A DNA stretch of 64,000 nucleotides from Acidimicrobiales bacterium (GTDB lineage: Bacteria; Actinomycetota; Acidimicrobiia; Acidimicrobiales; Aldehydirespiratoraceae), in assembly GCA_033344915.1 (NCBI GenBank), contig JAWPML010000001.1, positions 596,369-660,368 on the forward strand, read 5' to 3'. Below the pieces are notes generated by a model. The model saw nothing but the letters and a program-made list of their open reading frames with translations. It did no database searches and had not been told where the DNA came from. The position numbers were made by a program, and so were the translations under genes. The first letter of the stretch is position 1. Every line of letters starts with the position of its first letter. Shown one piece after another: positions 1 through 64,000 of this stretch.

Positions 1-1444
1 CGCCCACTCGATCGGGTGCTACGGCTCCGTCGTCAACGAGACGCCCCGCATCGACGAGATCGCGGCGAACGGCTGGCGCTTCGACAACTGCTTCGTCACC
101 AACTCGCTGTGCACGCCCTCGCGGGCCTCGATCCTCACGGGCGCCTACAGCCATGTGAACGGCGTGTACTCGTTGTTCACCCCGATCGACGCGAGCCAGA
201 CCACCTTCCTGTCGCTGCTGCGCGACGCCGGCTACCGCACCGCGATGATCGGCAAGTGGCACATGGGGCACGGCGACGGTCACGACCCGCAGGGCGTCGA
301 TCACTGGGACGTGCTCCCCGGCCAGGGCAACTACTGGAATCCGATGTTCATCAACGCCGATGGCCGCCGTCGCATCGACGGCTACGCCACCGACATCATC
401 ACGGACCTGTCGATCGACTGGGTCGAGTCGCTCGAGGGCGACGACCCGTGGTGCGTGCTGGTCTGGCACAAGGCGCCCCATCGTTCGTGGGAGCCGAAAC
501 CCGAACACCAGGCGCTCTACGAGGAGCCGCGACCGGTGCCGTCCACCTTCTGGGACGACTACTCGACGCGCTCGGCGTCCGTGCGGCGGGCCGCGATGCG
601 CGTTGCCGACCACATGACCGTCGACGATCTCAAGGAGGATCCGCCGGCCGGCCTCTCCTACGAGGAGACCGCCCTGTGGAAGTACCAGCGCTACATGCGC
701 GACTACCTGGCGTGTGTGCATTCGGTCGACGAGAACGTCGGACGGTTGACCGACTGGCTGCGTGAACGCGGCGACTACGACGACACGATGATGATCTACT
801 CCTCGGACCAGGGGTTCTTCCTCGGTGACCACGGCTGGTTCGACAAGCGGTTCATGTTCGAGGAATCGCTGCGGATGCCGTTCGTGCTGAGCTACCCGCA
901 GCGGGTCTCGGCGGGGAAGAGCTTCGACGGCATCGTCAGCAATGTCGACATGGCCCAGACGATCCTCGACGCCGCCGGCGTCGAACCGGGCGAGCGCATG
1001 CAGGGCCGCAGCTTCTGGCCCGACCTCGTCGGCGAGCAGGACGGCGACCCGGTCGAGGGCGTGTACTACCGCTACTGGGAGAACGACGACTTCATCCACA
1101 ACGCGCCGGCCCACTACGGCTATCGCACGACGCGCTACAAGCTCGTCTACTACTACAACGACGGCTACTTCCTCCCCTTCACCGGCTTCTTCCGCTACCC
1201 GCCCGAGTGGGAGCTCTACGACCTCGAAGCCGACCCGGACGAGGTGAACAACGTCTACGACGACCCTGCCTACGCCGAGATCCGCGAGGAGCTCAAGGCG
1301 TCGATGTGGCGCGAGCAGTCACGGCTCGGCGACGCCCCGCACGCCTCGCAGCCGGTGCCGGCGGGATGCGAGGACGTCGAGGTCGCGTCGCTGCCCGAGC
1401 TACCGCGCTACCGGTGGATCGACATGGGCGGCATGCTCGGCTGA
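1..1444 (+). CDS. Sulfatase (arylsulfatase family), 5' end outside window
   Basis: This alkaline-phosphatase-superfamily sulfatase hydrolyses sulfate esters of an unknown substrate. The frame is already open at base 2, so the N-terminus is missing. The formylglycine-type signature CTPSR lies in SLCTPSRASILTG, with the modified Cys codon at 110-112. GKWHMG follows, as does the late metal-binding stretch SSDQGFFLGDHGW. The C-terminus has the typical sulfatase ending WELYDLEADPDE. Cys-type sulfatases need a formylglycine-generating enzyme, and none is seen in this window. Substrate cannot be read from sequence alone. Convergent with the methyltransferase downstream. Confidence 0.93.
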   Translation, partial: AHSIGCYGSVVNETPRIDEIAANGWRFDNCFVTNSLCTPSRASILTGAYSHVNGVYSLFTPIDASQTTFLSLLRDAGYRTAMIGKWHMGHGDGHDPQGVDHWDVLPGQGNYWNPMFINADGRRRIDGYATDIITDLSIDWVESLEGDDPWCVLVWHKAPHRSWEPKPEHQALYEEPRPVPSTFWDDYSTRSASVRRAAMRVADHMTVDDLKEDPPAGLSYEETALWKYQRYMRDYLACVHSVDENVGRLTDWLRERGDYDDTMMIYSSDQGFFLGDHGWFDKRFMFEESLRMPFVLSYPQRVSAGKSFDGIVSNVDMAQTILDAAGVEPGERMQGRSFWPDLVGEQDGDPVEGVYYRYWENDDFIHNAPAHYGYRTTRYKLVYYYNDGYFLPFTGFFRYPPEWELYDLEADPDEVNNVYDDPAYAEIREELKASMWREQSRLGDAPHASQPVPAGCEDVEVASLPELPRYRWIDMGGMLG

Positions 1445-1455
1445 CGGTCGCCACT

Positions 1456-2283
1456 TCATGACGGCGTGCGGGCGAACAGCAGCTGATCGGCGCCGAGACG
1501 GGTGGCGCGGAACGTATGGAAGATCGCCTTGCGCAGCAGCTGTCCGTCCGTGTCGATCCTGCGGACCGACTTCACCGACGTGCTGATCGCTTCCCAGCTC
1601 AGGGGCTCGAGGCCGGCGGCGGACACCATGCGTTCGAGGCCCGTGCGGCTGAAGATGTTGAGGTGGTGCGGCGGGCAGATCATGCTCCAGCGCTTCTCCC
1701 CCTTCACCCGGCGTTGGATGCACGCCGGGTTCGGCGTGGCCAGCACGAGGAGGCCGCCGGGGCGGACCCGGGCGATCAACGAGGCCAGCATCGCGGCCGG
1801 ATCCTCGACGTGTTCGAGGACGGAGAACGCGGTGACGACGTCGTACGTCTCGTCATGCTCCGCCAGGTCCTCGACGAGCAGGTCGACGCCGAGATGGTCG
1901 CGGGCGAACGCGGCGGACGCCTCGGAGATCTCGATTCCCGTCGCCGCGAGGCCGTACTCCTCGGCGGCGAGCTTCACGAAGTAGCCGTTGCCGGCGCCGA
2001 CATCGAGCACGGTGCTGCCGGCGTCGACGTCGGCGGCGATGCGGTCGAGCACGTAGCGCCAGCGGAACCCCCAACGCCCCTCGATCTCGTCGAGATCGGC
2101 GCTGGCGATCGTGTAGTACGAGTCGTCGTACTGCTCGACCTCGTAGCCCGAGTCGCACACGTAGCTGCCGCAGCTCGGGCAGACGTAGACGTCGATGCCG
2201 TTGCGCTGGAACGACGGGTCGGTGATCGCCACGCCGGGCTCGGCGACGCACATGACGCCGGTCGTGGTCTGCGTCGTCACCAT
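1456..2283 (-). CDS. Class I SAM-dependent methyltransferase with N-terminal Cys pair
   Basis: Predicted SAM-dependent methyltransferase of 275 aa (Methyltransf_11/23 type). SAM motif I is VLDVGAGNGYF. It is followed by an acidic post-I residue (GIEIS) and motif VVTAFSVLEHVEDP, typical of small-molecule or glycan-lipid methyltransferases. The first 50 residues contain CPSCGSYVC, a possible zinc-ribbon remnant seen in some methyltransferases of sugar and lipid gene clusters. The ATG at 2281-2283 is chosen because a GGAGGAA ribosome site precedes it. The open frame runs further upstream without similarity. Divergent from the SDR that starts at 2390. Substrate unknown. Confidence 0.85.
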   Translation of the reverse strand: MVTTQTTTGVMCVAEPGVAITDPSFQRNGIDVYVCPSCGSYVCDSGYEVEQYDDSYYTIASADLDEIEGRWGFRWRYVLDRIAADVDAGSTVLDVGAGNGYFVKLAAEEYGLAATGIEISEASAAFARDHLGVDLLVEDLAEHDETYDVVTAFSVLEHVEDPAAMLASLIARVRPGGLLVLATPNPACIQRRVKGEKRWSMICPPHHLNIFSRTGLERMVSAAGLEPLSWEAISTSVKSVRRIDTDGQLLRKAIFHTFRATRLGADQLLFARTPS

Positions 2284-2389
2284 CCTCGTTCCTCCGTCCG
2301 CCGCCTTCGCCGCCCATGTGTACCGCGGTCGGGCGGGGTTCTCAACGCCGGATTCAGCGATCGGGTCGCCTGGGCTAGGTTCCCGGGCC

Positions 2390-3217
2390 ATGGAGATCGC
2401 AGGGAAGATCGTTGTCATCACCGGAGGCGCGAGCGGCATCGGCAAGGGGCTCGCCGAACGCTTCCATGCCGATGGCGCCGAGCACATCGTCGTCGTGGAC
2501 CGGGACGAAGCGGGCGCGCGCGCCGTCGCCGAATCGGTGGGCGGCACCGGCGTCGCCCTCGATGTCACCGACGGCGACGCCATCCAGTCGCTCGTGGAGA
2601 CGGTCGAGCGTGACATCGGGCCGATCGGGCTCTTCGTGTCCAATGCCGGCTACGTCACCATGGGCGGCCTCGAGGCGCCGGTGGAGGACCTGAACCACAT
2701 GTGGGGCGTCCACGTCCTCGCCCACCTCCACGCGGCGCGGGCCGTCATTCCGTACATGGCCGATCGCGGTGAGGGCTACCTGCTCAACACGGCGTCGGCG
2801 GCCGGCCTGCTCGCCCAACTCGGGTCACTGCACTACTCCGTCACCAAGCACGCCGCCGTCGCCCTCGCCGAGTGGATCGCGATCACCCACGGCCATCAGG
2901 GCATCAAGGTGTCCGTCCTGTGTCCGCAGGCGGTGGCCACCAACATCGGCGAGAACTCGCCGCAGGCCGACCAGATCAAGGGAAGCGCAACCGACGTGGC
3001 CGGCGGCGACGGCACCCTCTCGACCGAGGATGTGGCCGAGGTCGTCACCCAGGCGTTGCGCGACGAACGCTTCCACGTCCTGCCCCACCCCGAGGTCGAG
3101 GAGTACGTCAAGCGCAAGGGGGCCGACGTCGACCGCTGGCTCGGCGGCATGCAGCGCTGGCAACAGGCCATGTTCCCGCCCGAACGCCAGCCCGCCACCT
3201 GGCTCACGGGGAACTGA
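2390..3217 (+). CDS. Short-chain dehydrogenase/reductase (SDR)
   Basis: Classical SDR of 275 aa, an NAD(P)-dependent oxidoreductase. The Rossmann motif TGGASGIG is at residues 11-18, the NAG motif (SNAG) near 84-87, the catalytic Ser near 136, and YSVTK at 149-153. The start at 2390 is the ATG closest to the Rossmann fold; the frame is open further upstream but that part looks non-coding. The protein ends with an extension past the SDR core that has MQRWQQAMFPPE-type helices, as in many actinobacterial fatty-acid or steroid-linked SDRs. It is convergent with an acyl-CoA synthetase, which fits lipid metabolism, but the substrate is unknown. Confidence 0.9.
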   Translation: MEIAGKIVVITGGASGIGKGLAERFHADGAEHIVVVDRDEAGARAVAESVGGTGVALDVTDGDAIQSLVETVERDIGPIGLFVSNAGYVTMGGLEAPVEDLNHMWGVHVLAHLHAARAVIPYMADRGEGYLLNTASAAGLLAQLGSLHYSVTKHAAVALAEWIAITHGHQGIKVSVLCPQAVATNIGENSPQADQIKGSATDVAGGDGTLSTEDVAEVVTQALRDERFHVLPHPEVEEYVKRKGADVDRWLGGMQRWQQAMFPPERQPATWLTGN

Positions 3218-3232
3218 CCGGGGGTCAGCGGG

Positions 3233-4597
3233 TCAGGGCCGCAGCTCGCGGCGCAGGACCTTGCCGACGTCGTTGCGGGGGAGCGTGTCGACGGGGATGA
3301 ACGCGACGGGCACCTTGTAGGGGACCAGCGCGGCGCGGCACGCAGCCTCGAGCGCGGCGGGCTCGGCGTCGCCGACGACGAAGGCGACCGGCACCTCACC
3401 GAGCCGCTCGTCCGGTCGGCCGACGAGTGCGGCCTCGACCACGCCGGGGACCGCGGTCAGCACCTCCTCGACCTCGTCGGGGAACACCTTGTTGCCGCCG
3501 CGATTGACGACGTCGCCGGTGCGCCCCTCGATCCACACGAAGCCGTCGTCGTCCTGCCGGGCCAGATCTCCCGTGCGGACGAAGCCGTCGCGCCCGAGCC
3601 GGTCGCCGAGCGTCGCCGCCACGGAATCGCTGGGCGCGGCGGGCGGGCGGACGTAGAGCTCGCCGACGCCGTTGCCGTCCGGCGCATCGATCCGCACGTC
3701 CACGCCGGAATGCGGGCGACCGACGGCGCCGATCTTGTCGGGGTGGGCCTTGGCGTCGGCGGCCGTCCACCCGATCACCTCGCCCAGTTCGGCCTGGCCG
3801 TAGCCGTTGAGCACGAAGGCGCCGAAGCGCTCGGTGAAGCGGCGGGCCTGGAAGGGTGACAGGGGCGCGGTGATGGAGCGGACGTAGCGGAGCGGTCCGA
3901 AGCCGTCGATCGCCGGGTCGTCGTTGAGCATCGCGATCGACGCCGGTGGCAGCACCGTCGACCGGATCTCGTGGCGCTCGACGAGCGCCGCGAACTCGCC
4001 GGTCGTGAAGCGGTCCATCAGCACCAGGGGAGAGCCGGCCCGGAGGCCGAAGAGGGCGTTGTAGATCCCCGCGTTGAGCGCCATCGGCACCGGGATCAGG
4101 TTGGGGGACGGCCGCTTGGTGGGGTCCCGCCCGGCGGCGAGCGGGCCGAGCACCCGGTCGATGATCTCCAGATAGGCGTCGTGGTGGTGGACGATCGGCT
4201 TCGGCTCGCCGGTCGTGCCGCTGGTGAAGAGCACGAAGGCCGCCCCCGGCTCGAAACGGGCGGCGCCGGGCGCGGCCACGACGCCGTTGTCGTCGACGAG
4301 CGCGGTGACCCCCGTCCGGTCGAGCAACTCGGCGACAGCGCCCTCGGGCATCCGGTCGTTCACCGGCACGAACACGGCGCCGTGGGCCCAGCACGCCGTC
4401 ATCGTGATCACCGCGTCGCACCCGGCAACCCGCCCAGCCACACCCGCTCCGACGGGAACCCCGGCCCGCTCGAGCTCGCCGACCAGGCGGGCCACCTCGG
4501 CCCGTGCCTCCCCGGCGGTCCAGCTCCGCTCGGTACCGTGCAGCAGCGGCTCGTCGTCCGCGAACGGATGATCGAGCAGCAGCGAGGCGAGGTTCAC
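3233..4597 (-). CDS. AMP-forming acyl-CoA synthetase/ligase
   Basis: ANL-superfamily enzyme of 454 aa that would activate a carboxylic acid as acyl-AMP and then acyl-CoA. The P-loop-like motif FTSGTTGEPK is near residue 153, the aromatic motif NGYGQAELGE mid-protein, the hinge motif TGDLARQDDDGFVWIEGR later, and the C-terminal lysine in LPRNDVGKVLRREL. It is slightly shorter than usual family members because the N-terminal domain is compact. The start is GTG at 4595-4597. It is separated from the enoyl-CoA hydratase gene upstream by only a few bases, so the acyl-CoA genes 4602-6628 and this ligase probably form one minus-strand operon. Confidence 0.92.
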   Translation of the reverse strand: MNLASLLLDHPFADDEPLLHGTERSWTAGEARAEVARLVGELERAGVPVGAGVAGRVAGCDAVITMTACWAHGAVFVPVNDRMPEGAVAELLDRTGVTALVDDNGVVAAPGAARFEPGAAFVLFTSGTTGEPKPIVHHHDAYLEIIDRVLGPLAAGRDPTKRPSPNLIPVPMALNAGIYNALFGLRAGSPLVLMDRFTTGEFAALVERHEIRSTVLPPASIAMLNDDPAIDGFGPLRYVRSITAPLSPFQARRFTERFGAFVLNGYGQAELGEVIGWTAADAKAHPDKIGAVGRPHSGVDVRIDAPDGNGVGELYVRPPAAPSDSVAATLGDRLGRDGFVRTGDLARQDDDGFVWIEGRTGDVVNRGGNKVFPDEVEEVLTAVPGVVEAALVGRPDERLGEVPVAFVVGDAEPAALEAACRAALVPYKVPVAFIPVDTLPRNDVGKVLRRELRP

Positions 4598-4601
4598 GGG
4601 C

Positions 4602-5414
4602 TCAGGCGTCGCCGAGCGGCTGCCACTCCGGATCTCGCTTCTCGGCGAACGCCCGCGGCCCTTCGTCCTGATCCGGATGACCCCACATCGACACGAGGTG
4701 CCCGGCGCCGGCCTTGCAGGCGTCCGTGAGTCCCATCTCCAGGGCGCCCCACAAGGCCTTCTTGGTGGCCGCCATCGCCGCGGGCGAGTTCTTCGCGATC
4801 GTTTCGCCGAGCTCCTGGGCGCGGCTTCGCAACTGCTCGGGCGGATCCACGATCTCCGAGATCATGCCGAGCTCGTACGCCCGCTCGGCCCCCATGCGCT
4901 CGTACTTGCCCATGAACGCCATGCGCATGACGGCCTCGACGGGCATCTTCTTCATCAGGGCGATCGCCTCGATCGCGACCACCTGCCCGACCGACACGTG
5001 CGGGTCGAAGAACCGGGCGTCGCTCGCTGCGATCACGATGTCGGCATCGGCCACCCAGTGGAAGCCACCGCCACAGCAGATCCCGTTGACCGCGGTGATC
5101 ACGGGCTTCCACACGCCCTGGTGCCACGACGTGAAGTGGACGTCGAAGTCCTCCATCGACTGGCGGTAGCGCTCCATGCCGACGCCGTCGCCGGCGATCT
5201 CGCCGACGTCGACCCCGGTCTGGAAGTCGCGGCCGTTGCCGGTGTGGACGATCACCCGCACCTCCGGGTCGGCGTCGAGCTCGGACCACGCCACGGCGAA
5301 CTCGTCGCGCATCGCGTTGTTCATCGCGTTGCGCACGTCGGGCCGGTCGTTGACGAGCCAGCCCACCGGGCCGTCGCGATAGGTCTCGAGATGATCGAAC
5401 GTGGAGTAGGTCAT
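4602..5414 (-). CDS. Enoyl-CoA hydratase/isomerase family protein
   Basis: Crotonase-fold protein of 270 aa that would hydrate or isomerise enoyl-CoA thioesters. Visible are the NAMNNAMRDEF segment, the first oxyanion-hole region GRDFQTGVDVGE and the second, NGICCGGGFHW. The usual glutamates of classic hydratases are not clearly placed, so the precise reaction is open. The start ATG at 5412-5414 overlaps the stop of the acyl-CoA dehydrogenase (ATGA), showing translational coupling. The last third has the LGETIAKNSPAAMAATKKAL helix typical of the family. Probably acts with neighbouring ligase and dehydrogenase in a beta-oxidation-like route. Confidence 0.9.
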   Translation of the reverse strand: MTYSTFDHLETYRDGPVGWLVNDRPDVRNAMNNAMRDEFAVAWSELDADPEVRVIVHTGNGRDFQTGVDVGEIAGDGVGMERYRQSMEDFDVHFTSWHQGVWKPVITAVNGICCGGGFHWVADADIVIAASDARFFDPHVSVGQVVAIEAIALMKKMPVEAVMRMAFMGKYERMGAERAYELGMISEIVDPPEQLRSRAQELGETIAKNSPAAMAATKKALWGALEMGLTDACKAGAGHLVSMWGHPDQDEGPRAFAEKRDPEWQPLGDA

Positions 5415-6628
5415 GATCGGGGTGTCTCCTCCCAGGGCGCACCATGCCACGGGTCCGGCTCGCGGGGCAGACCCAGCACCTGTTCGCCGAGCACGTTCTT
5501 GTTGATCTCCGTCGTCCCGCCCTCGATGGAGTTGGCCCGGCTGCGGATCATGCCGCGGACCTGATGGGGGACGTCGCCCTCCCACGCCATCGCGGCGGCG
5601 CCGAGCCGGTCCGTCGCCGCGAGCTGGAGGGCCTGGTTCAGCACCGCCTGGTGCACCTTGCCGATCGAGGCCGCAGGGCCGGGTGTGCCCCCGGCCTTCA
5701 GCGTCGCCCGCACCCGCTCGTTGGTCCACGCCCGGATGCGCTCCTCGGCGTAGAGCCGGATGACGCGATCGCGAGCGACCGGGTCGAGCCCGGCGACCAG
5801 CAGGTGCTCGATGCCGCGGCCGCCGAGACGATCGACGCCGCCGGACCCGGAGCCGGCGACCATCTGGCGTTCGCTCGACAAGGTTGCGCCCGCCACCCGC
5901 CAGCCGTCGCCGGCTGCACCGACGCGGTGGAAGTCCGGCACCCGCACATCGTCGAGCCACACCTCGTTGAAGTCGACCTCGCCGCCCATGTGGCGCAGCT
6001 CGCGCACCTCGACCCCCGGCGAACGGAGGTCGACCAGGAAGTAGGTGATCCCCTTGCGCTTGGGTTGCGCGGGGTCGGTGCGGGCGAGGCAGATCGCGAA
6101 CTCAGAGCGGTGGGCCCAGGTGCTCCACACCTTCTGTCCGCTGAGCACCCATTCGTCGCCGTCACGCTCGGCCCGCATCGCGAGCGAGGCGAGGTCCGAC
6201 CCGGCGCCGGGCTCGGAGAACATCTGGCACCAGCGCTCCTCGTTGCGCACCATCGGCGGGAGGAAGCGCAGCCGCTGCTCCTCGCTGCCGTACGCGAAGA
6301 GGGCCGACGCGGTGTTGTTGAGGCCCAGCGGATTCAGGCGGCCGAGGTTGAGGGGTGCGATCACGGACTCGATCACGCGGGCCTGGGCGTTGGTCAGGTC
6401 GAGTCCGCCGTAGGCGACCGGCCAGGTGGCGACGGCGAGACCACTGACGGCGAACGTCGGATACCAGGCCTCGTACGCGGACCGTGGGCGCACGTCGCGT
6501 ACCGCGTCGTGACCGTCGACGGCTGCGTCGCGCCACGCCCGGGGCACGTGTTCGTCGACCCACGCGGCGACCGCGGCGCGGAGGTCGTCGTCGCTCGTCG
6601 CGCGGTCGACGTCCGGTCGTTCGGTCAT
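5411..6628 (-). CDS. Acyl-CoA dehydrogenase
   Basis: FAD-dependent acyl-CoA dehydrogenase of 405 aa introducing an alpha-beta double bond into an acyl-CoA. Domain order is normal: N-terminal helices, the beta domain with FSEPGAGSDLASL and VLSGQKVWSTWAH, then the C-terminal helical domain ending SIEGGTTEINKNVLGEQVLGLP. It is first in the minus-strand operon with the hydratase (4-nt overlap) and the ligase. A CATGT/ACATG palindrome at 6654-6665 lies 26 bases upstream of its start codon, between this gene and the divergent MaoC-like gene. Chain length or substrate class cannot be determined. Confidence 0.94.
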   Translation of the reverse strand: MTERPDVDRATSDDDLRAAVAAWVDEHVPRAWRDAAVDGHDAVRDVRPRSAYEAWYPTFAVSGLAVATWPVAYGGLDLTNAQARVIESVIAPLNLGRLNPLGLNNTASALFAYGSEEQRLRFLPPMVRNEERWCQMFSEPGAGSDLASLAMRAERDGDEWVLSGQKVWSTWAHRSEFAICLARTDPAQPKRKGITYFLVDLRSPGVEVRELRHMGGEVDFNEVWLDDVRVPDFHRVGAAGDGWRVAGATLSSERQMVAGSGSGGVDRLGGRGIEHLLVAGLDPVARDRVIRLYAEERIRAWTNERVRATLKAGGTPGPAASIGKVHQAVLNQALQLAATDRLGAAAMAWEGDVPHQVRGMIRSRANSIEGGTTEINKNVLGEQVLGLPREPDPWHGAPWEETPRS

Positions 6629-6653
6629 CCGACTCGCCTCCGCTGCACGTCGG

Positions 6654-6665
6654 CATGTTTACATG
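6654..6665. promoter_or_regulatory. Short palindrome between divergent acyl-CoA genes
   Basis: CATGTTTACATG is a perfect inverted repeat with 5-bp arms and a 2-base centre, in the intergenic space between the divergent acyl-CoA dehydrogenase (start 6628) and the MaoC-like hydratase. Its position fits an operator for a shared TetR- or GntR-type regulator. A 12-bp palindrome can occur by chance, so this is tentative. If the MaoC-like gene starts at ATG 6663, the palindrome would overlap that start codon. Confidence 0.3.
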
Positions 6666-6692
6666 GGCGTCGGAACAGGGGCGAAGACCGGC

Positions 6693-7979
6693 ATGAGCAA
6701 CGACGCAGCGATCACCGAGGAGAGTCTCGCCCGGCTGCGCGCCCGGATCGGGATCACCCAGCCCCATCCGCAGCCGCCCTGGTATCGCGACCCGGGCACC
6801 GACGCGTTCCGTCACGTCTCCGAGGCCTGTGGCGACGACAACCCGCTGTGGTGCGACCCGACCTACGGCCCGTCCACGGTGTGGGGCGGCCCGATCGCCT
6901 CGCCGAATCTCAATGGCGGCGACACCCTCATCGGCGAGAACGAGGTCACGGCGCTCGACCCGGAAACCAAGGCGCTGCTCAAGGGGGATCCGCTCAAGGG
7001 CGCCCACGCCTACTACGCGGGTTCGCACCGCGAGTGGTGGGCGCCGCTGCGACCCGGCATGCGGGTGACCCGGCGCAACGCCCTCGTCGGGGTGCACGAC
7101 AAGTCCAGCGAGTTCGCCGACCGCACCGTCCACGAGTGGACCGGTGAGGTCTTCGCCGCCGCCGACCATGTGCTCTCGGCCCAGTACCGCCTCATGATCC
7201 GCACCGATCGAGCGAAGGTCGAGGCGAAGGGCGACTCGGCGAAGTACGGCGACATCGAGATCGAGCCCTACACCGACGAGCAGTTGGCGGCCATCGACGC
7301 GGCCTACGCGACCGAGCCGAGTCGCCGCCGCGGCGCCGAGCCCCGCTTCTGGGAGGACGTGGAAGAGGGCGACGACATCGGGTCGCTCGTGAAGGGACCG
7401 CTGCGGGTGACGGACATGGTGGTCTGGCACACCGGCATGGGCATGGGCCTCTACGGCGTGAAGGCGTTGCGGCTCGCCCACCAGCAGCGCCAACGGGTGC
7501 CCGGCTTCTTCCGGCCCGACGATCTGAACATCCCCGACGTGCACCAGCGAGTCCACTGGGATCCCGAGTGGGCGAAGCGGGCCGGCAATCCCGCGATCTA
7601 CGACTACGGCCGCATGCGCGAGACCTGGCTCGTTCATCTCTGCACCGACTGGATGGGCGACGACGCCTGGCTCTGGAAGCTCGACGTCGAGTTCCGCCGG
7701 TTCAACTATGTCGGTGACACCCACTGGATGACCGGCGAGGTCACCCGGAAATACCTCGCCGAGGGCGACCGGCCGGCGGTGGACGTCGAGATCCGGGGCG
7801 AGAACCAGCGGGGCGAGATCACCTGCCCCGGCCACGCGACGATCCTGCTGCCGAGTCGCGAGCACGGCGCCGTGCGTCTGCCGGATCCACCCGGCGGCGC
7901 GACGACCTGCGCGGACGCCCTCGACGCGCTCGTCGACCGCTTCGCGGCGATGGAGAACGACACCGGAGGAACCGACTGA
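6693..7979 (+). CDS. MaoC-like / FAS1-type dehydratase domain protein
   Basis: Protein of 428 aa with an N-terminal FAS1-like hydratase (MaoC_dehydrat_N) region, about residues 15-170, and a second hotdog-like half, about 200-400, ending with RGEITCPGHATILLPS, typical of MaoC-type enoyl-CoA hydratases. It would hydrate an enoyl-CoA. Start ATG 6693 (MSNDAAITEE) is preferred. ATG 6663 gives ten more residues and has no better ribosome site. The stop overlaps the next start (TGATG), so both genes are co-translated. Divergent from the acyl-CoA dehydrogenase operon, suggesting the two units serve one pathway. Confidence 0.82.
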   Translation: MSNDAAITEESLARLRARIGITQPHPQPPWYRDPGTDAFRHVSEACGDDNPLWCDPTYGPSTVWGGPIASPNLNGGDTLIGENEVTALDPETKALLKGDPLKGAHAYYAGSHREWWAPLRPGMRVTRRNALVGVHDKSSEFADRTVHEWTGEVFAAADHVLSAQYRLMIRTDRAKVEAKGDSAKYGDIEIEPYTDEQLAAIDAAYATEPSRRRGAEPRFWEDVEEGDDIGSLVKGPLRVTDMVVWHTGMGMGLYGVKALRLAHQQRQRVPGFFRPDDLNIPDVHQRVHWDPEWAKRAGNPAIYDYGRMRETWLVHLCTDWMGDDAWLWKLDVEFRRFNYVGDTHWMTGEVTRKYLAEGDRPAVDVEIRGENQRGEITCPGHATILLPSREHGAVRLPDPPGGATTCADALDALVDRFAAMENDTGGTD

Positions 7980-8743
7980 TGCTGCCCGAACCGACGGTGC
8001 CGAACGACAAGGTCTACATCCACGAGTTCATCGAGATCATCAAGCACAACCGGGCCAACTACATGCACCACATGACGGCGAACTGGTCGCCGATCGGTCA
8101 GGAGGTGCGGGACCAGCAGTGCTTCGGCGTGTGGGGCACGGTCGGCACGACCGGGCGCTGGCCCGAGGTGGTCAACATCTGGGAGGAGCAGGGGTTCGCG
8201 GGGTTGGCGACGTCGTTCCGTCACGAACTGAGCCACCCGTCGCTCCAGGATCCGGACCTCGCGGAGTGGTGGGCCCGGGCCGCCCAGTTCCGCGAGGGCG
8301 GGTTCGACCGTGTCCTCGTCCCCGCGCCGTGGACGCACACGATCGCCGGCTTGTGCGAGCTCGGCGTCACCGGATCGGAGACGTACGCCCACGAGCTCGT
8401 GTCGGTCGAGCCGGGCCGAGCCTGGGACTATCTCGAGCTCGTGCGCCAGGAGGCCACGCCGGTCCACGGGGAGTTCGGCTGGGAGCTGATCGGCGCCTGG
8501 GTCACCTCGATGCGCAACGACAGCGAGGCCGTGCTGCTCTGGGCGATCCCTGAATGGGAACAGTGGGGCGCGCTCGAACAGGCCCAGGCCTCCCACGCCG
8601 GGCTGAAGACCTGGCGCACGCGAGCGTCCACGATCGCATCGGACTGGCAGCGCATCCTGCTCGTCGACGCGGCGTTGTCGCCGCTGCGGACCGGCCGCCA
8701 GCCCCGCGTCGAGGACCGCGACAGCTACACGCTGCCGGACTGA
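7979..8743 (+). CDS. Conserved protein of unknown function, possibly NIPSNAP-like
   Basis: A 254-aa soluble protein with no signal peptide or membrane segment. It is rich in Trp and aromatic residues (GVWGTVGTTGRWPEVVNIWE, ELIGAWVTSMRNDSEAVLLW). The pattern of two related beta-alpha halves with many Trp residues resembles dimeric alpha/beta-barrel (NIPSNAP/ABM-like) proteins, but I cannot identify the family firmly. It is coupled by a one-base overlap to the MaoC-like hydratase, so a role in the same acyl-CoA pathway is likely. Convergent with the GGDEF gene. Confidence 0.7.
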   Translation: MLPEPTVPNDKVYIHEFIEIIKHNRANYMHHMTANWSPIGQEVRDQQCFGVWGTVGTTGRWPEVVNIWEEQGFAGLATSFRHELSHPSLQDPDLAEWWARAAQFREGGFDRVLVPAPWTHTIAGLCELGVTGSETYAHELVSVEPGRAWDYLELVRQEATPVHGEFGWELIGAWVTSMRNDSEAVLLWAIPEWEQWGALEQAQASHAGLKTWRTRASTIASDWQRILLVDAALSPLRTGRQPRVEDRDSYTLPD

Positions 8744-8748
8744 GCCGG

Positions 8749-9816
8749 TCAGACGGTTTCGTCGAGGCGGCGCTGGGCCTTGCGCTCGTACATCGCCCGG
8801 TCGGCGGCCGAGAACAGGCCTTCGAGCGAGGCCGAGCGGCGATCGCGGATGCTCACGCCGACGCTGGCGCCGATCTCGATGGACGCGCCCTCGCGCACCC
8901 AACTCCACCGCAGGGCGGCCTCGAGCTCCCGGGTCATCTCGGCCGCCGGGGCGGTCGGCGAATCGATGAGCAGGGCGAACTCGTCCCCGCCGATGCGCAC
9001 CGCCGTGCCCCGGTCAAGGGCGTAGGCCTGGAGGCGACGGCCGATCTCGACGAGCACCTCGTCACCGGTCAGGTGCCCGTGGTCGTCGTTGATCTGCTTG
9101 AACAGGTCGAGGTCGATGAGGGCGAGACCGACCACGCCGGGCCGTTGGTCGGCGAGCACGTGGCTCAGCTCGTCGACGAGAAGCGCCCGGTTGCCGAGAC
9201 CGGTGAGGTTGTCGTGGCGGGACTCGTGGGCGAGGCGGGCGAGCAGTACTTCGCGGTCGCTGGTGGCCTGGTGGATCTCGTCGCTGCGCTTGCCCACGAC
9301 GAAGACCACGAACGCGGCGCCGAGGCCGACGACGATGAGGCGGTCGATGAGGTACTCGTCGGCGGAGAGAACGCCGCTGACGAGCACGCCGCCGATGGTC
9401 GCGGCGAGGTACTGGGGCGACACGGAGGTGCCCATCCAGGCCACGAACGTCGCGGTGAGCACGAGGGCGATGATCGGGGCGCTCTCCATGTAGAAGTCGC
9501 TGACCGTGCCGAGCAGGGTGACCCACAGGATCGCGGCGAGCGGGAGGATGCCGAGGATCTTGCCCGTGAGCCGGGTCACCACGTAGCCCACCACGAGGAA
9601 CGGACCGAGCGAGAGGTAGAGCCCGAGCGACGCCGCGGTGGCGTTGCCGTCGTGCTGGAGCACGGAGATGAACGGAATGATGCCGCCGGCCCACATGAGC
9701 AGCGCCGTGAAGATGGCGCGGGGCACGCGTCCGGAGTCCTCGACGCCGGCGATGCTCTCGGGGGTGCGCCCGAAGTGGACGAAGCGGTCCAGACGGGTCG
9801 TCGCGGCGGCGTTCAT
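8749..9816 (-). CDS. Membrane-bound diguanylate cyclase (GGDEF)
   Basis: Predicted diguanylate cyclase of about 355 aa making cyclic di-GMP. The N-terminal half has about six hydrophobic segments (for example AIFTALLMWAGGIIPFISVL and LIVVGLGAAFVVFVV). A short linker then leads to a GGDEF domain with HDNLTGLGNRALL, DLDLFKQINDDHGH, an intact active-site IGGDEF and SVGVSI. No separate RxxD inhibitory site is obvious. The start was placed at ATG 9814-9816, just before the membrane region; the frame stays open to 9996. It may act together with the GGDEF-EAL protein at 59950, which is the other c-di-GMP gene in this window. Confidence 0.88.
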   Translation of the reverse strand: MNAAATTRLDRFVHFGRTPESIAGVEDSGRVPRAIFTALLMWAGGIIPFISVLQHDGNATAASLGLYLSLGPFLVVGYVVTRLTGKILGILPLAAILWVTLLGTVSDFYMESAPIIALVLTATFVAWMGTSVSPQYLAATIGGVLVSGVLSADEYLIDRLIVVGLGAAFVVFVVGKRSDEIHQATSDREVLLARLAHESRHDNLTGLGNRALLVDELSHVLADQRPGVVGLALIDLDLFKQINDDHGHLTGDEVLVEIGRRLQAYALDRGTAVRIGGDEFALLIDSPTAPAAEMTRELEAALRWSWVREGASIEIGASVGVSIRDRRSASLEGLFSAADRAMYERKAQRRLDETV

Positions 9817-9931
9817 GTGTGTGGCTACGGTCACATGCGGGACCCGTATCAGCGGAATGAGCCATCCGGCCCGGTTTTCAGCGTCGTTCGGCTCAGGAGC
9901 GGGCGACACTCCGCCTGGACCGACTGGGTCG

Positions 9932-10318
9932 TCAGCCGGGGTGGGGCGACCAGTGACCCTCGGCGTAGGGGGTGTTCCAACAGTGGGCGAGCACACCGTC
10001 CTCGACCTTGAACACCTCGATGCCGCACATGGTCATGCCGTCGACGCCCTTCTCGGACTCCATGTTCCACACCGACGTGACCCACTCGTCGTTGGCGTGG
10101 GTGATCACACGGTCGATGCGGATGCCCATCTCCTTGCCGAGCTTCAGCCGATCGATCTGGTCCTGGTGGCTCAGCTCGGTCTCCCCGCCCGGGTCGTGGC
10201 GGATGATCGGGTCGGCGCACAGCTCGCGCACGAGCTCGACGTTGCCCTGGTTGCTGCAGTCCTCCCAGTAGCGCTCGAGGAGGATCTGTGCGGCCGGCTT
10301 GGTTGTCATACCCGCCAT
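9932..10318 (-). CDS. SnoaL/NTF2-like protein
   Basis: Small protein of about 128 aa with the NTF2-like cone fold typical of SnoaL-type polyketide cyclases and many uncharacterised proteins. The region DPIIRHDPGG, the GIEVFKVEDG strand and a C-terminal HCWNT are consistent with this. The start is ATG 10316-10318 or ATG 10307-10309; neither has a strong ribosome site. It is divergent from the carotenoid oxygenase gene, and the 29-bp palindrome at 10359-10387 lies between the two. A second SnoaL-like gene follows the oxygenase at 11921, so the three genes may serve one apocarotenoid-like pathway. Confidence 0.8.
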   Translation of the reverse strand: MAGMTTKPAAQILLERYWEDCSNQGNVELVRELCADPIIRHDPGGETELSHQDQIDRLKLGKEMGIRIDRVITHANDEWVTSVWNMESEKGVDGMTMCGIEVFKVEDGVLAHCWNTPYAEGHWSPHPG

Positions 10319-10358
10319 GATGCGTCGAAGCTTGAGGTCGGTGCACACCGACCGATAG

Positions 10359-10387
10359 CGTCGTGGTTAACAGTGTTAACCACGACG
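10359..10387. promoter_or_regulatory. Perfect 13-bp inverted repeat, candidate operator
   Basis: The arms CGTCGTGGTTAAC (10359-10371) and GTTAACCACGACG (10375-10387) are perfect reverse complements around the three bases AGT. The repeat sits 25 bases upstream of the carotenoid oxygenase ATG and 40 bases upstream of the divergent SnoaL-like gene, so one bound regulator could control both. Length and symmetry fit a TetR-family operator. No TetR gene is adjacent, so the regulator would be encoded elsewhere. No promoter -10 box is assigned. Confidence 0.65.
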
Positions 10388-10411
10388 GTTGGCATCACCC
10401 GGGGGACTTCC

Positions 10412-11890
10412 ATGACCGCAGTCGACGACGCTCCGATCCAGACGACCGACGCACCGACCATGCACGGCGCGCTCGCGAACCTCGACGAGGAGTTCAGCTA
10501 CTGGCTCGACACCGCCCACGGTGAGGTGCCGGCGAACCTCCACGGCACGTTCATCCGCAACGGCCCGGGTCGACAGCGCATCGGCGACACGCCCTACGGC
10601 CACTGGTTCGACGGCTGCGGCATGCTCAGTGTCTTCTCGATCGCGGAGGGCAAGGTCCACTTCGCGAACCGCTATGTGCGCACCCCGAAGTACCTGAAGG
10701 AGACCGCCACCCAACAGATCCGGTACCGCGGTTTCGGCACCCAGATCCCCGGTGGCCTCCGCAAGAACATCGGCCGCATGCCGGGCAACCCCGCCAACAC
10801 CAACAGCGTGTACCACGGTGGCAAGTTGCTGGCACTGTACGAGGGCGGTCGTCCGTTCGAGGTCGACGCCGCCACGCTCGAGACCGTCGGCGAATACACC
10901 TACGACGGCGAGCTCAAGAAGTCGAACGTCTTCTCCGCCCACGGCCACGTCCACGGCCCCACCGGGGACTGGATCAACTTCGGCACCGGATCGATGGGCG
11001 TCGGCCTCAAGGGCCCGAAGCTCTGCTTCAACATCTTCCGGATCGACAAGACCGGGAAGATGGCGGCCAAGGGCCAGCTTCCCGTGCAGCACTTCCCGTT
11101 CGCCCACGACTACGCACTGTCCGGCAAGTACGCCATCTTCTTCATCAACTCGATCACGATGGGCGCGGTCGGCAAGGTGATGTTCGGGGCGCAGTCCATC
11201 GGTGAGGGCGTGCGGTTCGACAACGACATCCCCATGACCATCGCGCTCGTCGATCTGGACACGATGCAGGAAGTGCGCCGGATCGAGACCGACCCCGGGG
11301 CGATCATCCACTTCGGCAACGCCTACGAGGAGGGCGACGAGGTCGTCGTCGACGCGATGTTCTCGGATCAGTTCGACGCCAACGAGGCTCTCAGCGACAT
11401 CTTCAACGCGAAGGCGCTCAAGGGCGGGGAGTGGCGGCGCTACCGCATCAATGCGGCCACCGGCGCGCTGTCGTTCGAGAAGATGACCGACGTGAACTCC
11501 GAGTTCCCGACGTTCAACCAGAACGTCGCCTGCCGGGAGAACGAGTACACCTTCGCGGCGGCGTCGGTGGACAACGGGGCCGACAGCTTCTTCAACGGCT
11601 TCCACCGCGCCGACCGCGCCGGCAACGTGCAGCTGCACACGCTCGAGCCCGGGTTCTACGGGTCGGAGCCCCTCGTCGCGCCGGCATCGGACAGCGGCGC
11701 CGAGCAGGACGCCTACATCCTCGAGGTCGTCTACGACGCCCACCGCCATGTCAGCTCGCTCGTGATCTTCCGGGCGGACGACATCAGCGAGCCCGTCGCC
11801 AGCCTGCCGCTACGCCATCACCTGCCGCACCAGTTCCACGGCTACTGGCACGACGACATCCTCCTGAACGCCGCTTCACCTGGGGTCTGA
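10412..11890 (+). CDS. Carotenoid oxygenase (carotenoid/apocarotenoid cleavage dioxygenase family)
   Basis: Member of the RPE65/CCD family of iron-dependent dioxygenases cleaving polyene or stilbene-like double bonds, 492 aa. The four iron histidines of the family are plausibly placed in SAHGHVHGP, HFPFAHDY, IIHFGNAY and near the end HQFHGYW. An early LHGTFIRNGPGR motif marks the seven-bladed propeller start. ATG 10412 is the first start after the palindromic operator. The last residues (SPGV) and the stop are encoded by the repeat at 11871-11903, which replaces the native end soon after the HG-W motif. Substrate unknown. Confidence 0.9.
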   Translation: MTAVDDAPIQTTDAPTMHGALANLDEEFSYWLDTAHGEVPANLHGTFIRNGPGRQRIGDTPYGHWFDGCGMLSVFSIAEGKVHFANRYVRTPKYLKETATQQIRYRGFGTQIPGGLRKNIGRMPGNPANTNSVYHGGKLLALYEGGRPFEVDAATLETVGEYTYDGELKKSNVFSAHGHVHGPTGDWINFGTGSMGVGLKGPKLCFNIFRIDKTGKMAAKGQLPVQHFPFAHDYALSGKYAIFFINSITMGAVGKVMFGAQSIGEGVRFDNDIPMTIALVDLDTMQEVRRIETDPGAIIHFGNAYEEGDEVVVDAMFSDQFDANEALSDIFNAKALKGGEWRRYRINAATGALSFEKMTDVNSEFPTFNQNVACRENEYTFAAASVDNGADSFFNGFHRADRAGNVQLHTLEPGFYGSEPLVAPASDSGAEQDAYILEVVYDAHRHVSSLVIFRADDISEPVASLPLRHHLPHQFHGYWHDDILLNAASPGV

Positions 11891-11903
11891 CCCCCGCTTC
11901 ACC
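11871..11903. repeat. Dispersed REP-like repeat, copy 1
   Basis: This 33-bp sequence contains GGGGTC-T-GACCCC (11882-11894), a perfect palindrome, flanked by CCGCTTCACC on the left and CGCTTCACC on the right. It aligns without gaps to 43651-43683 with three mismatches. The palindrome core supplies the TGA stop (11888-11890) of the carotenoid oxygenase. Similar GGGTCTGACCC palindromes are known as REP-like intergenic repeats in many bacteria. No transposase is visible in this window. Confidence 0.7.
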
Positions 11904-11920
11904 CGCTTCAGCTTCAGGCG

Positions 11921-12289
11921 CTACCAGTCGAGCCCCGGCTGGTGCATCGTCCAGGCCTCGGCGATGCGACCGTCCGCGATGCGGTACTGCGCCATCCAGG
12001 TGAGCTTGACGGCGTTGCCCGTCTCCATGTTCACGCCGTGGAGGTTCAGGCGGGCGAACACGATGTCGCCGGACGTGACCATCGCGTTGATCTGCACCTC
12101 CGTGCCCCGGATCGTGCGCACCGCGGACTCGAGGTGGCGCGCGTAGGCCGTCGGCGTCGTCGTCTCCGTGCCCTCCCGCGTGTGGCGGATGTAGGGGTCG
12201 TGGACGACCTCGGCGAGGCGATCGAGTTCGCCGTCGATCCAGATCTGGTTCCAGAGCCGGGTGACGAGGGCTTCGTGGTCGGTGGTCAT
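11921..12289 (-). CDS. SnoaL/NTF2-like protein
   Basis: Protein of 122 aa with an NTF2-like fold: helical start (LVTRLWNQIWIDGEL), then DPYIRHTREG, which matches the RHDPGG region of the 9932 gene, and a C-terminal MAQYRIADGRIAEAW typical of SnoaL-like proteins. Start ATG 12287-12289 has a GGGAGA ribosome site. The gene points toward the end of the carotenoid oxygenase. Together with the 9932 gene it brackets the oxygenase with two related small proteins. Catalytic residues are not certain; family members may be cyclases, isomerases or ligand-binding proteins. Confidence 0.82.
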   Translation of the reverse strand: MTTDHEALVTRLWNQIWIDGELDRLAEVVHDPYIRHTREGTETTTPTAYARHLESAVRTIRGTEVQINAMVTSGDIVFARLNLHGVNMETGNAVKLTWMAQYRIADGRIAEAWTMHQPGLDW

Positions 12290-12356
12290 GGGTGTCTCCC
12301 AGCGCATCGTGGCAGATCGAACGGGTTCGGGGAACCGGGGGCGGTCGATTCGGCGG

Positions 12357-13592
12357 TCACAGCAGCGGCACCTCCGGTGCGTCGTCGCGGCGTCGCCAGG
12401 CTTCGCCGCCGAGCACGACGAGGCCGATGAGCACGCCCTCGGCCACCATGACCTCACGGATGCCGTAGGCGTCGGCGAGCAGACCGACGGGGAGTGCGGC
12501 CAACCCGAAACCGGTGAACGCCAGCATCATGAGCGACTGCACCCGGCCGTGGTACTCGACGTCCGCGATCGTGAGGACCTGGGAGTTGTTCATCGCCTGG
12601 AAGGCCGAGGACGCGGCACCGACGAACACCATCACCGCCGCCGCGGGCCAGTAGACCGGGATCGCGGCGAAGATCGCGAGCGCGAGGGCGAAGAGGGTGC
12701 CGGCGCGGAACTGGAGCGGCCCGAGCCGCCTGACGTGGACGTTGGCGAGCGCCAGCGAAGCCGTGACCGCGCCGATCGCGGCGGAGGCCGTGAGCGCACC
12801 GAACGCCCACGCGTCGAGCTGGAAGTCGTCCTCGACGAGACCGGGCAACAGGGTGATGTGGGGGAATCCGACCATCACGACGAGCACGCCGATCACGAGC
12901 AGCCGCTGGAGCTGTTTGTTGCGGCGCACATAGGCGACGCCGTCGGCGAGGTCGCCGAAGCCGCTACGCCCGCTGTGGGGCCGGGGCTCGATGGCCGGCA
13001 GCCGAGCGACGGTGAGCACGGACAGCGTGGCGAGCGCCGTGCCGATGAAGTACACGCCCCCGGTGCCGACCGGCTCGACGGCGATCAGCACGCCGGCCAC
13101 GACCGGACCGACCACGCGCGTGGCCTGGATGCTGGCGTTGCTCAGGAAGATCGCGTTCGTGAGGAGTCTCCGATCGATCAGATCCGCGGTCATCGCCAGC
13201 CGGGCGGGGCCGAGGAACGACATGCCCGTGCCCTGCACGATGGAGGCGGCGATGAGCATCCAGTACGCGACCGTGTCGGTCGCGATCGCGATGGCGATGC
13301 CGAACGCCGCCAGCGCCATTGCACTCTGCGAGAGCACGAGGATCTTGCGCTTGGAGAACCGGTCGGCGACCACGCCGCTCACGGGCACGGCGATGAGGCT
13401 CGACACGCCGAAACCGAAGATGACGCCGCCGAGTCCGCGGTTGTTGCCGGTCAGCTCGTAGGCGAGCCAACCCCGCGCGACCTGCTGGGCCTGGCTCGCC
13501 AGGAACACGAAGACGCCGCCCCACCAGAGCCACTTGTAATCCGGCTCGCGCAGGGCATCGAATCGGCCCGAGGTGGTGTCGTCGGCTGCCAC
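12357..13592 (-). CDS. MFS transporter (EntS/transmembrane secretion effector-like)
   Basis: Major facilitator superfamily protein of 411 aa with about 12 hydrophobic segments, starting WLWWGGVFVFLASQAQQVAR. The loop 2-3 motif GVVADRFSKRK is the MFS signature. Sequence style (GPARLAMTADLIDRRLLTNA; SNASIQATRVVGPVVAGVL) fits the MFS_3 transmembrane secretion effector group. Start is GTG 13590-13592. It lies between a SnoaL-like gene and a divergent DinB-like gene. Substrate and direction of transport are unknown; efflux is more likely than uptake from the family. Confidence 0.9.
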   Translation of the reverse strand: MAADDTTSGRFDALREPDYKWLWWGGVFVFLASQAQQVARGWLAYELTGNNRGLGGVIFGFGVSSLIAVPVSGVVADRFSKRKILVLSQSAMALAAFGIAIAIATDTVAYWMLIAASIVQGTGMSFLGPARLAMTADLIDRRLLTNAIFLSNASIQATRVVGPVVAGVLIAVEPVGTGGVYFIGTALATLSVLTVARLPAIEPRPHSGRSGFGDLADGVAYVRRNKQLQRLLVIGVLVVMVGFPHITLLPGLVEDDFQLDAWAFGALTASAAIGAVTASLALANVHVRRLGPLQFRAGTLFALALAIFAAIPVYWPAAAVMVFVGAASSAFQAMNNSQVLTIADVEYHGRVQSLMMLAFTGFGLAALPVGLLADAYGIREVMVAEGVLIGLVVLGGEAWRRRDDAPEVPLL

Positions 13593-13645
13593 TGGCGTCG
13601 ACCGTAGTGCGGTGCGAGGATGCCGCCCGTAATCGAGGAGACCCG

Positions 13646-14272
13646 ATGCCGATCGATCCCGACGCCGCCCTGCTCGCCGAACGTCAGTCGTTCCACGAGA
13701 CCCTGCAGTCGCTCAGCGACGACGAGTGGGATCAGCCCTCGCTGTGCGACGGGTGGCGCATCCGCGACGTGGCCTCCCACGCCCATCTCGCGGTGACGAT
13801 CTCGCTGCGCGTGGCTGCGCTCGGCATCCTGCGCAACCGGGGCGACTACGACACGTGGATGGGCGGCTACGCGGCATCGCTCGGTGATCGTCCCATCTCG
13901 GAGATCCTGGCTTCGTGGGAGATCGCGTCGAAGAGCACCAAGCAGCCGCCCGCCGCCCGGCCCGCCCAGAGCGCCCTCGATTGCTTCGTCCATCACCACG
14001 ACGTGTTGGTTCCGCTCGGCCGGGAGGTGCCCTCCGACCCCGACCGGCTCCGCTGGATGGCCGACGGTGTGGTGGCGATCGGTCGTCCGCTCGGCTGGGG
14101 CACCCGGGTGAAGGACCTGCGCCTGCTCGCGACCGACATCGACTGGCACTACGGCACGGGACCCGAGGTCCGGGGGAGCGCAGCCGCGATCATCATGGCC
14201 GCGTGCGGTCGCACGGCGCTGCACGATCAGCTCTCCGGAGACGGCGTCGCCGAGCTGCGCTCGCGATCCTGA
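13646..14272 (+). CDS. DinB/maleylpyruvate isomerase-like (TIGR03083 type) protein
   Basis: Protein of 208 aa with the actinobacterial TIGR03083/MDMPI pattern: an N-terminal helix ending SLCDGWRIRDVASHAHLA, whose W-x-x-D-x-x-x-H is the family motif and suggests a metal-bound helix bundle, and a second histidine stretch CFVHHHDV. Known relatives include mycothiol-dependent maleylpyruvate isomerase, but most members have no assigned reaction. ATG 13646 follows GAGGAG at a good distance. The earlier in-frame start at 13607 lacks a ribosome site. Divergent from the MFS gene and convergent with the sulfotransferase. Confidence 0.82.
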   Translation: MPIDPDAALLAERQSFHETLQSLSDDEWDQPSLCDGWRIRDVASHAHLAVTISLRVAALGILRNRGDYDTWMGGYAASLGDRPISEILASWEIASKSTKQPPAARPAQSALDCFVHHHDVLVPLGREVPSDPDRLRWMADGVVAIGRPLGWGTRVKDLRLLATDIDWHYGTGPEVRGSAAAIIMAACGRTALHDQLSGDGVAELRSRS

Positions 14273-14281
14273 CGGGGTCGG

Positions 14282-15418
14282 TCAGACGAGCCCGTAGGTG
14301 GCTCGATACGCGGCGTGGCGCGTGTCGAGCTCGGCGCGGTCGAGTCCGAAGTCCTCGAACGTGTACTCGTGGCGCCCGTAGCGGTGCTGGACGTGGGCGT
14401 CCACGTGCGCCTGCATGCGGGCTTCGGTCGTATCGCCCAGCGACTGGCCGGTCGCGGCGTAGATGGACCGGGCCGTGCCGATCGGGTCGCGGACCAGGTC
14501 GCCGTAGTCGACGTCGATGAAGCGGTCGGCGTGGCGGGTCCGCGCGTCGGCGAGTCGATCGAGCATCTCGCCGAGCACACGGGTCCACAGCTGCCCGGCG
14601 CGGTGCCGATGATCGGCATCGGAGAACGTGGAGCCGAGGTTGTACGAGATGCTCGCGGTGGAGGCGATGCAGGTCGCCGGGTCGCGATGCGTCCAGACGA
14701 ACCAGGCGTCCGGGTAGACCTCGGCGATCGCGTCGACGGCCAGGGCGTGGTGGGGCGTCTTCAGTACCCACCGGCCGGGGTGACGGCTCTGGAGCAGCTG
14801 GAGCACGCGGCGGTGGTACTCGTAGGTCGCCGTGTGGTCCGTGGCGAGGATGAACTCGGCGTAGCCCGCAAGGTTGAACATGGCGTTGAACTGGAGGCTC
14901 ACCATGTTCCCCGCCATGATCGTCACACACTCGGTCGGCATGTCCGGCGGGTCGTGGTGCATCGCCTTGAACGCCGGATTGAGGGCGTCGAGCACCGAGT
15001 TCTCGTCCGCCTCGATCGCAGCGAGGAACCGGGCGTCCGTCTCGTAGGTCGCGGCCTCGGGTGGCGGGACCGGGGACTGCGCTTCCCACTGGCGCGGCGC
15101 GCGTACGGCCGGGTCCACCGACAGCAGGTGGCTCAGCGCCGTGGTGCCGGAGCGGCTCACGCCGACGATGAAGATCGGGGCGTCCACGACCTCGTCGGCC
15201 AGCTCGGGGTGCTGTGACCACCACTCGTCCACCTGCAGGCGGGTCGTGAGGTTGCCCGTCACCAGCGCCTCGAGTGTCGGCTCACCGAGTGCGTTCGGTT
15301 CGGCCTCGCGCGCGAAGGACTCGAGGAGCGCGTCCAGCCCCGGCCGAAACCCGTCGTCGGCGACGTCGTCCACACCGGCGGCCGCGACCGCCGCCTCGAT
15401 CAACTGGTCTGCCCGCAT
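14282..15418 (-). CDS. Sulfotransferase family protein
   Basis: PAPS-dependent sulfotransferase of 378 aa. The 5'-phosphosulfate-binding P-loop is FIVGVSRSGTTALSHLL. A central KTPHHALAVD segment and an acidic TYGLV terminus follow. The motif WTHRDPATCIAS is the 3'-phosphate-binding region. The family (Sulfotransfer_3) acts on lipids or small molecules in actinobacteria. Start ATG 15416-15418 (MRADQLIEAA) is chosen at the beginning of clear helix content; the frame continues far upstream without similarity. Divergent from the Anbu operon. Confidence 0.9.
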   Translation of the reverse strand: MRADQLIEAAVAAAGVDDVADDGFRPGLDALLESFAREAEPNALGEPTLEALVTGNLTTRLQVDEWWSQHPELADEVVDAPIFIVGVSRSGTTALSHLLSVDPAVRAPRQWEAQSPVPPPEAATYETDARFLAAIEADENSVLDALNPAFKAMHHDPPDMPTECVTIMAGNMVSLQFNAMFNLAGYAEFILATDHTATYEYHRRVLQLLQSRHPGRWVLKTPHHALAVDAIAEVYPDAWFVWTHRDPATCIASTASISYNLGSTFSDADHRHRAGQLWTRVLGEMLDRLADARTRHADRFIDVDYGDLVRDPIGTARSIYAATGQSLGDTTEARMQAHVDAHVQHRYGRHEYTFEDFGLDRAELDTRHAAYRATYGLV

Positions 15419-15478
15419 CGAGCCATGATCGCCCGGCCGCCTCCGTGGCGTCAGATCCGGTCCGCTACATTGCCCCCA

Positions 15479-16906
15479 GTGGAAGTCCGCCCCGGTCACT
15501 TCGATGAGATGCACGGCAGCGGCACCGCCGTGCGTGGACCGTACGTGGAATATCAGGACTGGTTCGCGGAGGAGGACCCGCGTCGCCTGTTGAAGAAGTC
15601 GGCCGATGCGGAGGCGCTCTTCCGGAGGACGGGCATCACCTTCAACGTCTACGGCGGCTCGGAAGCCGACGAGCGGCTGATCCCGTTCGACATCGTCCCC
15701 CGGATCCTCGCGGCGGCCGAGTGGACCGTCCTCGAGCGGGGCATGGAGCAGCGGGTCCGCGCGATCAACGCCTTCCTCCACGACATCTACCACCGTCAGG
15801 AGATCCTGCGGGCCGGTCGCATCCCCACGTCGGTCATCTCGGACAACGAGGCGTTCCTCCCCCAGATGATCGGGATGACACCGCCGGGCGGGGTGTACAC
15901 CCACATCGTCGGCACCGACATCGTCCGCACCGGCGAGAACGAGTTCTATGTCCTCGAGGACAACGCCCGGACGCCGAGCGGTGTCTCCTACATGCTCGAG
16001 AACCGCGAGACGATGCTGCAGATGTTCCCGGAGCTCTTCACGAAGAGCCGGGTCCGGCCGGTGAGCGAGTACCCGACGGACCTGCGGACGTCCCTCGGCG
16101 CCTGCGCGCCGGCAGGAAGCGGCCATCGCCCGACGATCGCGGTCCTCACTCCGGGCATCCACAACTCCGCCTACTTCGAGCACGCCTTCCTGGCCGATCA
16201 GATGGGCGTCGAGCTCGTGGAGGGTCACGATCTCTCGGTGGACGACGGCCGCATCGTGATGCGGACCACCCGGGGACCGGAGCCGATCGACGTGCTCTAC
16301 CGGCGCGTCGACGACGACTTCCTGGACCCGCTGATCTTCCGGTCCGATTCGCAGCTCGGGATCGCCGGTGTGATGGACGTCTACCGCTCGGGCGGAATCA
16401 CGATCGCGAACGCGCCCGGCACCGGCATCGCCGACGACAAGGCGATCTACTCCTACGTGCCCGACATCATCGAGTTCTACACGGGCGAGAAGCCGCTGCT
16501 GAACAATGTGCCGACGTGGCGCTGCGCCGAGCCCGATTCGCTCGCGTACGTCCTGGACCATCTCGCCGAACTGGTGGTCAAGGAGGTCCACGGGTCGGGT
16601 GGCTACGGGATGCTCGTCGGGCCCGCGGCCAGCAAACGCGAGATCGCGTCGTTCACCAAGAAGCTCAAGGCGAATCCGGCCAAGTACATCGCCCAGCCGA
16701 CGCTGGCGCTGTCCACCGTGCCGATCCTCACGCGGGCCGGGCTCGCGCCGCGCCACGTCGACCTCCGCCCCTTCGCGCTCGTCGCGCCCGATCGCGTCCG
16801 GATCACGCCGGGCGGTCTCACCCGCGTCGCGCTGAAGCGCAACTCGCTGGTCGTGAACTCCAGCCAGGGCGGCGGCACCAAGGACACCTGGGTGATGGAG
16901 ACCTGA
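15479..16906 (+). CDS. Circularly permuted ATP-grasp protein (DUF404/DUF407 type)
   Basis: First gene of the Anbu operon, 475 aa. It matches the circularly permuted ATP-grasp family (CP_ATPgrasp): INAFLHDIYHRQEILRAGR, VLEDNARTPSGVSYMLENR, ADDKAIYSYVPDIIEFY and the GSGGYGMLVGP glycine loop. These proteins are predicted to form amide bonds between peptides and amino acids, but the substrate is unknown. The GTG at 15479 (VEVRPGHFDE) is preferred over ATG 15425 because that upstream segment overlaps the promoter of the divergent sulfotransferase. Its stop overlaps the alpha-E start by one base (TGATG). Confidence 0.9.
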   Translation: MEVRPGHFDEMHGSGTAVRGPYVEYQDWFAEEDPRRLLKKSADAEALFRRTGITFNVYGGSEADERLIPFDIVPRILAAAEWTVLERGMEQRVRAINAFLHDIYHRQEILRAGRIPTSVISDNEAFLPQMIGMTPPGGVYTHIVGTDIVRTGENEFYVLEDNARTPSGVSYMLENRETMLQMFPELFTKSRVRPVSEYPTDLRTSLGACAPAGSGHRPTIAVLTPGIHNSAYFEHAFLADQMGVELVEGHDLSVDDGRIVMRTTRGPEPIDVLYRRVDDDFLDPLIFRSDSQLGIAGVMDVYRSGGITIANAPGTGIADDKAIYSYVPDIIEFYTGEKPLLNNVPTWRCAEPDSLAYVLDHLAELVVKEVHGSGGYGMLVGPAASKREIASFTKKLKANPAKYIAQPTLALSTVPILTRAGLAPRHVDLRPFALVAPDRVRITPGGLTRVALKRNSLVVNSSQGGGTKDTWVMET

Positions 16907-17847
16907 TGCTCGGACGCACCGCCGGCGGCCTCTACTGGATGTTCCGTCAACTCGAGCGCAGCGAGAACACCGCCCGTCTCATCGAAGCAGGCATGCGGAT
17001 CGCCCTCACCCGATCGAGCGATGTCGAGCGGGAATGGGAGTCGGTCGTGGCTACGGCCGGTCAACGCGCCGCATACCTCGAACGCCACGAGCGCTACGAC
17101 CCGACGACCGTGATCGATTTCCTGCTCCGCGATCGCAACAACCCGTCGAGCGTTCGGTCCGTCGTCGACCAGGCCCGTGCCAATGCCCGGGAGGTACGCA
17201 CCGCGTTGACCCGCGAGGTGTGGGAGGCCACCAACAACACCTGGCTGACCGTGAGTGAGGCCCTCGCCCGACCCGTGCTGCAACGCGAGCTTCCGACCGT
17301 GCTCGGCTTGATCCGCCAGGAGAGCGCCATCGTGCGGGGCAGCCTCCACGGCACGATGCTGCGCAACGAGCCGTACAGCTTCGCCCGCATCGGCACGTTC
17401 GTGGAGCGAGCCGACAACACCGCCCGCATCCTCGACGTCAAGTACTACGTGCTGCTCCCGTCCGCCTCCCACGTGGGCTCGTCGCTCGACAACGTGCAGT
17501 GGGAGACGATCCTGCGATCCGTGTCGGCCCAGCGGTCCTACCGGTCACGGAGCGCCGGCGACGCGAGTGCCCGCGGCATCGCCGACTTCCTCATCCTCGA
17601 CGGCCAGATGCCGCGGTCGTTGATCTTCTGCGCGAAGAAGATCGACAACAACCTCGGCCACCTCGCGGACGCCCACGGGGCGCGTCACGATGCCCACGAG
17701 CGTTCCGAGGCGTTGCACGCCGGCCTGGACGCGGCCGACATCGATGCGATCTTCGACGCCGGTCTCCACCAGTTCCTCCAGGGCTTCATCGCGTCCACCT
17801 ACGAGCTCGGTCAGACGATCGAGACCGACTTCCGGTTCACCGCCTGA
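16906..17847 (+). CDS. Alpha-E domain protein (DUF403)
   Basis: All-helical protein of 313 aa. The start MLGRTAGGLYWMFRQLERSENTARL is the hallmark of alpha-E proteins (usually LSRTAENLYWLGRYLERAENTAR). A later YSFARIGTFVERADNTARIL repeats the helical motif. Function is unknown. It is nearly always encoded beside the circularly permuted ATP-grasp and a transglutaminase, as here, and is thought to bind or work with them. Overlaps the ATP-grasp gene by one base and is followed after 2 bases by the transglutaminase. Confidence 0.92.
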   Translation: MLGRTAGGLYWMFRQLERSENTARLIEAGMRIALTRSSDVEREWESVVATAGQRAAYLERHERYDPTTVIDFLLRDRNNPSSVRSVVDQARANAREVRTALTREVWEATNNTWLTVSEALARPVLQRELPTVLGLIRQESAIVRGSLHGTMLRNEPYSFARIGTFVERADNTARILDVKYYVLLPSASHVGSSLDNVQWETILRSVSAQRSYRSRSAGDASARGIADFLILDGQMPRSLIFCAKKIDNNLGHLADAHGARHDAHERSEALHAGLDAADIDAIFDAGLHQFLQGFIASTYELGQTIETDFRFTA

Positions 17848-17849
17848 CC

Positions 17850-18683
17850 ATGCGACTCGTGATCTCCCACGCCACGACGTACACGTACTCCACTCCCGTG
17901 CGCCACGGCCTCCAGGAGCTGCGGCTGCGACCGGTCTCGGGGCCGAGCCAGTCGGTGCTCGGGTGGGACACCGAGATCGAGGGTGGGACGCACCAGCTGC
18001 TCTTCGACGACGAATACGGGAACCGTGTCGAGCTCATCCGGTTGACGCCGGGTTCGACCGAGACGGTCGTGACGGCGCGCGGCGAGGTCGAGACCGAGGA
18101 CGTCGGTGGCGTGATCTCCAGCCACATCGGGTACGCACCGATCTGGTTGTTCCAGCGTTCGACGCCGCACACCGAGATCGGTGCCGGGATCCGTGACCTG
18201 TGCGGGGAGCTGCCCGAGACCGCCGACGAGGTCACCCTGCTCCACGAGCTCTCGGCCGCGGTCGGCGAACGGGTCGACTACCGCCCCGGACACTCCGATG
18301 TGGCGACCACCGCCGAGGACGCCCTCGTCGCCGGGGTCGGGGTGTGTCAGGACCACGCGCACGCCTTCATCGCTGCGGCCCGCCACCTCGGCTACCCCGC
18401 CCGCTACGTGAGCGGCTACCTGCTGCTCGGCGCGTCCGACCAGCAGGACGCCAGCCACGCCTGGGCGGAGGTGTGGCTCGACGGCTTGGGTTGGGTCGGG
18501 TTCGACGTCAGCAATGGAATCTCGCCCGACGGCCGATACGTTCGCATCGCGACGGGGCTCGACTATCGCGCCGCCGCCCCCATCAAGGGGTTGCGGTACG
18601 GCTCGGGCGACGAGGCGCTTCACGTCGAGCTCGAGGTGCGTGCCGAATGGGAATCAGGACAACAGCAGCAACGATCGCCGTGA
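17850..18683 (+). CDS. Transglutaminase-like cysteine peptidase of the Anbu operon
   Basis: Papain-fold transglutaminase-like protein of 277 aa. The N-terminal Bact_transglu_N beta region (ISHATTYTYSTPVRHGLQEL) precedes the catalytic core with Cys166 in VGVCQDHAH, His203 in ASHAWAEVWL and Asp219 in GFDVSNG, so the triad is intact. It may hydrolyse or form isopeptide bonds in the product of the ATP-grasp partner. Starts 2 bases after the alpha-E stop and precedes anbu by 13 bases. Confidence 0.92.
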   Translation: MRLVISHATTYTYSTPVRHGLQELRLRPVSGPSQSVLGWDTEIEGGTHQLLFDDEYGNRVELIRLTPGSTETVVTARGEVETEDVGGVISSHIGYAPIWLFQRSTPHTEIGAGIRDLCGELPETADEVTLLHELSAAVGERVDYRPGHSDVATTAEDALVAGVGVCQDHAHAFIAAARHLGYPARYVSGYLLLGASDQQDASHAWAEVWLDGLGWVGFDVSNGISPDGRYVRIATGLDYRAAAPIKGLRYGSGDEALHVELEVRAEWESGQQQQRSP

Positions 18684-18696
18684 GGGCCGGACGACG

Positions 18697-19440
18697 ATGA
18701 CCTACTGCGTGGGACTCCAGCTCGATCGCGGGCTCGTGTTCATGTCCGACACCCGCACCAACTCCGGGGTCGACAACATCTCCGTCTTCCCCAAGATGCA
18801 CCAGTGGTCGGTGCCCGGCGACCGGGTGATCACCCTCCTGTCGGCCGGCAACCTGGCCACGACCCAGACCGTCGTAAGCCTGCTCGACGAGCGATCCAAG
18901 GTGCCGGCGGACCGCCAGCCGTCGATCCTCGAGGTGCCCACGATGTTCCAAGTGGCCGAGCTGGTCGGCGGGCTGTTGCGCGACACGATCGCCCAGCACA
19001 GCCAGACCGGGCAGCGGGCCGAGGCGAAGTTCAACGCCACCCTGATCCTCGGCGGGCAGATCAAGGGCATGCCGCCCCGCCTGTTCCTCATCTACCCCGA
19101 GGGGAACTTCATCGAGACGAGCCCCGAGACGCCGTTCATGCAGATCGGTGAGACGAAGTACGGGCGGCCGATCCTGCTCCGGGCGTACCGCAGCGAGATG
19201 ACGTTCGAGGACGCGATCAAGCTCCTCCTCGTCTCGTTCGATTCCACGATCAAGGCCAATCTCTCCGTCGGCCTCCCGATCGACGTCTCCGTCTACGAAA
19301 CGGACACGCTCGAGGCCCGCGAGACGATCCGGATCACCCAGGACGACGAGTACTATCGCTCGATCTCCGAGGGGTGGGGCGAGCAGCTCCGCGTCGCGGT
19401 GCAGTCGCTTCCCGATTTCGACTTCGATGCCTACCGCTGA
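18697..19440 (+). CDS. anbu: Anbu, bacterial proteasome homologue (beta-subunit-like peptidase)
   Basis: Anbu is an Ntn-hydrolase related to 20S proteasome beta subunits that assembles into helical or ring oligomers. The protein has 247 aa, the family's usual length. It begins MTYCVGL; removal of Met exposes the candidate nucleophile Thr. Other proteasome active-site positions are visible: Asp18 in MSDTRTNSG and Lys33 in VFPKM. There is no propeptide. The glycine-rich LLSAGNLATTQ is also conserved. The gene overlaps the next transglutaminase by 14 bases, so the two are coupled. The substrate is unknown; the operon context points to a peptide ligation and cleavage cycle. Confidence 0.94.
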   Translation: MTYCVGLQLDRGLVFMSDTRTNSGVDNISVFPKMHQWSVPGDRVITLLSAGNLATTQTVVSLLDERSKVPADRQPSILEVPTMFQVAELVGGLLRDTIAQHSQTGQRAEAKFNATLILGGQIKGMPPRLFLIYPEGNFIETSPETPFMQIGETKYGRPILLRAYRSEMTFEDAIKLLLVSFDSTIKANLSVGLPIDVSVYETDTLEARETIRITQDDEYYRSISEGWGEQLRVAVQSLPDFDFDAYR

Positions 19441-20251
19441 CGGCAGCGGGCTGGCCCGCACCGTGTCGGTGCACATCGAAGCGCAGGTGCACGCCACGGC
19501 CGACGTCGCGCTCGCGATCGCGCCCTCCCTGCGTTACCGCCGATCGGAGGAGTGCTTCGAGGTGACCGTCGACGGTGTCGCGGCCGACGTCCGTTCGATC
19601 GACGGTGACCATGGTGGGCGCATCGACGTGCTCCCGGGTCTCGAGCCTGGCCGCCTCGTTCTCGACTACACGGCGACGATCGACGGCACCGCCGGGCCCG
19701 AACCGGTCGCCGACGCCGACTGGGTCCGCTTCATCCAACCGAGCCGCTACTGCGAATCGGACCGGCTCGGCGGCTTCGCCCGCGGACAGTTCGCGGGACT
19801 GGCCGGTATCGAACTGGTCCTGGCGGTCGCCGACTGGGTGCGCGGCAACATTCACTACGTGCCCGGCGCATCCCGCCCGACCGACGGCGCGGTGGCCACG
19901 TTCCTCGCCCGCGAGGGGGTGTGTCGCGACTTCTCGCACCTGGCCGTCTCCCTGCTGCGCGCCAACGATCTCCCGGCCCGCGTGGTCGCCGTCTATGCGC
20001 CCGGATTGAGCCCGATGGACTTCCATGCCGTCACCGAGGTCCTGCTCGACGGACGGTGGATCGTCGTCGACCCGACCGGCCTGGCGCCCCGGCAGTCGAT
20101 GGTGCGCATCGCCACCGGCCACGACGCCGCGGCGACCGCGTTCATGACATCGGTGGGCGGCCAGGTCGACCTCACCGGCATCGCGGTGAGCGCGGTCGTT
20201 TCGCCGGATCTGCCCACGGACGACGGCCGGGAGATCCTCGCGCTCCACTGA
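19427..20251 (+). CDS. Second transglutaminase-like protein overlapping anbu
   Basis: Transglutaminase-fold protein of 274 aa, clearly distinct from the 17850 gene. The triad is Cys166 in REGVCRDFSH, His200 in MDFHAVTEV and Asp215 in VDPTGLAP. N-terminal beta-sandwich residues (VSVHIEAQVHATADVALAI) replace the Bact_transglu_N start. ATG 19427 lies inside the end of anbu, giving 14 bases of overlap and probable translational coupling. Having transglutaminases on both sides of anbu is unusual compared with the one-transglutaminase arrangement I know best. Confidence 0.88.
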   Translation: MPTADGSGLARTVSVHIEAQVHATADVALAIAPSLRYRRSEECFEVTVDGVAADVRSIDGDHGGRIDVLPGLEPGRLVLDYTATIDGTAGPEPVADADWVRFIQPSRYCESDRLGGFARGQFAGLAGIELVLAVADWVRGNIHYVPGASRPTDGAVATFLAREGVCRDFSHLAVSLLRANDLPARVVAVYAPGLSPMDFHAVTEVLLDGRWIVVDPTGLAPRQSMVRIATGHDAAATAFMTSVGGQVDLTGIAVSAVVSPDLPTDDGREILALH

Positions 20252-20306
20252 ACGCAGCCTCGCCGCTTCGTGTGGTCGAGGTCCCGGCACGTCTACGCTC
20301 CTAGCG

Positions 20307-22223
20307 GTGGAGGGCAAGTGCTTGGCTCTAGCTGTGGTTGTGGCTGTGCTCTCGGCGTCCGGGTGCGCGGAGCCATCCCAAACCGGTAACGCGACAGTCT
20401 CGCTTGGTGACAACACCGAGTTCCGAATCGATGGTGTATCCGTCTCTGCCCCAAGCGCATCCCTTAGGTCAGGAGAGGCGATCGAACTGACGCCCGTCGG
20501 CGGTGAGCGAGTCGAGTTTCCGACCTCATTCGAGCCGTCAGGCGATGGCGTTGAGGTCCACGTCGGATCTGGGGCGATTGTCGGGCCCATCGAGCTGGAA
20601 TTCGACAGGCCGAACGACGCATTGGCGCCGGAAGGCTGGATCCCTGTCGTACTCCACCGGAATCCGGTTGGCGAGTGGGACACGCTTGTCCCGACGGTTC
20701 TCGCAGACCGATGGGCCGTCACAACTACGGAACTCTCGCCGTTTTTTCCCGGATGGAGGAGCCCCTTGGACTGGGGAAGCGATCTACTCGACGAGGCTAC
20801 GAATTGGTTCACGGGGCGGACCGATGAGCCGGAGATCTGCACAGACGAATCACGCGTTGGGTACGAATGGGCAAACGACTCCGGACCGCCAGCCGACGGC
20901 ACCTACCACGCCTGTATCTGGTCGAACCCACAGCCTGAGACCGGCGACGAGCGTGTGGAAGTCGTGATCAAATCGAACCGCGACGTTTTTCAGTGGATTG
21001 ACCTGCCCTCCCAAGGTCCCGAGTATCTGTGGCTTGAAGGATCACCTGACTTTGTTCGTGAGTGGACCGCCGGAGTGCTGGGGTTCGACAACCGTCAACG
21101 CTTGCTCCTCGGTCCCGGACGGACCCTTACGTTGGGCTACACACGCCCAGTCGGCGTCGCTCAACGACTCATCTTCAACTCGCACCAAGACAATCTGACC
21201 GCGCTTCTCTCCATTGCCGCGCAAGCGATCGCCAACAGCGACACGCTTGGTCTCGTTACCTTGTTTGCCGCTTGCCTCGGCATCTTCGACGCAGACTTCG
21301 AAACGCCTCTGGGCACCGACCTCGAATGGGCGGAGATCGTTTCCAACTGCGCTCTCGACACCGCCGCGAGATCGATCACCGAACTGTTGAATCGTGGCGC
21401 AGCGCGGGCGATCCTGGAAGGGCGAGCCGGATTGGCCAGCAAGACGATCTCAGTAGCAGACCTCGATGCCCTCGGAGCTACGGCGCGTACCCTCAGTGCG
21501 CTCGCGAGCGTCATCCGGCTAGCCCCGCTCGCTACTCGGTCTGTGACTCTGCTCAACGACACGCTCGCCAACTTCGTCCCGGGTAGCGGCGGATTCACGG
21601 TCGATCTCATCTCCGCTCCCCAGGATCTAGGCGTACCTGAGGTTTCCCTTGCGAACAAAGCAGAGGTTGTCTGCGATCAAACGAAACAGCCGATCGCTGA
21701 GATATGGGCTAGCGACGGTGTGCCCTTCGAGTACACCCACGTCGATGGGGCCTGGCACGGCCCGGCGGACTACGTCCTGATGTCGACGAGCTGTGGAGTC
21801 GATGTGCTCGGCCCGGCGTCCTTCCTCGTTCGAACGGACAACGCTGGCCCATGGACGTTCGAGTTCACCTACATCTCTGGTTCGAACATCTCCGACGGAG
21901 GGGACGCGCGCGATGGGTCGTTCGCCGACTGTGGTTTGCCCGCACTCCGCGATGCTCTGGACGCGAAGTACGGAGTCTTTGAGGGGGATATCGAGGACGT
22001 CGTGGATTGCGACGGACGATGGGTCCTCATGCGCGTCACGAATGCGTTCGACGACTCCGAACGCGGATTCGCCGCTCTACGGGCAACGGACGGCGACTGG
22101 GAGTGGATCGCAGTGAACTTCGGGATCCAGATCTTCTGCACGCAGCTTCAAGAGAGTGGGGTCAGCGACGTTCCCGAGTGGATCTCGGCTCGGTGCGCCG
22201 ACGACGCCGCCCCGCCGGACTAG
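20307..22223 (+). CDS. Large lipoprotein of unknown function
   Basis: A 638-aa exported protein, probably lipid-anchored. The signal peptide ends with lipobox LSASGC. The first part looks like a beta-rich domain with VEFPTSF and VGPIELEFDRP. The middle has helical segments (ALLSIAAQAIANSDTLGLVTLF), and the end has Cys-containing repeats (ADCGLPALRDAL; DVVDCDGRWVLMRV). No family is recognised. Start is GTG 20307. DNA here is visibly less GC-rich and has less typical codon choice than its neighbours, suggesting later arrival. The next gene is a second lipoprotein of the same style. Confidence 0.75.
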   Translation: MEGKCLALAVVVAVLSASGCAEPSQTGNATVSLGDNTEFRIDGVSVSAPSASLRSGEAIELTPVGGERVEFPTSFEPSGDGVEVHVGSGAIVGPIELEFDRPNDALAPEGWIPVVLHRNPVGEWDTLVPTVLADRWAVTTTELSPFFPGWRSPLDWGSDLLDEATNWFTGRTDEPEICTDESRVGYEWANDSGPPADGTYHACIWSNPQPETGDERVEVVIKSNRDVFQWIDLPSQGPEYLWLEGSPDFVREWTAGVLGFDNRQRLLLGPGRTLTLGYTRPVGVAQRLIFNSHQDNLTALLSIAAQAIANSDTLGLVTLFAACLGIFDADFETPLGTDLEWAEIVSNCALDTAARSITELLNRGAARAILEGRAGLASKTISVADLDALGATARTLSALASVIRLAPLATRSVTLLNDTLANFVPGSGGFTVDLISAPQDLGVPEVSLANKAEVVCDQTKQPIAEIWASDGVPFEYTHVDGAWHGPADYVLMSTSCGVDVLGPASFLVRTDNAGPWTFEFTYISGSNISDGGDARDGSFADCGLPALRDALDAKYGVFEGDIEDVVDCDGRWVLMRVTNAFDDSERGFAALRATDGDWEWIAVNFGIQIFCTQLQESGVSDVPEWISARCADDAAPPD

Positions 22224-22245
22224 CATCGACCAGGGTGGCTCAGCT

Positions 22246-23784
22246 ATGCGACTGAAGGCGAACAAGGGCTTGGCCGAGTCTCGCCCGGTTCGTGAGCTTC
22301 AACGACTCGGGTGGGCGCTCCTTGTCTCGGCGATCGTCGCCGGCGGGTGCGCAGGCGAGGCGGCGGATCAACTCTCGGCACCCGAAATCGCCACCGTCCT
22401 GACAACCAGCCAGATCGCTGATCTTCTCGTTGCGCTTCCCGGCAGTCCCAGTAGCGATTCCATCGCCGAGGGAGACCACGGGCCTCAGCGCGCCTATGTG
22501 CCGTGCGATGGCTCGGTCCCGGCGACGGGCCCGAGCTTCCGATTCGTCACCGTGCTTGCCCCCGACGTTCTGGTGAATGCGTGGGTCTACACGTCTGCCG
22601 CAGACGCGCAGAGCGAGTACGACCTCTTCCTCGGGTCAAGCCTTGACCCTGATCGTGCTGTATGCAACCAGCAGCCGAACGGCACTCGACGAGACTTCTC
22701 GTCGCCGTCAGTGTCCGACCTTGGACAATTCGTAGCGTTTCAGGCGCGGAACCTCGAGATCGACGTCCAGCCTCGCGAGTTCATTCGCGCATCACGCGCC
22801 AACGTCCAGTTCGAGATCGTCGAGGGATTCGCGGATGCGCAATCCCCTGTCGATGTCCTCCACAAGATCGATGAGGCGCTCAGGAAGCTTGCCGGCGCCC
22901 AGCTCGCCTCGGCCAACGCTGATTCGGAAACCGACTTCGACGGTCTCAGTTTCTGCGAGGCGCTCGACGTGCTGATCGACGATGAGCTGCCAGGGCGGAC
23001 TCGCGGGCTTGACTTTCGAAGTGACGTCTTCGTGCCGCTGACGACGGTGACGCTGGGTTCGGAGGTCGAGAATGTGCTTCTTCGCCTCGCCAACACGGCG
23101 TCCGCCGAACGGGCATTGCTCGAGCAGCTGGCACGGGACACTGCGCAGGTCGCGGCCGGGTTGGAGGATGGCGAGCTTCGGTTCGGCGATCTCGATCGGG
23201 ACATCGTGCCGTTCCTGTCGGACGGCTTCGACTGGGTGGGACTCGACGACGAGGTGAGGAGCCGGTGCGGTGTCGACTTCCTCCGCCGCGAGGACCCTCC
23301 TACGTCCGTGGTGGGGCCCACAATCGCCGACCACTGGCACGTGGGAGTCGAGTTGTTTGACTGCGGAATCCCGGTCGGGCCATTGCCCCCAACCCCGAAC
23401 CGCGCTGGGATCGTGTCGACTGGCGACGGAGTGATCCATGTCGCTCCGTTCAATTCCAGTGCGACGGGCGCCGACGCCACTCTCGGCCTGATCCTCGAAG
23501 CACTCGACCGACCGTTCCCCCTCGCCAGTCGAGGTTGTGGCGACGACCGAGCGGAACTCGTTGTAGCGACGTGGCGGCTCTCAAGCGGCGGATCGTGGGA
23601 ACTCGACACGACCTACACATCAGACTACGCCGCGATCCGTTTTCTACGAGATCTCGAGTTCTTCACCATCGGTACTGTTGTGGAGGGAGAGCACCCACCA
23701 GAGCCGTCATCCGAGCTGACGGAGCTCCTGCAACGAGAGAGCTCGGTCGGTCACCCCGTTAGTCACGCCGCCGAAGATGGCTAG
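22246..23784 (+). CDS. Lipoprotein of unknown function
   Basis: A 512-aa exported protein. After 20 basic and mixed residues there is a hydrophobic stretch (WALLVSAIVAGGCAGEA) with a lipobox-like AGGC. The rest is acidic with Ser-rich loops and several Cys residues (YVPCDGS; RAVCNQQ; SFCEALDVL; SRCGVDF; RGCGDD), suggesting disulfides. No known domain was recognised. ATG 22246 is placed 22 bases after the preceding lipoprotein, so they are probably one unit. Composition differs from the operon at 15479-20251. The gene ends 45 bases before tRNA-Pro, which is on the other strand. Confidence 0.72.
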   Translation: MRLKANKGLAESRPVRELQRLGWALLVSAIVAGGCAGEAADQLSAPEIATVLTTSQIADLLVALPGSPSSDSIAEGDHGPQRAYVPCDGSVPATGPSFRFVTVLAPDVLVNAWVYTSAADAQSEYDLFLGSSLDPDRAVCNQQPNGTRRDFSSPSVSDLGQFVAFQARNLEIDVQPREFIRASRANVQFEIVEGFADAQSPVDVLHKIDEALRKLAGAQLASANADSETDFDGLSFCEALDVLIDDELPGRTRGLDFRSDVFVPLTTVTLGSEVENVLLRLANTASAERALLEQLARDTAQVAAGLEDGELRFGDLDRDIVPFLSDGFDWVGLDDEVRSRCGVDFLRREDPPTSVVGPTIADHWHVGVELFDCGIPVGPLPPTPNRAGIVSTGDGVIHVAPFNSSATGADATLGLILEALDRPFPLASRGCGDDRAELVVATWRLSSGGSWELDTTYTSDYAAIRFLRDLEFFTIGTVVEGEHPPEPSSELTELLQRESSVGHPVSHAAEDG

Positions 23785-23828
23785 AGAAAGCCGAGGTCCG
23801 GGAACCGCCCAGCCGTCGTTGAGATTTG

Positions 23829-23902
23829 TCGGGACGGCGGGATTTGAACCCACGACCCCCTGCTCCCAAAGCAGGTGCGCTACCGAGCTGCGCCACGTCC
23901 CG
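23829..23902 (-). tRNA. tRNA-Pro (anticodon UGG)
   Basis: The minus strand reads a full cloverleaf: acceptor arms CGGGACG and CGTCCCG with discriminator A, a D arm around GCGCAGCTCGGTAGCGC, anticodon stem CCTGC/GCAGG closing loop TTTGGGA with anticodon UGG, and the T loop GGTTCAAATCC. No CCA is encoded at the 3' end. It lies 32 bases downstream of the TadG-like gene and faces the two lipoprotein genes, whose end is 45 bases from the tRNA 3' end. Confidence 0.96.
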
Positions 23903-23934
23903 TTCGGGCCGAGGCTACCGCCGCCGACGAGAGG

Positions 23935-25410
23935 TCAACGAGACAGTCGGATCTGGAACGCGCCGAGCGAACCGAGCACGCCGTTCTCGAGCAGTTCGGG
24001 CGGCAGCGTGGCGTTCGGCAGGAGATAGCCGCTGACCTGGTCGAGGGGCGAGGAACCGTTCGGGAGGGTGAGCGTTCCCGACGCGCTGCCCGGCGTGTAG
24101 ACGGTGCTGCAGCCGCTCCCGTTGCAGCCGAAGAACATCCCGTTGAGGAACACGGCGCGGAAGCTCTGGATGTGGAGGTTGCCGCTGTTGCCGCTCGGGA
24201 ACGAGTTCTCCCAGAACTGGGGCACGGCGCCGTAGCGGGCCGAGCCGGTGATGTCCGGTTCGTTGTCGCCGTCGGCGTCGATGTCGAACAACGGGGCGAA
24301 ACCGACGCCGGCCTGGAAGTCCGCGAAACACGTCTCCATCTGCGTCTCGGCGGCGGCATATCCCGCGCCGGCCACCGTGGAATCGAAGCTCTCACGCGTG
24401 CAGGTCGGCGGGACCGTGACGCCCTTGCCGTAGGGGATGTACTCCCAGAGCGGCGTGTCGTCGACGTAGTAGAGGTTCCCCTGCTGGCGAAGCGTCTGAG
24501 TCGGGCCGCTGCCTCGGGTGAGCCGGCCCGGGAAGTAGGTGCCCTGCACCGTGTCGCCCTCGACCATGCCCTCCCACAGGCCACCGCTGATGCCCTGGAA
24601 GGTGCTCAGCGTGTTGGGGCCGAACGGCTTCGCACAGGTGTCGATCACCTCGGTGCCGGCGTACGGGCGAATGAAGTGATCGAGGCCGACCGACAGGTTG
24701 ACGGTGAGCTGGTCGGTCTTGTTCAGGTTGCACGTGATGTTCTCGGTGCCGTAGGCGGGGTTGCCCCACTGGGCGACCTCGAGCGCACCGAAGTTGCCCG
24801 ACGCCGAGCCGGTGCACGGGGGAACGGCGGTGCCGTTCGTGGAGGAACGCATGCAGATGTTCGAGCCGGTCGGTGCGGTGGCGAGCACGGCGAACGGCAG
24901 CACGCCGCCGACGCCGTTGATCGTGAGCTCGACCTCGGCGAACGCGCCGGCGGAGAAGCTCTCGATGCCGAGGACGGACGCGAACGCCGTCTCGACCTCC
25001 TGCTGGGGTACGACGACGCGATAGAGCCCGAGGCCGTCGAAGCTGATGCAGTCGGTGCCGTTGCCGAGCACCTCGCCGGTGAACAGCAGGTGATCGGGGT
25101 CCGAGCACGAGGTCCAGAGGGAGATCCACTCGGCATCGCTGTAGGGGGTGCTCAGGTTGCTGCGGATCAGCGCCGCGGTGGCCTCGGAAGCCGTCTCCAT
25201 GCCGTTGGCGAGATCCAGCGCGCCGCCGAGGGCGCCGGTGTCCGCCGCCGTCTGCGCGTCGCGACGTTCGCTGAAGAGCAGGCCGAGGTCGACGGCCATC
25301 GCCGACATCGCCATGAGCACGGTGAGACAGATGGCGAACATCGGGAGTGTCGCTGCGCGGTCACCGCTGCGGTTCTCGTGCGTCACGCGTGCTCGACGGT
25401 TCACGGGCAT
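23935..25410 (-). CDS. TadG-like pilus-assembly/surface protein
   Basis: Protein of 491 aa resembling TadG-type proteins of tight-adherence systems. The N-terminus (SGDRAATLPMFAICLTVLM) has the TadE/TadG signature, one membrane segment, then ERRDAQTAADTGALGGALDLA, the region where TadG proteins are most conserved. The remainder is a long extracytoplasmic part with several Cys and a calcium-like DIDADGDNEPDIT stretch. ATG 25408-25410 overlaps the TadE-like gene by 10 bases; GTG 25402-25404 would give a 4-base overlap instead. A secretion ATPase and prepilin are not in this window. Confidence 0.8.
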   Translation of the reverse strand: MPVNRRARVTHENRSGDRAATLPMFAICLTVLMAMSAMAVDLGLLFSERRDAQTAADTGALGGALDLANGMETASEATAALIRSNLSTPYSDAEWISLWTSCSDPDHLLFTGEVLGNGTDCISFDGLGLYRVVVPQQEVETAFASVLGIESFSAGAFAEVELTINGVGGVLPFAVLATAPTGSNICMRSSTNGTAVPPCTGSASGNFGALEVAQWGNPAYGTENITCNLNKTDQLTVNLSVGLDHFIRPYAGTEVIDTCAKPFGPNTLSTFQGISGGLWEGMVEGDTVQGTYFPGRLTRGSGPTQTLRQQGNLYYVDDTPLWEYIPYGKGVTVPPTCTRESFDSTVAGAGYAAAETQMETCFADFQAGVGFAPLFDIDADGDNEPDITGSARYGAVPQFWENSFPSGNSGNLHIQSFRAVFLNGMFFGCNGSGCSTVYTPGSASGTLTLPNGSSPLDQVSGYLLPNATLPPELLENGVLGSLGAFQIRLSR

Positions 25411-25865
25411 GCCTCCTTGGTCGTCGCGGTGAAGGTGGCCGCCTGTTCGAGCCGCACATCGACGACGCTGGTGAGCGTGCGACCGCTGAGCCAGGGGTCG
25501 AACACGCCGGTGACCGGCTCGGCCGGCGCCTCGATCGTGAACGTGACCAGGTCACCCACCGACGTGCCCGCCGAGGTGTCGATGGTGACCGTGGTGTTGG
25601 TGGCCACCTCCATGCGTTGGCAGGTCGCGGCGACGATCTCGGATGCCTGCGTGGAGCCACTCGATCCGGTCGTGGCCTGATAGTTGACGGCGGCCAGTCG
25701 GGCCCCCTCGCGCGCGCCCTGGCTGACGTCGAGCTTCTTCCCGAAAAGCAGGCCGAACTCGACGACGCCGAACAGGAGCATGAGGAGGAGTGGCGCGACG
25801 ATGCCGAATTCGACGATCGCCGCGCCGCGATCGCTGGTGAGTCGAGCCCGCTTGCGGTGAGTCAT
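25401..25865 (-). CDS. TadE-like protein
   Basis: Protein of 154 aa with the TadE signature: SDRGAAIVEFGIVAPLLLMLLF, where Glu at the fifth position of the hydrophobic segment is the prepilin-like residue, followed by VSQGAREGARLAAV, the conserved region after the membrane segment. It would be exported and might form a minor pseudopilin. ATG 25863-25865 (MTHRKRARL) leads straight into the transmembrane region. Divergent from the ECF sigma gene, which starts 106 bases away. Confidence 0.86.
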   Translation of the reverse strand: MTHRKRARLTSDRGAAIVEFGIVAPLLLMLLFGVVEFGLLFGKKLDVSQGAREGARLAAVNYQATTGSSGSTQASEIVAATCQRMEVATNTTVTIDTSAGTSVGDLVTFTIEAPAEPVTGVFDPWLSGRTLTSVVDVRLEQAATFTATTKEACP

Positions 25866-25971
25866 GTCGTGCCGGAAAACGAGGTCCGAACGTCGTTCGA
25901 TATGGGCCGGATGGCCCAAAGTTTCCCGGGTGTCGCCTCAGTCGAGACCAACCTGCGCCGAAGAAGTGTGC

Positions 25972-26568
25972 ATGGCCCGTGTGCGACACCTCCGATCGAC
26001 TCCGGTCACCACATTCGACGTCGCCATCGCCCGGGCCCGCGACGGCGATGCGGCGGGCTTCGACTGGCTCTTCGGCGCGTTCAATCGCCAGCTCGCGGGT
26101 TTCGCCCGTGCGCGTGGCTGTACCGATGTCGACGCCGTCGCCAGCGAGACACTCGCCCGTGCGTTTCGTCGCGTCGACAGCTTCGACGGTGACGAGGCCG
26201 CATTCCGTAGCTGGCTGTTCGCGATCTGTCGGAACATCGTCATCGACGATGCGCGGGCGGAGGCCCGCCGCCCCCAGGCGGCCGCCGGTCGGAGGCTCGG
26301 TGGCTTCGCGGCTGTCGACGACGTCGAGGAGGCGGTCGTCGCCGAGATGAGCGACCGGGCCGGGGAGCTCCTGGCCCTTCTGACGGTCAAGCAGCGCGAC
26401 GTCCTCAGTCTCCGCGTCATCGGTGGCCTGTCGATCGCCGAGGTGGCCGATGCGATGGACCTCCCGGAGACGGCAGTCAAGGCGCTGCAGCACCGCGCCC
26501 TGCGAACGCTCCAGAAGAAAATGTCGCTCGCACCCGTATCGGCAGGTGAGGAGTTGACGTTCTCATGA
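25972..26568 (+). CDS. ECF-type sigma factor
   Basis: RNA polymerase sigma factor of the extracytoplasmic function type, 198 aa. Region 2 (AFNRQLAGFARARGCTDVDAV; FRSWLFAICRNIVID) and region 4 with the helix-turn-helix (LLTVKQRDVLSLRVIGGLSI, AEVADAMDLPETAVKALQHR) are complete. The alternative start at 25864 lies in the divergent TadE gene; ATG 25972 fits the helical start. Its stop overlaps the next gene (ATGA), which should encode its partner. The TadE/G genes on the other side may be targets, by inference. Confidence 0.9.
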   Translation: MARVRHLRSTPVTTFDVAIARARDGDAAGFDWLFGAFNRQLAGFARARGCTDVDAVASETLARAFRRVDSFDGDEAAFRSWLFAICRNIVIDDARAEARRPQAAAGRRLGGFAAVDDVEEAVVAEMSDRAGELLALLTVKQRDVLSLRVIGGLSIAEVADAMDLPETAVKALQHRALRTLQKKMSLAPVSAGEELTFS

Positions 26569-27446
26569 CCGTGCCCACGTCCATCGTGCGAGAAGCGCTC
26601 GCTGATCCAGAACTCGACGAGGGATGCGCTCTCGTCCTGGACGAGGTGCTCCTCGCTCTCGTTCCCGACCGTGACATCAAACCGAGCCCAGAGCTGGCAA
26701 CGTTTCTCTCGGACGTCGCCTCGCCCGCAGCCGCGCCCGCTTGGCGGCCCACCCGAAGCCGGGTGGCTGCCGCAGTCGCAGCCATCGGCGTGAAGACCGC
26801 GCTGGGCGCCGGCCTCGCTGCGGCGGCGGTTGGTGCCGATGTCGCGGGCCTGGTCGAGGTGCCGGTCGTGCACGAGATCACGGAGATCCTGTCGGCCTCG
26901 CGCGAGGTTCCGGACACGCCCGAGAGCGACGTGCCGGCGCCGGAGCCGCAGGCCCCCGAGGTCGACGCGCCGCCGACGGAGCCGGAGAGCTTCGTCGTGC
27001 CGACGTCCACTGAGGCGCCGATCGCGAGTGATGAGGCAGCCGAGTCAGGTTCGCCGGGCAACAGTGGTGATGCGGGTCCGCCGGAGTCGCCGGGCAACAG
27101 TGGTGATGCGGGTCCGCCGGAGTCGCCGGGCAACAGTGATGACGCGGGTCCGCCGGAGTCACCGGGCAACAGTGATGATGCGGGTCCGCCGGAGTCGCCG
27201 GGGAACAGTGATGATGCGGGTCCGCCGGAGTCGCCGGGCAACAGTGATGACGCGGGTCCGCCGGACCACGCGGGTCCGCCGGAGTCGCCGGGGAACAGTG
27301 ATGACGCGGGCCCGCCGGAGTCGCCGGGGAACAGTGATGACGCGGGTCCGCCGGACCACGCGGGTCCGCCGGAGTCGCCGGGGAACAGTGATGACGCGGG
27401 TCCGCCGGACCACGCCGGTCCGCCGGAGGACGCAGGTCGTCCGTAG
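26565..27446 (+). CDS. Repeat-rich membrane-anchored partner of the ECF sigma factor
   Basis: 293-aa protein translationally coupled to the sigma gene (ATGA). Residues 1-65 are an acidic helical part that could bind the sigma factor. Around residues 65-100 there is one hydrophobic stretch (AAVAAIGVKTALGAGLAAAA) that could span the membrane. A Pro/Glu-rich linker then precedes nine tandem copies of a 12-residue unit SPGNS[GD]DAGPP[ED], three with an extra HAGPPE. The order sigma then membrane protein fits an anti-sigma factor, but no zinc anti-sigma motif is seen. The repeats probably project outside. Confidence 0.7.
   Translation: MTVPTSIVREALADPELDEGCALVLDEVLLALVPDRDIKPSPELATFLSDVASPAAAPAWRPTRSRVAAAVAAIGVKTALGAGLAAAAVGADVAGLVEVPVVHEITEILSASREVPDTPESDVPAPEPQAPEVDAPPTEPESFVVPTSTEAPIASDEAAESGSPGNSGDAGPPESPGNSGDAGPPESPGNSDDAGPPESPGNSDDAGPPESPGNSDDAGPPESPGNSDDAGPPDHAGPPESPGNSDDAGPPESPGNSDDAGPPDHAGPPESPGNSDDAGPPDHAGPPEDAGRP
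27049..27426 (+). repeat. 36-bp coding tandem repeat (12-residue unit, nine copies)
   Basis: Nine tandem copies of a 36-bp unit, each encoding SPGNS[GD]DAGPP[ED]; three copies carry an extra 18 bp encoding HAGPPE. The units are nearly identical at DNA level, so copy number could change by slippage or recombination. All lie in frame within the gene at 26565. The bases differ from neighbours in being GC-rich with regular CCG and GGT codons. Confidence 0.95.
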
Positions 27447-27487
27447 CGAATCGACGGCCGACCACGGAGAGTGACACACTCGCCGCC

Positions 27488-28900
27488 ATGATCCGCCGTT
27501 GGAAACTCGCCGTCGGAGTGCTCGCCGCAGCCCTCGTCGCCACTGCCTGTAACTACGTCTACGCGCCGTTCCTGGTCCGCGTCGACGGCGCGGTGGTGGT
27601 GACCGGCGCCGACCTCGGCATCGGCAACCTGAACCTCGCCACCGACCGGGGACTCGCCTACCGGTGGGACGCCGACGCCGCGAGCTGGGTTCAGATTCCT
27701 CTCCAGGTCGACGAGCGAATCGTCGTCGACTTCGGCGCCAAGCCCGGCAACAACAACGCCCCCGCGTCCACGGGCACGATCTACGGTTCGACCGCCATCG
27801 GACAGACCGTGCTGACGTACGCGGATCCGAACACCTGGGTCGGCCCCGACGACGATCTCACCATCGACGACAACGACGAGATCGTCTTCCTCGCGCGCGA
27901 CGCCGGACCGCAGGCGCCCGCCGGCACCCCCCACCCGGCCGCGGCGATCGGTGGGCTCGGCAAGGAGATCGTGCTCGTCGATCCCGACGGCGGCACCGCG
28001 GGCTACGTCTACCTGTTCTACGGCGGCGCCGGCGTCGACTCGTCGGCCGGCGTCGACCACGTCACCTACACGTTCTCCCTCGACGCCGGCACGTACAAGG
28101 ACGACTACCTGCGGGCGGACGGCCCGAACCCGGAGAGCTCCACCGTCGTGACGGACAACTACACGATGACGTTCAGCGATCGCTGGATCACCGACGGACT
28201 CTCGAGCAACTGGGGCACGGGTGTCGACATCCTCGACGGTCACAAGTCACGCTTCTCGTTCCTCACCTGCGCGCGCTCCAACGCGACGTTCGCGAACGCC
28301 GAAGGTGCGTTCATCGCGAACATCGACGGTCCGATCCGTGCCATCCGCGCCTACATCGGGGCCAACAGCGGTCCGCTCACCCAGCGAACCGAGGTGTTCT
28401 ACGAGGATCGTTATGAGCAGATCACCGACCTCCGGGTGCACGCGATCGGCGGGGTGATGTCGTACTGGGACTGGAGTGCGGCCGCGAGCGGCATGACCTA
28501 CGGCAACAGCGAGCTCGCCGCCCCGGTCACGATCGACGGGTCACCCGACACGGTGCCCGCGGCCGTCCCGACCTGGGAGTACATCGAGGGCGCGCCGGGC
28601 GACGTCACCTTCGCGGGCACGTTCAGCGGCACGTTCGTGCCGACGCTCGAGCAGGTCTACGTGGACGACACGACGCCGTCGTTCTCGGAGTGCTGGGGTG
28701 ACGGCGACTTCTACGGCGCGACCGGTCAGGCGATCACGAACGCCATCCCGAACACCGATCCCGCCCTCGGCTCGTTCGACACGTTCCAGGCGCATTCGGT
28801 GGCGGCCTTCTGGCCGACGAACCTCGACATGAGCGTGTGGGCGCCGGTGTGGGCGGCCGAGGCGTTGCAGCCGCTCGACGCGACGATCAGCGACTTCTAG
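27488..28900 (+). CDS. Secreted lipoprotein of unknown function
   Basis: 470-aa exported protein. The signal peptide ends at lipobox VATAC (Cys21). The mature part is all-beta in style, with repeated Gly/Asp/Asn loops (DLGIGNLNLATDRGLAYRWD; DDDLTIDDNDEIVFLARDAG) and aromatic strands. No catalytic motif or family was recognised. It could be a substrate-binding or adhesion protein. Its 3' end overlaps the end of the convergent epimerase by four bases (28897-28900). Confidence 0.78.
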   Translation: MIRRWKLAVGVLAAALVATACNYVYAPFLVRVDGAVVVTGADLGIGNLNLATDRGLAYRWDADAASWVQIPLQVDERIVVDFGAKPGNNNAPASTGTIYGSTAIGQTVLTYADPNTWVGPDDDLTIDDNDEIVFLARDAGPQAPAGTPHPAAAIGGLGKEIVLVDPDGGTAGYVYLFYGGAGVDSSAGVDHVTYTFSLDAGTYKDDYLRADGPNPESSTVVTDNYTMTFSDRWITDGLSSNWGTGVDILDGHKSRFSFLTCARSNATFANAEGAFIANIDGPIRAIRAYIGANSGPLTQRTEVFYEDRYEQITDLRVHAIGGVMSYWDWSAAASGMTYGNSELAAPVTIDGSPDTVPAAVPTWEYIEGAPGDVTFAGTFSGTFVPTLEQVYVDDTTPSFSECWGDGDFYGATGQAITNAIPNTDPALGSFDTFQAHSVAAFWPTNLDMSVWAPVWAAEALQPLDATISDF

Positions 28901-29790
28901 GCGAGCGTCTCGGTGAGCCGGCGGAAGCCGGTGCGCCAGTCGACGGCGCAGGGGCCGAGGACGGCGCGTGACCGTTCGGTGTCGATGATCGCGCTCGGGA
29001 TCGTGTGGTCCGTCGGAGCGAACGTCGGCTCCGGCGCGCCGGCGATGTCGCACATGTAGCGGGTCCATTCCTCGACGGACACGACATCGTCGCTGCCCCA
29101 GTTGAGGATCGTGGCCGGGGTCGTCGCGGCCTCGAGCAGGGCCGGGAGCTGGCTGATGATGTCCTCGTGGTGGATGACGTTGTAGCGGCTGCCGTCCGTG
29201 TGCACCGGAATCGGCTGGCCGCCCTGGGCCATCATCAGATGGAAGATCGGCCACCCACCCTCGTCGCCGTAGGGCACGCACAGCCGGGCGATCGTGGTGG
29301 GCAGGTCGAACGCCTTCGCGGCGAAGCTCGCGACCGACTCGGCCGCCGTCTTCGCCGTCGAGTAGGTCGGCATCATGTACTGGTGATGGTCCTGCCCGAG
29401 CGGTGAGTCCTCCCGCATCGGCTCGCCGCCGGTCGGCGCATAGACCGCCGTCGAGGAGCAGTGCAGCACGCTGTGTGCCCCGCGGCAGTGCTGCATGAGG
29501 AGCCCGACCGCGTCGGCATTGGCGGCGAGGTCCTTGTCCCACCGGCCGGTCTTCGTGACGGCGAAGTTGAGGAGCGCGTTGACGTTGTCAGGGACACCCG
29601 TGAAGTCAGGGTCTGTCAGATCAACGCCATGGCAGATGACGCCAGCGGCTTCCATCTCTTCGCGGGCGGCGGGGTCCTTGAACCGGGCGATGCCGTGGAC
29701 CTCGTTGCCCTGGGCCGCAAGCGCCTTGGCAACGGGCTTTCCGACCTGGCCTGTGCAACCGGCGAGAACGTAGGTACTGCAGTTCGACAT
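28897..29790 (-). CDS. NAD-dependent epimerase/dehydratase family protein (extended SDR)
   Basis: Extended SDR of 297 aa. The cofactor motif is LAGCTGQVGKPVAKALAAQG. SSTAVYAPTGG and YSTAKTAAE (the YxxxK catalytic pair) are intact, so the enzyme should be active as an epimerase, dehydratase or reductase. Substrate unknown. ATG 29788-29790 begins MSNCSTYVLAG. A truncated copy of the first 80 or so residues lies at 30468-30734, separated by an unrelated gene. The N-terminal DNA of the two copies is similar but clearly diverged, so the duplication is old. Confidence 0.88.
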   Translation of the reverse strand: MSNCSTYVLAGCTGQVGKPVAKALAAQGNEVHGIARFKDPAAREEMEAAGVICHGVDLTDPDFTGVPDNVNALLNFAVTKTGRWDKDLAANADAVGLLMQHCRGAHSVLHCSSTAVYAPTGGEPMREDSPLGQDHHQYMMPTYSTAKTAAESVASFAAKAFDLPTTIARLCVPYGDEGGWPIFHLMMAQGGQPIPVHTDGSRYNVIHHEDIISQLPALLEAATTPATILNWGSDDVVSVEEWTRYMCDIAGAPEPTFAPTDHTIPSAIIDTERSRAVLGPCAVDWRTGFRRLTETLA

Positions 29791-29835
29791 TTGTGCCCTC
29801 GATCTTCGATGGTCTTCCGACGCTAGCTCCGCCCC

Positions 29836-30471
29836 TCACGCGTCGAACCAGAACACCGTTCGAACTGCGTCGACATCCGGTCGTCGTTCGAGCTTCACGA
29901 GATCGACGAGCACCGGCATGAAGGAGCGGGCGATGGAGTTGCGCTGTTCGTGCCACGTCACCGGTACCTCCAGTGCTTTCCGGAAACTGTGGGCCCGGAC
30001 AGCCATCCAGCCGCGCGGGACATGCTCGATCCCCCACTGCGCGACGTGTCGCCGAGCCGCATCCGGGTCGAGGTGGCGCTTTCGCACATTGCCATCGCTA
30101 ATGAGTAGGGTCCGGCGCTCCTCCTTCGCGTTCCAGTCGAAGCTGAGCACTTCTTCGAAGCCAAGCCAGGTCGTGTGGAGTGGCTCAGGGTCGGCGTGGT
30201 GGAACGCGGCCACCTCGTCGGACACATCCACCGGGAGACCTCGCGGACCTTTGCCGTGTTCAGTAGCACCTCGCTCTTCGATCAGGTCGAGCACTTCGAA
30301 CGCCGAGTCGTTATTGGTGTCCCACCAGCTACGCGGGAACTCCTCTGGGAGGTCCGGCGCTTCTGCCACCTCAAGCTCTCCTAGCGGGTCATCGACGCTG
30401 GATCGCCGAAGAACGCAGCCCCACTGTCCGCGCTGCTGCACCTCGACGGCAAAGGTGATGCCGATGCTCAC
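29836..30471 (-). CDS. Protein of unknown function inserted between epimerase copies
   Basis: 211-aa soluble protein with no signal or membrane segment and no family that I recognise. It is rich in Trp, Arg and acidic residues; HTTWLGFEEVLSFDWN and HVPRGWMAVRAHSFRK are conspicuous. Start GTG 30469-30471 overlaps the stop of the broken epimerase copy (GTGA), so it may be translated by coupling. The DNA is AT-richer than flanking genes, and the position suggests the gene came in by insertion or recombination and removed the 3' part of the epimerase copy. Confidence 0.65.
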   Translation of the reverse strand: MSIGITFAVEVQQRGQWGCVLRRSSVDDPLGELEVAEAPDLPEEFPRSWWDTNNDSAFEVLDLIEERGATEHGKGPRGLPVDVSDEVAAFHHADPEPLHTTWLGFEEVLSFDWNAKEERRTLLISDGNVRKRHLDPDAARRHVAQWGIEHVPRGWMAVRAHSFRKALEVPVTWHEQRNSIARSFMPVLVDLVKLERRPDVDAVRTVFWFDA

Positions 30472-30734
30472 CGGGACTCACCAGCACAAGGTTCCGCTTT
30501 CGTGACGGCGAAGTTCAGCAGGTGGTCGAGTTCGGTCGGCACCGTCGAGAGGTCGGGGCTGATCAGGTCGACGGCATGGCACGTGACGCCTGCGGCCTCC
30601 ATCTCTTCGCGAACGGCCGGGTCCTTGAAGCGAGCGAGGCCGTGGACGTCGTTGCCCTGCGCAGCGAGTGCTTTGGCGACGGGCTTGCCGACCTGGCCGG
30701 TCGCGCCGGCGATGACGATGGTGTTGTCGGGCAT
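30468..30734 (-). pseudogene. Truncated epimerase (copy of 28897-29790)
   Basis: 88-codon open frame beginning MPDNTIVIAGATGQVGKPVA. It closely matches the first 80 or so residues of the intact epimerase, including the NAD-binding loop and LLNFAVTK, then ends in unrelated residues (AEPCAGESR). The active site (YxxxK) is absent, so it cannot be an enzyme. Its stop is shared by overlap with the start of the 29836 gene. A small NAD-binding remnant might still be translated. Confidence 0.8.
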
Positions 30735-30845
30735 GGTGACGGTCTCGCTTCGTTCGGCCTGCTCTCTTCCTAGCCCACGTCACCCGCGAGAACGCCCCAT
30801 CCGTCAGTACGGGTAGGAGCCGATCTCGATCGAACGGAGCGAGCC

Positions 30846-31160
30846 ATGTTGGACGAAGCAGTGGGTGAGACCCGTAGCACGGCCGGACGAGAACCAGCGG
30901 TGGCGATCGCGTGCGGGGTGCTGGCCGTCCTTGCCGCGGTGTGGGCGTTCTGGCTGGTCATCCCGGCAGTGGTCTTCGGGCTGGCGGCGGTGTTCCTTGG
31001 ACTGCGAACCCGCCGGCGGGGCAGTCGCGAAGCGGGAAGCGTTGCCCTGACGCTCGGCATCGTCGCCCTTCTCGTGCTGCCTTCGGTGATTCTCATCGTC
31101 GATGGCGAGTCCGACTATGCCCGCAACTGTGCCCTGAACCCGACGGATTCCGACTGCTGA
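30846..31160 (+). CDS. Small membrane protein (DUF4190-like)
   Basis: 104-aa protein with two long hydrophobic segments (AVAIACGVLAVLAAVWAFWL and ALTLGIVALLVLPSVILIV), separated by a Gly/Arg-rich loop (FLGLRTRRRGSREAGS). This is the pattern of DUF4190-like and small actinobacterial integral membrane proteins. ATG 30846 is clear. The C-terminus (YARNCALNPTDSDC) has two Cys. No pathway is implied by the neighbours. Confidence 0.75.
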   Translation: MLDEAVGETRSTAGREPAVAIACGVLAVLAAVWAFWLVIPAVVFGLAAVFLGLRTRRRGSREAGSVALTLGIVALLVLPSVILIVDGESDYARNCALNPTDSDC

Positions 31161-31188
31161 TGCGACCGGCGTCGGCCATGATGTCGGC

Positions 31189-31611
31189 GTGCTGCGCCCC
31201 TACCAGCCCGAAGACCTCACGGCCCTCCTCGAAGCGTGGATGGCCGCGTCACGCGTCGCTCACCCGTTCCTCGACGACGCGTTCCTCGAACGGGAGCAGC
31301 GGATGATCGGCGAGGTGTTCCTTCCGGCGTCCGATGCGACGGTCGCGGTGGTGGACGATCGCGTCGTCGGGTTCATCTCGCTGCTGGACAACGAGGTGGG
31401 CGGCTTGTTCGTGCATCCCGATCACCAGGGCGACGGCCACGGCCGGGCGCTCATGGATCACGCTCGGGCGTCGCGGCCGTTCCTCGAGCTCGAGGTATTC
31501 GAGGCGAACGCGATCGGCCGACGCTTCTACGACCGCTACGGATTCTCCGAAGTCGGCCGTGGTGCGGATACGGACGCGGGGTTCCCGGTCCTCCGGCTGC
31601 GATTGGAGTGA
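31189..31611 (+). CDS. GNAT family N-acetyltransferase
   Basis: Acetyl-CoA-dependent acetyltransferase of 140 aa. It has LRPYQPEDLTALLEAW (motif C region), LFVHPDHQGDGHGRALM (the acetyl-CoA-binding R/Q-x-x-G-x-G/A loop, here QGDGHG) and the end NAIGRRFYDRYGFSEVG, as in YjaB/Rim-type GNATs. GTG 31189 is the only in-frame start at the right place. Substrate unknown. Confidence 0.88.
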   Translation: MLRPYQPEDLTALLEAWMAASRVAHPFLDDAFLEREQRMIGEVFLPASDATVAVVDDRVVGFISLLDNEVGGLFVHPDHQGDGHGRALMDHARASRPFLELEVFEANAIGRRFYDRYGFSEVGRGADTDAGFPVLRLRLE

Positions 31612-31645
31612 CGTCGGGTGAGTGTCATACCCCTTCTCTATGATG

Positions 31646-31659
31646 CGAACGTATGTTCG
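31646..31659. promoter_or_regulatory. LexA (SOS) box overlapping the start codon
   Basis: CGAACGTATGTTCG matches the actinobacterial SOS box CGAAC-N4-GTTCG exactly. The ATG at 31653-31655 of the DUF222/HNH gene lies inside the spacer and right arm. LexA bound here would cover the start codon and block transcription or initiation. 13E12-family genes of Mycobacterium are known members of the LexA regulon. Confidence 0.85.
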
Positions 31660-32918
31660 ATGGTGATGCGGGTTTGGCACAACTGAACGAGACCCTCGAC
31701 ACACTCGATCGCGAGTGGGTGTTGGGTTCGGCCCGTGATGCGGCGGCGGTGTTGGCGGGGTTGGAGTCGGTGGCGCGGCGGGTGCGGGCGGTGCAGACCC
31801 GGGTGCTCGACGAGGTCGACCGGTCCGGCGTGTATGTCTCCGATGGGCATGGTTCGGCGAAGGTGATGGTGCGTCATTGCGGCCGACTGTCGCCGGGCGC
31901 AGCGGCGGGTCGGGAGCGTGGGGTGCGGATGTCGCGGGCGTTGCCGGAGGTGTTCGACGCCTTGCGGGCAGGGTCGTTGGGGGTCGATCAGTTCGATTTG
32001 TTGGGTCGGGTGTGGGCGAACCCGCGGGTCCGCGAGGCGATGGTGGATGCTCAGCCGTGGTTCCTGCGGATCGCATCGCGGTTGTCGTATGCCGATTTCG
32101 AGATCGAGGTGCGCACTTGGGAGCGCTACGCGGACGAGGACGGGCCCGAACCGGCCAACAGCCGATCGCACGAGTTGCGGGATTTCTCGTTGGTGCAGGA
32201 CCCGATCGGGCTGGGGTGGACGTTCGCCGGCGGCACCGGCGCGATGCAAGGCGCCCAGATCGACGAGATCTTCGAGCACTATGTCTCCGCGGAACGGTTG
32301 ACGGATTGGGAGAAGGCCCGCGCCGAGCATGGCGATGAGGCGAACCTGTCGCATCTGCCCCGTAACGAACGCCAACGCCGCGCCGATGCGTTCTGGCGGA
32401 TGTGTCACGACGCGGCGGCGAACCCGCACTCGGTCGTGCCCGACATGGTCCACAACATCGTCTGGAACCAACAAACGTTCGAACACGCCGCGGCCCGTCA
32501 CGCCGGCACCAACCCCGAACCCCTCGACCCGACCGATGTCGTGTGCCGCACCCTCGACGGCGCACCGCTGGACCCGACCGAAGCGTTCGCGACCGTGTTC
32601 CTCGACCGGCTGCGCCGCGTCGTCATCGACGCCGCATCCGTCGTCATCGATCTCGGCCGGGCCCGCCGCTTCACCGGCGGCGCCCGCCTCGCCGCCCAAC
32701 TCGGCGACACCCACTGCCCCTGGCCCGGCTGCACCGTCCCCACCACACAATGCGAGATCGACCACAGCATCGACCACGCCCACGGCGGCGACACCAACCC
32801 CACAAACGGCGGCCCCTACTGCGGCAAACACAACCGCTGGAAACAGAAAGGCTACGCCGTCTGGCGCGACCCCCAAGGGGTATGGCACACCTACCGACCC
32901 GACGGGACGGAAATCTGA
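31653..32918 (+). CDS. 13E12 repeat family protein, DUF222 + HNH endonuclease
   Basis: 421-aa protein of the 13E12/REP family, found in multiple copies in actinobacterial genomes. DUF222 (about residues 20-300) precedes a C-terminal HNH domain with CPWPGC, CEIDHSIDHAHGGDT and YCGKHNRWKQKGY, carrying zinc-binding cysteines and the HNH catalytic core. Predicted double-strand DNA nuclease, possibly in mobile or defence context. Its start codon lies within a LexA box, so expression should rise upon DNA damage. The frame runs without disruption, so the gene looks intact. Confidence 0.93.
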   Translation: MFDGDAGLAQLNETLDTLDREWVLGSARDAAAVLAGLESVARRVRAVQTRVLDEVDRSGVYVSDGHGSAKVMVRHCGRLSPGAAAGRERGVRMSRALPEVFDALRAGSLGVDQFDLLGRVWANPRVREAMVDAQPWFLRIASRLSYADFEIEVRTWERYADEDGPEPANSRSHELRDFSLVQDPIGLGWTFAGGTGAMQGAQIDEIFEHYVSAERLTDWEKARAEHGDEANLSHLPRNERQRRADAFWRMCHDAAANPHSVVPDMVHNIVWNQQTFEHAAARHAGTNPEPLDPTDVVCRTLDGAPLDPTEAFATVFLDRLRRVVIDAASVVIDLGRARRFTGGARLAAQLGDTHCPWPGCTVPTTQCEIDHSIDHAHGGDTNPTNGGPYCGKHNRWKQKGYAVWRDPQGVWHTYRPDGTEI

Positions 32919-32939
32919 GTCGAGCGGGCGGGGCGCGAA

Positions 32940-34106
32940 CTAGCGGGTGCGCGGGAGGCCCAGGTGACCCTCCGCGACCAGATTGCGGCTGATCTCACTC
33001 GTCCCGCCGTAGATGGTGGTGACGGGGGAGTGGCGCAGGTTCTCCTCGATCCGGCCGCCGAGGTGGGCGTCGTCGTTGTGATGGGTGAGGAGCCCCTCGG
33101 CGCCCATGAGATCGTGGAACTCTCGGCAGTGCCGCTTGTAGGACTCGGAGGCGAAGAGCTTCGTCATCGAACCCTCCACGCCGAACATCTCACCCTCCTC
33201 GGCCAGTGCGGCGGTGTGATAGGCGAAGCCGCGACACACCTCCACGTCGATCAGGGCGCGCATCAGCTTCTCCCGCACGGTGGGGTCGTCGATCGGGCGG
33301 GAGCCGTCGGCCCGATGGTGGGTGCGGGCCCAGTCGAGGGCGGCGTCGATCACCGGGGGAGACGGGAACTGGCCGCCGGCGATTCCCCGCTCGTACTTGA
33401 GCGCCGTCTTCATGACGGCCCAACCGCCGTCGACATCGCCGACCCGCCAGTGGTCGGCGAGCCGCACGTCGTCGTAGAACGTGGCGTTGGACCGCTCCGT
33501 CGCCATCGTGGGAACGGGCTGGATCTCGATGCCGGGCATGTCCAGCGGCACGAGGAAGAACGTGAGTCCCTTGTGCTTCGCGACGTCGGGGTTCGTGCGA
33601 GTGAGCAGGATCACGTAGTCGCTGATGTGGGCGAGGGTGGTCCACATCTTGGCCCCGTTGATGACCCACTCGTCACCGTCACGGACGGCCCTGGTCTGGG
33701 CCGCGGCGACGTCGGAGCCGGACTCCGGTTCGGTGTAGCCGAAGCAGCCGAGGGCCGAGCCGTCGAGAAGGGCCGGCACCACCACCTCCTTCAGATGGTC
33801 GCTGCCGTGTTCGAGCAGGATCGAGGCGACGACGATGGACACGGCCATCGCGTCGATCGGCGCCCGGGCGAGCTGGAGCTCCTCGTTGAGGACGACCGAT
33901 TCGAGCGCGCTGCGCCCGCCGCCGCCCAGCTCGGCGGGAACGGGTCCGGCGATCCATCCCTTCTCGGCCATCGCCGCGTGGAGGGCCGGCGCGTGGTTCG
34001 TGCCGTCGTGGGTGGCCGTGATCATGTCCTCGGTGAGGTTGGTGGCGAGGAACTCGCGGACCTCGTCGCGGAAGGCATCGACCTCGGGCGGGAAGGAGAA
34101 GTCCAT
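32940..34106 (-). CDS. Acyl-CoA dehydrogenase (large subunit-like partner)
   Basis: 388-aa FAD-dependent acyl-CoA dehydrogenase with complete motifs: FGYTEPESGSDVAAAQ, WVINGAKMWTTLAHISDYVI and the C-terminal TTIYGGTSEISRNLVAEGHLGLPR. The start overlaps the stop of the 34106 gene by one base. The pairing with a second, shorter dehydrogenase resembles the alpha2-beta2 enzymes (ChsE/FadE26-27 type) used on steroid side chains. Whether this pair acts on steroid or other branched acyl-CoA is inference. Confidence 0.93.
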   Translation of the reverse strand: MDFSFPPEVDAFRDEVREFLATNLTEDMITATHDGTNHAPALHAAMAEKGWIAGPVPAELGGGGRSALESVVLNEELQLARAPIDAMAVSIVVASILLEHGSDHLKEVVVPALLDGSALGCFGYTEPESGSDVAAAQTRAVRDGDEWVINGAKMWTTLAHISDYVILLTRTNPDVAKHKGLTFFLVPLDMPGIEIQPVPTMATERSNATFYDDVRLADHWRVGDVDGGWAVMKTALKYERGIAGGQFPSPPVIDAALDWARTHHRADGSRPIDDPTVREKLMRALIDVEVCRGFAYHTAALAEEGEMFGVEGSMTKLFASESYKRHCREFHDLMGAEGLLTHHNDDAHLGGRIEENLRHSPVTTIYGGTSEISRNLVAEGHLGLPRTR

Positions 34107-35122
34107 CAGGCCGCCGCTCTGGGGATGCCAATGGGCCCGAACTCGGCGTCGGCCAGCCGCGCGTACTCCAGGGCGGGCTCGCCGAGCTGGAGCAGCCAGG
34201 CCGAGGCGCGGCGGTGGTAGAGCTGGATGTCGTACTCCTCGGAGAAGCCGTAGCCGCCGTGGTACTGGAGCGACCGGTCGGTGGCGAAGCGGGCGGTCTC
34301 GGCGGCGAACAGGAGCGCCATGCCGGCGAGCCGGGCGCGATCGGGCTGGGCGGACGCCATCGCCCAGACGGCACGGTGGGCGAGCAGGTGGGCGCCCTCC
34401 AACCGGGTGGCTGCGTCGGCGAGGCCGTGCTGCACGGCCTGGAAGGTGCCCACGGGCACGTCGAACTGGATCCGGTCCTTCACATAGTCGACGCCGAGCT
34501 CGATTGCGCGACGGGCGAGGCCGCAGTAGGCGACCGCCATCAGCGCCCGCCACTCGTCGAGGGCCTGCTGCCAGTCGCCGTCGCGGTCCTCCCACGAGGA
34601 TCCGCCGCTCGCCGCGATGCTGCGGTCGGCCAGGGGCAGGTCACCGGTGTTGCGGGGGCCGGTTCCGGGGGCGGCGTCGGCCGTCGTGACCACGAGGGAT
34701 CCACTGCGAGCCACGACGAGATCGGCGACGGCGCCGGCGGGCACGAGCCGGAGGCGGCCGTCCTGCGCAGGCCGCAGGGCGATCGTCGCGATCTGTTCGC
34801 CGGCGACGACGGTGTCGATGTCGGCGCCGAGCCGGTGCAGCAGCCGGGTGGCCACGGCATGTTCGACGAGCGGGACCGGGGCGAGGTGGGCGCCCCAGCT
34901 CTCGACGACCACGGCGAGGTCCGACAGCGACGCGTCACCACCGCCGGCCGACGCGGGGACCGCCATCCCGGGCGCGCCGGTGGCCGCGAGCTTGTCCCAC
35001 AGCGATCGGTCGAATCCGCCGGGTTCGGCCGCCCGCACGACCTCGATCGGGCTCTCGTTGGCGAAGAACCCGTCGAAGACGTCCTTGACCGCGGCTTCGT
35101 CCTCGCTCAGTCGGGTGCGCAT
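34106..35122 (-). CDS. Acyl-CoA dehydrogenase partner subunit
   Basis: 338-aa acyl-CoA dehydrogenase-like protein. The C-terminal domain keeps AVQHGLADAATRLEGAHLL and QYHGGYGFSEEYDIQLYHRR, but the beta domain lacks the usual TEPxxGSD FAD/substrate motif and is short. This is the pattern of the partner subunit in heteromeric ChsE-type dehydrogenases. ATG 35120-35122 begins MRTRLSEDEAAVKDV. Translationally coupled to the 388-aa subunit. Confidence 0.85.
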   Translation of the reverse strand: MRTRLSEDEAAVKDVFDGFFANESPIEVVRAAEPGGFDRSLWDKLAATGAPGMAVPASAGGGDASLSDLAVVVESWGAHLAPVPLVEHAVATRLLHRLGADIDTVVAGEQIATIALRPAQDGRLRLVPAGAVADLVVARSGSLVVTTADAAPGTGPRNTGDLPLADRSIAASGGSSWEDRDGDWQQALDEWRALMAVAYCGLARRAIELGVDYVKDRIQFDVPVGTFQAVQHGLADAATRLEGAHLLAHRAVWAMASAQPDRARLAGMALLFAAETARFATDRSLQYHGGYGFSEEYDIQLYHRRASAWLLQLGEPALEYARLADAEFGPIGIPRAAA

Positions 35123-35147
35123 GCCGCCAATGATGGCGCGGATCGGG

Positions 35148-35489
35148 TCAGTCGGCAGAAGTGGCGCAGACCGCCGCGCAGATGCCGGTGAGCCGATCGC
35201 GGTCCAAACGGAACCAGGCCCACTTGCCCCGCTGCTCGCGTTCGAGGATGCCGACCTGGGTGAGCTGCGACAGGTGGTGGCTGACGGTCGCCTGGGACCG
35301 GCCGGCCGGTTCGGTGAGGTCGCACGCGCAGGCCTCGCCGCTCTCCGTCGCTGCGATGAACGACAGCAGCCGAAGCCGGACCGGGTCCGCGAGCGCCTTC
35401 AACATGACGGCGAGCTCCTCGGCGTCGCTCGCGGAGAGGGGGGACGCCTGGAGCGGCGTGCAGCACGGAGCGGACAGCGAGATTTTCAT
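35148..35489 (-). CDS. ArsR/SmtB-family metalloid-sensing repressor
   Basis: 113-aa winged-helix repressor. The DNA-binding helix is RSQATVSHHLSQLTQVGILE. Candidate metal(loid) ligands are the N-terminal Cys9-Cys10 pair and Cys54/Cys56 in EACACDL of helix 3; this arrangement is similar to the N-terminal Cys pair plus helix-3 Cys site of Corynebacterium ArsR. A C-terminal CAAVC is present too. ATG 35487-35489 (MKISLSAPCC) is chosen to keep the Cys pair near the start; the frame stays open to 35525. Divergent from the CadI/ArsI-type gene, with two operator-like boxes between. Confidence 0.9.
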   Translation of the reverse strand: MKISLSAPCCTPLQASPLSASDAEELAVMLKALADPVRLRLLSFIAATESGEACACDLTEPAGRSQATVSHHLSQLTQVGILEREQRGKWAWFRLDRDRLTGICAAVCATSAD

Positions 35490-35498
35490 GAGAAACAT

Positions 35499-35560
35499 AT
35501 TGACATACATCGATACGTTCGGCAAGGTTGCATTCGACAGACATATCGACCATCATCGAA
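35499..35560. promoter_or_regulatory. Two candidate ArsR operator boxes
   Basis: Two boxes match the same imperfect palindrome pattern WTYGA-N6-TCGAW: ATTGA-CATACA-TCGAT at 35499-35514 and ATCGA-CCATCA-TCGAA at 35545-35560. They lie in the AT-rich stretch between the divergent arsR-like (start 35489) and CadI/ArsI-type (start 35580) genes. Spacing and symmetry resemble known ArsR half-sites. A good AGGAGA ribosome site precedes the 35580 start. Confidence 0.5.
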
Positions 35561-35579
35561 ATGAACCCAGGAGACATCA

Positions 35580-36002
35580 ATGCGTCTGCAACTTGCCCTC
35601 GACGTCAGCGATCTCGACGAAGCCGTCGAGTTCTACACGAAGATGTTCGCCACCGAGCCGGCGAAGATCCGCCCCGGCTACGCCAACTTCGCGATCGCCG
35701 AGCCGCCGCTCAAGCTCGTCCTCTTCGAGAACAAGAACGGCGGTGGCACCATCAACCATCTCGGCGTCGAGGTCGAAGAGGCCGCCCAGGTCAGCGATGC
35801 CGAGGCTCGCATCGCGAGCGCCGGCATCGAGACCACCGGCGTCGACGACACCGTCTGCTGCTACGCGGAGAAGAAGGAGACCTGGGTCGAGGCCCCGGAC
35901 GACCTCCGCTGGGAGTGGTACGTCAAGACCGGCGACGCCGAGCAGATGAACAACGAGGTCGTGAGCGTCGCGGCCGGCGACGGTCCGCCCTGCTGCGGCT
36001 GA
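35580..36002 (+). CDS. cadI: CadI/ArsI-family vicinal-oxygen-chelate protein
   Basis: 140-aa glyoxalase-fold protein. It has the CadI/ArsI markers: VSDLDEAVEFYTKMF, RPGYANFAIAEPPLKLVLFE, His60 in INHLGVEVEE and the vicinal Cys93-Cys94 in DTVCCYAEKK. It ends in a second CC pair (PPCCG). ArsI enzymes cleave the C-As bond of organoarsenicals; CadI proteins are metal-induced with less clear activity. Residue 4 is Gln, where I recall an iron-ligand His in ArsI, so CadI-like is safer. Under ArsR-type control by position. Confidence 0.9.
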   Translation: MRLQLALDVSDLDEAVEFYTKMFATEPAKIRPGYANFAIAEPPLKLVLFENKNGGGTINHLGVEVEEAAQVSDAEARIASAGIETTGVDDTVCCYAEKKETWVEAPDDLRWEWYVKTGDAEQMNNEVVSVAAGDGPPCCG

Positions 36003-36011
36003 CCGGCACCG

Positions 36012-37241
36012 CTACTTGGGAATGTCCTTCCAGGACTGGTTCTTGTCGTAGCCCGGCTCGCGGGGGAGCTGGAGCGACCGTTCCCCGATGTTGTTCTTGA
36101 GGACCTGGTCGGTTCCGCCGCCGATCGAGATCGAGTAGCGACCCATCAGCTCCGCCTGGGCCCAGGCGATCTGCGCCGCGGTGTCGTCGTCCGCCAGGGC
36201 GGCGGTGCCGGCGGCGCCGACGATCGCCATGGCGAGATCGCCGGCGAGTCGCTTGTTCGCCGAGGCGCCGAGCTTGATCAGGCCCGGGTCCATCGGCGGC
36301 ATTTCCCCCCGGCGCACGGCCTGCTGGACCTGTTCCCCCATCCAGCCGGAGATGCGCTCGCGGCTGAGGTAGCGGACGAGGTCCTGACGGATGATCGGGT
36401 CGTCGGCCACGCCCGCCTGTTCGGCGAGCATGCGGAGCTTGGCGCCGGTCGGCGTGCGGGTGCCGGCGATGAAGGCGGACTCGTTCGAGAGGACGGTGCG
36501 GGCCGGGCCCCACCCCTCGTTGACCTCGCCGACCACGTTGGCGACCGGGATGCGCACGTCGTTGAAGAACACCTCGTTGAAATGGGCCGACCGGTTGATC
36601 TGGACGAGCGGGCGCACCTCGATGCCGGGGGACGACATGTCGACCAGGATGAACGTGATGCCCTTGTGCTTGGGCAGGTCCGGATCCGTGCGGACCAGCA
36701 TGAATCCCCAGTCGGTGAACTGGGCCGAGCTGTTCCAGACCTTCTGGCCGTTGACGACGAACTCGTCGCCGTCGCGGACGGCCTTCGTGCCGAGCGACGC
36801 GAGATCGGAGCCGGCACCCGGTTCGGAGAAGAGCTGGCAGAACGTGAGCTCCCCCGAGAGCAGCTTCGGGATGAACTCCTGCTTCTGTTCCTCGGTGCCG
36901 TGACGGAGCAGGGTCGGGCCGAGCATCGCGATGGTCGCGCCGGGGAAGCCGATCCACTCCTCGTACTCGCCGGCGATCTCCCGCTCGATCCGGGTCATCC
37001 ACGCCTCGCCGCCGCCCCCGCCGTACTCCGCGGGCCAGGCGATGCCGGAGTAGCCGGCGGCGTGCAGGGTGCCGAGCCACTGCCGCGAGTTCTCGAAGTG
37101 GCTCCGCGCCGCGTCCGGGTCGATGTGGATGTTCGTGGCCCACGGGTCGTCGGGCTGCTTGGGCGTGGCGTTGGCCTCGTACCAGGCGCGCACCTCCGCT
37201 CGGAAGGCTGCATGCTCCGGGGGCTCGGCGGTGTCGCTCAT
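36012..37241 (-). CDS. Acyl-CoA dehydrogenase
   Basis: 409-aa enzyme (start ATG 37239-37241, MSDTAEPPEH; the frame is open to 37280). FSEPGAGSDLASLGTKAV and FVVNGQKVWNSSAQ are intact, and the C-terminal SISIGGGTDQVLKNNIGERSLQLPREP is similar to the 5411 dehydrogenase. Probably acts on acyl-CoA esters; substrate unknown. Divergent from the SnoaL-like gene at 37306. Convergent with the CadI-type gene. Confidence 0.93.
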   Translation of the reverse strand: MSDTAEPPEHAAFRAEVRAWYEANATPKQPDDPWATNIHIDPDAARSHFENSRQWLGTLHAAGYSGIAWPAEYGGGGGEAWMTRIEREIAGEYEEWIGFPGATIAMLGPTLLRHGTEEQKQEFIPKLLSGELTFCQLFSEPGAGSDLASLGTKAVRDGDEFVVNGQKVWNSSAQFTDWGFMLVRTDPDLPKHKGITFILVDMSSPGIEVRPLVQINRSAHFNEVFFNDVRIPVANVVGEVNEGWGPARTVLSNESAFIAGTRTPTGAKLRMLAEQAGVADDPIIRQDLVRYLSRERISGWMGEQVQQAVRRGEMPPMDPGLIKLGASANKRLAGDLAMAIVGAAGTAALADDDTAAQIAWAQAELMGRYSISIGGGTDQVLKNNIGERSLQLPREPGYDKNQSWKDIPK

Positions 37242-37305
37242 CGTCGCCGAGTCTCGTCGTCGCAGTGTGATCGACGCCAACCCGGCCCGCCTCTACGATC
37301 GCCCC

Positions 37306-37953
37306 GTGACCGAACCGGCATCGATCGAGGACCGGCTGGACCGGCTGGAGTCCCTCGAGGAGATCCGCCAGCTTCCCGCCAAGTACGCGCTCGCCCTGGA
37401 CATGCGCGACATGGACGCGATGGTGGGGCTGTTCGAGGAGCACGTGCGGGTCGGCAAGGGTGCCACGGGCCGCGAGGCGCTGCGCGACTACATGGACACG
37501 ACGCTGCGGAGTCCCTTCACCGGCACCGCCCATCACATCGGCGGCCACGTGATCGAGTTCGACGACCGGGACCACGCCCACGGTGTCGTGTACTCGAAGA
37601 ACGAGCACGAGACGCCCGTCGCCGACGGCGAGGACGAGTGGGTGATCATGCAGATGATGTACGTCGACGACTATGTCCGCGAGCACGGCCGGTGGTTCTT
37701 CCGGCGTCGGCTGCCGCTCTACTGGTACGCCACGGACCTCAACCGGCCGCCGACCGGCGAGCACAAGATGCGCTGGCCCGGCACCGAAGCCGCCGACGGC
37801 ACCTTCCACCAACTCTTCCCGAGCTATCGGGAGTTCTGGGAACGCGAGGGCGCGCCGGAGGGGCCCGTGCCGCCCCCGGCCCCGCTCGACGCGTTCATCG
37901 AGACCATGCGGCGCGGCGAGGCCGCGCCCCGGGTGAAGGTGAGGGCCGAATGA
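37306..37953 (+). CDS. SnoaL_4/NTF2-like protein
   Basis: 215-aa protein with an NTF2-like fold: IRQLPAKYALALDMRDMDAM followed by TAHHIGGHVIEFDD, which is the typical SnoaL_4 pattern, then a Trp/Tyr-rich strand YGRWFFRR-like region (HGRWFFRRRLPLYWYATD). GTG 37306 gives a plausible beginning (MTEPASIEDRLDRLES). Family members are often dehydratase- or isomerase-like. Its stop overlaps the start of the methyltransferase (ATGA), so both are co-translated. Divergent from the acyl-CoA dehydrogenase. Confidence 0.82.
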   Translation: MTEPASIEDRLDRLESLEEIRQLPAKYALALDMRDMDAMVGLFEEHVRVGKGATGREALRDYMDTTLRSPFTGTAHHIGGHVIEFDDRDHAHGVVYSKNEHETPVADGEDEWVIMQMMYVDDYVREHGRWFFRRRLPLYWYATDLNRPPTGEHKMRWPGTEAADGTFHQLFPSYREFWEREGAPEGPVPPPAPLDAFIETMRRGEAAPRVKVRAE

Positions 37954-38735
37954 CCGACTCCGAGCGCTATTCGACCGAGTCGGGCGAGGAGGACATCGAG
38001 CGGGTCCGGCTCGGCATGCTCGCCGCGGCGCGGGATCCGAAGACGTTCGCCCTGCTCGACCGGGTCGGCATCGGGGCGGGCATGCACGTGCTCGAGCTCG
38101 GAGCCGGGGCGGGCACGGTCAGTGCGTGGATGGCCGACCGGGTCGGGCCCGATGGGCGGGTGATGTCCACCGACATCGACCTCCAGTTCCACGCGGACGT
38201 GCCGGCCAACGTGATCGTCCGCCAACACGACGTGGAGGCCGATTCACTGCCCGCCGAGCACTTCGACGTCGTCCACGCCCGGGCGGTGCTGCAACACGTG
38301 CCGAGCCGTGCCGCGGTGATCGAGAAGCTGCTCGCGGCGACGAAACCGGGCGGCTGGCTCGTGCTCGAGGACGGCGTGTTCCTCGGATTCGCCGAGCAGG
38401 ACCTGCCCGAGCCCTATGCCGGCCTCCACCAGATCGTCGCCTCGGGGGCCATGAACGAGTGGCACGACCCGAACTACGGGCTCCAGATCCTCGGACGCCT
38501 CCGCGAGCTGGGGTGCACCGACCTCGATGTGGTCGGCGACGTGTGGGCGATGCGTCCGGGTGAGGCGGGCGGCGAGTGGTGGTTCCTCGCCCTCGAACGG
38601 GCGTTCCCCCGGCTGGTCGAGGCCGGGTTGGCCACCCAGGAGGACGCAGATGCCGCGCTCGCGCAGGTGCGAGCGCCCGGCTTCGTGATGGTGTCCACGA
38701 CCTCGCTCGCGACCATCGGCCGCAAGCCCGTCTAG
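37950..38735 (+). CDS. SAM-dependent methyltransferase
   Basis: 261-aa class I methyltransferase. SAM motif I is HVLELGAGAGTVSAWMADR, the post-I acid is in STDIDLQ, then motif VVHARAVLQHVPSR and the late GGWLVLEDG. It starts with an ATGA overlap with the SnoaL-like gene. The sequence style is that of the Methyltransf_25/ubiE group. Substrate unknown. Its end overlaps the convergent TetR gene by four bases. Confidence 0.86.
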   Translation: MTDSERYSTESGEEDIERVRLGMLAAARDPKTFALLDRVGIGAGMHVLELGAGAGTVSAWMADRVGPDGRVMSTDIDLQFHADVPANVIVRQHDVEADSLPAEHFDVVHARAVLQHVPSRAAVIEKLLAATKPGGWLVLEDGVFLGFAEQDLPEPYAGLHQIVASGAMNEWHDPNYGLQILGRLRELGCTDLDVVGDVWAMRPGEAGGEWWFLALERAFPRLVEAGLATQEDADAALAQVRAPGFVMVSTTSLATIGRKPV

Positions 38736-39364
38736 CGCGCGACGAGGCTGCGCACGAGCGAGTCGCAGGCGAGCTGGAGCAGCTCTTCACGCGTCTCGCC
38801 GAAGAAGATCTGGGGACTCAGGGCGAGCCGTTCGGCCGTGCCGACGCACCCGGCCCAGAACCAGGTGACCCGGTACTCGTGTTGGATCAATTCGATCCCG
38901 TCGTTGGCGGCCGCCCGGTCGAGCAGTTCGTCCGCCCGCTTGCCGAGCTCGAGGTAGGTCGCATCGACGCCGGCGGCGATCTCGCGGTCGGTCCGACCGG
39001 TGCTCGCCTCGGCGAACTCCAGCTCGTAGCGGCCGAGGCGTTCGTAGAGGTCGGTCACCCAGTCGAGCATCAGCCGCACCGTGGCGGGGAACGACTCCGT
39101 GGGCACGCGCTCGATCAGATCGAGTCCGGCGCGGATCTCATGAGCCATGAGTTCGCCGAAGATCTCGTCCTTGCCGGAGAACCACTGGTAGACGGCCCCG
39201 GTGCTCACCCCGGCCCGGGAGGCGACGGCGCGGATCGACAGTCCCTCCCAACCGGATTCCTCGAGGATGCTGGTGGCCGCGGCGAGCACGTCGCGACGTC
39301 GCCCGTCCCGATCACCCCGCGCGGTCGGGGTCGGGGGGTCGCTGAAGGGGTCGGGCTCGCTCAT
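38732..39364 (-). CDS. TetR-family transcriptional regulator
   Basis: 210-aa TetR repressor. The N-terminal helix-turn-helix is SIRAVASRAGVSTGAVYQWFSGKDEIF, preceded by an ATSILEESGWEGL helix. The C-terminal ligand domain is typical in length. ATG 39362-39364 (MSEPDPFSDPP) is followed by a disordered stretch. No clear palindrome was seen upstream. It lies just downstream of the MMPL transporter gene on the same strand, so it may regulate that transporter. Confidence 0.9.
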   Translation of the reverse strand: MSEPDPFSDPPTPTARGDRDGRRRDVLAAATSILEESGWEGLSIRAVASRAGVSTGAVYQWFSGKDEIFGELMAHEIRAGLDLIERVPTESFPATVRLMLDWVTDLYERLGRYELEFAEASTGRTDREIAAGVDATYLELGKRADELLDRAAANDGIELIQHEYRVTWFWAGCVGTAERLALSPQIFFGETREELLQLACDSLVRSLVAR

Positions 39365-39426
39365 GTGCGCCTTTCATCGCGGCGCAGCGACCGTAAACCA
39401 CGGGCCCACCGCCAGGCCAGCCCGTG

Positions 39427-42399
39427 TCAGCCGCCGCGGGCGGCCTCGATCGCCGCGTCGACCGTGGCCTGCTCGATCCCGCAGTCGAGCGCGGCCTGGA
39501 TGACCGGGACCAGCGCCTCGTCGGGGTAGTTCGGCGGATCCAGTGCGGTGACGAGGGCATCGAGGTCGACGCGGTCGCCGAGCACCGATCCGGTGCACAC
39601 CGCCCGCTGCGGATCGGCTCCAGCCCCCGTGAGCAGGCCGAAGAGGACGCTGGGCACGAACTCGGTTGGCGGGTCGGTGCCGAACTGGGAGACGTCGATC
39701 ACCTCGGGCGGCTCGTCGGGGTCGGGCACCGTGGTCGTGGTCGTCGTGGTCGTGGTGGTCGGGAGGGCCACCGCGGTGAACTCGCTGGTCGCGGCGTTGC
39801 CTTCCTCGGTGTCGGCGCTGAGGAACAGGGCAAGGCCGACGGCCACGAGCACGACGCCGCCGAGCGCCATCGACGGCCCCGGCCGGTCCGCGAGCCGCAC
39901 GCCGTGGCCGGCGGACTCGGAGGAGACGGGGGCGACGCCGACCAGGCCCCGTGTGTCGGCCCAGACGAGGAGCGGCGGCATGACGATGAGCGCCGAGAGC
40001 AGGGCGACCGCCACGTTCATGGTGACGATCAGGCCGAAGTCGGACAGGAGCGGCAGGGCCGAGAAGACGAGCACCCCGAAGCCGAAGATCGTGGTCAGCG
40101 CCGAGGTGAAGAAGGCGCGGCCGGTCCGGGCCGAGGCCCGATCCGTGGCCTCCTGTGGTGACAGGCCCCGCTGGCGTTCCTCGAGATAGCGCCCGAGGAT
40201 GAGCACGCTGAACTCGGTGCACGTCGCGATGACGAGCGGTCCGCTCACCGTGGTCAGCGGACTCAGCGACAGGCCGAGCACGGCGACGATCACCGAGGAC
40301 ATGCCGACCGCGAGCAGGACGGGCGTCATCGCGAGCAGCGCCCGGATCGCGCTGCGATGGCGGATCAACAACCACAGACCGGCGACGACGAGCGCGAGGT
40401 AGGTCAGCACGGCGCGGTTGGCCGAGAGGTTCTCCAGCAGGCCGACGCCGACGACGGCGAGCCCGGCCGGGACGGCCTTCACGGCCTGGTCGCCGGGTTC
40501 GAGGTCGACGACCAGGATGGAATCGGACGGGAGGTCGAGTTCGGCGATGCGGCGCTCGAGGTCCGCCTGGATCTCCGCGACGAGGATCGCGTCGTCAGCG
40601 AGGGGTGCGGGGGCGAGACGGAAGTTGACCTGCGTCGCCGTGCGGTCGTCCGCCACCAGGGCGCGATGGATGTCCGGGGGCATCACGTCGATCAGGAGCT
40701 CGAGGTCCTCGGCGCGGGGCGCAACCGGAGTCGCTCCCTCGATGTTGATGATCTTGGTCATCGTCGACACCATGCTCGAGCTGTTCGCGACGCGGAGTTC
40801 GTCCGGTGAGTCCCAGGTGCCGATGAACCCGGCGAGCATGTCGGCGACGGGTTGAGCATTGATGTTGTTCGCCTCGATCAGGATGCCCAACGTGCTCTCG
40901 AAGTTCGTCTCCTCCTTGAGGGTCTCGAGGTCCCGCACGGTCTGGGTGTCCTGGTTGACCCAGCGCACCGGATCGCTCTGGATCTCGAACTGATCCTCCA
41001 GCGCGATGCCGGCGATGAGCACGCCGACGGACAGCACCATGACGGGGACGACCGCCTTCTGCGGCAGACCGCCGAGCTTCACGATCGCCCGTTCGACGCG
41101 GGTGGGCTCGGTGAGCGACGTCGTTCGCGCCTTGTACTCGCGAATGCCGAGGATCGCGGTCGGCACGACGATGCCGATCACGAGGATGACCACGATGCCG
41201 ACGGCGAGCATGACGCCGAAGTCGCGGATCATCGGCACGAGCGAGATGCGCAGCACCAGGAACGCGAGCACCGCGCCGACCGTGGCTGCCCCGAGCGGCG
41301 GCCCGAGGTTGGCCAACGTCTCGCGCATCGGGTGGTCCTCGCGATCGAGCACCACTTCCTCCTCGACGCGGTTGTGCACCTGGATCGCGAAGTCCACGCC
41401 GAGCCCGATGAGGATCGGCAGACCCGAGATGGTGACGAGGGAGAGGTCGATCCCGGCGAACCCGAGGATCGAGAACGTCCACACGACGGCGATCAGCACC
41501 GCGAGCAGCGGGAGCAGCCGCCAGCGAACCGGGAAGGCGATGAGGAGGACCAGCGCCATCAGGGCGAACGCCGCGGCGCCGAGCGTGAGCATGCCGCCCT
41601 GGAGGTAGTCGTTGATGTCCTTGAGGAAGACGGGGGAGCCGGTGGTGATCGCGCTCCACCCCTCGAGCTCGGCCGTCTGCATGATCGCCAGCACCTGCTC
41701 GGTGGCGGACGAGAGCGTGTCGAGGTCGGCGTTGCCCTCGATGACCACGCCGCCGACCGCGGTCTGCTGGTCGGGGAAGGTCGACCGGAGGCTCGCCCGC
41801 AGCGTGCGGTCCTCGACGGGCGGGCCGGTGACGTCCGTGCCGTCGCGCACGAAGTCGGTGTTGTCGTAGAGCAGGAACTCGACCCAATCGCGGTTGCCGA
41901 GATCCGCGTCGCCGGCCGCGCCGAGCCGGAAGAGGGTGGTGGACAGGTCCTCCGTGCGCAGGGCCTGCGAGTCGGGATCGGGGTCGTCCTCGAGTGCGTG
42001 ACGGAGGCCGGCGGTGCCGACGCCCTCGTCGATGATGCGGCTGCTGAAGATGACGGAGGTGAGCGGGGTGATGACCGAGCTGACCTCCTCGATCTCGCGC
42101 AGCTCGGCCTCGATGCGGGCGAGTTCGGCCCGGTTGGCATCGGAGAAGAGGTCGGGGACGATCGCGTCGTCATCCGCGGTGAACAGGAGGATGACGGCCT
42201 CGCCGCCGAACTGCTTCTGGAACTCGACGTTGTCGAGCGCCTCCTGGCTGTCGCGGTTCAGGTAGCTGTCCTGGCCGGTGGCGAACTCGATCCTCCCGGC
42301 CCCGATGGAGAGAACGCCGGTGATCACCACCACGGCTCCGAGCACCAGATACCAGTACTTGCCCAGGTTCAGGCCGAGCGATCGCCAGATGCGTTCCAT
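39427..42399 (-). CDS. MMPL/RND-superfamily transporter (HpnN-like)
   Basis: 990-aa membrane transporter with two six-helix-plus-large-loop halves. Helix regions include YLVLGAVVVITGVLSIGAG, VFLKDINDYLQGGMLTLGAA, LPILIGLGVDFAIQVHNR and SGPLVIATCTEFSVLILGRY. Large loops between helices 1-2 and 7-8 should face outside. It resembles the lipid-exporting MMPL and hopanoid transporters. ATG 42397-42399 (MERIWRSLG) is taken; the frame is open to 42573 without similarity. The C-terminus has an exposed poly-Thr linker (ten Thr, near 39731-39762), then an acidic tail with two Cys residues (AVCTGS, LDCGIE). Confidence 0.9.
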   Translation of the reverse strand: MERIWRSLGLNLGKYWYLVLGAVVVITGVLSIGAGRIEFATGQDSYLNRDSQEALDNVEFQKQFGGEAVILLFTADDDAIVPDLFSDANRAELARIEAELREIEEVSSVITPLTSVIFSSRIIDEGVGTAGLRHALEDDPDPDSQALRTEDLSTTLFRLGAAGDADLGNRDWVEFLLYDNTDFVRDGTDVTGPPVEDRTLRASLRSTFPDQQTAVGGVVIEGNADLDTLSSATEQVLAIMQTAELEGWSAITTGSPVFLKDINDYLQGGMLTLGAAAFALMALVLLIAFPVRWRLLPLLAVLIAVVWTFSILGFAGIDLSLVTISGLPILIGLGVDFAIQVHNRVEEEVVLDREDHPMRETLANLGPPLGAATVGAVLAFLVLRISLVPMIRDFGVMLAVGIVVILVIGIVVPTAILGIREYKARTTSLTEPTRVERAIVKLGGLPQKAVVPVMVLSVGVLIAGIALEDQFEIQSDPVRWVNQDTQTVRDLETLKEETNFESTLGILIEANNINAQPVADMLAGFIGTWDSPDELRVANSSSMVSTMTKIINIEGATPVAPRAEDLELLIDVMPPDIHRALVADDRTATQVNFRLAPAPLADDAILVAEIQADLERRIAELDLPSDSILVVDLEPGDQAVKAVPAGLAVVGVGLLENLSANRAVLTYLALVVAGLWLLIRHRSAIRALLAMTPVLLAVGMSSVIVAVLGLSLSPLTTVSGPLVIATCTEFSVLILGRYLEERQRGLSPQEATDRASARTGRAFFTSALTTIFGFGVLVFSALPLLSDFGLIVTMNVAVALLSALIVMPPLLVWADTRGLVGVAPVSSESAGHGVRLADRPGPSMALGGVVLVAVGLALFLSADTEEGNAATSEFTAVALPTTTTTTTTTTVPDPDEPPEVIDVSQFGTDPPTEFVPSVLFGLLTGAGADPQRAVCTGSVLGDRVDLDALVTALDPPNYPDEALVPVIQAALDCGIEQATVDAAIEAARGG

Positions 42400-42489
42400 G
42401 CGCAGAGACTGACACGGATGGGCGCGCGACGCCCGGCCGAGGGGCGCTCGTGTGTCACTCCCGACCGCAAGTAGGGCACAATCGGATCC

Positions 42490-43650
42490 ATGAGATCTCC
42501 CAACACCGCCTACATCGTCGATGCCGTCCGCACGCCCACGGGCAAGCGCGGCGGAGGGCTCGCCCATCTCCACCCCGCCGACCTCGGCGCCGCCGCGATC
42601 TCGGCCCTGATGGAGCGCACCGGGATCGACCCGAACGCGGTGGAGGACGTCATCCTCGGCAACGTCGATTCCGTCGGAGGCCAGGCGGGTGACATCGCCC
42701 GCACGAGCTGGCTCGCGGCCGGGCTCCCGGAGGCGGTGCCGGGCACGACGGTCGATCGCCAGTGCGGCTCCGGCCAGCAGGCGATCTCCTTCGCGGCCAT
42801 GGGGGTGATGGCGGGCGTGCAGGATCTCGTGGTCGCCGGTGGCGTCCAGCAGATGTCACAGATCCCCATCAGCTCGGCCATGACGCTGGCGAGTGAGCTG
42901 GGATTCGACGATCCCTTCTCCGGCTCGACCGGGTGGGTGGATCGCTACGGCACCCAGGAGGTGTCGCAGTTCCGCGGCGCCGAGCTGATCGCCGAGAAGT
43001 GGGACACCAGCCGTGACGACTGCGAGCGCTTCGCCTTCGAGAGCCACGAACGGGCGATCCGGGCGATCGACGAGGGCCGCTTCGACGCCGAGATCGTGCC
43101 GGTCGGGGACTGCACGATGGACGAAGGCCCTCGCCGGGGAGGCTCACTCGAGAAGATGCAGCAGCTGCCCACGTTGGTCGAGGGCGGTCGGCTCACCGCG
43201 GCGTGCGCCAGCCAGATCAGCGACGCGTCGGCCGCGCTGCTCATCGCCTCCGAGCAGGCCCTCGAGGACCACGGCCTGACCCCGCGGGCCCGCATCCACC
43301 ACATGTCGGTGCGGGGCGACGATCCGATCTACATGCTGTCCGGCCCGATTCCGGCGACGGCCTATGCGTTGGAGAAGACGGGCATGTCGGTGGACGACAT
43401 CGACCTGTTCGAGTGCAACGAGGCCTTCGCCCCGGTGCCGCTGGCGTGGATGAAGGAGCACGGCATCCCCCACGAGAAGGTCAACGTGAACGGGGGCGCC
43501 ATCGCTCTCGGCCATCCGCTCGGGGCCACCGGCGCGAAGCTGATGACGACGCTGCTGCACGAACTCGAGCGCACCGGCGGGCGCTACGGCCTCCAGACGA
43601 TGTGTGAGGGCGGCGGCCAGGCCAACGTCACCATCATCGAACGCCTGTGA
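42490..43650 (+). CDS. Thiolase (acetyl-CoA acetyltransferase family)
   Basis: 386-aa thiolase catalysing acyl-CoA condensation or thiolysis. Active Cys in [10 protein letters not shown], His in [10 protein letters not shown] and the second Cys in MCEGGGQA are in place, as is the N-terminal [13 protein letters not shown]. Related to FadA5-type thiolases of actinobacteria, though the substrate is not certain. Divergent from the MMPL transporter. Its stop is directly followed by the repeat copy 2 (43651). Confidence 0.93.
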
Positions 43651-43683
43651 CCGCTTCAACTCGTGTCTGACCCCCGCTTCACC
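43651..43683. repeat. Dispersed REP-like repeat, copy 2
   Basis: This 33-bp repeat aligns to copy 1 (11871) with three mismatches and shares GTCTGACCCCCGCTTCACC (43665-43683). It begins at the base after the thiolase stop and carries on into the next gene, whose GTG start (43663-43665) is inside the repeat. The central palindrome is broken here (CGTGTC-T-GACCCC) compared with copy 1. Confidence 0.7.
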
Positions 43684-44625
43684 TCGGAGCCCCTGCGGCC
43701 GGGATCGGTCTCGCTGCGGCTGTACCCGCACGACACCGACGCGGTGGAGCAGATCGCGCTGATCCGTGCGCAGGCCGCGCGCGCGGTGGCGGTGGGATAC
43801 GACGGCGTGATGGTGAGCGAGCACCACGCCGATTTCCCCGGGTACCTCCCGAATCCGATCCAGCTCGCCGGCTTCCTGCTCGATTCGATGCCGACCGGCT
43901 GGGCCGCGCCCTGCCCGTTGCTGCTGCCCATGAAGCCGTATGCGCTGATGGCCGAGGACCTCGCGTGGCTCGACGTCGCGTACCCGGGTCGCGTGGGCGC
44001 GGGATTCGCGGCGGGCGCCCTGCCGGTGGACTTCGAGCTCGCCGAGGTGCCCTTCGACGAAATCGTCGAACGGTTCAAGGCCGCGCTGCCGAAGGTCGTC
44101 GCCGCGTTGCGGGGCGAGGACCCGACGCCGCTCGGCGCCGATCGCGCGATTGCCCGCACGGCGGCCCATCCGATGCCGATGGTCGTCGCCGCCCAGAGCC
44201 CGGGCGCGGTGCGCCGGGCCGCCCGACTCGGACTCGGCATCCTCTACGACAGCCTCCAGACCGCCGAGGTCACCCGTCGCCTCAGCGACGTCTTCGTGGA
44301 GGCCGGCGGGACCGGTCCTCGCATCGCGATCCGGCGGGTGTGGATCGGCGATCCGCCCAACGACGAGATGGCGGCACAGATGGCGCACTACCGCAGCTAC
44401 GCGCCCGAGTCGGCCATGAAGAACTGGGACGGTGATCAGCTCATCGCCGCTCCGACCGGCGCCGAGGTGGCGGAGCGGCTGGCGGACTTCCTCGATGCCG
44501 CCGGCTGTGACACCGTCAACGTGCGGATCCACGTGAAGGACCTCACGCCGGCCCAGGTCGACGAGCAGCTCGAGGCCCACACGGACGGCTTCCTGCCGGT
44601 GCTGCGCGAACGCCTCGTCGGATGA
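43663..44625 (+). CDS. LLM-class flavin-dependent oxidoreductase (luciferase-like)
   Basis: 320-aa F420- or FMN-dependent luciferase-like monooxygenase. Key segments are VGYDGVMVSEHHADFPG, LPMKPYALMAEDLAWLDV, GRVGAGFAAGALPVDFE and PMPMVVAAQSPGAVRRAA. The GTG start (MSDPRFTSEP) lies in the repeat at 43651-43683, so the first residues are probably not original. The next in-frame start is too far downstream. Coupled to the CMD-like gene by ATGA overlap. Confidence 0.87.
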   Translation: MSDPRFTSEPLRPGSVSLRLYPHDTDAVEQIALIRAQAARAVAVGYDGVMVSEHHADFPGYLPNPIQLAGFLLDSMPTGWAAPCPLLLPMKPYALMAEDLAWLDVAYPGRVGAGFAAGALPVDFELAEVPFDEIVERFKAALPKVVAALRGEDPTPLGADRAIARTAAHPMPMVVAAQSPGAVRRAARLGLGILYDSLQTAEVTRRLSDVFVEAGGTGPRIAIRRVWIGDPPNDEMAAQMAHYRSYAPESAMKNWDGDQLIAAPTGAEVAERLADFLDAAGCDTVNVRIHVKDLTPAQVDEQLEAHTDGFLPVLRERLVG

Positions 44626-45161
44626 GCGGGTCGCTCGAACCCCGACCGGTCGACGAGCTGACCGGCGAGGTCCGGGCCTGGGTCGAACTCTCCGGCGCGC
44701 GGCTCGCGGGCGACCCCCTCGCCATCATCCGGGTCCTGTCCCATCAGCCCCACTTCGTGGAGCCGTTCCTGCGCTGGTCGGCCGCGCTCGCGGCGGCGCC
44801 GGCGCTCGGCGTGCGCCGTCACGAGCTGGCCTGCCTGCGCGTCGCCTGGCGTTTCGACTCGGCCTACGAGTGGGACAACCACGAGCCGATCGCCCGTGAG
44901 GCCGGGGTCACCGACGTCGAGCTCGATGCGCTCCGTCGGGAGGAGCCGTCGGACACCGACCCGACGACGTTCGGCGATGACGATGCCGCGGTCGTCGCCT
45001 TCGTCGATTCGATGGTCGCCGGTACGGTTACCGCCGAGGCCCGGGCCGACGTGGTGGCCCGGTTCGGCGCGGATGCCGCAGTCGAGTTGGTGTGGACGGT
45101 CGGGCAGTACGCCGGCCTCTCGCTCGTCGCCAACGCACTGGAGATCGACGCCGACATCTGA
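44622..45161 (+). CDS. Carboxymuconolactone decarboxylase-like protein
   Basis: 179-aa AhpD/CMD-fold protein. Helices HFVEPFLRWSAALAAAP, RRHELACLRVAWRFDSAYEWDNHEPIAREAG and FVDSMVAGTVTAE match the family. The usual CxxC redox pair is absent: one Cys (ELACLR) and EWDNH occupy the active region. So a hydrolase-like role is more likely than peroxidase activity. Overlaps the LLM gene (ATGA) and precedes the TetR gene by 19 bases. Confidence 0.82.
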   Translation: MSGSLEPRPVDELTGEVRAWVELSGARLAGDPLAIIRVLSHQPHFVEPFLRWSAALAAAPALGVRRHELACLRVAWRFDSAYEWDNHEPIAREAGVTDVELDALRREEPSDTDPTTFGDDDAAVVAFVDSMVAGTVTAEARADVVARFGADAAVELVWTVGQYAGLSLVANALEIDADI

Positions 45162-45174
45162 GCGCCCTATCATC

Positions 45175-45189
45175 GAGAACATGGTTCTC
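45175..45189. promoter_or_regulatory. Palindrome overlapping the TetR start codon
   Basis: GAGAAC-ATG-GTTCTC is a perfect inverted repeat with 6-bp arms and the ATG of the TetR gene as centre. Such a site could serve autoregulation by blocking initiation. It could also be chance, since the coding part dictates part of the sequence. Confidence 0.4.
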
Positions 45190-45822
45190 ATCGAGGCGGA
45201 ACAGCGTTCCCTGGCAGACGAACGGGTCGCCCGTCGCACCCAGCCCCACGCCGACGCCTATGCCGAGGAGCTCGCCGACCTCATACGGGCCGCGTTCACC
45301 GTCGTCGCCGAGACGGGAACACTCGATCCGCCGGTCCGCGAGATCCTGCGCACCGCTGGCCTGTCGAACCAGGCCTTCTACCGCCATGTCGACAGCAAGG
45401 ACGAGCTCCTGCTCCTCATGCTCGACGAAGGTCGTCGATCCCTCGTGTCGTACCTCGAGCGCCGCATGGCGCCGTGCACGACGCCGCAGGACCGGCTCGA
45501 CGTGTGGACCCGAGGGGTGCTCGCGCAGGCGAGCGATGCGGATGCCGCCCGCCGCACCCGGCCCTTCCTCGCCCAGGCCGATCGGCTGGCGGAGCTGTTC
45601 CCCGACGAGCAGCGCCGGTCGGAGGATCTCCTGATCCGCCAGGTCGCGGATGCGGGCGACACGGACGATGCCGGGGCCACCGCGATCTACGACCTCGCGT
45701 TCGGTGCGCTCGGGCGGGCCCTGCGCCGTGGCAACGCGCTCACCGGCGAGCAGCTCGACCGGCTCGTCCAACTCGTCCTTGCCGTCGCCGGCGAGACCAC
45801 CATCGAGAGGAAAGTGTCATGA
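45181..45822 (+). CDS. TetR-family regulator of the oxidoreductase operon
   Basis: 213-aa TetR-type protein. The helix-turn-helix is PVREILRTAGLSNQAFYRHVDSKDELL, and the C-terminal part is a typical ligand-binding helical bundle. ATG 45181 lies inside the GAGAAC palindrome. Its stop overlaps the cupin start (ATGA), so it is translationally coupled to the operon. It is probably a local regulator responding to an acid or CoA derivative used by the operon, by inference. Confidence 0.9.
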   Translation: MVLIEAEQRSLADERVARRTQPHADAYAEELADLIRAAFTVVAETGTLDPPVREILRTAGLSNQAFYRHVDSKDELLLLMLDEGRRSLVSYLERRMAPCTTPQDRLDVWTRGVLAQASDADAARRTRPFLAQADRLAELFPDEQRRSEDLLIRQVADAGDTDDAGATAIYDLAFGALGRALRRGNALTGEQLDRLVQLVLAVAGETTIERKVS

Positions 45823-46166
45823 CCGACGACCGCCAGTGGGGCGATGTGGGAACCACATTGCTGTTCGAGAACGAGCGGGTGCGGGTGTGGGAACTCCGAC
45901 TCGAGCCGGGTCAACGGTCGGACCTGCACCATCACGAGACGGACTATGTGATGATCCAGCTGGAGGGCGACGAGGTGGCCGCCGAGTTCGAGCCGGACAG
46001 CGAGGACGCCTTCGGTGGGGCCACGATGCCCGATCGCACGATCGCCGGGCCGGTGAGCCCGGGCATGGTCGTGTGGGGCAGCGCGGGCGGCAAGGAGACC
46101 GCGATGAACGTGGGCACGGAGACCTTCCGCGAGATCGTCGTGGAACTCAAGGACCCGCCGTCATGA
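45819..46166 (+). CDS. Cupin-domain protein
   Basis: 115-aa single-domain cupin. The metal motif 1 region is EPGQRSDLHHHETDYVMIQLEG with two to three His, and motif 2 is PGMVVWGSAGGKETAMN. This is close to the cupin_2-like proteins that often sense or modify small acids. Overlaps the TetR gene by four bases and the gamma-subunit gene by four bases (ATGA each). May act as a regulator or isomerase in the same pathway. Confidence 0.86.
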   Translation: MTDDRQWGDVGTTLLFENERVRVWELRLEPGQRSDLHHHETDYVMIQLEGDEVAAEFEPDSEDAFGGATMPDRTIAGPVSPGMVVWGSAGGKETAMNVGTETFREIVVELKDPPS

Positions 46167-46720
46167 CCGCCGCCGGCGAGCGCGAGGTGCTGCTCACGGG
46201 CATCGGCGGTCAGGGGGTGCAGCTCGCGGCCCGGGTGCTCGCCGAGGCCGCGATCCTCGACGGTCGGGAGGTGCAGCTCTTCGCCAGCTACGGCGGCATG
46301 ATGCGGGGCGGCAACACCGATGCCACCGTCGTGATCGCCGACGAACCCGTCGACGCACCCCCGGTCGTCGCGAAGGCGTGGGCCGTGCTGGGCATCCATG
46401 CGGCCCACCTCGCCGACCCGCTCACCCGGCTCCGCGACGACGGCGTGCTGCTCCTCAACACGACCGTGGTCGACCCGGACGACATCGACACACCGGACGG
46501 CGTCACCCGTATCGAACACGCCATGTCCACGATCGCCCAGGAGGTCGGCAACCCCATGGCCGGCTCGCTGGTGGCGATCGGGGCGCTCGCCGCGGCGACG
46601 GGGATCGTCGGCGTCGACTCCCTCGCGTCGGCGATGGCCGAAGCGTTGCCGCCGTACCGTCGGCAGCACGTCGACTCGAGTGTCGCCGCGATACGGGCCG
46701 GCGCGGAGCTGGCGGCATGA
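46163..46720 (+). CDS. 2-oxoacid:ferredoxin oxidoreductase, gamma subunit
   Basis: 185-aa gamma subunit (POR/KorC type). The start EVLLTGIGGQGVQLAARVLAEAA is the family signature. The gamma subunit binds CoA and closes the active site of the four-subunit enzyme that oxidatively decarboxylates a 2-oxoacid to acyl-CoA, CO2 and reduced ferredoxin. ATGA overlaps exist at both ends of the gene. The subunit order gamma-delta-alpha-beta is common for VOR/KOR-type enzymes. Confidence 0.93.
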   Translation: MTAAGEREVLLTGIGGQGVQLAARVLAEAAILDGREVQLFASYGGMMRGGNTDATVVIADEPVDAPPVVAKAWAVLGIHAAHLADPLTRLRDDGVLLLNTTVVDPDDIDTPDGVTRIEHAMSTIAQEVGNPMAGSLVAIGALAAATGIVGVDSLASAMAEALPPYRRQHVDSSVAAIRAGAELAA

Positions 46721-46965
46721 CCCTCACCCGCGGCACCGTCGTCATCGACCGCGAGGCGTGCAAGGGCTGCGACCTGTGCATCGACGCATGCCCGCCCCGA
46801 GTGCTCGAGATGACCACTACGACCGTCAACGAGCTGGGCCACCGGTTCCCGCTCCTGGTCGCGCCCGGATGCACGGGCTGCAAGGCGTGCAGCCAGATCT
46901 GTCCGGACTTCTGCTTCCAGGTCTACAAGTACGACACGCCTCGCGAGATCGAGGACCCCCGATGA
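46717..46965 (+). CDS. 2-oxoacid:ferredoxin oxidoreductase, delta (ferredoxin) subunit
   Basis: 82-aa ferredoxin-like protein with two [4Fe-4S] motifs: CKGCDLCIDACPP and CTGCKACSQICPD. It carries electrons from the TPP active site to external ferredoxin. Overlaps the gamma gene by four bases and the alpha gene by four bases. A complete delta subunit encoded separately is the hallmark of VOR/KOR-type enzymes. Confidence 0.94.
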   Translation: MTLTRGTVVIDREACKGCDLCIDACPPRVLEMTTTTVNELGHRFPLLVAPGCTGCKACSQICPDFCFQVYKYDTPREIEDPR

Positions 46966-48038
46966 GCCGTCGACTCGTGGAGGGCTCCGAGGCCATCGCC
47001 CACGCGATGGTCGGCGCCGGGTGTCGCTTCTTCGCCGGCTATCCGATGACCCCGTTCACGGAGATCCTCGAACGGATGGCCGAGCTGCTCCCGCCGGCCG
47101 GCGGCGTCTGCATGAACGCCGAATCCGAACTGGAGGCGATCGGGATGGCGTGGGGTGCCGCGGCGACGGGTGCCCGCGCCGCGACGGGGTCGACCGGCCA
47201 GGGGCTCGCGCTGATGCAGGAGTCCATCTCGGAACTCTGCACCGCCCGTATCCCCCTCGTCGTGATCGACATGGGCCGAGGCCAGGGCGACTATTTCCAG
47301 GCCACGAGGGGTGGCGGTCACGGTGACTATCGCACGCCGGTGCTCGCGCCGAGCACGGTGGCCGAGGCGGTGGATCTCGTCCCGGTCGCCTTCGATCTCG
47401 CCGACGAGTGGCGCAACCCGGTCCTGCTCTACGGCGACTATTACCTCGGCCACACCAGCCAGGCGGTCGAGTTGGCCGCGGCCGCCCCGGCGTCGGTCGA
47501 CAAGCCGTGGGCCCTCGACGGCTCGACCGGCGGGTCCGGTCGGGCGAAGCTGCTCTCGCCGCTCGGCGCGGCGAAGCAGCGCGACGGCGTCGGCTACGAC
47601 CTCGCCGAGCATCTCGAACGCGCCGGGGTCGCCACCCGCGAGATGGCCACGGGGATCGAGCCGATGGTCGACCGCGGCTACTGCGACGACGCCGACCTGG
47701 TCGTGGTCGCGTTCGGCACGATCGGCCGCTTCGTGCGCTGGGTCGTGAAGGAGCTGCGGGCCGAGGGGCACCGGGTCGGCTATGTGCGGCCGATCACGTT
47801 GTTCCCGTTCCCCGCCGAGGCGGTGGCGGCCGCAGCCACCGGAGCCCGCGGCGTCGCCGTCTACGAGAACAACCTCGGGCAGATGGTCGACGACGTCCGG
47901 CTCGCGGTCCTCGGCGCCTGCCCGGTGGAGTTCATCGGCGGGCTGTCCATGGACTCGTCGGGCTTCGGCGTCGGTCCCGAGATCGACGCCCCGAAGATCC
48001 GGGCCCGGATCCTCGATCATCTGGAGGCGATGGCGTGA
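46962..48038 (+). CDS. 2-oxoacid:ferredoxin oxidoreductase, alpha subunit
   Basis: 358-aa alpha subunit (PorA/KorA type). GYPMTPFTEILERM is followed by GVCMNAESELEAIGMAWGAAATG, the typical E-S-E-L-E-A start of the pyrimidine-binding domain. Later DYFQATRGGGHGDYRTPVLAP and VDRGYCDDADLVVVAFGTIG are conserved. Coupled by overlaps to delta and beta genes. The motif around GGGHGDYR suggests a 2-oxoacid other than pyruvate, but this is not decisive. Confidence 0.93.
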   Translation: MSRRLVEGSEAIAHAMVGAGCRFFAGYPMTPFTEILERMAELLPPAGGVCMNAESELEAIGMAWGAAATGARAATGSTGQGLALMQESISELCTARIPLVVIDMGRGQGDYFQATRGGGHGDYRTPVLAPSTVAEAVDLVPVAFDLADEWRNPVLLYGDYYLGHTSQAVELAAAAPASVDKPWALDGSTGGSGRAKLLSPLGAAKQRDGVGYDLAEHLERAGVATREMATGIEPMVDRGYCDDADLVVVAFGTIGRFVRWVVKELRAEGHRVGYVRPITLFPFPAEAVAAAATGARGVAVYENNLGQMVDDVRLAVLGACPVEFIGGLSMDSSGFGVGPEIDAPKIRARILDHLEAMA

Positions 48039-48874
48039 CCGAACACGAGCACGAAGAGATCGAGCACGAGCGAATCGAACACCGTGTCGTCCTGCGCACC
48101 GATGTCGCGCCCGATGATGCCACGCTCGTCGACGACTTCACGCCGGAGCTGGTCGACGTCGGCGCCCATCATCTCTGCCCGGGCTGTGGCGAGCCGATCG
48201 CGATCCGGTCGGCCGTCGAGTCCATCGCCGAACTGGGCGCGATCGAGCGGACGATCTCGGTCTTCGGGATCGGGTGCTACACGGCCTTCTCGAACAATCT
48301 CGACGTCGAGGTGCTCCAGGCGTTGCACGGTCGGGCGCCGTCACTGGCCACGGGCGTGAAGCGGATGCGACCTGATGCACTCGTCCTCACCGTGCAGGGC
48401 GACGGTGACATGGTGAACGAGGGTCTCCAGGAGGTGCTGCACGCGGCGGCCCGGGGCGAGCGGATCACGTGCGTCCTGCTGAACAACGGCGTGTTCGGCG
48501 AGACGGGCGGGCACATCACGTCCACGACCGTGCTCGGTCAGCGCACCAAGAACACCCTCGACGGCCGCGACGCCGAGCGCGACGGGCATCCGATCCTCAT
48601 CAGCGACCTCGTGGCGTCGATGGGCGGTGCCGCCTACGTGGCCCGGGGCGCGGTGAACGATGCCGGCAACGTCGCGCGGACCCGACGCATGCTCACCGCC
48701 GCCTTCGAGTGCCAGGAGCGCGGCGACGGGTTCTCGTTCGTCGAGATCCTCACGATGTGCCCGACGGGTTGGTTCGTCGACACCCACGATGCGCCCGACT
48801 ATCTCGCCGACGTGATCGCCGGCACCCACCAGGTCGGGGTCGTGAAGGACACGCGGGGCGAGGCCGCGTCGTGA
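48035..48874 (+). CDS. 2-oxoacid:ferredoxin oxidoreductase, beta subunit
   Basis: 279-aa TPP-binding beta subunit. LCPGCGEPIAIR and the TPP motif GDGDMVNEG...NN (near residues 128-150) with GIGCYTAF are intact. Starts with GTG in a GTGA overlap with the alpha gene. The N-terminal 20 residues are unusually acidic and His-rich (EHEHEEIEHERIEHR). Its stop overlaps the ligase start (GTGA). Confidence 0.93.
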   Translation: MTEHEHEEIEHERIEHRVVLRTDVAPDDATLVDDFTPELVDVGAHHLCPGCGEPIAIRSAVESIAELGAIERTISVFGIGCYTAFSNNLDVEVLQALHGRAPSLATGVKRMRPDALVLTVQGDGDMVNEGLQEVLHAAARGERITCVLLNNGVFGETGGHITSTTVLGQRTKNTLDGRDAERDGHPILISDLVASMGGAAYVARGAVNDAGNVARTRRMLTAAFECQERGDGFSFVEILTMCPTGWFVDTHDAPDYLADVIAGTHQVGVVKDTRGEAAS

Positions 48875-50262
48875 CCCAGCTCCTGGTCGCCGACGTGCTC
48901 CGCAACGCGGCCGTCGGTGCCCCCGAGCGCATGGCCGTCACGATCGGCGACGAGTCCCGTACCTTTGCCGAGCTGCTCGCCGCGGGGGAGCGGGTGGCCG
49001 GTGGACTCGCCGCGCACGGCATCGGCCCCGGCGACGTCGTGCTGCTCGGCGGGACCGTGTCGATCGACATGGCGGACGTCTTCGTCGGCTGCGCCCTGCT
49101 CGGCGCGGTGTTCGCACCGTTCGACCCGCGGCTGCCGGCCGAGACGCGGGATCACATCCGCACGGTTGCCCGCCCGGCCCTCGAAGTCGTCGCCGGAGAC
49201 ACCGACGGGTTGGCCGGGCCGATCCCGGCCCCACCGGAGATCGGCGAGCAGGATCCGCACGTCGTCTTCTTCACGTCCGGCACCAGCGGGCTGCCCAAGG
49301 GGGTCGTGATCTCCAACCGCGTCTCGGTGCTGCGGTCGCATCCCGGGTCCCAGCTCGAGCCCCGCGGGGTACTCGTCTGCCCGTATCCGCTGTTCCACAT
49401 GGCGGGATGGACGATGGCGATGCAGCAGTGGCACGCCCGCGACGGGATCGTGTTCCTCGAGCGGGCCGATCCTGCCGACATCGTCCAGGCCGTGCGACAC
49501 CACGACGCGGCCCGGCTCAACGCGATTCCCGGCGTGTGGCAACGGATCCTCGAACACCTCGGCGACGGCGCGCCGCTCACCTCGTTGCGCTTCGCCGACA
49601 CGGGCACCTACGCCACGCCGACGGAGCTGCTCGCCGCCATCGCCACGGCGGCGCCGAATGCCCACGTCCGGGTGTTCTACGGGTCCACCGAGGTCGGCAA
49701 CGTCACCGCACTGGATCACGGGGACATCCTCGAACGGGTCGGCAGTTGCGGACGTCCGAGCCCGCTCGTGGAGCTGCGGCTGAGCGACGAGGGCGAGATG
49801 CTCGTCCGCACGCCGGTCGCCTTCGACGGCTATCTCCACGACCCGGAGGCGACGGCTGCGGCCTTCGTCGACGGCTGGTTCCGCACCGGCGATGTCGCGG
49901 CGTTCGACGACGACGGCTTCGTGTCGATCGTCGGTCGGCTCGGGCAGCTGATCCGCACCGGCGGCGAGTCGGTGTCGCCCGCGCTGGTCGAGACGGCCTT
50001 CGTCGGTTCGCCCGGCCTCGCCGACGTCGCGGTCATCGGCCTTCCGGACCCCCAGTGGGGCGAGGTGGTGACGCTGTGTGTCGTCCCCGAGCCGGGCACC
50101 ACGCCGACCTTGGACGGCCTGCTCGCCGACGTCGATCTCGCGCCCCACCAGCGCCCCCGCCAGCTCGCGATCGTCGACCGGATCCCCCGCACCGCCGCTA
50201 CCGGCCAGGTCGACCGCGCCGCCCTCGCCGCCCTCGTCCCCGGAGAAAGTACGGGGGTCTGA
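48871..50262 (+). CDS. AMP-forming acyl-CoA ligase, operon end
   Basis: 463-aa ANL-superfamily ligase with FFTSGTSGLPKGVVIS, YGSTEVGNVTALDHG, GWFRTGDVAAFDDDGFVSIVGR and the catalytic Lys-like end RIPRTAATGQVDRAAL. The C-terminal Lys (usually in GK) is not found: position reads GQ, so the adenylate-forming step may be altered, unless the enzyme uses another residue. Starts GTG in overlap with the beta gene. Its last residues (GESTGV) and stop are within the palindromic repeat at 50243. Activates an acid for, or recycles CoA ester from, the oxidoreductase, by inference. Confidence 0.9.
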   Translation: MTQLLVADVLRNAAVGAPERMAVTIGDESRTFAELLAAGERVAGGLAAHGIGPGDVVLLGGTVSIDMADVFVGCALLGAVFAPFDPRLPAETRDHIRTVARPALEVVAGDTDGLAGPIPAPPEIGEQDPHVVFFTSGTSGLPKGVVISNRVSVLRSHPGSQLEPRGVLVCPYPLFHMAGWTMAMQQWHARDGIVFLERADPADIVQAVRHHDAARLNAIPGVWQRILEHLGDGAPLTSLRFADTGTYATPTELLAAIATAAPNAHVRVFYGSTEVGNVTALDHGDILERVGSCGRPSPLVELRLSDEGEMLVRTPVAFDGYLHDPEATAAAFVDGWFRTGDVAAFDDDGFVSIVGRLGQLIRTGGESVSPALVETAFVGSPGLADVAVIGLPDPQWGEVVTLCVVPEPGTTPTLDGLLADVDLAPHQRPRQLAIVDRIPRTAATGQVDRAALAALVPGESTGV

Positions 50263-50277
50263 CCCCCGTACTTTCTC
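50243..50277. repeat. Perfect 17-bp palindrome with shared GTCTGAC core
   Basis: GAGAAAGTACGGGGGTC and GACCCCCGTACTTTCTC are perfect reverse complements around one T (50260). The stop TGA (50260-50262) of the ligase lies in the centre. The core GGGGTCTGACCCC is shared with copy 1 at 11871, but the flanks (AAAGTAC) differ. The palindrome could form a strong hairpin; no T-run follows, so it is not a normal rho-independent terminator, though it may still weaken read-through. Confidence 0.8.
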
Positions 50278-50299
50278 AAGCCGGCGGGGTTGCGGCCGA

Positions 50300-50809
50300 A
50301 TGGGTCGTATGGCCCAGACGGTCGCGCCGGACGCGTTCGAACAGAAACTCGCGGAGATCGCCGAGCGGGAGGACGCCGAGCGGGCCCGCAGGGCGATGTG
50401 GCGGGCCCATCACCACGCCGACCAGTACGACCGGTGCGTGGTCATCGGCGGGAAGCACTGGTGTCGGCGCTGCCTGACCTTGTATCCGGTGACGGCGCTG
50501 TTCGCCGCCCTCAGCCTGGCCGGGATCGTGCTCTGGCCCGAATCGCTCGACCTCTGGTTCATCTGGCTTCCGTGCATCCCGGCGACGCTCGACTTCGTGC
50601 TCGAGCAACTCGGCGTGATCCGCTACTCGGCCCGTCGCCAGTTCCTCACCACCCTCCTGGTCGCGCCTGCGCTCGGCCGGGGGTTCGGCCTCGAGCTCGA
50701 CGACTCGTGGTCGTGGGCGTTCTGGGGACCGATCCTGTGCTTCTGCACGATCTGGTTCGTCGCGGCCGTGATCGGCCACCGACGCTCGGCGGTTGCTTCG
50801 CCGGTGTGA
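50300..50809 (+). CDS. Membrane protein with Cys motif (DUF2085-like)
   Basis: 169-aa protein. A charged N-terminal helix (AEIAEREDAERARRAMWRAH) is followed by DRCVVIGGKHWCRRCLTLYP, which resembles the H-C-x-R-C-x-x-Y region of DUF2085 membrane proteins, and then about four hydrophobic segments (ALFAALSLAGIVL, FIWLPCIPATLDFVL, LTTLLVAPALGRGFGL, FCTIWFVAAVI). Start is ATG 50300 or ATG 50309. Function unknown. Confidence 0.78.
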   Translation: MGRMAQTVAPDAFEQKLAEIAEREDAERARRAMWRAHHHADQYDRCVVIGGKHWCRRCLTLYPVTALFAALSLAGIVLWPESLDLWFIWLPCIPATLDFVLEQLGVIRYSARRQFLTTLLVAPALGRGFGLELDDSWSWAFWGPILCFCTIWFVAAVIGHRRSAVASPV

Positions 50810-50860
50810 TTGGGCCAACCGGCCCTTGTCGGCGCCGGTCGGGGCGGCGACCATTTTCCG

Positions 50861-51280
50861 ATGGCCTCCTACGCGGCAACCATCAACGTCGACGCCTCCC
50901 CCGAGGACGCGTTCGCCTACCTGCGTGACCCCGAGCATCGGATCGAGTGGGACCCGTCGGTGCGCCGCGTGTCGGATCGGGGCGACGGCAGCTACGCCGT
51001 CACCGTCGGGTTCTACGGCAAGGCGATCGACGCCGTGCAGACGGTCGAGTCGACCCGGGAGCCCGAGGAGATCGTGCTCACCACCAGCGGCAAGGTGAAG
51101 GGCCGCGAGGTCATCACGATCGCGCCCCGCGACGGCGGGTCGTCCGTGACGATCGAGTTGGACGTGCAGCTCAAGGGCATGGCCCGACTGCTCGACCGTG
51201 GTCTCCAGGTCGCCTTCGCCGGCATCGGCGACAACATCGCCACCGAGATGACCAAGCAGCTCAACCGCCAGCGAGGCTGA
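50861..51280 (+). CDS. SRPBCC/polyketide cyclase-like protein
   Basis: 139-aa START/SRPBCC-fold protein: DASPEDAFAYLRDPEHRIEW, VTVGFYGKAIDAVQTV and SVTIELDVQLKGMARLLDRG. Such proteins bind lipids or hydrophobic ligands, or act as cyclases; which is not clear. ATG 50861 (MASYAATINV) follows a modest ribosome site; the frame is open upstream to 50810. Convergent with the serpin. Confidence 0.82.
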   Translation: MASYAATINVDASPEDAFAYLRDPEHRIEWDPSVRRVSDRGDGSYAVTVGFYGKAIDAVQTVESTREPEEIVLTTSGKVKGREVITIAPRDGGSSVTIELDVQLKGMARLLDRGLQVAFAGIGDNIATEMTKQLNRQRG

Positions 51281-51286
51281 ACGATC

Positions 51287-52624
51287 TCACGCGGTCGGGT
51301 CCGCGACCTGACCGATGAACAGCGTGGCACCTGACTCCCCGTCGATGATGCGGAAGAGGAACGGCCGGTCGAGTTCGACGTCGACGGGAGGACCTCCCGC
51401 GCTCGTGGGGAACGCGAGGACGACGGTTGCCGCCGCAGCCTCGGTGCCCTCCTCGTCCATGGCGAGGAACGTCTCGTGGATGACTCTGTCGATCACCAGC
51501 CGCGGGTCCGAAGCGATGCCGTTGAGTCCGCCGGAGGCATAGGGCGCATCGAGACCGAGCGCCATGAGGGCGTCGGACAGCTCCGTGTTCACGCGGGTCT
51601 CGAACCGGGGGACGACGAGTAGACTCCGACTGCTCGGGTGAGATTGCCAATCCGCGAAGACGGCATCGAGGTCCGCGGCGATCTCATCGAAGCGGCCCTC
51701 CTCCGGGAGCACGAACTGCACGGCGAACCCGCCCACATAGGACTTCTCCGCACCCACCCAGCCGTCGCCCTGCAGCGATCCGGAACTCTCTCCCGTCATC
51801 ATCGGCACGGTGACGGTGCTGCCGTCGAAGCGGGTGAACGAGCCGTCCTCGGTCGCCTCCGCATCGAAGGTCTCGAGCCAGGATGCCTTGAAATACAGGG
51901 CGTTGACGAGCGCCAGCACGGTGGCCGGATCGATCACGCCGTCGGCGATGAGATCGGTGATCCGCTCGTTCGTCGCGTCGGCGACGAACTCGTTGATGGC
52001 GTGCCCGACGGCGTCGGGATCGGGTTCGAAGTCGACCTCGTTGAGCACGGGACCGTAGGCCCGGCCGATCGCCTCGAGGTAGGCCGGTTCGAAGGGATAC
52101 CCGGTCTGCAGATACGCGGCGTTGGCGATGCGAGCGATCACTTCGCCGGGCTCGTCCCCGTCGTTTCCGGGCCACGGTTCTCGGTCTTCGATCGATGTCT
52201 CGAGGGCGCTCATCGACTGATGCCACCGCGTGGGATCGTCGATGCGCAGGAGCTCGTGGAGCTGCTCGACAGCAGCGCCGCTGGCGCCCGGCTCGAGCAT
52301 CGCGAGGGCGATGGCGATGCTCGTGGGCGATGCGGCGACGTTGGCTTCAGGGCTGTCGGTCCGCAGCGCGCCGAGGAGGTCGAGGCCGAAGGCGCTGATT
52401 GCCTCGCCCGCGATCGCCGGATCGGTCGCGCTGTCGGCCCGATCTGCGACCGGGAGAACCATCGGGACGACGGGCTCACCGACTGAGGGTGGCGAGGTGC
52501 TCGTGGGCGCCGTCGTGGTCGGGTCGGGGTCGTTCGTGGTGCTGGCGTCATCGTCTCCGCACGCGGCGGCGACGACCGCACAGGTGACGATGGCCGCCAG
52601 GACTCGCAATGTCCGCCTCGACAT
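51287..52624 (-). CDS. Lipoprotein serpin (serine protease inhibitor family)
   Basis: 445-aa serpin with a lipoprotein signal (VAAAC, Cys22) and an acidic/Thr-Pro linker, so it should be on the outer face of the cell membrane. Serpin motifs: ASPTSIAIALAMLEPGASG, ALVNALYFKASW, and VIHETFLAMDEEGTEAAAAT, the hinge that permits loop insertion. In the standard alignment the reactive loop gives P2-P1-P1' as Pro406-Thr407-Ser408. A small, Ala-rich hinge means it should be inhibitory; P1 Thr suggests an elastase-like or cysteine protease target. ATG 52622-52624 is chosen for the signal peptide. Confidence 0.92.
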   Translation of the reverse strand: MSRRTLRVLAAIVTCAVVAAACGDDDASTTNDPDPTTTAPTSTSPPSVGEPVVPMVLPVADRADSATDPAIAGEAISAFGLDLLGALRTDSPEANVAASPTSIAIALAMLEPGASGAAVEQLHELLRIDDPTRWHQSMSALETSIEDREPWPGNDGDEPGEVIARIANAAYLQTGYPFEPAYLEAIGRAYGPVLNEVDFEPDPDAVGHAINEFVADATNERITDLIADGVIDPATVLALVNALYFKASWLETFDAEATEDGSFTRFDGSTVTVPMMTGESSGSLQGDGWVGAEKSYVGGFAVQFVLPEEGRFDEIAADLDAVFADWQSHPSSRSLLVVPRFETRVNTELSDALMALGLDAPYASGGLNGIASDPRLVIDRVIHETFLAMDEEGTEAAAATVVLAFPTSAGGPPVDVELDRPFLFRIIDGESGATLFIGQVADPTA

Positions 52625-52681
52625 GGACGGAACCGTAGCTGCTGCGTGTCGGGCGATCGCGTCGCCCACCGCGCCCGCCGG

Positions 52682-53161
52682 TCAGACGAGCGCGTCGTCC
52701 ACCTTGGCCATCGCCTTGTCCTCCTCGACGTCGAGGGCGAACGCGAGCTCGGAGACGAGCACGTTGCGGGCCTTGGTGTAGAGCGACTTCTCACCGGCGG
52801 ACAGACCCTTGGCCTGGTCCCGCAGGGCGAGGTTCCGGACGACCTCGGCCACCTGGTAGACGTCGCCCGACTTGAGCTTCTCCTGGTGGTTCTTGAACCG
52901 CCGCGACCAGTTGGCCGGCTCGCGGACGTCGCGCTTGGCGAGCACCTCGAAGAGGTCCTCGACGTCCTCGGTCGAGATCGGCCAGCGCATGCCGACTTCC
53001 TCGGCCTTGTCGACGGGAACGGCGAGGGTCATCTCGCCGTGCGCCATGCGCAGGACGAGATAGTCCTTCTCTTCACCGAACGCGGTGCGCTTCTCCTTCT
53101 TCTCGATCACCGCTGCGCCGTGATGCGGATACACGACGCGGTCACCGGGCTTGTACGTCAA
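52682..53161 (-). CDS. carD: CarD-family transcriptional regulator
   Basis: 159-aa CarD/CdnL-type protein that stabilises the RNA polymerase open complex. The RNAP-interaction domain begins LTYKPGDRVVYPHHGAAVIEK. The C-terminal helical part includes WSRRFKNHQEKLKSGD with the conserved Trp near the upstream DNA fork. Start TTG (53159-53161) is the only plausible start near the first conserved residue, with GGAG a few bases upstream. An upstream ORF of the same frame is non-coding. Expected to be essential and constitutively expressed. Confidence 0.93.
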   Translation of the reverse strand: MTYKPGDRVVYPHHGAAVIEKKEKRTAFGEEKDYLVLRMAHGEMTLAVPVDKAEEVGMRWPISTEDVEDLFEVLAKRDVREPANWSRRFKNHQEKLKSGDVYQVAEVVRNLALRDQAKGLSAGEKSLYTKARNVLVSELAFALDVEEDKAMAKVDDALV

Positions 53162-53264
53162 GGGAGGTCTCCACTGCAGTTCGGCGAAACGTAGTCGTCT
53201 CGACGTGTCAAGGATGCCAGCTGTGGGCCCGTTCGCAAACGCGAGTCGCCTACGATCCCGCCCG

Positions 53265-54335
53265 ATGGACGACACCGGACGCGACCGCACGGCATGGGTG
53301 TTGTGGGTCGGCGCATGGCTCGTGGTCGCCGCGTTCGTCGGCGGAGGTGCCGTCTTCATCGCCAACAGTCGGGTCCACGATCCGCCCCCGGTCGTCGCCG
53401 CCGTGGGCGCGGGCGACCGGACCCTCGTGGACGCGGTGATGCAGATCGACGGCCCACCGGCCCGCACGGTCGATCCCTACCGCGGCTACGGCACCTGGGT
53501 CGACGTGTTCGACTACGACCCGGCGTACAACCCGCCCACGGTGACGGCCGCCGACGTCGCCGAGATGGCCGACCTGGGCGTCGGCACGATCTACCTCCAG
53601 GCCGCCCGGCTCGACGACCGGACCCCCGAGGGCCTGGTCGACCCGTGGCTGCTCGCCGAACTGCTGTTGACCGCCCACGCGCAGGATGTGGACGTGGTCG
53701 CCTGGTACCTGCCGTTCTGGGACACGGTCGGCGACGACCTCGATCGGCTCGTGGCGATGCACGAGTTCACGGTGCTCGGCGAGCGCTTCGACGGGATCGG
53801 TGTCGACATCGAATGGATCGGCACCGCCCCCGGCGGTGAGGAGATCGACGACGCCACCCGCACCGAACGACTGCTCGCCCTGAGCGGCGATCTCCATGCC
53901 GTCGTCGGCGACGACCCGCTGGCCGCGATCGTGCCGCCGCCGGTGCAGATGGAGGTCGTCAACACGTCGTTCTGGCCGGGGTTCCCGTGGGCCGAGCTCG
54001 CGCCGTCCTACGACGTCTGGATGCCGATGAGCTACTGGTCGTTCCGCTCGGATCGCTCCGGCTACGGCGAGGGCTACACGTACCATGAGGAATCGACGCG
54101 CCGTCTCCGGGCGAACGTCGGCGACCCCGACGCCCTCGTGCACGGCATCGGCGGCATCGGCGGGCTCGACGGCGTGGACGACCCGCCGGATCCGCCGGAG
54201 CCGCTGGCGACGATCGACGAGATCGAGCGGTTCGTCGTCGCCCTGGAGGACACCGGGTCGATCGGCGGCTCCATCTACGACTGGCGGACGCTCGAGCCGG
54301 CGGTGCGCGAACGCCTCGCGGAGCTGCTGGGCTGA
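53265..54335 (+). CDS. Membrane-anchored protein with TIM-barrel-like glycosidase features
   Basis: 356-aa protein with one N-terminal membrane segment (WVLWVGAWLVVAAFVGGGAVFI). The extracytoplasmic part alternates strands ending in DP or W: RGYGTWVDVFDYDP, LGVGTIYLQAAR, DVDVVAWYLPFWD, FDGIGVDIEWIG, YDVWMPMSYW. This is the style of GH-like TIM barrels with acidic residues at strand ends (DxE in GIGVDIEW). No specific family was identified. Could act on cell-wall or exported polysaccharide. Divergent from carD by 103 bases. Confidence 0.72.
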   Translation: MDDTGRDRTAWVLWVGAWLVVAAFVGGGAVFIANSRVHDPPPVVAAVGAGDRTLVDAVMQIDGPPARTVDPYRGYGTWVDVFDYDPAYNPPTVTAADVAEMADLGVGTIYLQAARLDDRTPEGLVDPWLLAELLLTAHAQDVDVVAWYLPFWDTVGDDLDRLVAMHEFTVLGERFDGIGVDIEWIGTAPGGEEIDDATRTERLLALSGDLHAVVGDDPLAAIVPPPVQMEVVNTSFWPGFPWAELAPSYDVWMPMSYWSFRSDRSGYGEGYTYHEESTRRLRANVGDPDALVHGIGGIGGLDGVDDPPDPPEPLATIDEIERFVVALEDTGSIGGSIYDWRTLEPAVRERLAELLG

Positions 54336-54415
54336 CGGCGTCTGCGCACCGAGTGTCACACCCCCTGTGGATACTCGCCTCGTAGGATCAGCCAGTACCC
54401 CTCGGAGAGATCGCC

Positions 54416-55924
54416 GTGACCGAACGCAAGACCACCGCCACCACCGCATTCGGTGTCGGCAAACGCGAGAGCCACGACTCCACGTCGTTCTACGAGCGCT
54501 TCACCCCGCCCGAGATCAGCGCGGACGACACGGTCAACCCGATCCCGGACGGGATTGCGGCGATTCACAATCGCGACAGCCGCGAGATCGCCGACGTGCT
54601 GCCGGCGAACTCGGTGGCGCTGGTGGCCACCTCGCCGCCCTACTTCGTGGGAAAGGAGTACGAGCTCGCGATCACCGGCGATCCCGACACCCGCAGCTCC
54701 GTGCCGTCGGTGCCCACCTCCTACTTCGACTACCTCCAGATGCTGCGAGATGTGTTCGCGTCCTGTGTCGAGGTGCTGGAGCCGGGCGGCCGGATCGCGG
54801 TCAACGTCGCCAACCTCGGCCGCAAGCCCTACCGGAGCCTGAGCGCGGATGTGATCTCGATCCTGCAGGACGATCTGGGCCTGTTGCTGCGGGGCGAGAT
54901 CATCTGGCAGAAGGCGGAGGGCGCCACGGGTTCGGTGGCGTGGGGGTCGTACCGCAAGGCGACCAACCCGGTGCTGCGTGATCTCACCGAGCGGGTGATC
55001 GTCGCCAGCAAGGGCCGCTTCGACCGGGCCCAGTCGAAGGGCCGCGAGTCCACCATGTCGGCCGACGACTTCATGGAGGCGACGCTCGACGTCTGGAAGA
55101 TCAGTCCGGAGTCGGCTCGCCGGGTGCAGCATCCGGCCCCGTTCCCGGTCGAGCTGCCCCGCCGGCTCATCGATCTCTACACCTACGAGGGCGACGCGGT
55201 GCTCGATCCGTTCCTCGGGTCGGGCTCCACCCTGGTGGCCTCGGAACGCACGGGTCGCCGTGGCTTCGGGTTCGATCTCGATGCGGAGTACTGCGAGATC
55301 GCCGCGGCCCGCGTCGACGCCGAACGGGCCCGGCCCCGACTGCGCGCCGTCGAGGTGGTCGGTGAGGATCCGCTCTTCGAGACCCCGGGAGACGATGCGG
55401 ATCGCCAGGAGTTCTTCCAGGCCCGCGCCACGAGCGAGGGCAAGAAGGCGGCCGACATCGCGGAGCGGGTGCTCGTCGAGGCCGGGTTCGAAGTGCTGAA
55501 GGCGCCCGTGAAGATCCCGAAGGTCGGCGTGCAGTTCAACTTCCTCGTCGCCGATCAGGACGGCGGACAGTTCTACGTCGACGTCTCGGGGGCCTTCACC
55601 ACCGTGCGCCCGGGTCTGATGCGCACCGACACACTGTGGAAGACCCTCGGTCGGATCCATGTGTTGCGGGCCACCGACGAGCCCCAGAATCCGAGCCGGG
55701 TGCTCGTGCTCACCTCCAACCTGCCCAAGGCCAACAGCGAGGGCGACAAGGCGCTGCGCGCCGTCGGGCCGGATCAGGTGTTCGATGCGGTGGAGATGTT
55801 CGATGCCGCCGGCGTGGCTCGGTTGCGGGCCTACGCCGAGGGCGGTTCGGTGCTGCCGATCCCGGGCTACTGGACCGAGTCGGACGTGGAGCGGTTCGAA
55901 GACATGGCGAACCGGCCCTCGTAG
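54416..55924 (+). CDS. Site-specific DNA methyltransferase (beta-type, N4/N6) with C-terminal extra domain
   Basis: 502-aa protein. Motif IV is TSPPY (residues 72-76), typical of N4-cytosine or N6-adenine methyltransferases; motif I DPFLGSGST (264-272) lies after it, the circularly permuted beta order. After the methyltransferase (about 1-310) comes a distinct C-terminal domain with KAADIAERVLVEAGFEVL and QFNFLVADQDGGQFYVDVSG, which resembles a PD-(D/E)XK or Vsr-like fold but lacks a clear catalytic Lys. Start GTG 54416. First of three coupled genes to 57259. Confidence 0.9.
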   Translation: MTERKTTATTAFGVGKRESHDSTSFYERFTPPEISADDTVNPIPDGIAAIHNRDSREIADVLPANSVALVATSPPYFVGKEYELAITGDPDTRSSVPSVPTSYFDYLQMLRDVFASCVEVLEPGGRIAVNVANLGRKPYRSLSADVISILQDDLGLLLRGEIIWQKAEGATGSVAWGSYRKATNPVLRDLTERVIVASKGRFDRAQSKGRESTMSADDFMEATLDVWKISPESARRVQHPAPFPVELPRRLIDLYTYEGDAVLDPFLGSGSTLVASERTGRRGFGFDLDAEYCEIAAARVDAERARPRLRAVEVVGEDPLFETPGDDADRQEFFQARATSEGKKAADIAERVLVEAGFEVLKAPVKIPKVGVQFNFLVADQDGGQFYVDVSGAFTTVRPGLMRTDTLWKTLGRIHVLRATDEPQNPSRVLVLTSNLPKANSEGDKALRAVGPDQVFDAVEMFDAAGVARLRAYAEGGSVLPIPGYWTESDVERFEDMANRPS

Positions 55925-56253
55925 TGGCCACGGTCGCCTACGCGGTCGTGCACACCGAGCCGCCGTCGATCTTTCTCGCCGACGACATCGAGTTGTTGCA
56001 CCGGGTCCTCGCCCTCGAGGTCGTGGCCCGCACCGCGCCCGGGCTGCTCGGCCCCCATGCCCAGCCGATCCGTGATGCCCTGCTCGAGGAACGGTGGGGC
56101 GACGCGACGGTCGCCTGGATCCGCGCCACCGGCACCGGCATCGACGTCTACGACGGCAAGAGCGTCTACTCCGACGACGACCTGCCCGCCGACATGATCG
56201 GGGCCCAACTCCAGTTCACCCGGCTGTTCGCCGACGGCGGCCCCGATGGCTGA
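55924..56253 (+). CDS. Small protein in DNA methyltransferase operon
   Basis: 109-aa protein of unknown function between the methyltransferase and the nuclease-like gene. GTG 55924 overlaps the preceding stop by one base, and its end overlaps the next start by eight bases, so the three genes are tightly coupled. The sequence HTEPPSIFLADDIELLHRVLAL and a WIRATGTGIDVYDGKS strand suggest a small alpha/beta fold. No DNA-binding motif was recognised. Could be a specificity, control or immunity component. Confidence 0.6.
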   Translation: MATVAYAVVHTEPPSIFLADDIELLHRVLALEVVARTAPGLLGPHAQPIRDALLEERWGDATVAWIRATGTGIDVYDGKSVYSDDDLPADMIGAQLQFTRLFADGGPDG

Positions 56254-57259
56254 CACCCGCACCGAGATCACCGAGATCGTCACCGGGCTCGGCCTGTTCG
56301 GGTTCCGCGACATCGAGCGGGCGCTCGCCGCGCGACCCCGGTTCATCGTGAACGTCGACGACGGGGTCTACGACCGGTTGGACGCCGCGTTCGAGTCGGG
56401 TTCGCACGAGCGGGTCTTCCGCACGGCCTACGAGAACGGCGCGGTTTTCGCCCGGGCCGACGACGGGCTCCGGGGCCGTCCGCCGTGGATCGTCGAGTGG
56501 AAGGGCCCTCACCGCCCGCCCGCCTACGAGCAGATCCCGGCGGACCTGCGGGTCGACCACGTCTACCTGATCAGCTGCAAGTACGGCTCGAACATCCTCC
56601 ACAACGCCTCGCCCTGGCATGTGTTCGACCGGGCGCTCAGCGAGCGGGCCAAGCAGAGCGGCGACTGGTTCGCGAGCGTCGCGCCCGAGTCCTTCCAGGA
56701 CTTCTACGCGACGGTCCGTGACCATGTCGGCGATCCGTCGCTCCCGGCCCGCGTGGCCGACCTCGATGCCGACCATCGCCTGCTCCTCAAGCAGGCGCTG
56801 AAGGGCCACTGGCCGGCCGCGCTGCGCACGGACTGGCAGCTCGTGGCGTTCGAGATCGCCCGGGCCAGCGCGGCCCGGCTGCTGCGCGCCGCCGGCGGTC
56901 GCCGGGAGCGTGAGGAGTTCCTGTGGCGGGTCCTGCGCCTGCAGGCGGCGCCCTATTTCGTGCTCGGGGCCGGGCTCGACGACGAGCCGCTCCGCTACCG
57001 GGTGGGCACCCCGTGGGACTTCCGCAACCAGTTCGAGCTGCGCAGCTTCGACATGTGGGGCGAGCACGCAGGCCAACCCACGGTCCGATGGCGCGCCGAT
57101 CTGGTTGCCACCGATGGCTCCGAGCGAGTGATCGAGGGCCATGTCGAGGTGCGGTGGAGCCACGGCAAGTTCGCCGGGGTCCCCGAGGCGAAGATCTATC
57201 TCGACACCCCGCACCACGAGGTGGCCGGCTACGAACCGATCGACGCGGCGGGCAGGTAG
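56246..57259 (+). CDS. Possible nuclease (PD-(D/E)XK-like) of the methyltransferase operon
   Basis: 337-aa soluble protein of no family I can name. Residues 80-120 (WIVEWKG, then DLRVDHVYLISCKYGSN) resemble the core of PD-(D/E)XK nucleases: Asp104 and Lys112 at the right spacing with a hydrophobic strand before SxK. The C-terminus (VEVRWSHGKFAGVPEAK) is basic. Coupled to the upstream two genes. Together they suggest a restriction-modification or related defence module, but the nuclease assignment is inference from a few residues. Confidence 0.5.
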   Translation: MADTRTEITEIVTGLGLFGFRDIERALAARPRFIVNVDDGVYDRLDAAFESGSHERVFRTAYENGAVFARADDGLRGRPPWIVEWKGPHRPPAYEQIPADLRVDHVYLISCKYGSNILHNASPWHVFDRALSERAKQSGDWFASVAPESFQDFYATVRDHVGDPSLPARVADLDADHRLLLKQALKGHWPAALRTDWQLVAFEIARASAARLLRAAGGRREREEFLWRVLRLQAAPYFVLGAGLDDEPLRYRVGTPWDFRNQFELRSFDMWGEHAGQPTVRWRADLVATDGSERVIEGHVEVRWSHGKFAGVPEAKIYLDTPHHEVAGYEPIDAAGR

Positions 57260-57891
57260 TCGATCCCGCGGGTCCATTGCGCCCGCCGACCGACCAGGGC
57301 CCGGGCGAGGTGGGCGTCGCTGGCCACATAGGCACGGCGGTCGTCGGCGCTCAGCTCGTGGATGCGTTCCCGGTCGACCTCGACCACGGGGAGCCCCACG
57401 AAGCGGGCCAGCGGCTTGAGCCCACACGGCAGGTGCAGGCTCGCTCCCACATCGGCCCGGTAGAGCTGGTAGCCGTCGACGTGGGCGTGGCGATGCCAGC
57501 GGGCCCGGTAGGCGCCGGCGTGGCCGTTGAGCGGATCATGGTGCCCGGGGATGGCCGGATCGAGGACGAGCTGGAGCCCGAGATCCACGCCGATCACCCG
57601 GGCGCGATCGGCGAGGAACGGCAGGTCGAAGCTCGCGCCGTTCCAGGTGATCAACACACCGGGGGCGAGGCCCGCGAGCAGCTGGTCCAGCTCGGCGAGG
57701 AGGGTCGGCTCGTCGCCGTCGAGCACGACCTCGAAGTCGGCGCCCGTGACCGCGACGGCGACGACGGACGCGACGGTGGGATCGAGACCATCAAGGGTGG
57801 TGTCGGTTTCGATGTCGAGGCCGTAGGTCGGCGAGGGAGGCGGTGGTGTCGTCGCGATGTCGCGATCGTACGCACGCGCGCTGACACTCAG
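57229..57891 (-). CDS. DnaQ-like 3'-5' exonuclease/ribonuclease-H-fold protein
   Basis: About 220-aa exonuclease of the DEDD family. Exo I is GLDIETDTTLD, Exo II LITWNGASFDLPFLAD and Exo III YVASDAHLARAL (Y-x-x-x-D type). This fits the exonuclease-domain proteins related to DNA polymerase B proofreading or the 3'-5' RNase_H_2 group. No ATG, GTG or TTG is found near the conserved start; CTG 57889-57891 would overlap the upstream stop (CTGA), and is taken tentatively. Convergent with the nuclease-like gene, overlapping 31 bases. Confidence 0.8.
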   Translation of the reverse strand: MSVSARAYDRDIATTPPPPSPTYGLDIETDTTLDGLDPTVASVVAVAVTGADFEVVLDGDEPTLLAELDQLLAGLAPGVLITWNGASFDLPFLADRARVIGVDLGLQLVLDPAIPGHHDPLNGHAGAYRARWHRHAHVDGYQLYRADVGASLHLPCGLKPLARFVGLPVVEVDRERIHELSADDRRAYVASDAHLARALVGRRAQWTRGIDYLPAASIGS

Positions 57892-58751
57892 CCGACGATC
57901 TCCACGACGAACAGCGTCGGCCAGAGCTTTCCGCCGAGCACCAGCGTCCCGTCCCCCGGATCGGCGATGCCGTTGAGCACCGCCGTGGTGTCCGGCGATG
58001 CGATCTCGTCGGCCAGGGCCGCGGCGTCGATGGTGGCCCCGACGACGCCGGTCGCCGGGTCGATCACGACGATCTCGTCGGACCACCACACGTTGGCCGC
58101 CACCCGGTCGCCGATGCATTCGAGCTCGTTCAGCAGTCCGACCGGCTCGCCGTCGCGGCGCACGGTGACGGTGGCGAGTGGGGCGAAGGTCTCACTGTCG
58201 CGACGGGTGAGTGTGGCGGACCCGTCGGACATCCAGAAGTCGGCGCCGTCGTGGCACAGCCCCCACCCCTCACCCTCGTAGGCGAACTCGCCGACCGGCG
58301 CGAGCTCGGCGTCCCAGCGGAGCGCCACACCGCTCTGCCAGGTCAGCTGCACGGCGATACCGTCCCGGACGGCCACGCCCTCGCCGAAGTGCTCGTCGAG
58401 GTTGTCGACCTGCACCAGGATCTCGCCTGTCGTGGGGTCGAGGAGGCGGAGCGACGACGCGCCCCGTCGGCCCGTGCTCTCGAGGAGACCCGCGTCCGTG
58501 AACTCGAGGCCCTGGGTGAACGCCGTCGGGTCGTGCGGGACGCGGTCGACGACACGAACGGTCCACTCCTGATGGGCGTCGCCGAGGGGTGCCGGCCACG
58601 GGCTCGTCAGGCCGGTCTCGACGGATTCCTGCGTCGGCGTCGGGGTCGGCCCCGAGGACGTGGGGACCGGGGCGGTCCCGTCGTCGCCACCGCACGACGC
58701 CACGAGCAGCGCCATCGCGACAACCCCGACCGTCCTCCGCATGGCGATCAT
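57888..58751 (-). CDS. Lipoprotein glutaminyl-peptide cyclotransferase-like protein
   Basis: 287-aa exported protein. The signal peptide ends at LLVASC (lipobox). The five-bladed propeller of plant-type glutaminyl cyclases (Glu_cyclase_2) is evident: VPHDPTAFTQGLEF, LLESTGRRGASSLRLL, FGEGVAV, LTWQSGVALRWD and NELECIGDRVAANVWWSDEIVVIDP. It would turn N-terminal Gln into pyroglutamate. Start ATG 58749-58751 or ATG 58740-58742. Coupled to the exonuclease gene by overlap. Confidence 0.87.
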   Translation of the reverse strand: MIAMRRTVGVVAMALLVASCGGDDGTAPVPTSSGPTPTPTQESVETGLTSPWPAPLGDAHQEWTVRVVDRVPHDPTAFTQGLEFTDAGLLESTGRRGASSLRLLDPTTGEILVQVDNLDEHFGEGVAVRDGIAVQLTWQSGVALRWDAELAPVGEFAYEGEGWGLCHDGADFWMSDGSATLTRRDSETFAPLATVTVRRDGEPVGLLNELECIGDRVAANVWWSDEIVVIDPATGVVGATIDAAALADEIASPDTTAVLNGIADPGDGTLVLGGKLWPTLFVVEIVG

Positions 58752-58820
58752 GGTTGCAGGTGGTTCACCACGAACGGTGGCGAGCATTCAAGTTCGGGGG
58801 AATCCGCCGATGAAGGACAC

Positions 58821-59036
58821 GTGGCAACTTCCTCCGACGTCCCCGTCACCACCGACGACGAACCCTCGCTGACCGGCATCCGGATCGCCGCCGCGCTCGG
58901 CCTGGTGGGCGGCATCGCGGCAGTGGCCGTGGCCTTCACCATCACGTGGTGGTTCGGATTGATCGCCCTCTTCCTCGCCCCGGCGATCCCGATGGGGTTC
59001 GTGCTGGCGACCGAGGCCGCGCGACGAGGCCACTGA
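58821..59036 (+). CDS. Small membrane protein
   Basis: 71-aa protein. After a polar start there are two hydrophobic segments (ALGLVGGIAAVAVAFTITWW and FGLIALFLAPAIPMGFVLA). No family recognised. GTG 58821 is preferred, with GAAGGA just upstream. Convergent with the SDR at 59037, separated by no bases. Confidence 0.6.
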   Translation: MATSSDVPVTTDDEPSLTGIRIAAALGLVGGIAAVAVAFTITWWFGLIALFLAPAIPMGFVLATEAARRGH

Positions 59037-59819
59037 TCAGGCGAGGGTGCCGCCGTCCACCCGCAGCACCTCGCCGTTGATGTGCGCGGCCTCGGGCGCG
59101 GCGAGGAAGCAGACCGCGGCGGCCACCGTCTCGGGCCCGCGGAACTCGTCGAGTGGTGAGATCCGGTCGAACAGCGAGAAGTCGACGTCGTCGGGCAGCT
59201 CGAGGCCGCCGACCATCGGCGTCGTGATGCCACCCGGAGCCACGGCGTTCACCCGGACCCCGCGCCGTGCGTACTCCATCGCCAGGGTGCGGGTCATGGC
59301 GAGAACCCCGCCCTTGCTCGCGCTGTAGGCCGTCATCCACGGATGACCGGACAGCGCCGATGTCGATGACGCCATCACGATCGATCCCTTCGAGTCGACG
59401 AGCGAAGGAAGGGCGCGACGGGTTGTGTAGAAGACGCCGGTGAGGTTGACCGCGATGATGCGTTCCCACTGCTCGTCGGGCACCTGATCCGAGTGCGCCG
59501 CGGCGAGGATTCCGGCGATGTTGCACAGCACATCGAGCCGCCCGTACGTGTCGATCGCGGCGTCGATCGGCGCCTCGGCCCCGGCCCGTTCGGAGACGTC
59601 CGACTCCACGGCGACGGCCTGGCCGCCCGCGGCCCGAATCTCGTCGACGACGTCGTGCACGCCCTCGCTGATGTCGGCCGCGACCACTCCGGCACCTTCG
59701 GCACCGAGCCGGGTCGCCGTCGCCCGTCCGATGCCGGACGCTGCGCCCGTCACGACCGCGATCCTGCCGTCGAATCGGCCCGGGTGGGCGGGGAGTTCGT
59801 TGTCGTCCACGCTGCTCAT
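59037..59819 (-). CDS. Short-chain dehydrogenase/reductase (SDR)
   Basis: 260-aa classical SDR. TGAASGIG is at residues 24-31, NIAG near 100-103, the catalytic Ser near 151-152 and YSASK at 165-169. All conserved features are present, so it should be active. The end GGTLA follows VDGGTLA-type strands typical of FabG-like SDRs. ATG 59817-59819 (MSSVDDNELP) is used. The palindrome at 59832-59847 is a few bases upstream. Substrate unknown. Confidence 0.92.
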   Translation of the reverse strand: MSSVDDNELPAHPGRFDGRIAVVTGAASGIGRATATRLGAEGAGVVAADISEGVHDVVDEIRAAGGQAVAVESDVSERAGAEAPIDAAIDTYGRLDVLCNIAGILAAAHSDQVPDEQWERIIAVNLTGVFYTTRRALPSLVDSKGSIVMASSTSALSGHPWMTAYSASKGGVLAMTRTLAMEYARRGVRVNAVAPGGITTPMVGGLELPDDVDFSLFDRISPLDEFRGPETVAAAVCFLAAPEAAHINGEVLRVDGGTLA

Positions 59820-59831
59820 CGGGAGCAAATC

Positions 59832-59847
59832 TGACAGATGGATGTCA
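59832..59847. promoter_or_regulatory. Palindrome upstream of SDR
   Basis: TGACA-GATGGA-TGTCA is a perfect 5-bp-arm inverted repeat with a six-base spacer, 13 bases upstream of the SDR start and in front of the GGDEF-EAL gene. It resembles GntR/TetR half-sites. Chance is not excluded. Confidence 0.3.
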
Positions 59848-59949
59848 CCCGCAGCGAACCGACGGGGGCTGAATGGGTCGCGGGGACCGTTTCGCGACGT
59901 CGGGGCATGGGTCGAACGGATCGAACTCGGCGAGGTGGTCAGTTCGCCG

Positions 59950-61536
59950 GTGACCACCGCCGAAGAAACGGACGTGCGCACCGAGCGGCGGAATCGCCAT
60001 GCATCGTGGGCCGCGCGGGCTCGCGCGGGACTGACCCGGACCATCGTCGTACCCGCCGCGGTCGGGTACGTGGTCACTGGCATCGCCGCCGTCGTCACCC
60101 ACGAATCAGCCGTGCTGTACACCGGCCTCGCCGTCACCATCGCCATGGCGTTCGCGGTCTCGGTGCAGCGCTACTTCTCCGCCACGAGCGACGCCCGCCT
60201 GCGGGAGATGGAACACCGGGCGTCGCACGACGAGCTGACCGGCCTGCTCGCCCGCGACGAGCTGCGGGCCCGGCTCGAGATCGCCCTGCGCAGCGCCTAT
60301 CGCCACGACCGCGTCGTCGGCGTGCTCTTCCTCGATCTCGACGGCTTCAAGGCGATCAACGACTCGATGGGTCACGAGGCGGGCGACGCCCTGTTGCGCG
60401 GGTTCGGTGAACGGCTCCGGGCGTCCGTGCGGGGTGAGGATCTGGTCGGGCGGTGGGGTGGTGACGAGTTCGTCGTCGTCACGCTGGGGCTCGAGCGCGA
60501 GTCCGCCGTACGCGAGGTCGCCGAGAACGTGCGGTGTGCCTTCGAGGAGCCGATCGGTCTCGATGACGGCGCGATCCTCATGACGCCCAGCATCGGTGTG
60601 GCGGTCGGGTCGCGGGTCAGCCCCGCATCGCCCGACGATCTGTTGAGCAACGCCGATCAGGCCATGTACCGGGCGAAGAAGCGCAAGCTCGGCGTCGGCG
60701 TCTACGGCGAACACGAGCGCCGTGAGGGGTTGGACCGCCGGGAGGTCCAGCAGGCTCTCGTCCCGGCTCTCGCGGATGGCCAGTTTCAGGTGTACTACCA
60801 GTCGATCGTGTCGAGTTCGACCGAGGAGGTCGTGGGACTCGAGGGACTCGTCCGGTGGCAGCATCCGGTGCACGGCGTGCTCGGACCCGATCGATTCCTC
60901 ACCGTTGCGGAGGAAGCCGGACTGCTCGGCCGACTCGGCGAGGTCGTCATGCGTGAGGCGGTCGCGCAGACGTCGGTCTGGAACCACCTCTACGGTCCTG
61001 GCCGCTCCACCCGCGTGGCGGTCAACCTCGCGGAACGTCAGCTCGTGGACCCCGCGTTCGTCGATCGGGTCGGCGAGATCCTCGGTTGGGCCGGCGTGGA
61101 CGCCGCCCAGCTCGATCTCGAAGTCGGCGAGGAGCTGCTCCTGCGGCGGGTCGACGATGCCAACCGCACGCTCCACCGTCTCGCCGAGATCGGTTGTCGG
61201 ATCGTGATCGACGACTTCGGCACCTCGCAGGGCGCGTTCAGCCGGATCCGCGATCTCGACCTCGTGCGGGCGGTCAAGATCGACCGTTCGATCGTGGACG
61301 GCCTGCTGCGCGACAGCGTCTCACGCGCCGTCGTGGAGGCGACTGTGTCGATGGCCCGGGCGCTCGACATCGACGTGATCGCCGAGGGAGTCGAGACCGC
61401 GGATCAACGCAATGCCGTCGAAGAACTCGGCATCGACCTGATGCAGGGCTTCCTGTTCCACCAGCCCCTGCCCGCGTCGGACTTCGAGCAGATGACGGCG
61501 GACGCACTCAACGAGGCGCAACCGTCACGTCGCTGA
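59950..61536 (+). CDS. Membrane GGDEF-EAL protein with variant EAL motif
   Basis: 528-aa protein that may make and/or degrade c-di-GMP. Two N-terminal hydrophobic segments precede GGDEF (HDELTGLLARDEL; WGGDEF intact; PSIGVAV) and EAL domains. The EAL signature reads EGL (GLEGLVRWQHP). DDFGTS, KIDRSIV, IAEGVET and MQGFLF are intact, so catalysis by the EAL is possible. Start is uncertain: GTG 59950 (MTTAEETDVRT) is taken; ATG 59842 would add 36 residues and overlap the SDR promoter. Convergent with the thioesterase, overlapping 29 bases. Confidence 0.88.
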   Translation: MTTAEETDVRTERRNRHASWAARARAGLTRTIVVPAAVGYVVTGIAAVVTHESAVLYTGLAVTIAMAFAVSVQRYFSATSDARLREMEHRASHDELTGLLARDELRARLEIALRSAYRHDRVVGVLFLDLDGFKAINDSMGHEAGDALLRGFGERLRASVRGEDLVGRWGGDEFVVVTLGLERESAVREVAENVRCAFEEPIGLDDGAILMTPSIGVAVGSRVSPASPDDLLSNADQAMYRAKKRKLGVGVYGEHERREGLDRREVQQALVPALADGQFQVYYQSIVSSSTEEVVGLEGLVRWQHPVHGVLGPDRFLTVAEEAGLLGRLGEVVMREAVAQTSVWNHLYGPGRSTRVAVNLAERQLVDPAFVDRVGEILGWAGVDAAQLDLEVGEELLLRRVDDANRTLHRLAEIGCRIVIDDFGTSQGAFSRIRDLDLVRAVKIDRSIVDGLLRDSVSRAVVEATVSMARALDIDVIAEGVETADQRNAVEELGIDLMQGFLFHQPLPASDFEQMTADALNEAQPSRR

Positions 61537-62287
61537 CGGCGACCAGCCGCCCATCGGCGAGGTCCTCGATCCGGACGCGGACGAACGGCAAGGGGTCGTC
61601 GCGCACGACCTCGCCGGTGACGCCGACCGGGCCATCACCGATCTGTTCGAGATAGTGGATCTGGAGGTCGACGGCGCTGCCGCCACCGCACGCGGACGCG
61701 GCCGCCGCGTCCGCCGCGAGGGCGAGCACACCGCCGTTGACGGTGCCGAAGCTGTTGCGGACGTAGTCCCCCTTGTCGAAGCGCAGCTGACCCGGACCGA
61801 CCGGCGTGAAGCCGCACAGCTCGTCGATCGGGTCGGCGATCGGTCGCCCACCGTCGATCGCGTGGTGGACGGTCTCGTCGCCCACCGCCTCGTCCATGGT
61901 CGCCGCCGTCGCCGAGCCCGGAATCCGGGCGAACGCCATCCGGCCGACGGCGCAGAGGGACCGATGGTCGTCGACGATGCGCGCATCCACGACGATCGAG
62001 CGCGCGCCGACCCGCAGGGGGGTGCAGGTGACCTCGACCTCGCCCCGCTCGATCGGCCGTACGACATGGACGCCGAGATCGGAGGTGGCGATCCAATCGG
62101 GCCGGATCGAGGCGAGCGCGATGGCCGCGCCGGTCACGTCGACCATGGTGGCCAGGACGCCGACCCGGACGCCTCGGTCGTCGAGCAGTCCCGGAGTCAC
62201 GTCGATCCGGTTGGACGCCCGGTCGTGTGTGCGCTCCCCGCGAAACGCGAGATCGCGCAGCAGGTGCCGCTCGGGGGGATAGGTCAC
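61508..62287 (-). CDS. Hotdog-fold acyl-CoA thioesterase-like protein
   Basis: 259-aa protein with two hotdog-like halves: VGVLATMVDVTGAAIAL, where Asp-Val-Thr-Gly and helix follow, and a second half with SFGTVNGGVLALAADAAAA plus SAVDLQIHYLEQIGDG. Such proteins hydrolyse acyl-CoA, or bind it. GTG 62287 in GTGA overlap with the upstream gene is the start. Fits the acyl-CoA theme of this window. Confidence 0.85.
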   Translation of the reverse strand: MTYPPERHLLRDLAFRGERTHDRASNRIDVTPGLLDDRGVRVGVLATMVDVTGAAIALASIRPDWIATSDLGVHVVRPIERGEVEVTCTPLRVGARSIVVDARIVDDHRSLCAVGRMAFARIPGSATAATMDEAVGDETVHHAIDGGRPIADPIDELCGFTPVGPGQLRFDKGDYVRNSFGTVNGGVLALAADAAAASACGGGSAVDLQIHYLEQIGDGPVGVTGEVVRDDPLPFVRVRIEDLADGRLVAVSDVTVAPR

Positions 62288-62871
62288 CGGTCGTCGTCGT
62301 CCGGGTCGAGCAGTCGGTCCTCGAGGTCCTCGAAGTCGCTCGCCCGCATGCTGGGCTGATCGGGCACGTCGATGCCGCAGCCGAAGCCGATGACCTGACG
62401 GGACTGCTCCAGGCCCGGGGCGGGGCGGGTGAGCAGCTGCTGGAGCTTCTCCTTGTCGCCCTCGACGATGATGCGGGACGTGTTGAAGTCGAACGGTGCG
62501 GCCGTCTCGAGATAGTCCTCGTAGTAGGTGACGACGGCGCTCATCTCGGCGCGGGCGGCGCCGGTCGACAGTGCCTCCGCCTGCTGCCAGAAGATGAGAG
62601 CGAGCTCCGCGACCGGGCCGGGGCCGGCATCGGACGGGAGCAGGGCGACCTCGTCGACGAAGACCCGGGCCTGGGCGCAGATCTCGAAGTTGCGGGCGTC
62701 CTGGTCGATCGTTGTGGCGGGGGGCACGGTGGTCGTGGTGGTGGTGGTCGTCGTGGTCGACGTGAGGTCGAGTTCCTCCACGGGTCGGTTCTCGATCCAC
62801 GACCACGCGGACGCGATGCCGATCGCGACCAGTACGACGGCCAGCAGGCCACGGAGTTCAGTCCACCACAC
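62284..62871 (-). CDS. Membrane-anchored protein of unknown function with poly-Thr linker
   Basis: 195-aa protein. The N-terminal hydrophobic segment (LLAVVLVAIGIASAW) is followed by a linker of ten consecutive Thr encoded near 62729-62758, ending VP. The rest is helical, acidic, with two Cys (EICAQARVF; GFGCGIDV) and a highly acidic end (DPDDDDR). The poly-Thr linker resembles the one in the MMPL protein at 39731. Start GTG 62871. Overlaps the thioesterase gene. Confidence 0.75.
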   Translation of the reverse strand: MWWTELRGLLAVVLVAIGIASAWSWIENRPVEELDLTSTTTTTTTTTTVPPATTIDQDARNFEICAQARVFVDEVALLPSDAGPGPVAELALIFWQQAEALSTGAARAEMSAVVTYYEDYLETAAPFDFNTSRIIVEGDKEKLQQLLTRPAPGLEQSRQVIGFGCGIDVPDQPSMRASDFEDLEDRLLDPDDDDR

Positions 62872-62874
62872 GAC

Positions 62875-64000
62875 CTACAGTGTGGCGGGCAGACCGACCG
62901 CTCCCGACGCGGCCAGCGATTCGACGTCGTCGGCGCGGCCGAGCGACGCCAGGATCTCCTCGGTGTGCTCGCCGAGACCGGGGGCGAGGCTGCGCGCCTC
63001 CCACGGCGTGCCGTGGAAGTCGCACGGCGTCGCGATCATCATCGTGCCGGTCGCGCCGTCGGGAACCTCGATGAGCGCTCCCGACGCGTGGAACTGGGGA
63101 TCCGCGAGCAGATCGTCCGGCGAGTTCACCGGCGCCCAGAAGAAGTCGGGCTCGGTGTCGAAGATCTCGATCCACTCGTCGAGCGGCTTGGTCACGAAGA
63201 TCTCGTCGAGGGAGCGGATCAGCTCCTGACCGTTCATCGCGCGGTCCATCGCGGTCGCCCACCGGGGATCGTCGATCCATTCCGGATGGCCGACGACGCG
63301 AGCCATCGGGGGCCAGTGGCGGTCGGCTTCCAGGCCGACCACCCAGAACCGTCGGCCATCGGCGGCGACATAGTTGTTGGTCGACGGGTTGTGCATCGTC
63401 TCGCGCTTGCCGGTTCCGAGGGTGATGCCCCAGCCGACCGTCACCGACAGGTCGAAGCTGATCGTGAACACGCCTTCGCGGAACAGCGACGTGGACACGA
63501 GTTGGCCCTCACCCGTGCGTTCACGGTTGAAGAGCGCCGCGCTGATCATGGCCGCGCCCGCGAGACCGGCGTTGTGGTCACCCATCCCTCCCCGCTGGAA
63601 CGGTGGGTCCTCGCCCTCCGGAGCGAGCAGGTGGGCGATGCCGGACCGGGCCCAGAACGCGGCGATGTCGTAGCCGGCCTTGTCGCGGTCCGGCCCCTCG
63701 AGTCCGAAGCCGGTGATCGCGGCGTACACCAGTCGGGGATGGGCGGCCAGGAGGCTGTCGGGATCGAGGCCGAGGCGGTCGAGTCCGGCCAGGCGTACGT
63801 TGGTGACGAACACGTCGGCGTCGGCGATGAGTTCCTTGGCGATCGCGAGCCCGTCGTCGGTCGACAGATCGAGCGCGATCGAGCGCTTCGATCGATTGTC
63901 CATCTCGAAGACCGGGTTCGTGGGCATGTCGCTGCCGAGCATGCGCTGGAACGTGCGCGCCGGATCGCCCGTGAGCGGTTCGATCTTGATGACGTCCGCC
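62875..64000 (-). CDS. Family III CoA transferase (CaiB/BaiF), 5' end outside window
   Basis: Formyl-CoA/CaiB-type CoA transferase. The frame is open past the window end: it encodes DVIKIEPLTGDPAR before MLGSDMPTNPVFEMDNRSKR. The catalytic Asp should be in the GGMGDHNAGLAGAAM region. Later VGLEADRHWPPMARVV and the WIEIFD...FWAPVNSPDDL region are typical of the family. At least 375 aa are visible; the N-terminus, including the first CoA-binding residues, is missing. Transfers CoA between acids, in keeping with nearby acyl-CoA enzymes. Confidence 0.92.
   Translation of the reverse strand, partial: ADVIKIEPLTGDPARTFQRMLGSDMPTNPVFEMDNRSKRSIALDLSTDDGLAIAKELIADADVFVTNVRLAGLDRLGLDPDSLLAAHPRLVYAAITGFGLEGPDRDKAGYDIAAFWARSGIAHLLAPEGEDPPFQRGGMGDHNAGLAGAAMISAALFNRERTGEGQLVSTSLFREGVFTISFDLSVTVGWGITLGTGKRETMHNPSTNNYVAADGRRFWVVGLEADRHWPPMARVVGHPEWIDDPRWATAMDRAMNGQELIRSLDEIFVTKPLDEWIEIFDTEPDFFWAPVNSPDDLLADPQFHASGALIEVPDGATGTMMIATPCDFHGTPWEARSLAPGLGEHTEEILASLGRADDVESLAASGAVGLPATL

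Follow-up and report, generated by a model that had tools for sequence, protein, structure and literature searches.

Do three overlapping genes in an Acidimicrobiales chromosome form a restriction-modification system, and which of them would cut DNA? The genes, here named M, S and R, lie in the 64,000 nucleotides that were analyzed (the window), within a 4.48 Mb genome assembled as a single contig:

54416..55924, + strand: M, 502 aa, DNA methyltransferase of the beta type with a GTG start codon
55924..56253, + strand: S, small protein of 109 aa, GTG start, no family match, profile found in 41/395 genomes of the class
56246..57259, + strand: R, 337 aa, putative restriction endonuclease whose family is undescribed, with a confident AlphaFold model (pLDDT 94.4), REase_II PDLC03456 matches in 34/62 members, and linkage and co-occurrence with M

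All three are on the same strand and are joined by overlaps, not gaps. The G of the M stop codon TAG (55922-55924) is the first base of the GTG start of S, a 1-base overlap, and the ATG of R at 56246 lies 8 bases inside S, which ends at 56253. The original prediction had described this serial overlap, which was confirmed, and had suggested a restriction-modification or other defense module of a type that it could not name. The module is well supported by genomic context, but the reservation about its type was too strong, because the layout is Type II-like. Our best explanation, to which we give a probability of about 0.8, is a Type II-like restriction-modification operon in which R cuts unmethylated copies of the motif of M. 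M would place an N4 methyl group on a cytosine of one fixed DNA motif, and R would cleave the same motif in unmethylated DNA, restricting phages and other incoming DNA. M would be made first and S and R would follow by translational coupling, so that protection would precede cutting.

The M-S-R order recurs with near-zero spacing in 78 S-bearing loci, some of which are repeat fetches. Gaps between the genes range from -20 to +38 bases, with medians of -4 for M to S and +1 for S to R. R and M were found together in one locus in 63 cases. The recurring order, the spacing and this linkage indicate an arrangement beyond chance, and the check for a conserved neighborhood that had been proposed thus gave a positive answer. 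The divergence of R is correlated with that of M (Mantel r 0.65, 0/2000 permutations).

M has the properties of a beta-class N4/N6 DNA methyltransferase. It matches Pfam N6_N4_Mtase (1.6e-35) and the PADLOC Type II methyltransferase model MTase_II (PDLC03350, 8e-79), has a relative in PDB (2zie, 9.8e-29), and carries motif IV before motif I, the permuted order noticed at the outset:

54629..54643, + strand: motif IV of M, TSPPY, residues 72-76, read from the sequence and conserved in aligned relatives
55205..55231, + strand: motif I of M, DPFLGSGST, residues 264-272, AdoMet binding, read from the sequence
55394..55912, + strand: C-terminal domain of M, predicted PD-(D/E)XK fold with a degenerate site (N...DVS for D...ExK), from AlphaFold, Foldseek and conservation

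A Ser in motif IV (TSPPY) is typical of N4-cytosine methyltransferases, and its presence is suggestive of an N4-cytosine type for M. Type II systems with beta-class N4-cytosine methyltransferases, such as PvuII (methyltransferase structure PDB 1boo), also have a stand-alone N6_N4_Mtase with TSPP(Y/F), a separate nuclease gene (putative in M-S-R) and a compact operon. They differ in that no named enzyme matches R in sequence and R is sometimes unlinked, M carries a dead PD-(D/E)XK domain and is nearly a core gene, and the extra gene S is present. CcrM-like solitary methyltransferases resemble M as beta-class enzymes widely retained across a class, but M has TSPPY instead of DPPY and frequently retains a putative nuclease gene next to it.

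The C-terminal domain of M had been described as nuclease-derived and lacking a clear Lys, and both points held. Its model (pLDDT 85.7) has a PD-(D/E)XK fold, and the four best Foldseek matches were NucS (two chains), EndoMS and BsoBI, with probabilities of 0.99-1.00 but E-values of only about 0.01 and TM-scores of only 0.3-0.4. One of 66 relatives matched UPF0102, a family that also has the PD-(D/E)XK fold. The profile of the domain had no credible match among PDB sequences. Unlike NucS/EndoMS and BsoBI, the domain has no catalytic Lys in any of the 66 relatives, where Ser, Thr, Ala, Gly or Cys takes its position, and it is therefore almost certainly dead, judging from the aligned sequences. 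It would be a nuclease fold that lost catalysis, probably a DNA-binding or dimerization module. A common origin of this domain and R was also considered; the homology comparison of the two found none.

R is the candidate for the cutting enzyme. No family was found for it in Pfam or NCBIfam, and its profile had no credible match among PDB sequences. The lack of significant homology to characterized restriction enzymes counts against the restriction reading. Two regions of R are strongly conserved:

56495..56581, + strand: candidate catalytic residues E84, D100, D104 and S110-x-K112 of R, conserved in 60-62 of 62 members
57137..57211, + strand: C-terminal motif GHVEVRWSHGKFxGxPEAKxYLDTP of R, conserved, matching PDLC03456 and recurring in the viral contig L272

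Seven residues (D100, K112, R303, S305, G307, E314 and K316) are invariant in all 62 sequences, D104 and E301 are found in 61, and E84 and S110 in 60. The candidate catalytic motif is D100...SxK112, with QxK in two members, and the segment in the window reads D104...S110-C-K112. A D...SxK arrangement resembling that of PD-(D/E)XK nucleases had been predicted here. The residues proved conserved, but the assignment to those nucleases did not receive support from structure. The AlphaFold model of R is confident (pTM 0.89), yet it had no credible Foldseek match among solved structures. No solved PD-(D/E)XK structure was among the listed matches, which do not place R in that superfamily by core fold, although a divergent core could be missed. 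The structure prediction originally proposed as a check was thus informative for the C-terminal domain of M and left R without a solved counterpart. Reported restriction-enzyme folds include PD-(D/E)XK, PLD, half-pipe, HNH and GIY-YIG (PMC1952068).

The PADLOC model REase_II (PDLC03456) was matched by 34 of the 62 members of R at E <= 0.01 (best 2.3e-5). What they have in common, also with the fragment in L272, is the C-terminal motif EVRWSHGKFxGxPEAK. In the R of the window and in the L272 fragment the likeness extends over only 24-34 C-terminal residues, and PADLOC does not name the enzymes behind the model. The R of the window aligns over its C-terminal 24 residues or so (E 5e-4), limited to the motif HVEVRWSHGKFAGVPEAKIYLDTP, and does not match the full-length profile. 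A search for the PDLC03456 family in 199 genomes of the phylum gave no matches, and the controls were silent too.

M was detected in 273/395 genomes of the class (157/184 genera), R in 77/395 and S, by its profile, in 41/395. Across the phylum, R is almost confined to Acidimicrobiia (11/397 genomes, some scores marginal). Among the 268 good-quality genomes (at least 90% complete, at most 5% contaminated), M is present in 207 and R in 58, and all 58 genomes with R have M, which is the direction predicted for a restriction enzyme. The hypergeometric probability (P = 3.5e-8) assumes independence and ignores phylogeny, and therefore overstates the case; because both genome size and the distribution of M follow phylogeny, the P value of the co-occurrence is inflated. 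Four genomes have R and no detected M, and all of them are 56-76% complete. Linked genes (63 loci) and a nuclease candidate present only with M (58/58) are both as in Type II restriction-modification. In about 11 genomes R has no adjacent M, but each carries a full-length M elsewhere, as a restriction enzyme would need. Such distance between the two is unusual for Type II systems and counts against that reading.

An R that can be unlinked from M would also suit a modification-dependent (Type IV-like) nuclease acting against foreign methylation, in which case M would confer protection through another mark. A Type IV enzyme must avoid the resident cognate mark, however, and the presence of M in every good genome with R is the reverse of what that type leads one to expect. 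No modified-base reader domain was found with Pfam, NCBIfam or PADLOC, and we consider a Type IV-like role very improbable.

Most of the class retains M, whereas R comes and goes. This may be read in another way, with M as a regulatory CcrM-like core methyltransferase and R as a methylation reader or a repair/recombination protein at M sites. M is indeed found mostly without R, the stable chromosomal locus of R near a CarD-like gene is separable from M, and no solved nuclease analogue of R was found. R, however, has a patchy distribution and decays where M persists. It is broken in G127, G260 and G305, which have kept M; frameshifts in R may be assembly errors of draft genomes. The invariant D...SxK and the REase_II motif, the replacement of R after M(-S) by a PD-(D/E)XK protein and the pairing of an R-like C-terminus with an unrelated m5C methyltransferase (both described below) also argue against a regulatory pair, which we regard as unlikely. 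The Type II-like operon remains our preferred reading. If it is correct, a methyltransferase that has become nearly core, with a nuclease that has been lost, relocated or exchanged, makes the transition from restriction to epigenetic use directly testable.

The locus itself is old, vertically kept and chromosomal, not a recent mobile insertion, and M, S and R have been lost or replaced independently. In the family of the window the conserved order is CarD-like, glycosidase-like, M, S, R, exonuclease-like and glutaminyl-cyclase-like (names by sequence reading). The neighboring genes that were read fit the absence of a mobile element claimed originally, and the flanking gene order is conserved in relatives. 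R stands alone at the equivalent place in G370 and G248 and adjoins the CarD-like gene without M and S in family f14, while in family f12 M alone lies between the same kinds of neighbors. At the same place in L011-L013, R is about 70% identical to that of the window, M is only 48% identical and S is absent. If R is active, both subfamilies of M must protect the same site.

Other variants of the locus were observed. In L087, L097 and L105, R precedes M, and the M match covers the methyltransferase domain only, without the C-terminal domain; in the genome of L097 it is found outside the locus, 2 kb past R. L059 (G237) shows a sign of local duplication and decay: it contains another, incomplete M C-terminal domain together with a short remnant of the R N-terminus (78% over 18 residues), ahead of an intact R.

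In genomes without R, its slot may be filled by another gene. A protein of about 139 aa, N, directly follows S in G084, G191 and G100; in G279 it follows M, S not being detected, and G072 has a disrupted copy. The copies located were:

L278, 1811-2227: N, stand-alone small PD-(D/E)XK protein, encoded after M-S in a genome without R
L280, 1087-1479, - strand: N, the same kind of protein in the same setting
L281, 1095-1484, - strand: N, the same kind of protein in the same setting

Comparison within the same loci shows N to be a homolog of the M C-terminal domain, with E-values as low as about 1e-16, but the three aligned members read GVEID...VWFEYKG, an intact D...ExK. No N was found in genomes with R, only four of which were in the search. 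A PD-(D/E)XK protein in the operon slot of R gives independent support to the view that this slot encodes a nuclease.

S had no match in Pfam, NCBIfam, PADLOC or PHROG, and its profile had no credible match among PDB sequences. It is tied to linked operons of M and a nuclease: 34 of the 41 genomes with S have R (profile search, 395 class genomes), and S was not seen in most of the solitary M loci inspected. S may be an optional accessory of linked pairs of M and nuclease. That S sits between M and R, overlapping both in a conserved way, and is nearly restricted to genomes with R or N would also be expected of a toxin-antitoxin-like or other defense module, with S acting as antidote to R or as its sensor. 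Many M-R pairs and the solo R loci examined lack S, however, which indicates that R needs no S antidote, and a module of this kind appears highly unlikely.

R was not found in plasmid and phage records, but one R-like fragment occurs in a viral contig (L272). This fragment, the C-terminal part of an R-like protein (KCEVRWSHGKFCGNPESKLY), matches PDLC03456 (E 0.0012) and lies 15 bases before an m5C methyltransferase. An R-like motif beside an unrelated type of methyltransferase is as expected of a restriction enzyme. The fragment and the methyltransferase occupy L272:88-1680, and the opposite strand carries another m5C methyltransferase-like gene close by.

The model of R was matched by five viral proteins at a Foldseek probability of 1.00. 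We equated one of them, H8ZNG7, with AFD03028.1 (Synechococcus phage metaG-MbCM1) because the phage and the protein length (273 aa) agree; it is a member of PHROG 2496 (T4-GC_1358), for which no function is annotated. The points of likeness between this cyanophage family and R are the predicted structure, a GD...SxK signature and, near the C-terminus, an IRxN...G motif. They differ in being encoded among phage replication genes and not beside M, S or R, and neither profile nor profile-profile comparison detected sequence homology to R. The link therefore rests on structure and motif order, and the kinship is a structural lead only. Copies of PHROG 2496 were located at L265:44455-45276, L267:967-2226 and L269:964-2232. 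The family may be a phage nuclease, and the model of R points to a possible function for it.

We found no paper on the M-S-R operon. New in this work are the R family, the S gene, the loci where another nuclease stands in for R, and an M that is nearly core. If the reading is right, it names a restriction-enzyme family outside the coverage of Pfam, NCBIfam and PDB. A bolder proposal, which we offer tentatively and hold to be doubtful in its full extent, is that R is the founding member of a family of restriction endonucleases whose fold, unseen among solved enzymes, is common to uncharacterized phage and giant-virus proteins, and that it is swappable with a small PD-(D/E)XK nuclease in a class-wide N4-cytosine methylation system that is mostly used without restriction. 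One lake metaepigenome included a single Acidimicrobiia bin, CL500-29, for which neither a methylated motif nor a methyltransferase was reported (PMC6329791).

Finally, site avoidance was scanned in 12 genomes with R and 8 with M and no R (100 kb each), using 80 plain and 496 degenerate palindromes. The best motifs before correction were TCCGGA and TCTAGA (p 0.016), CAGCTG (p 0.019) and CRGCYG (p 0.0005). After correction for multiple testing no motif remained significant in the 20 genomes, a result that weighs against the Type II-like reading, and we therefore claim no recognition site. CTAG was strongly under-represented in most of the 20 class genomes sampled (L163-L262), independently of R.
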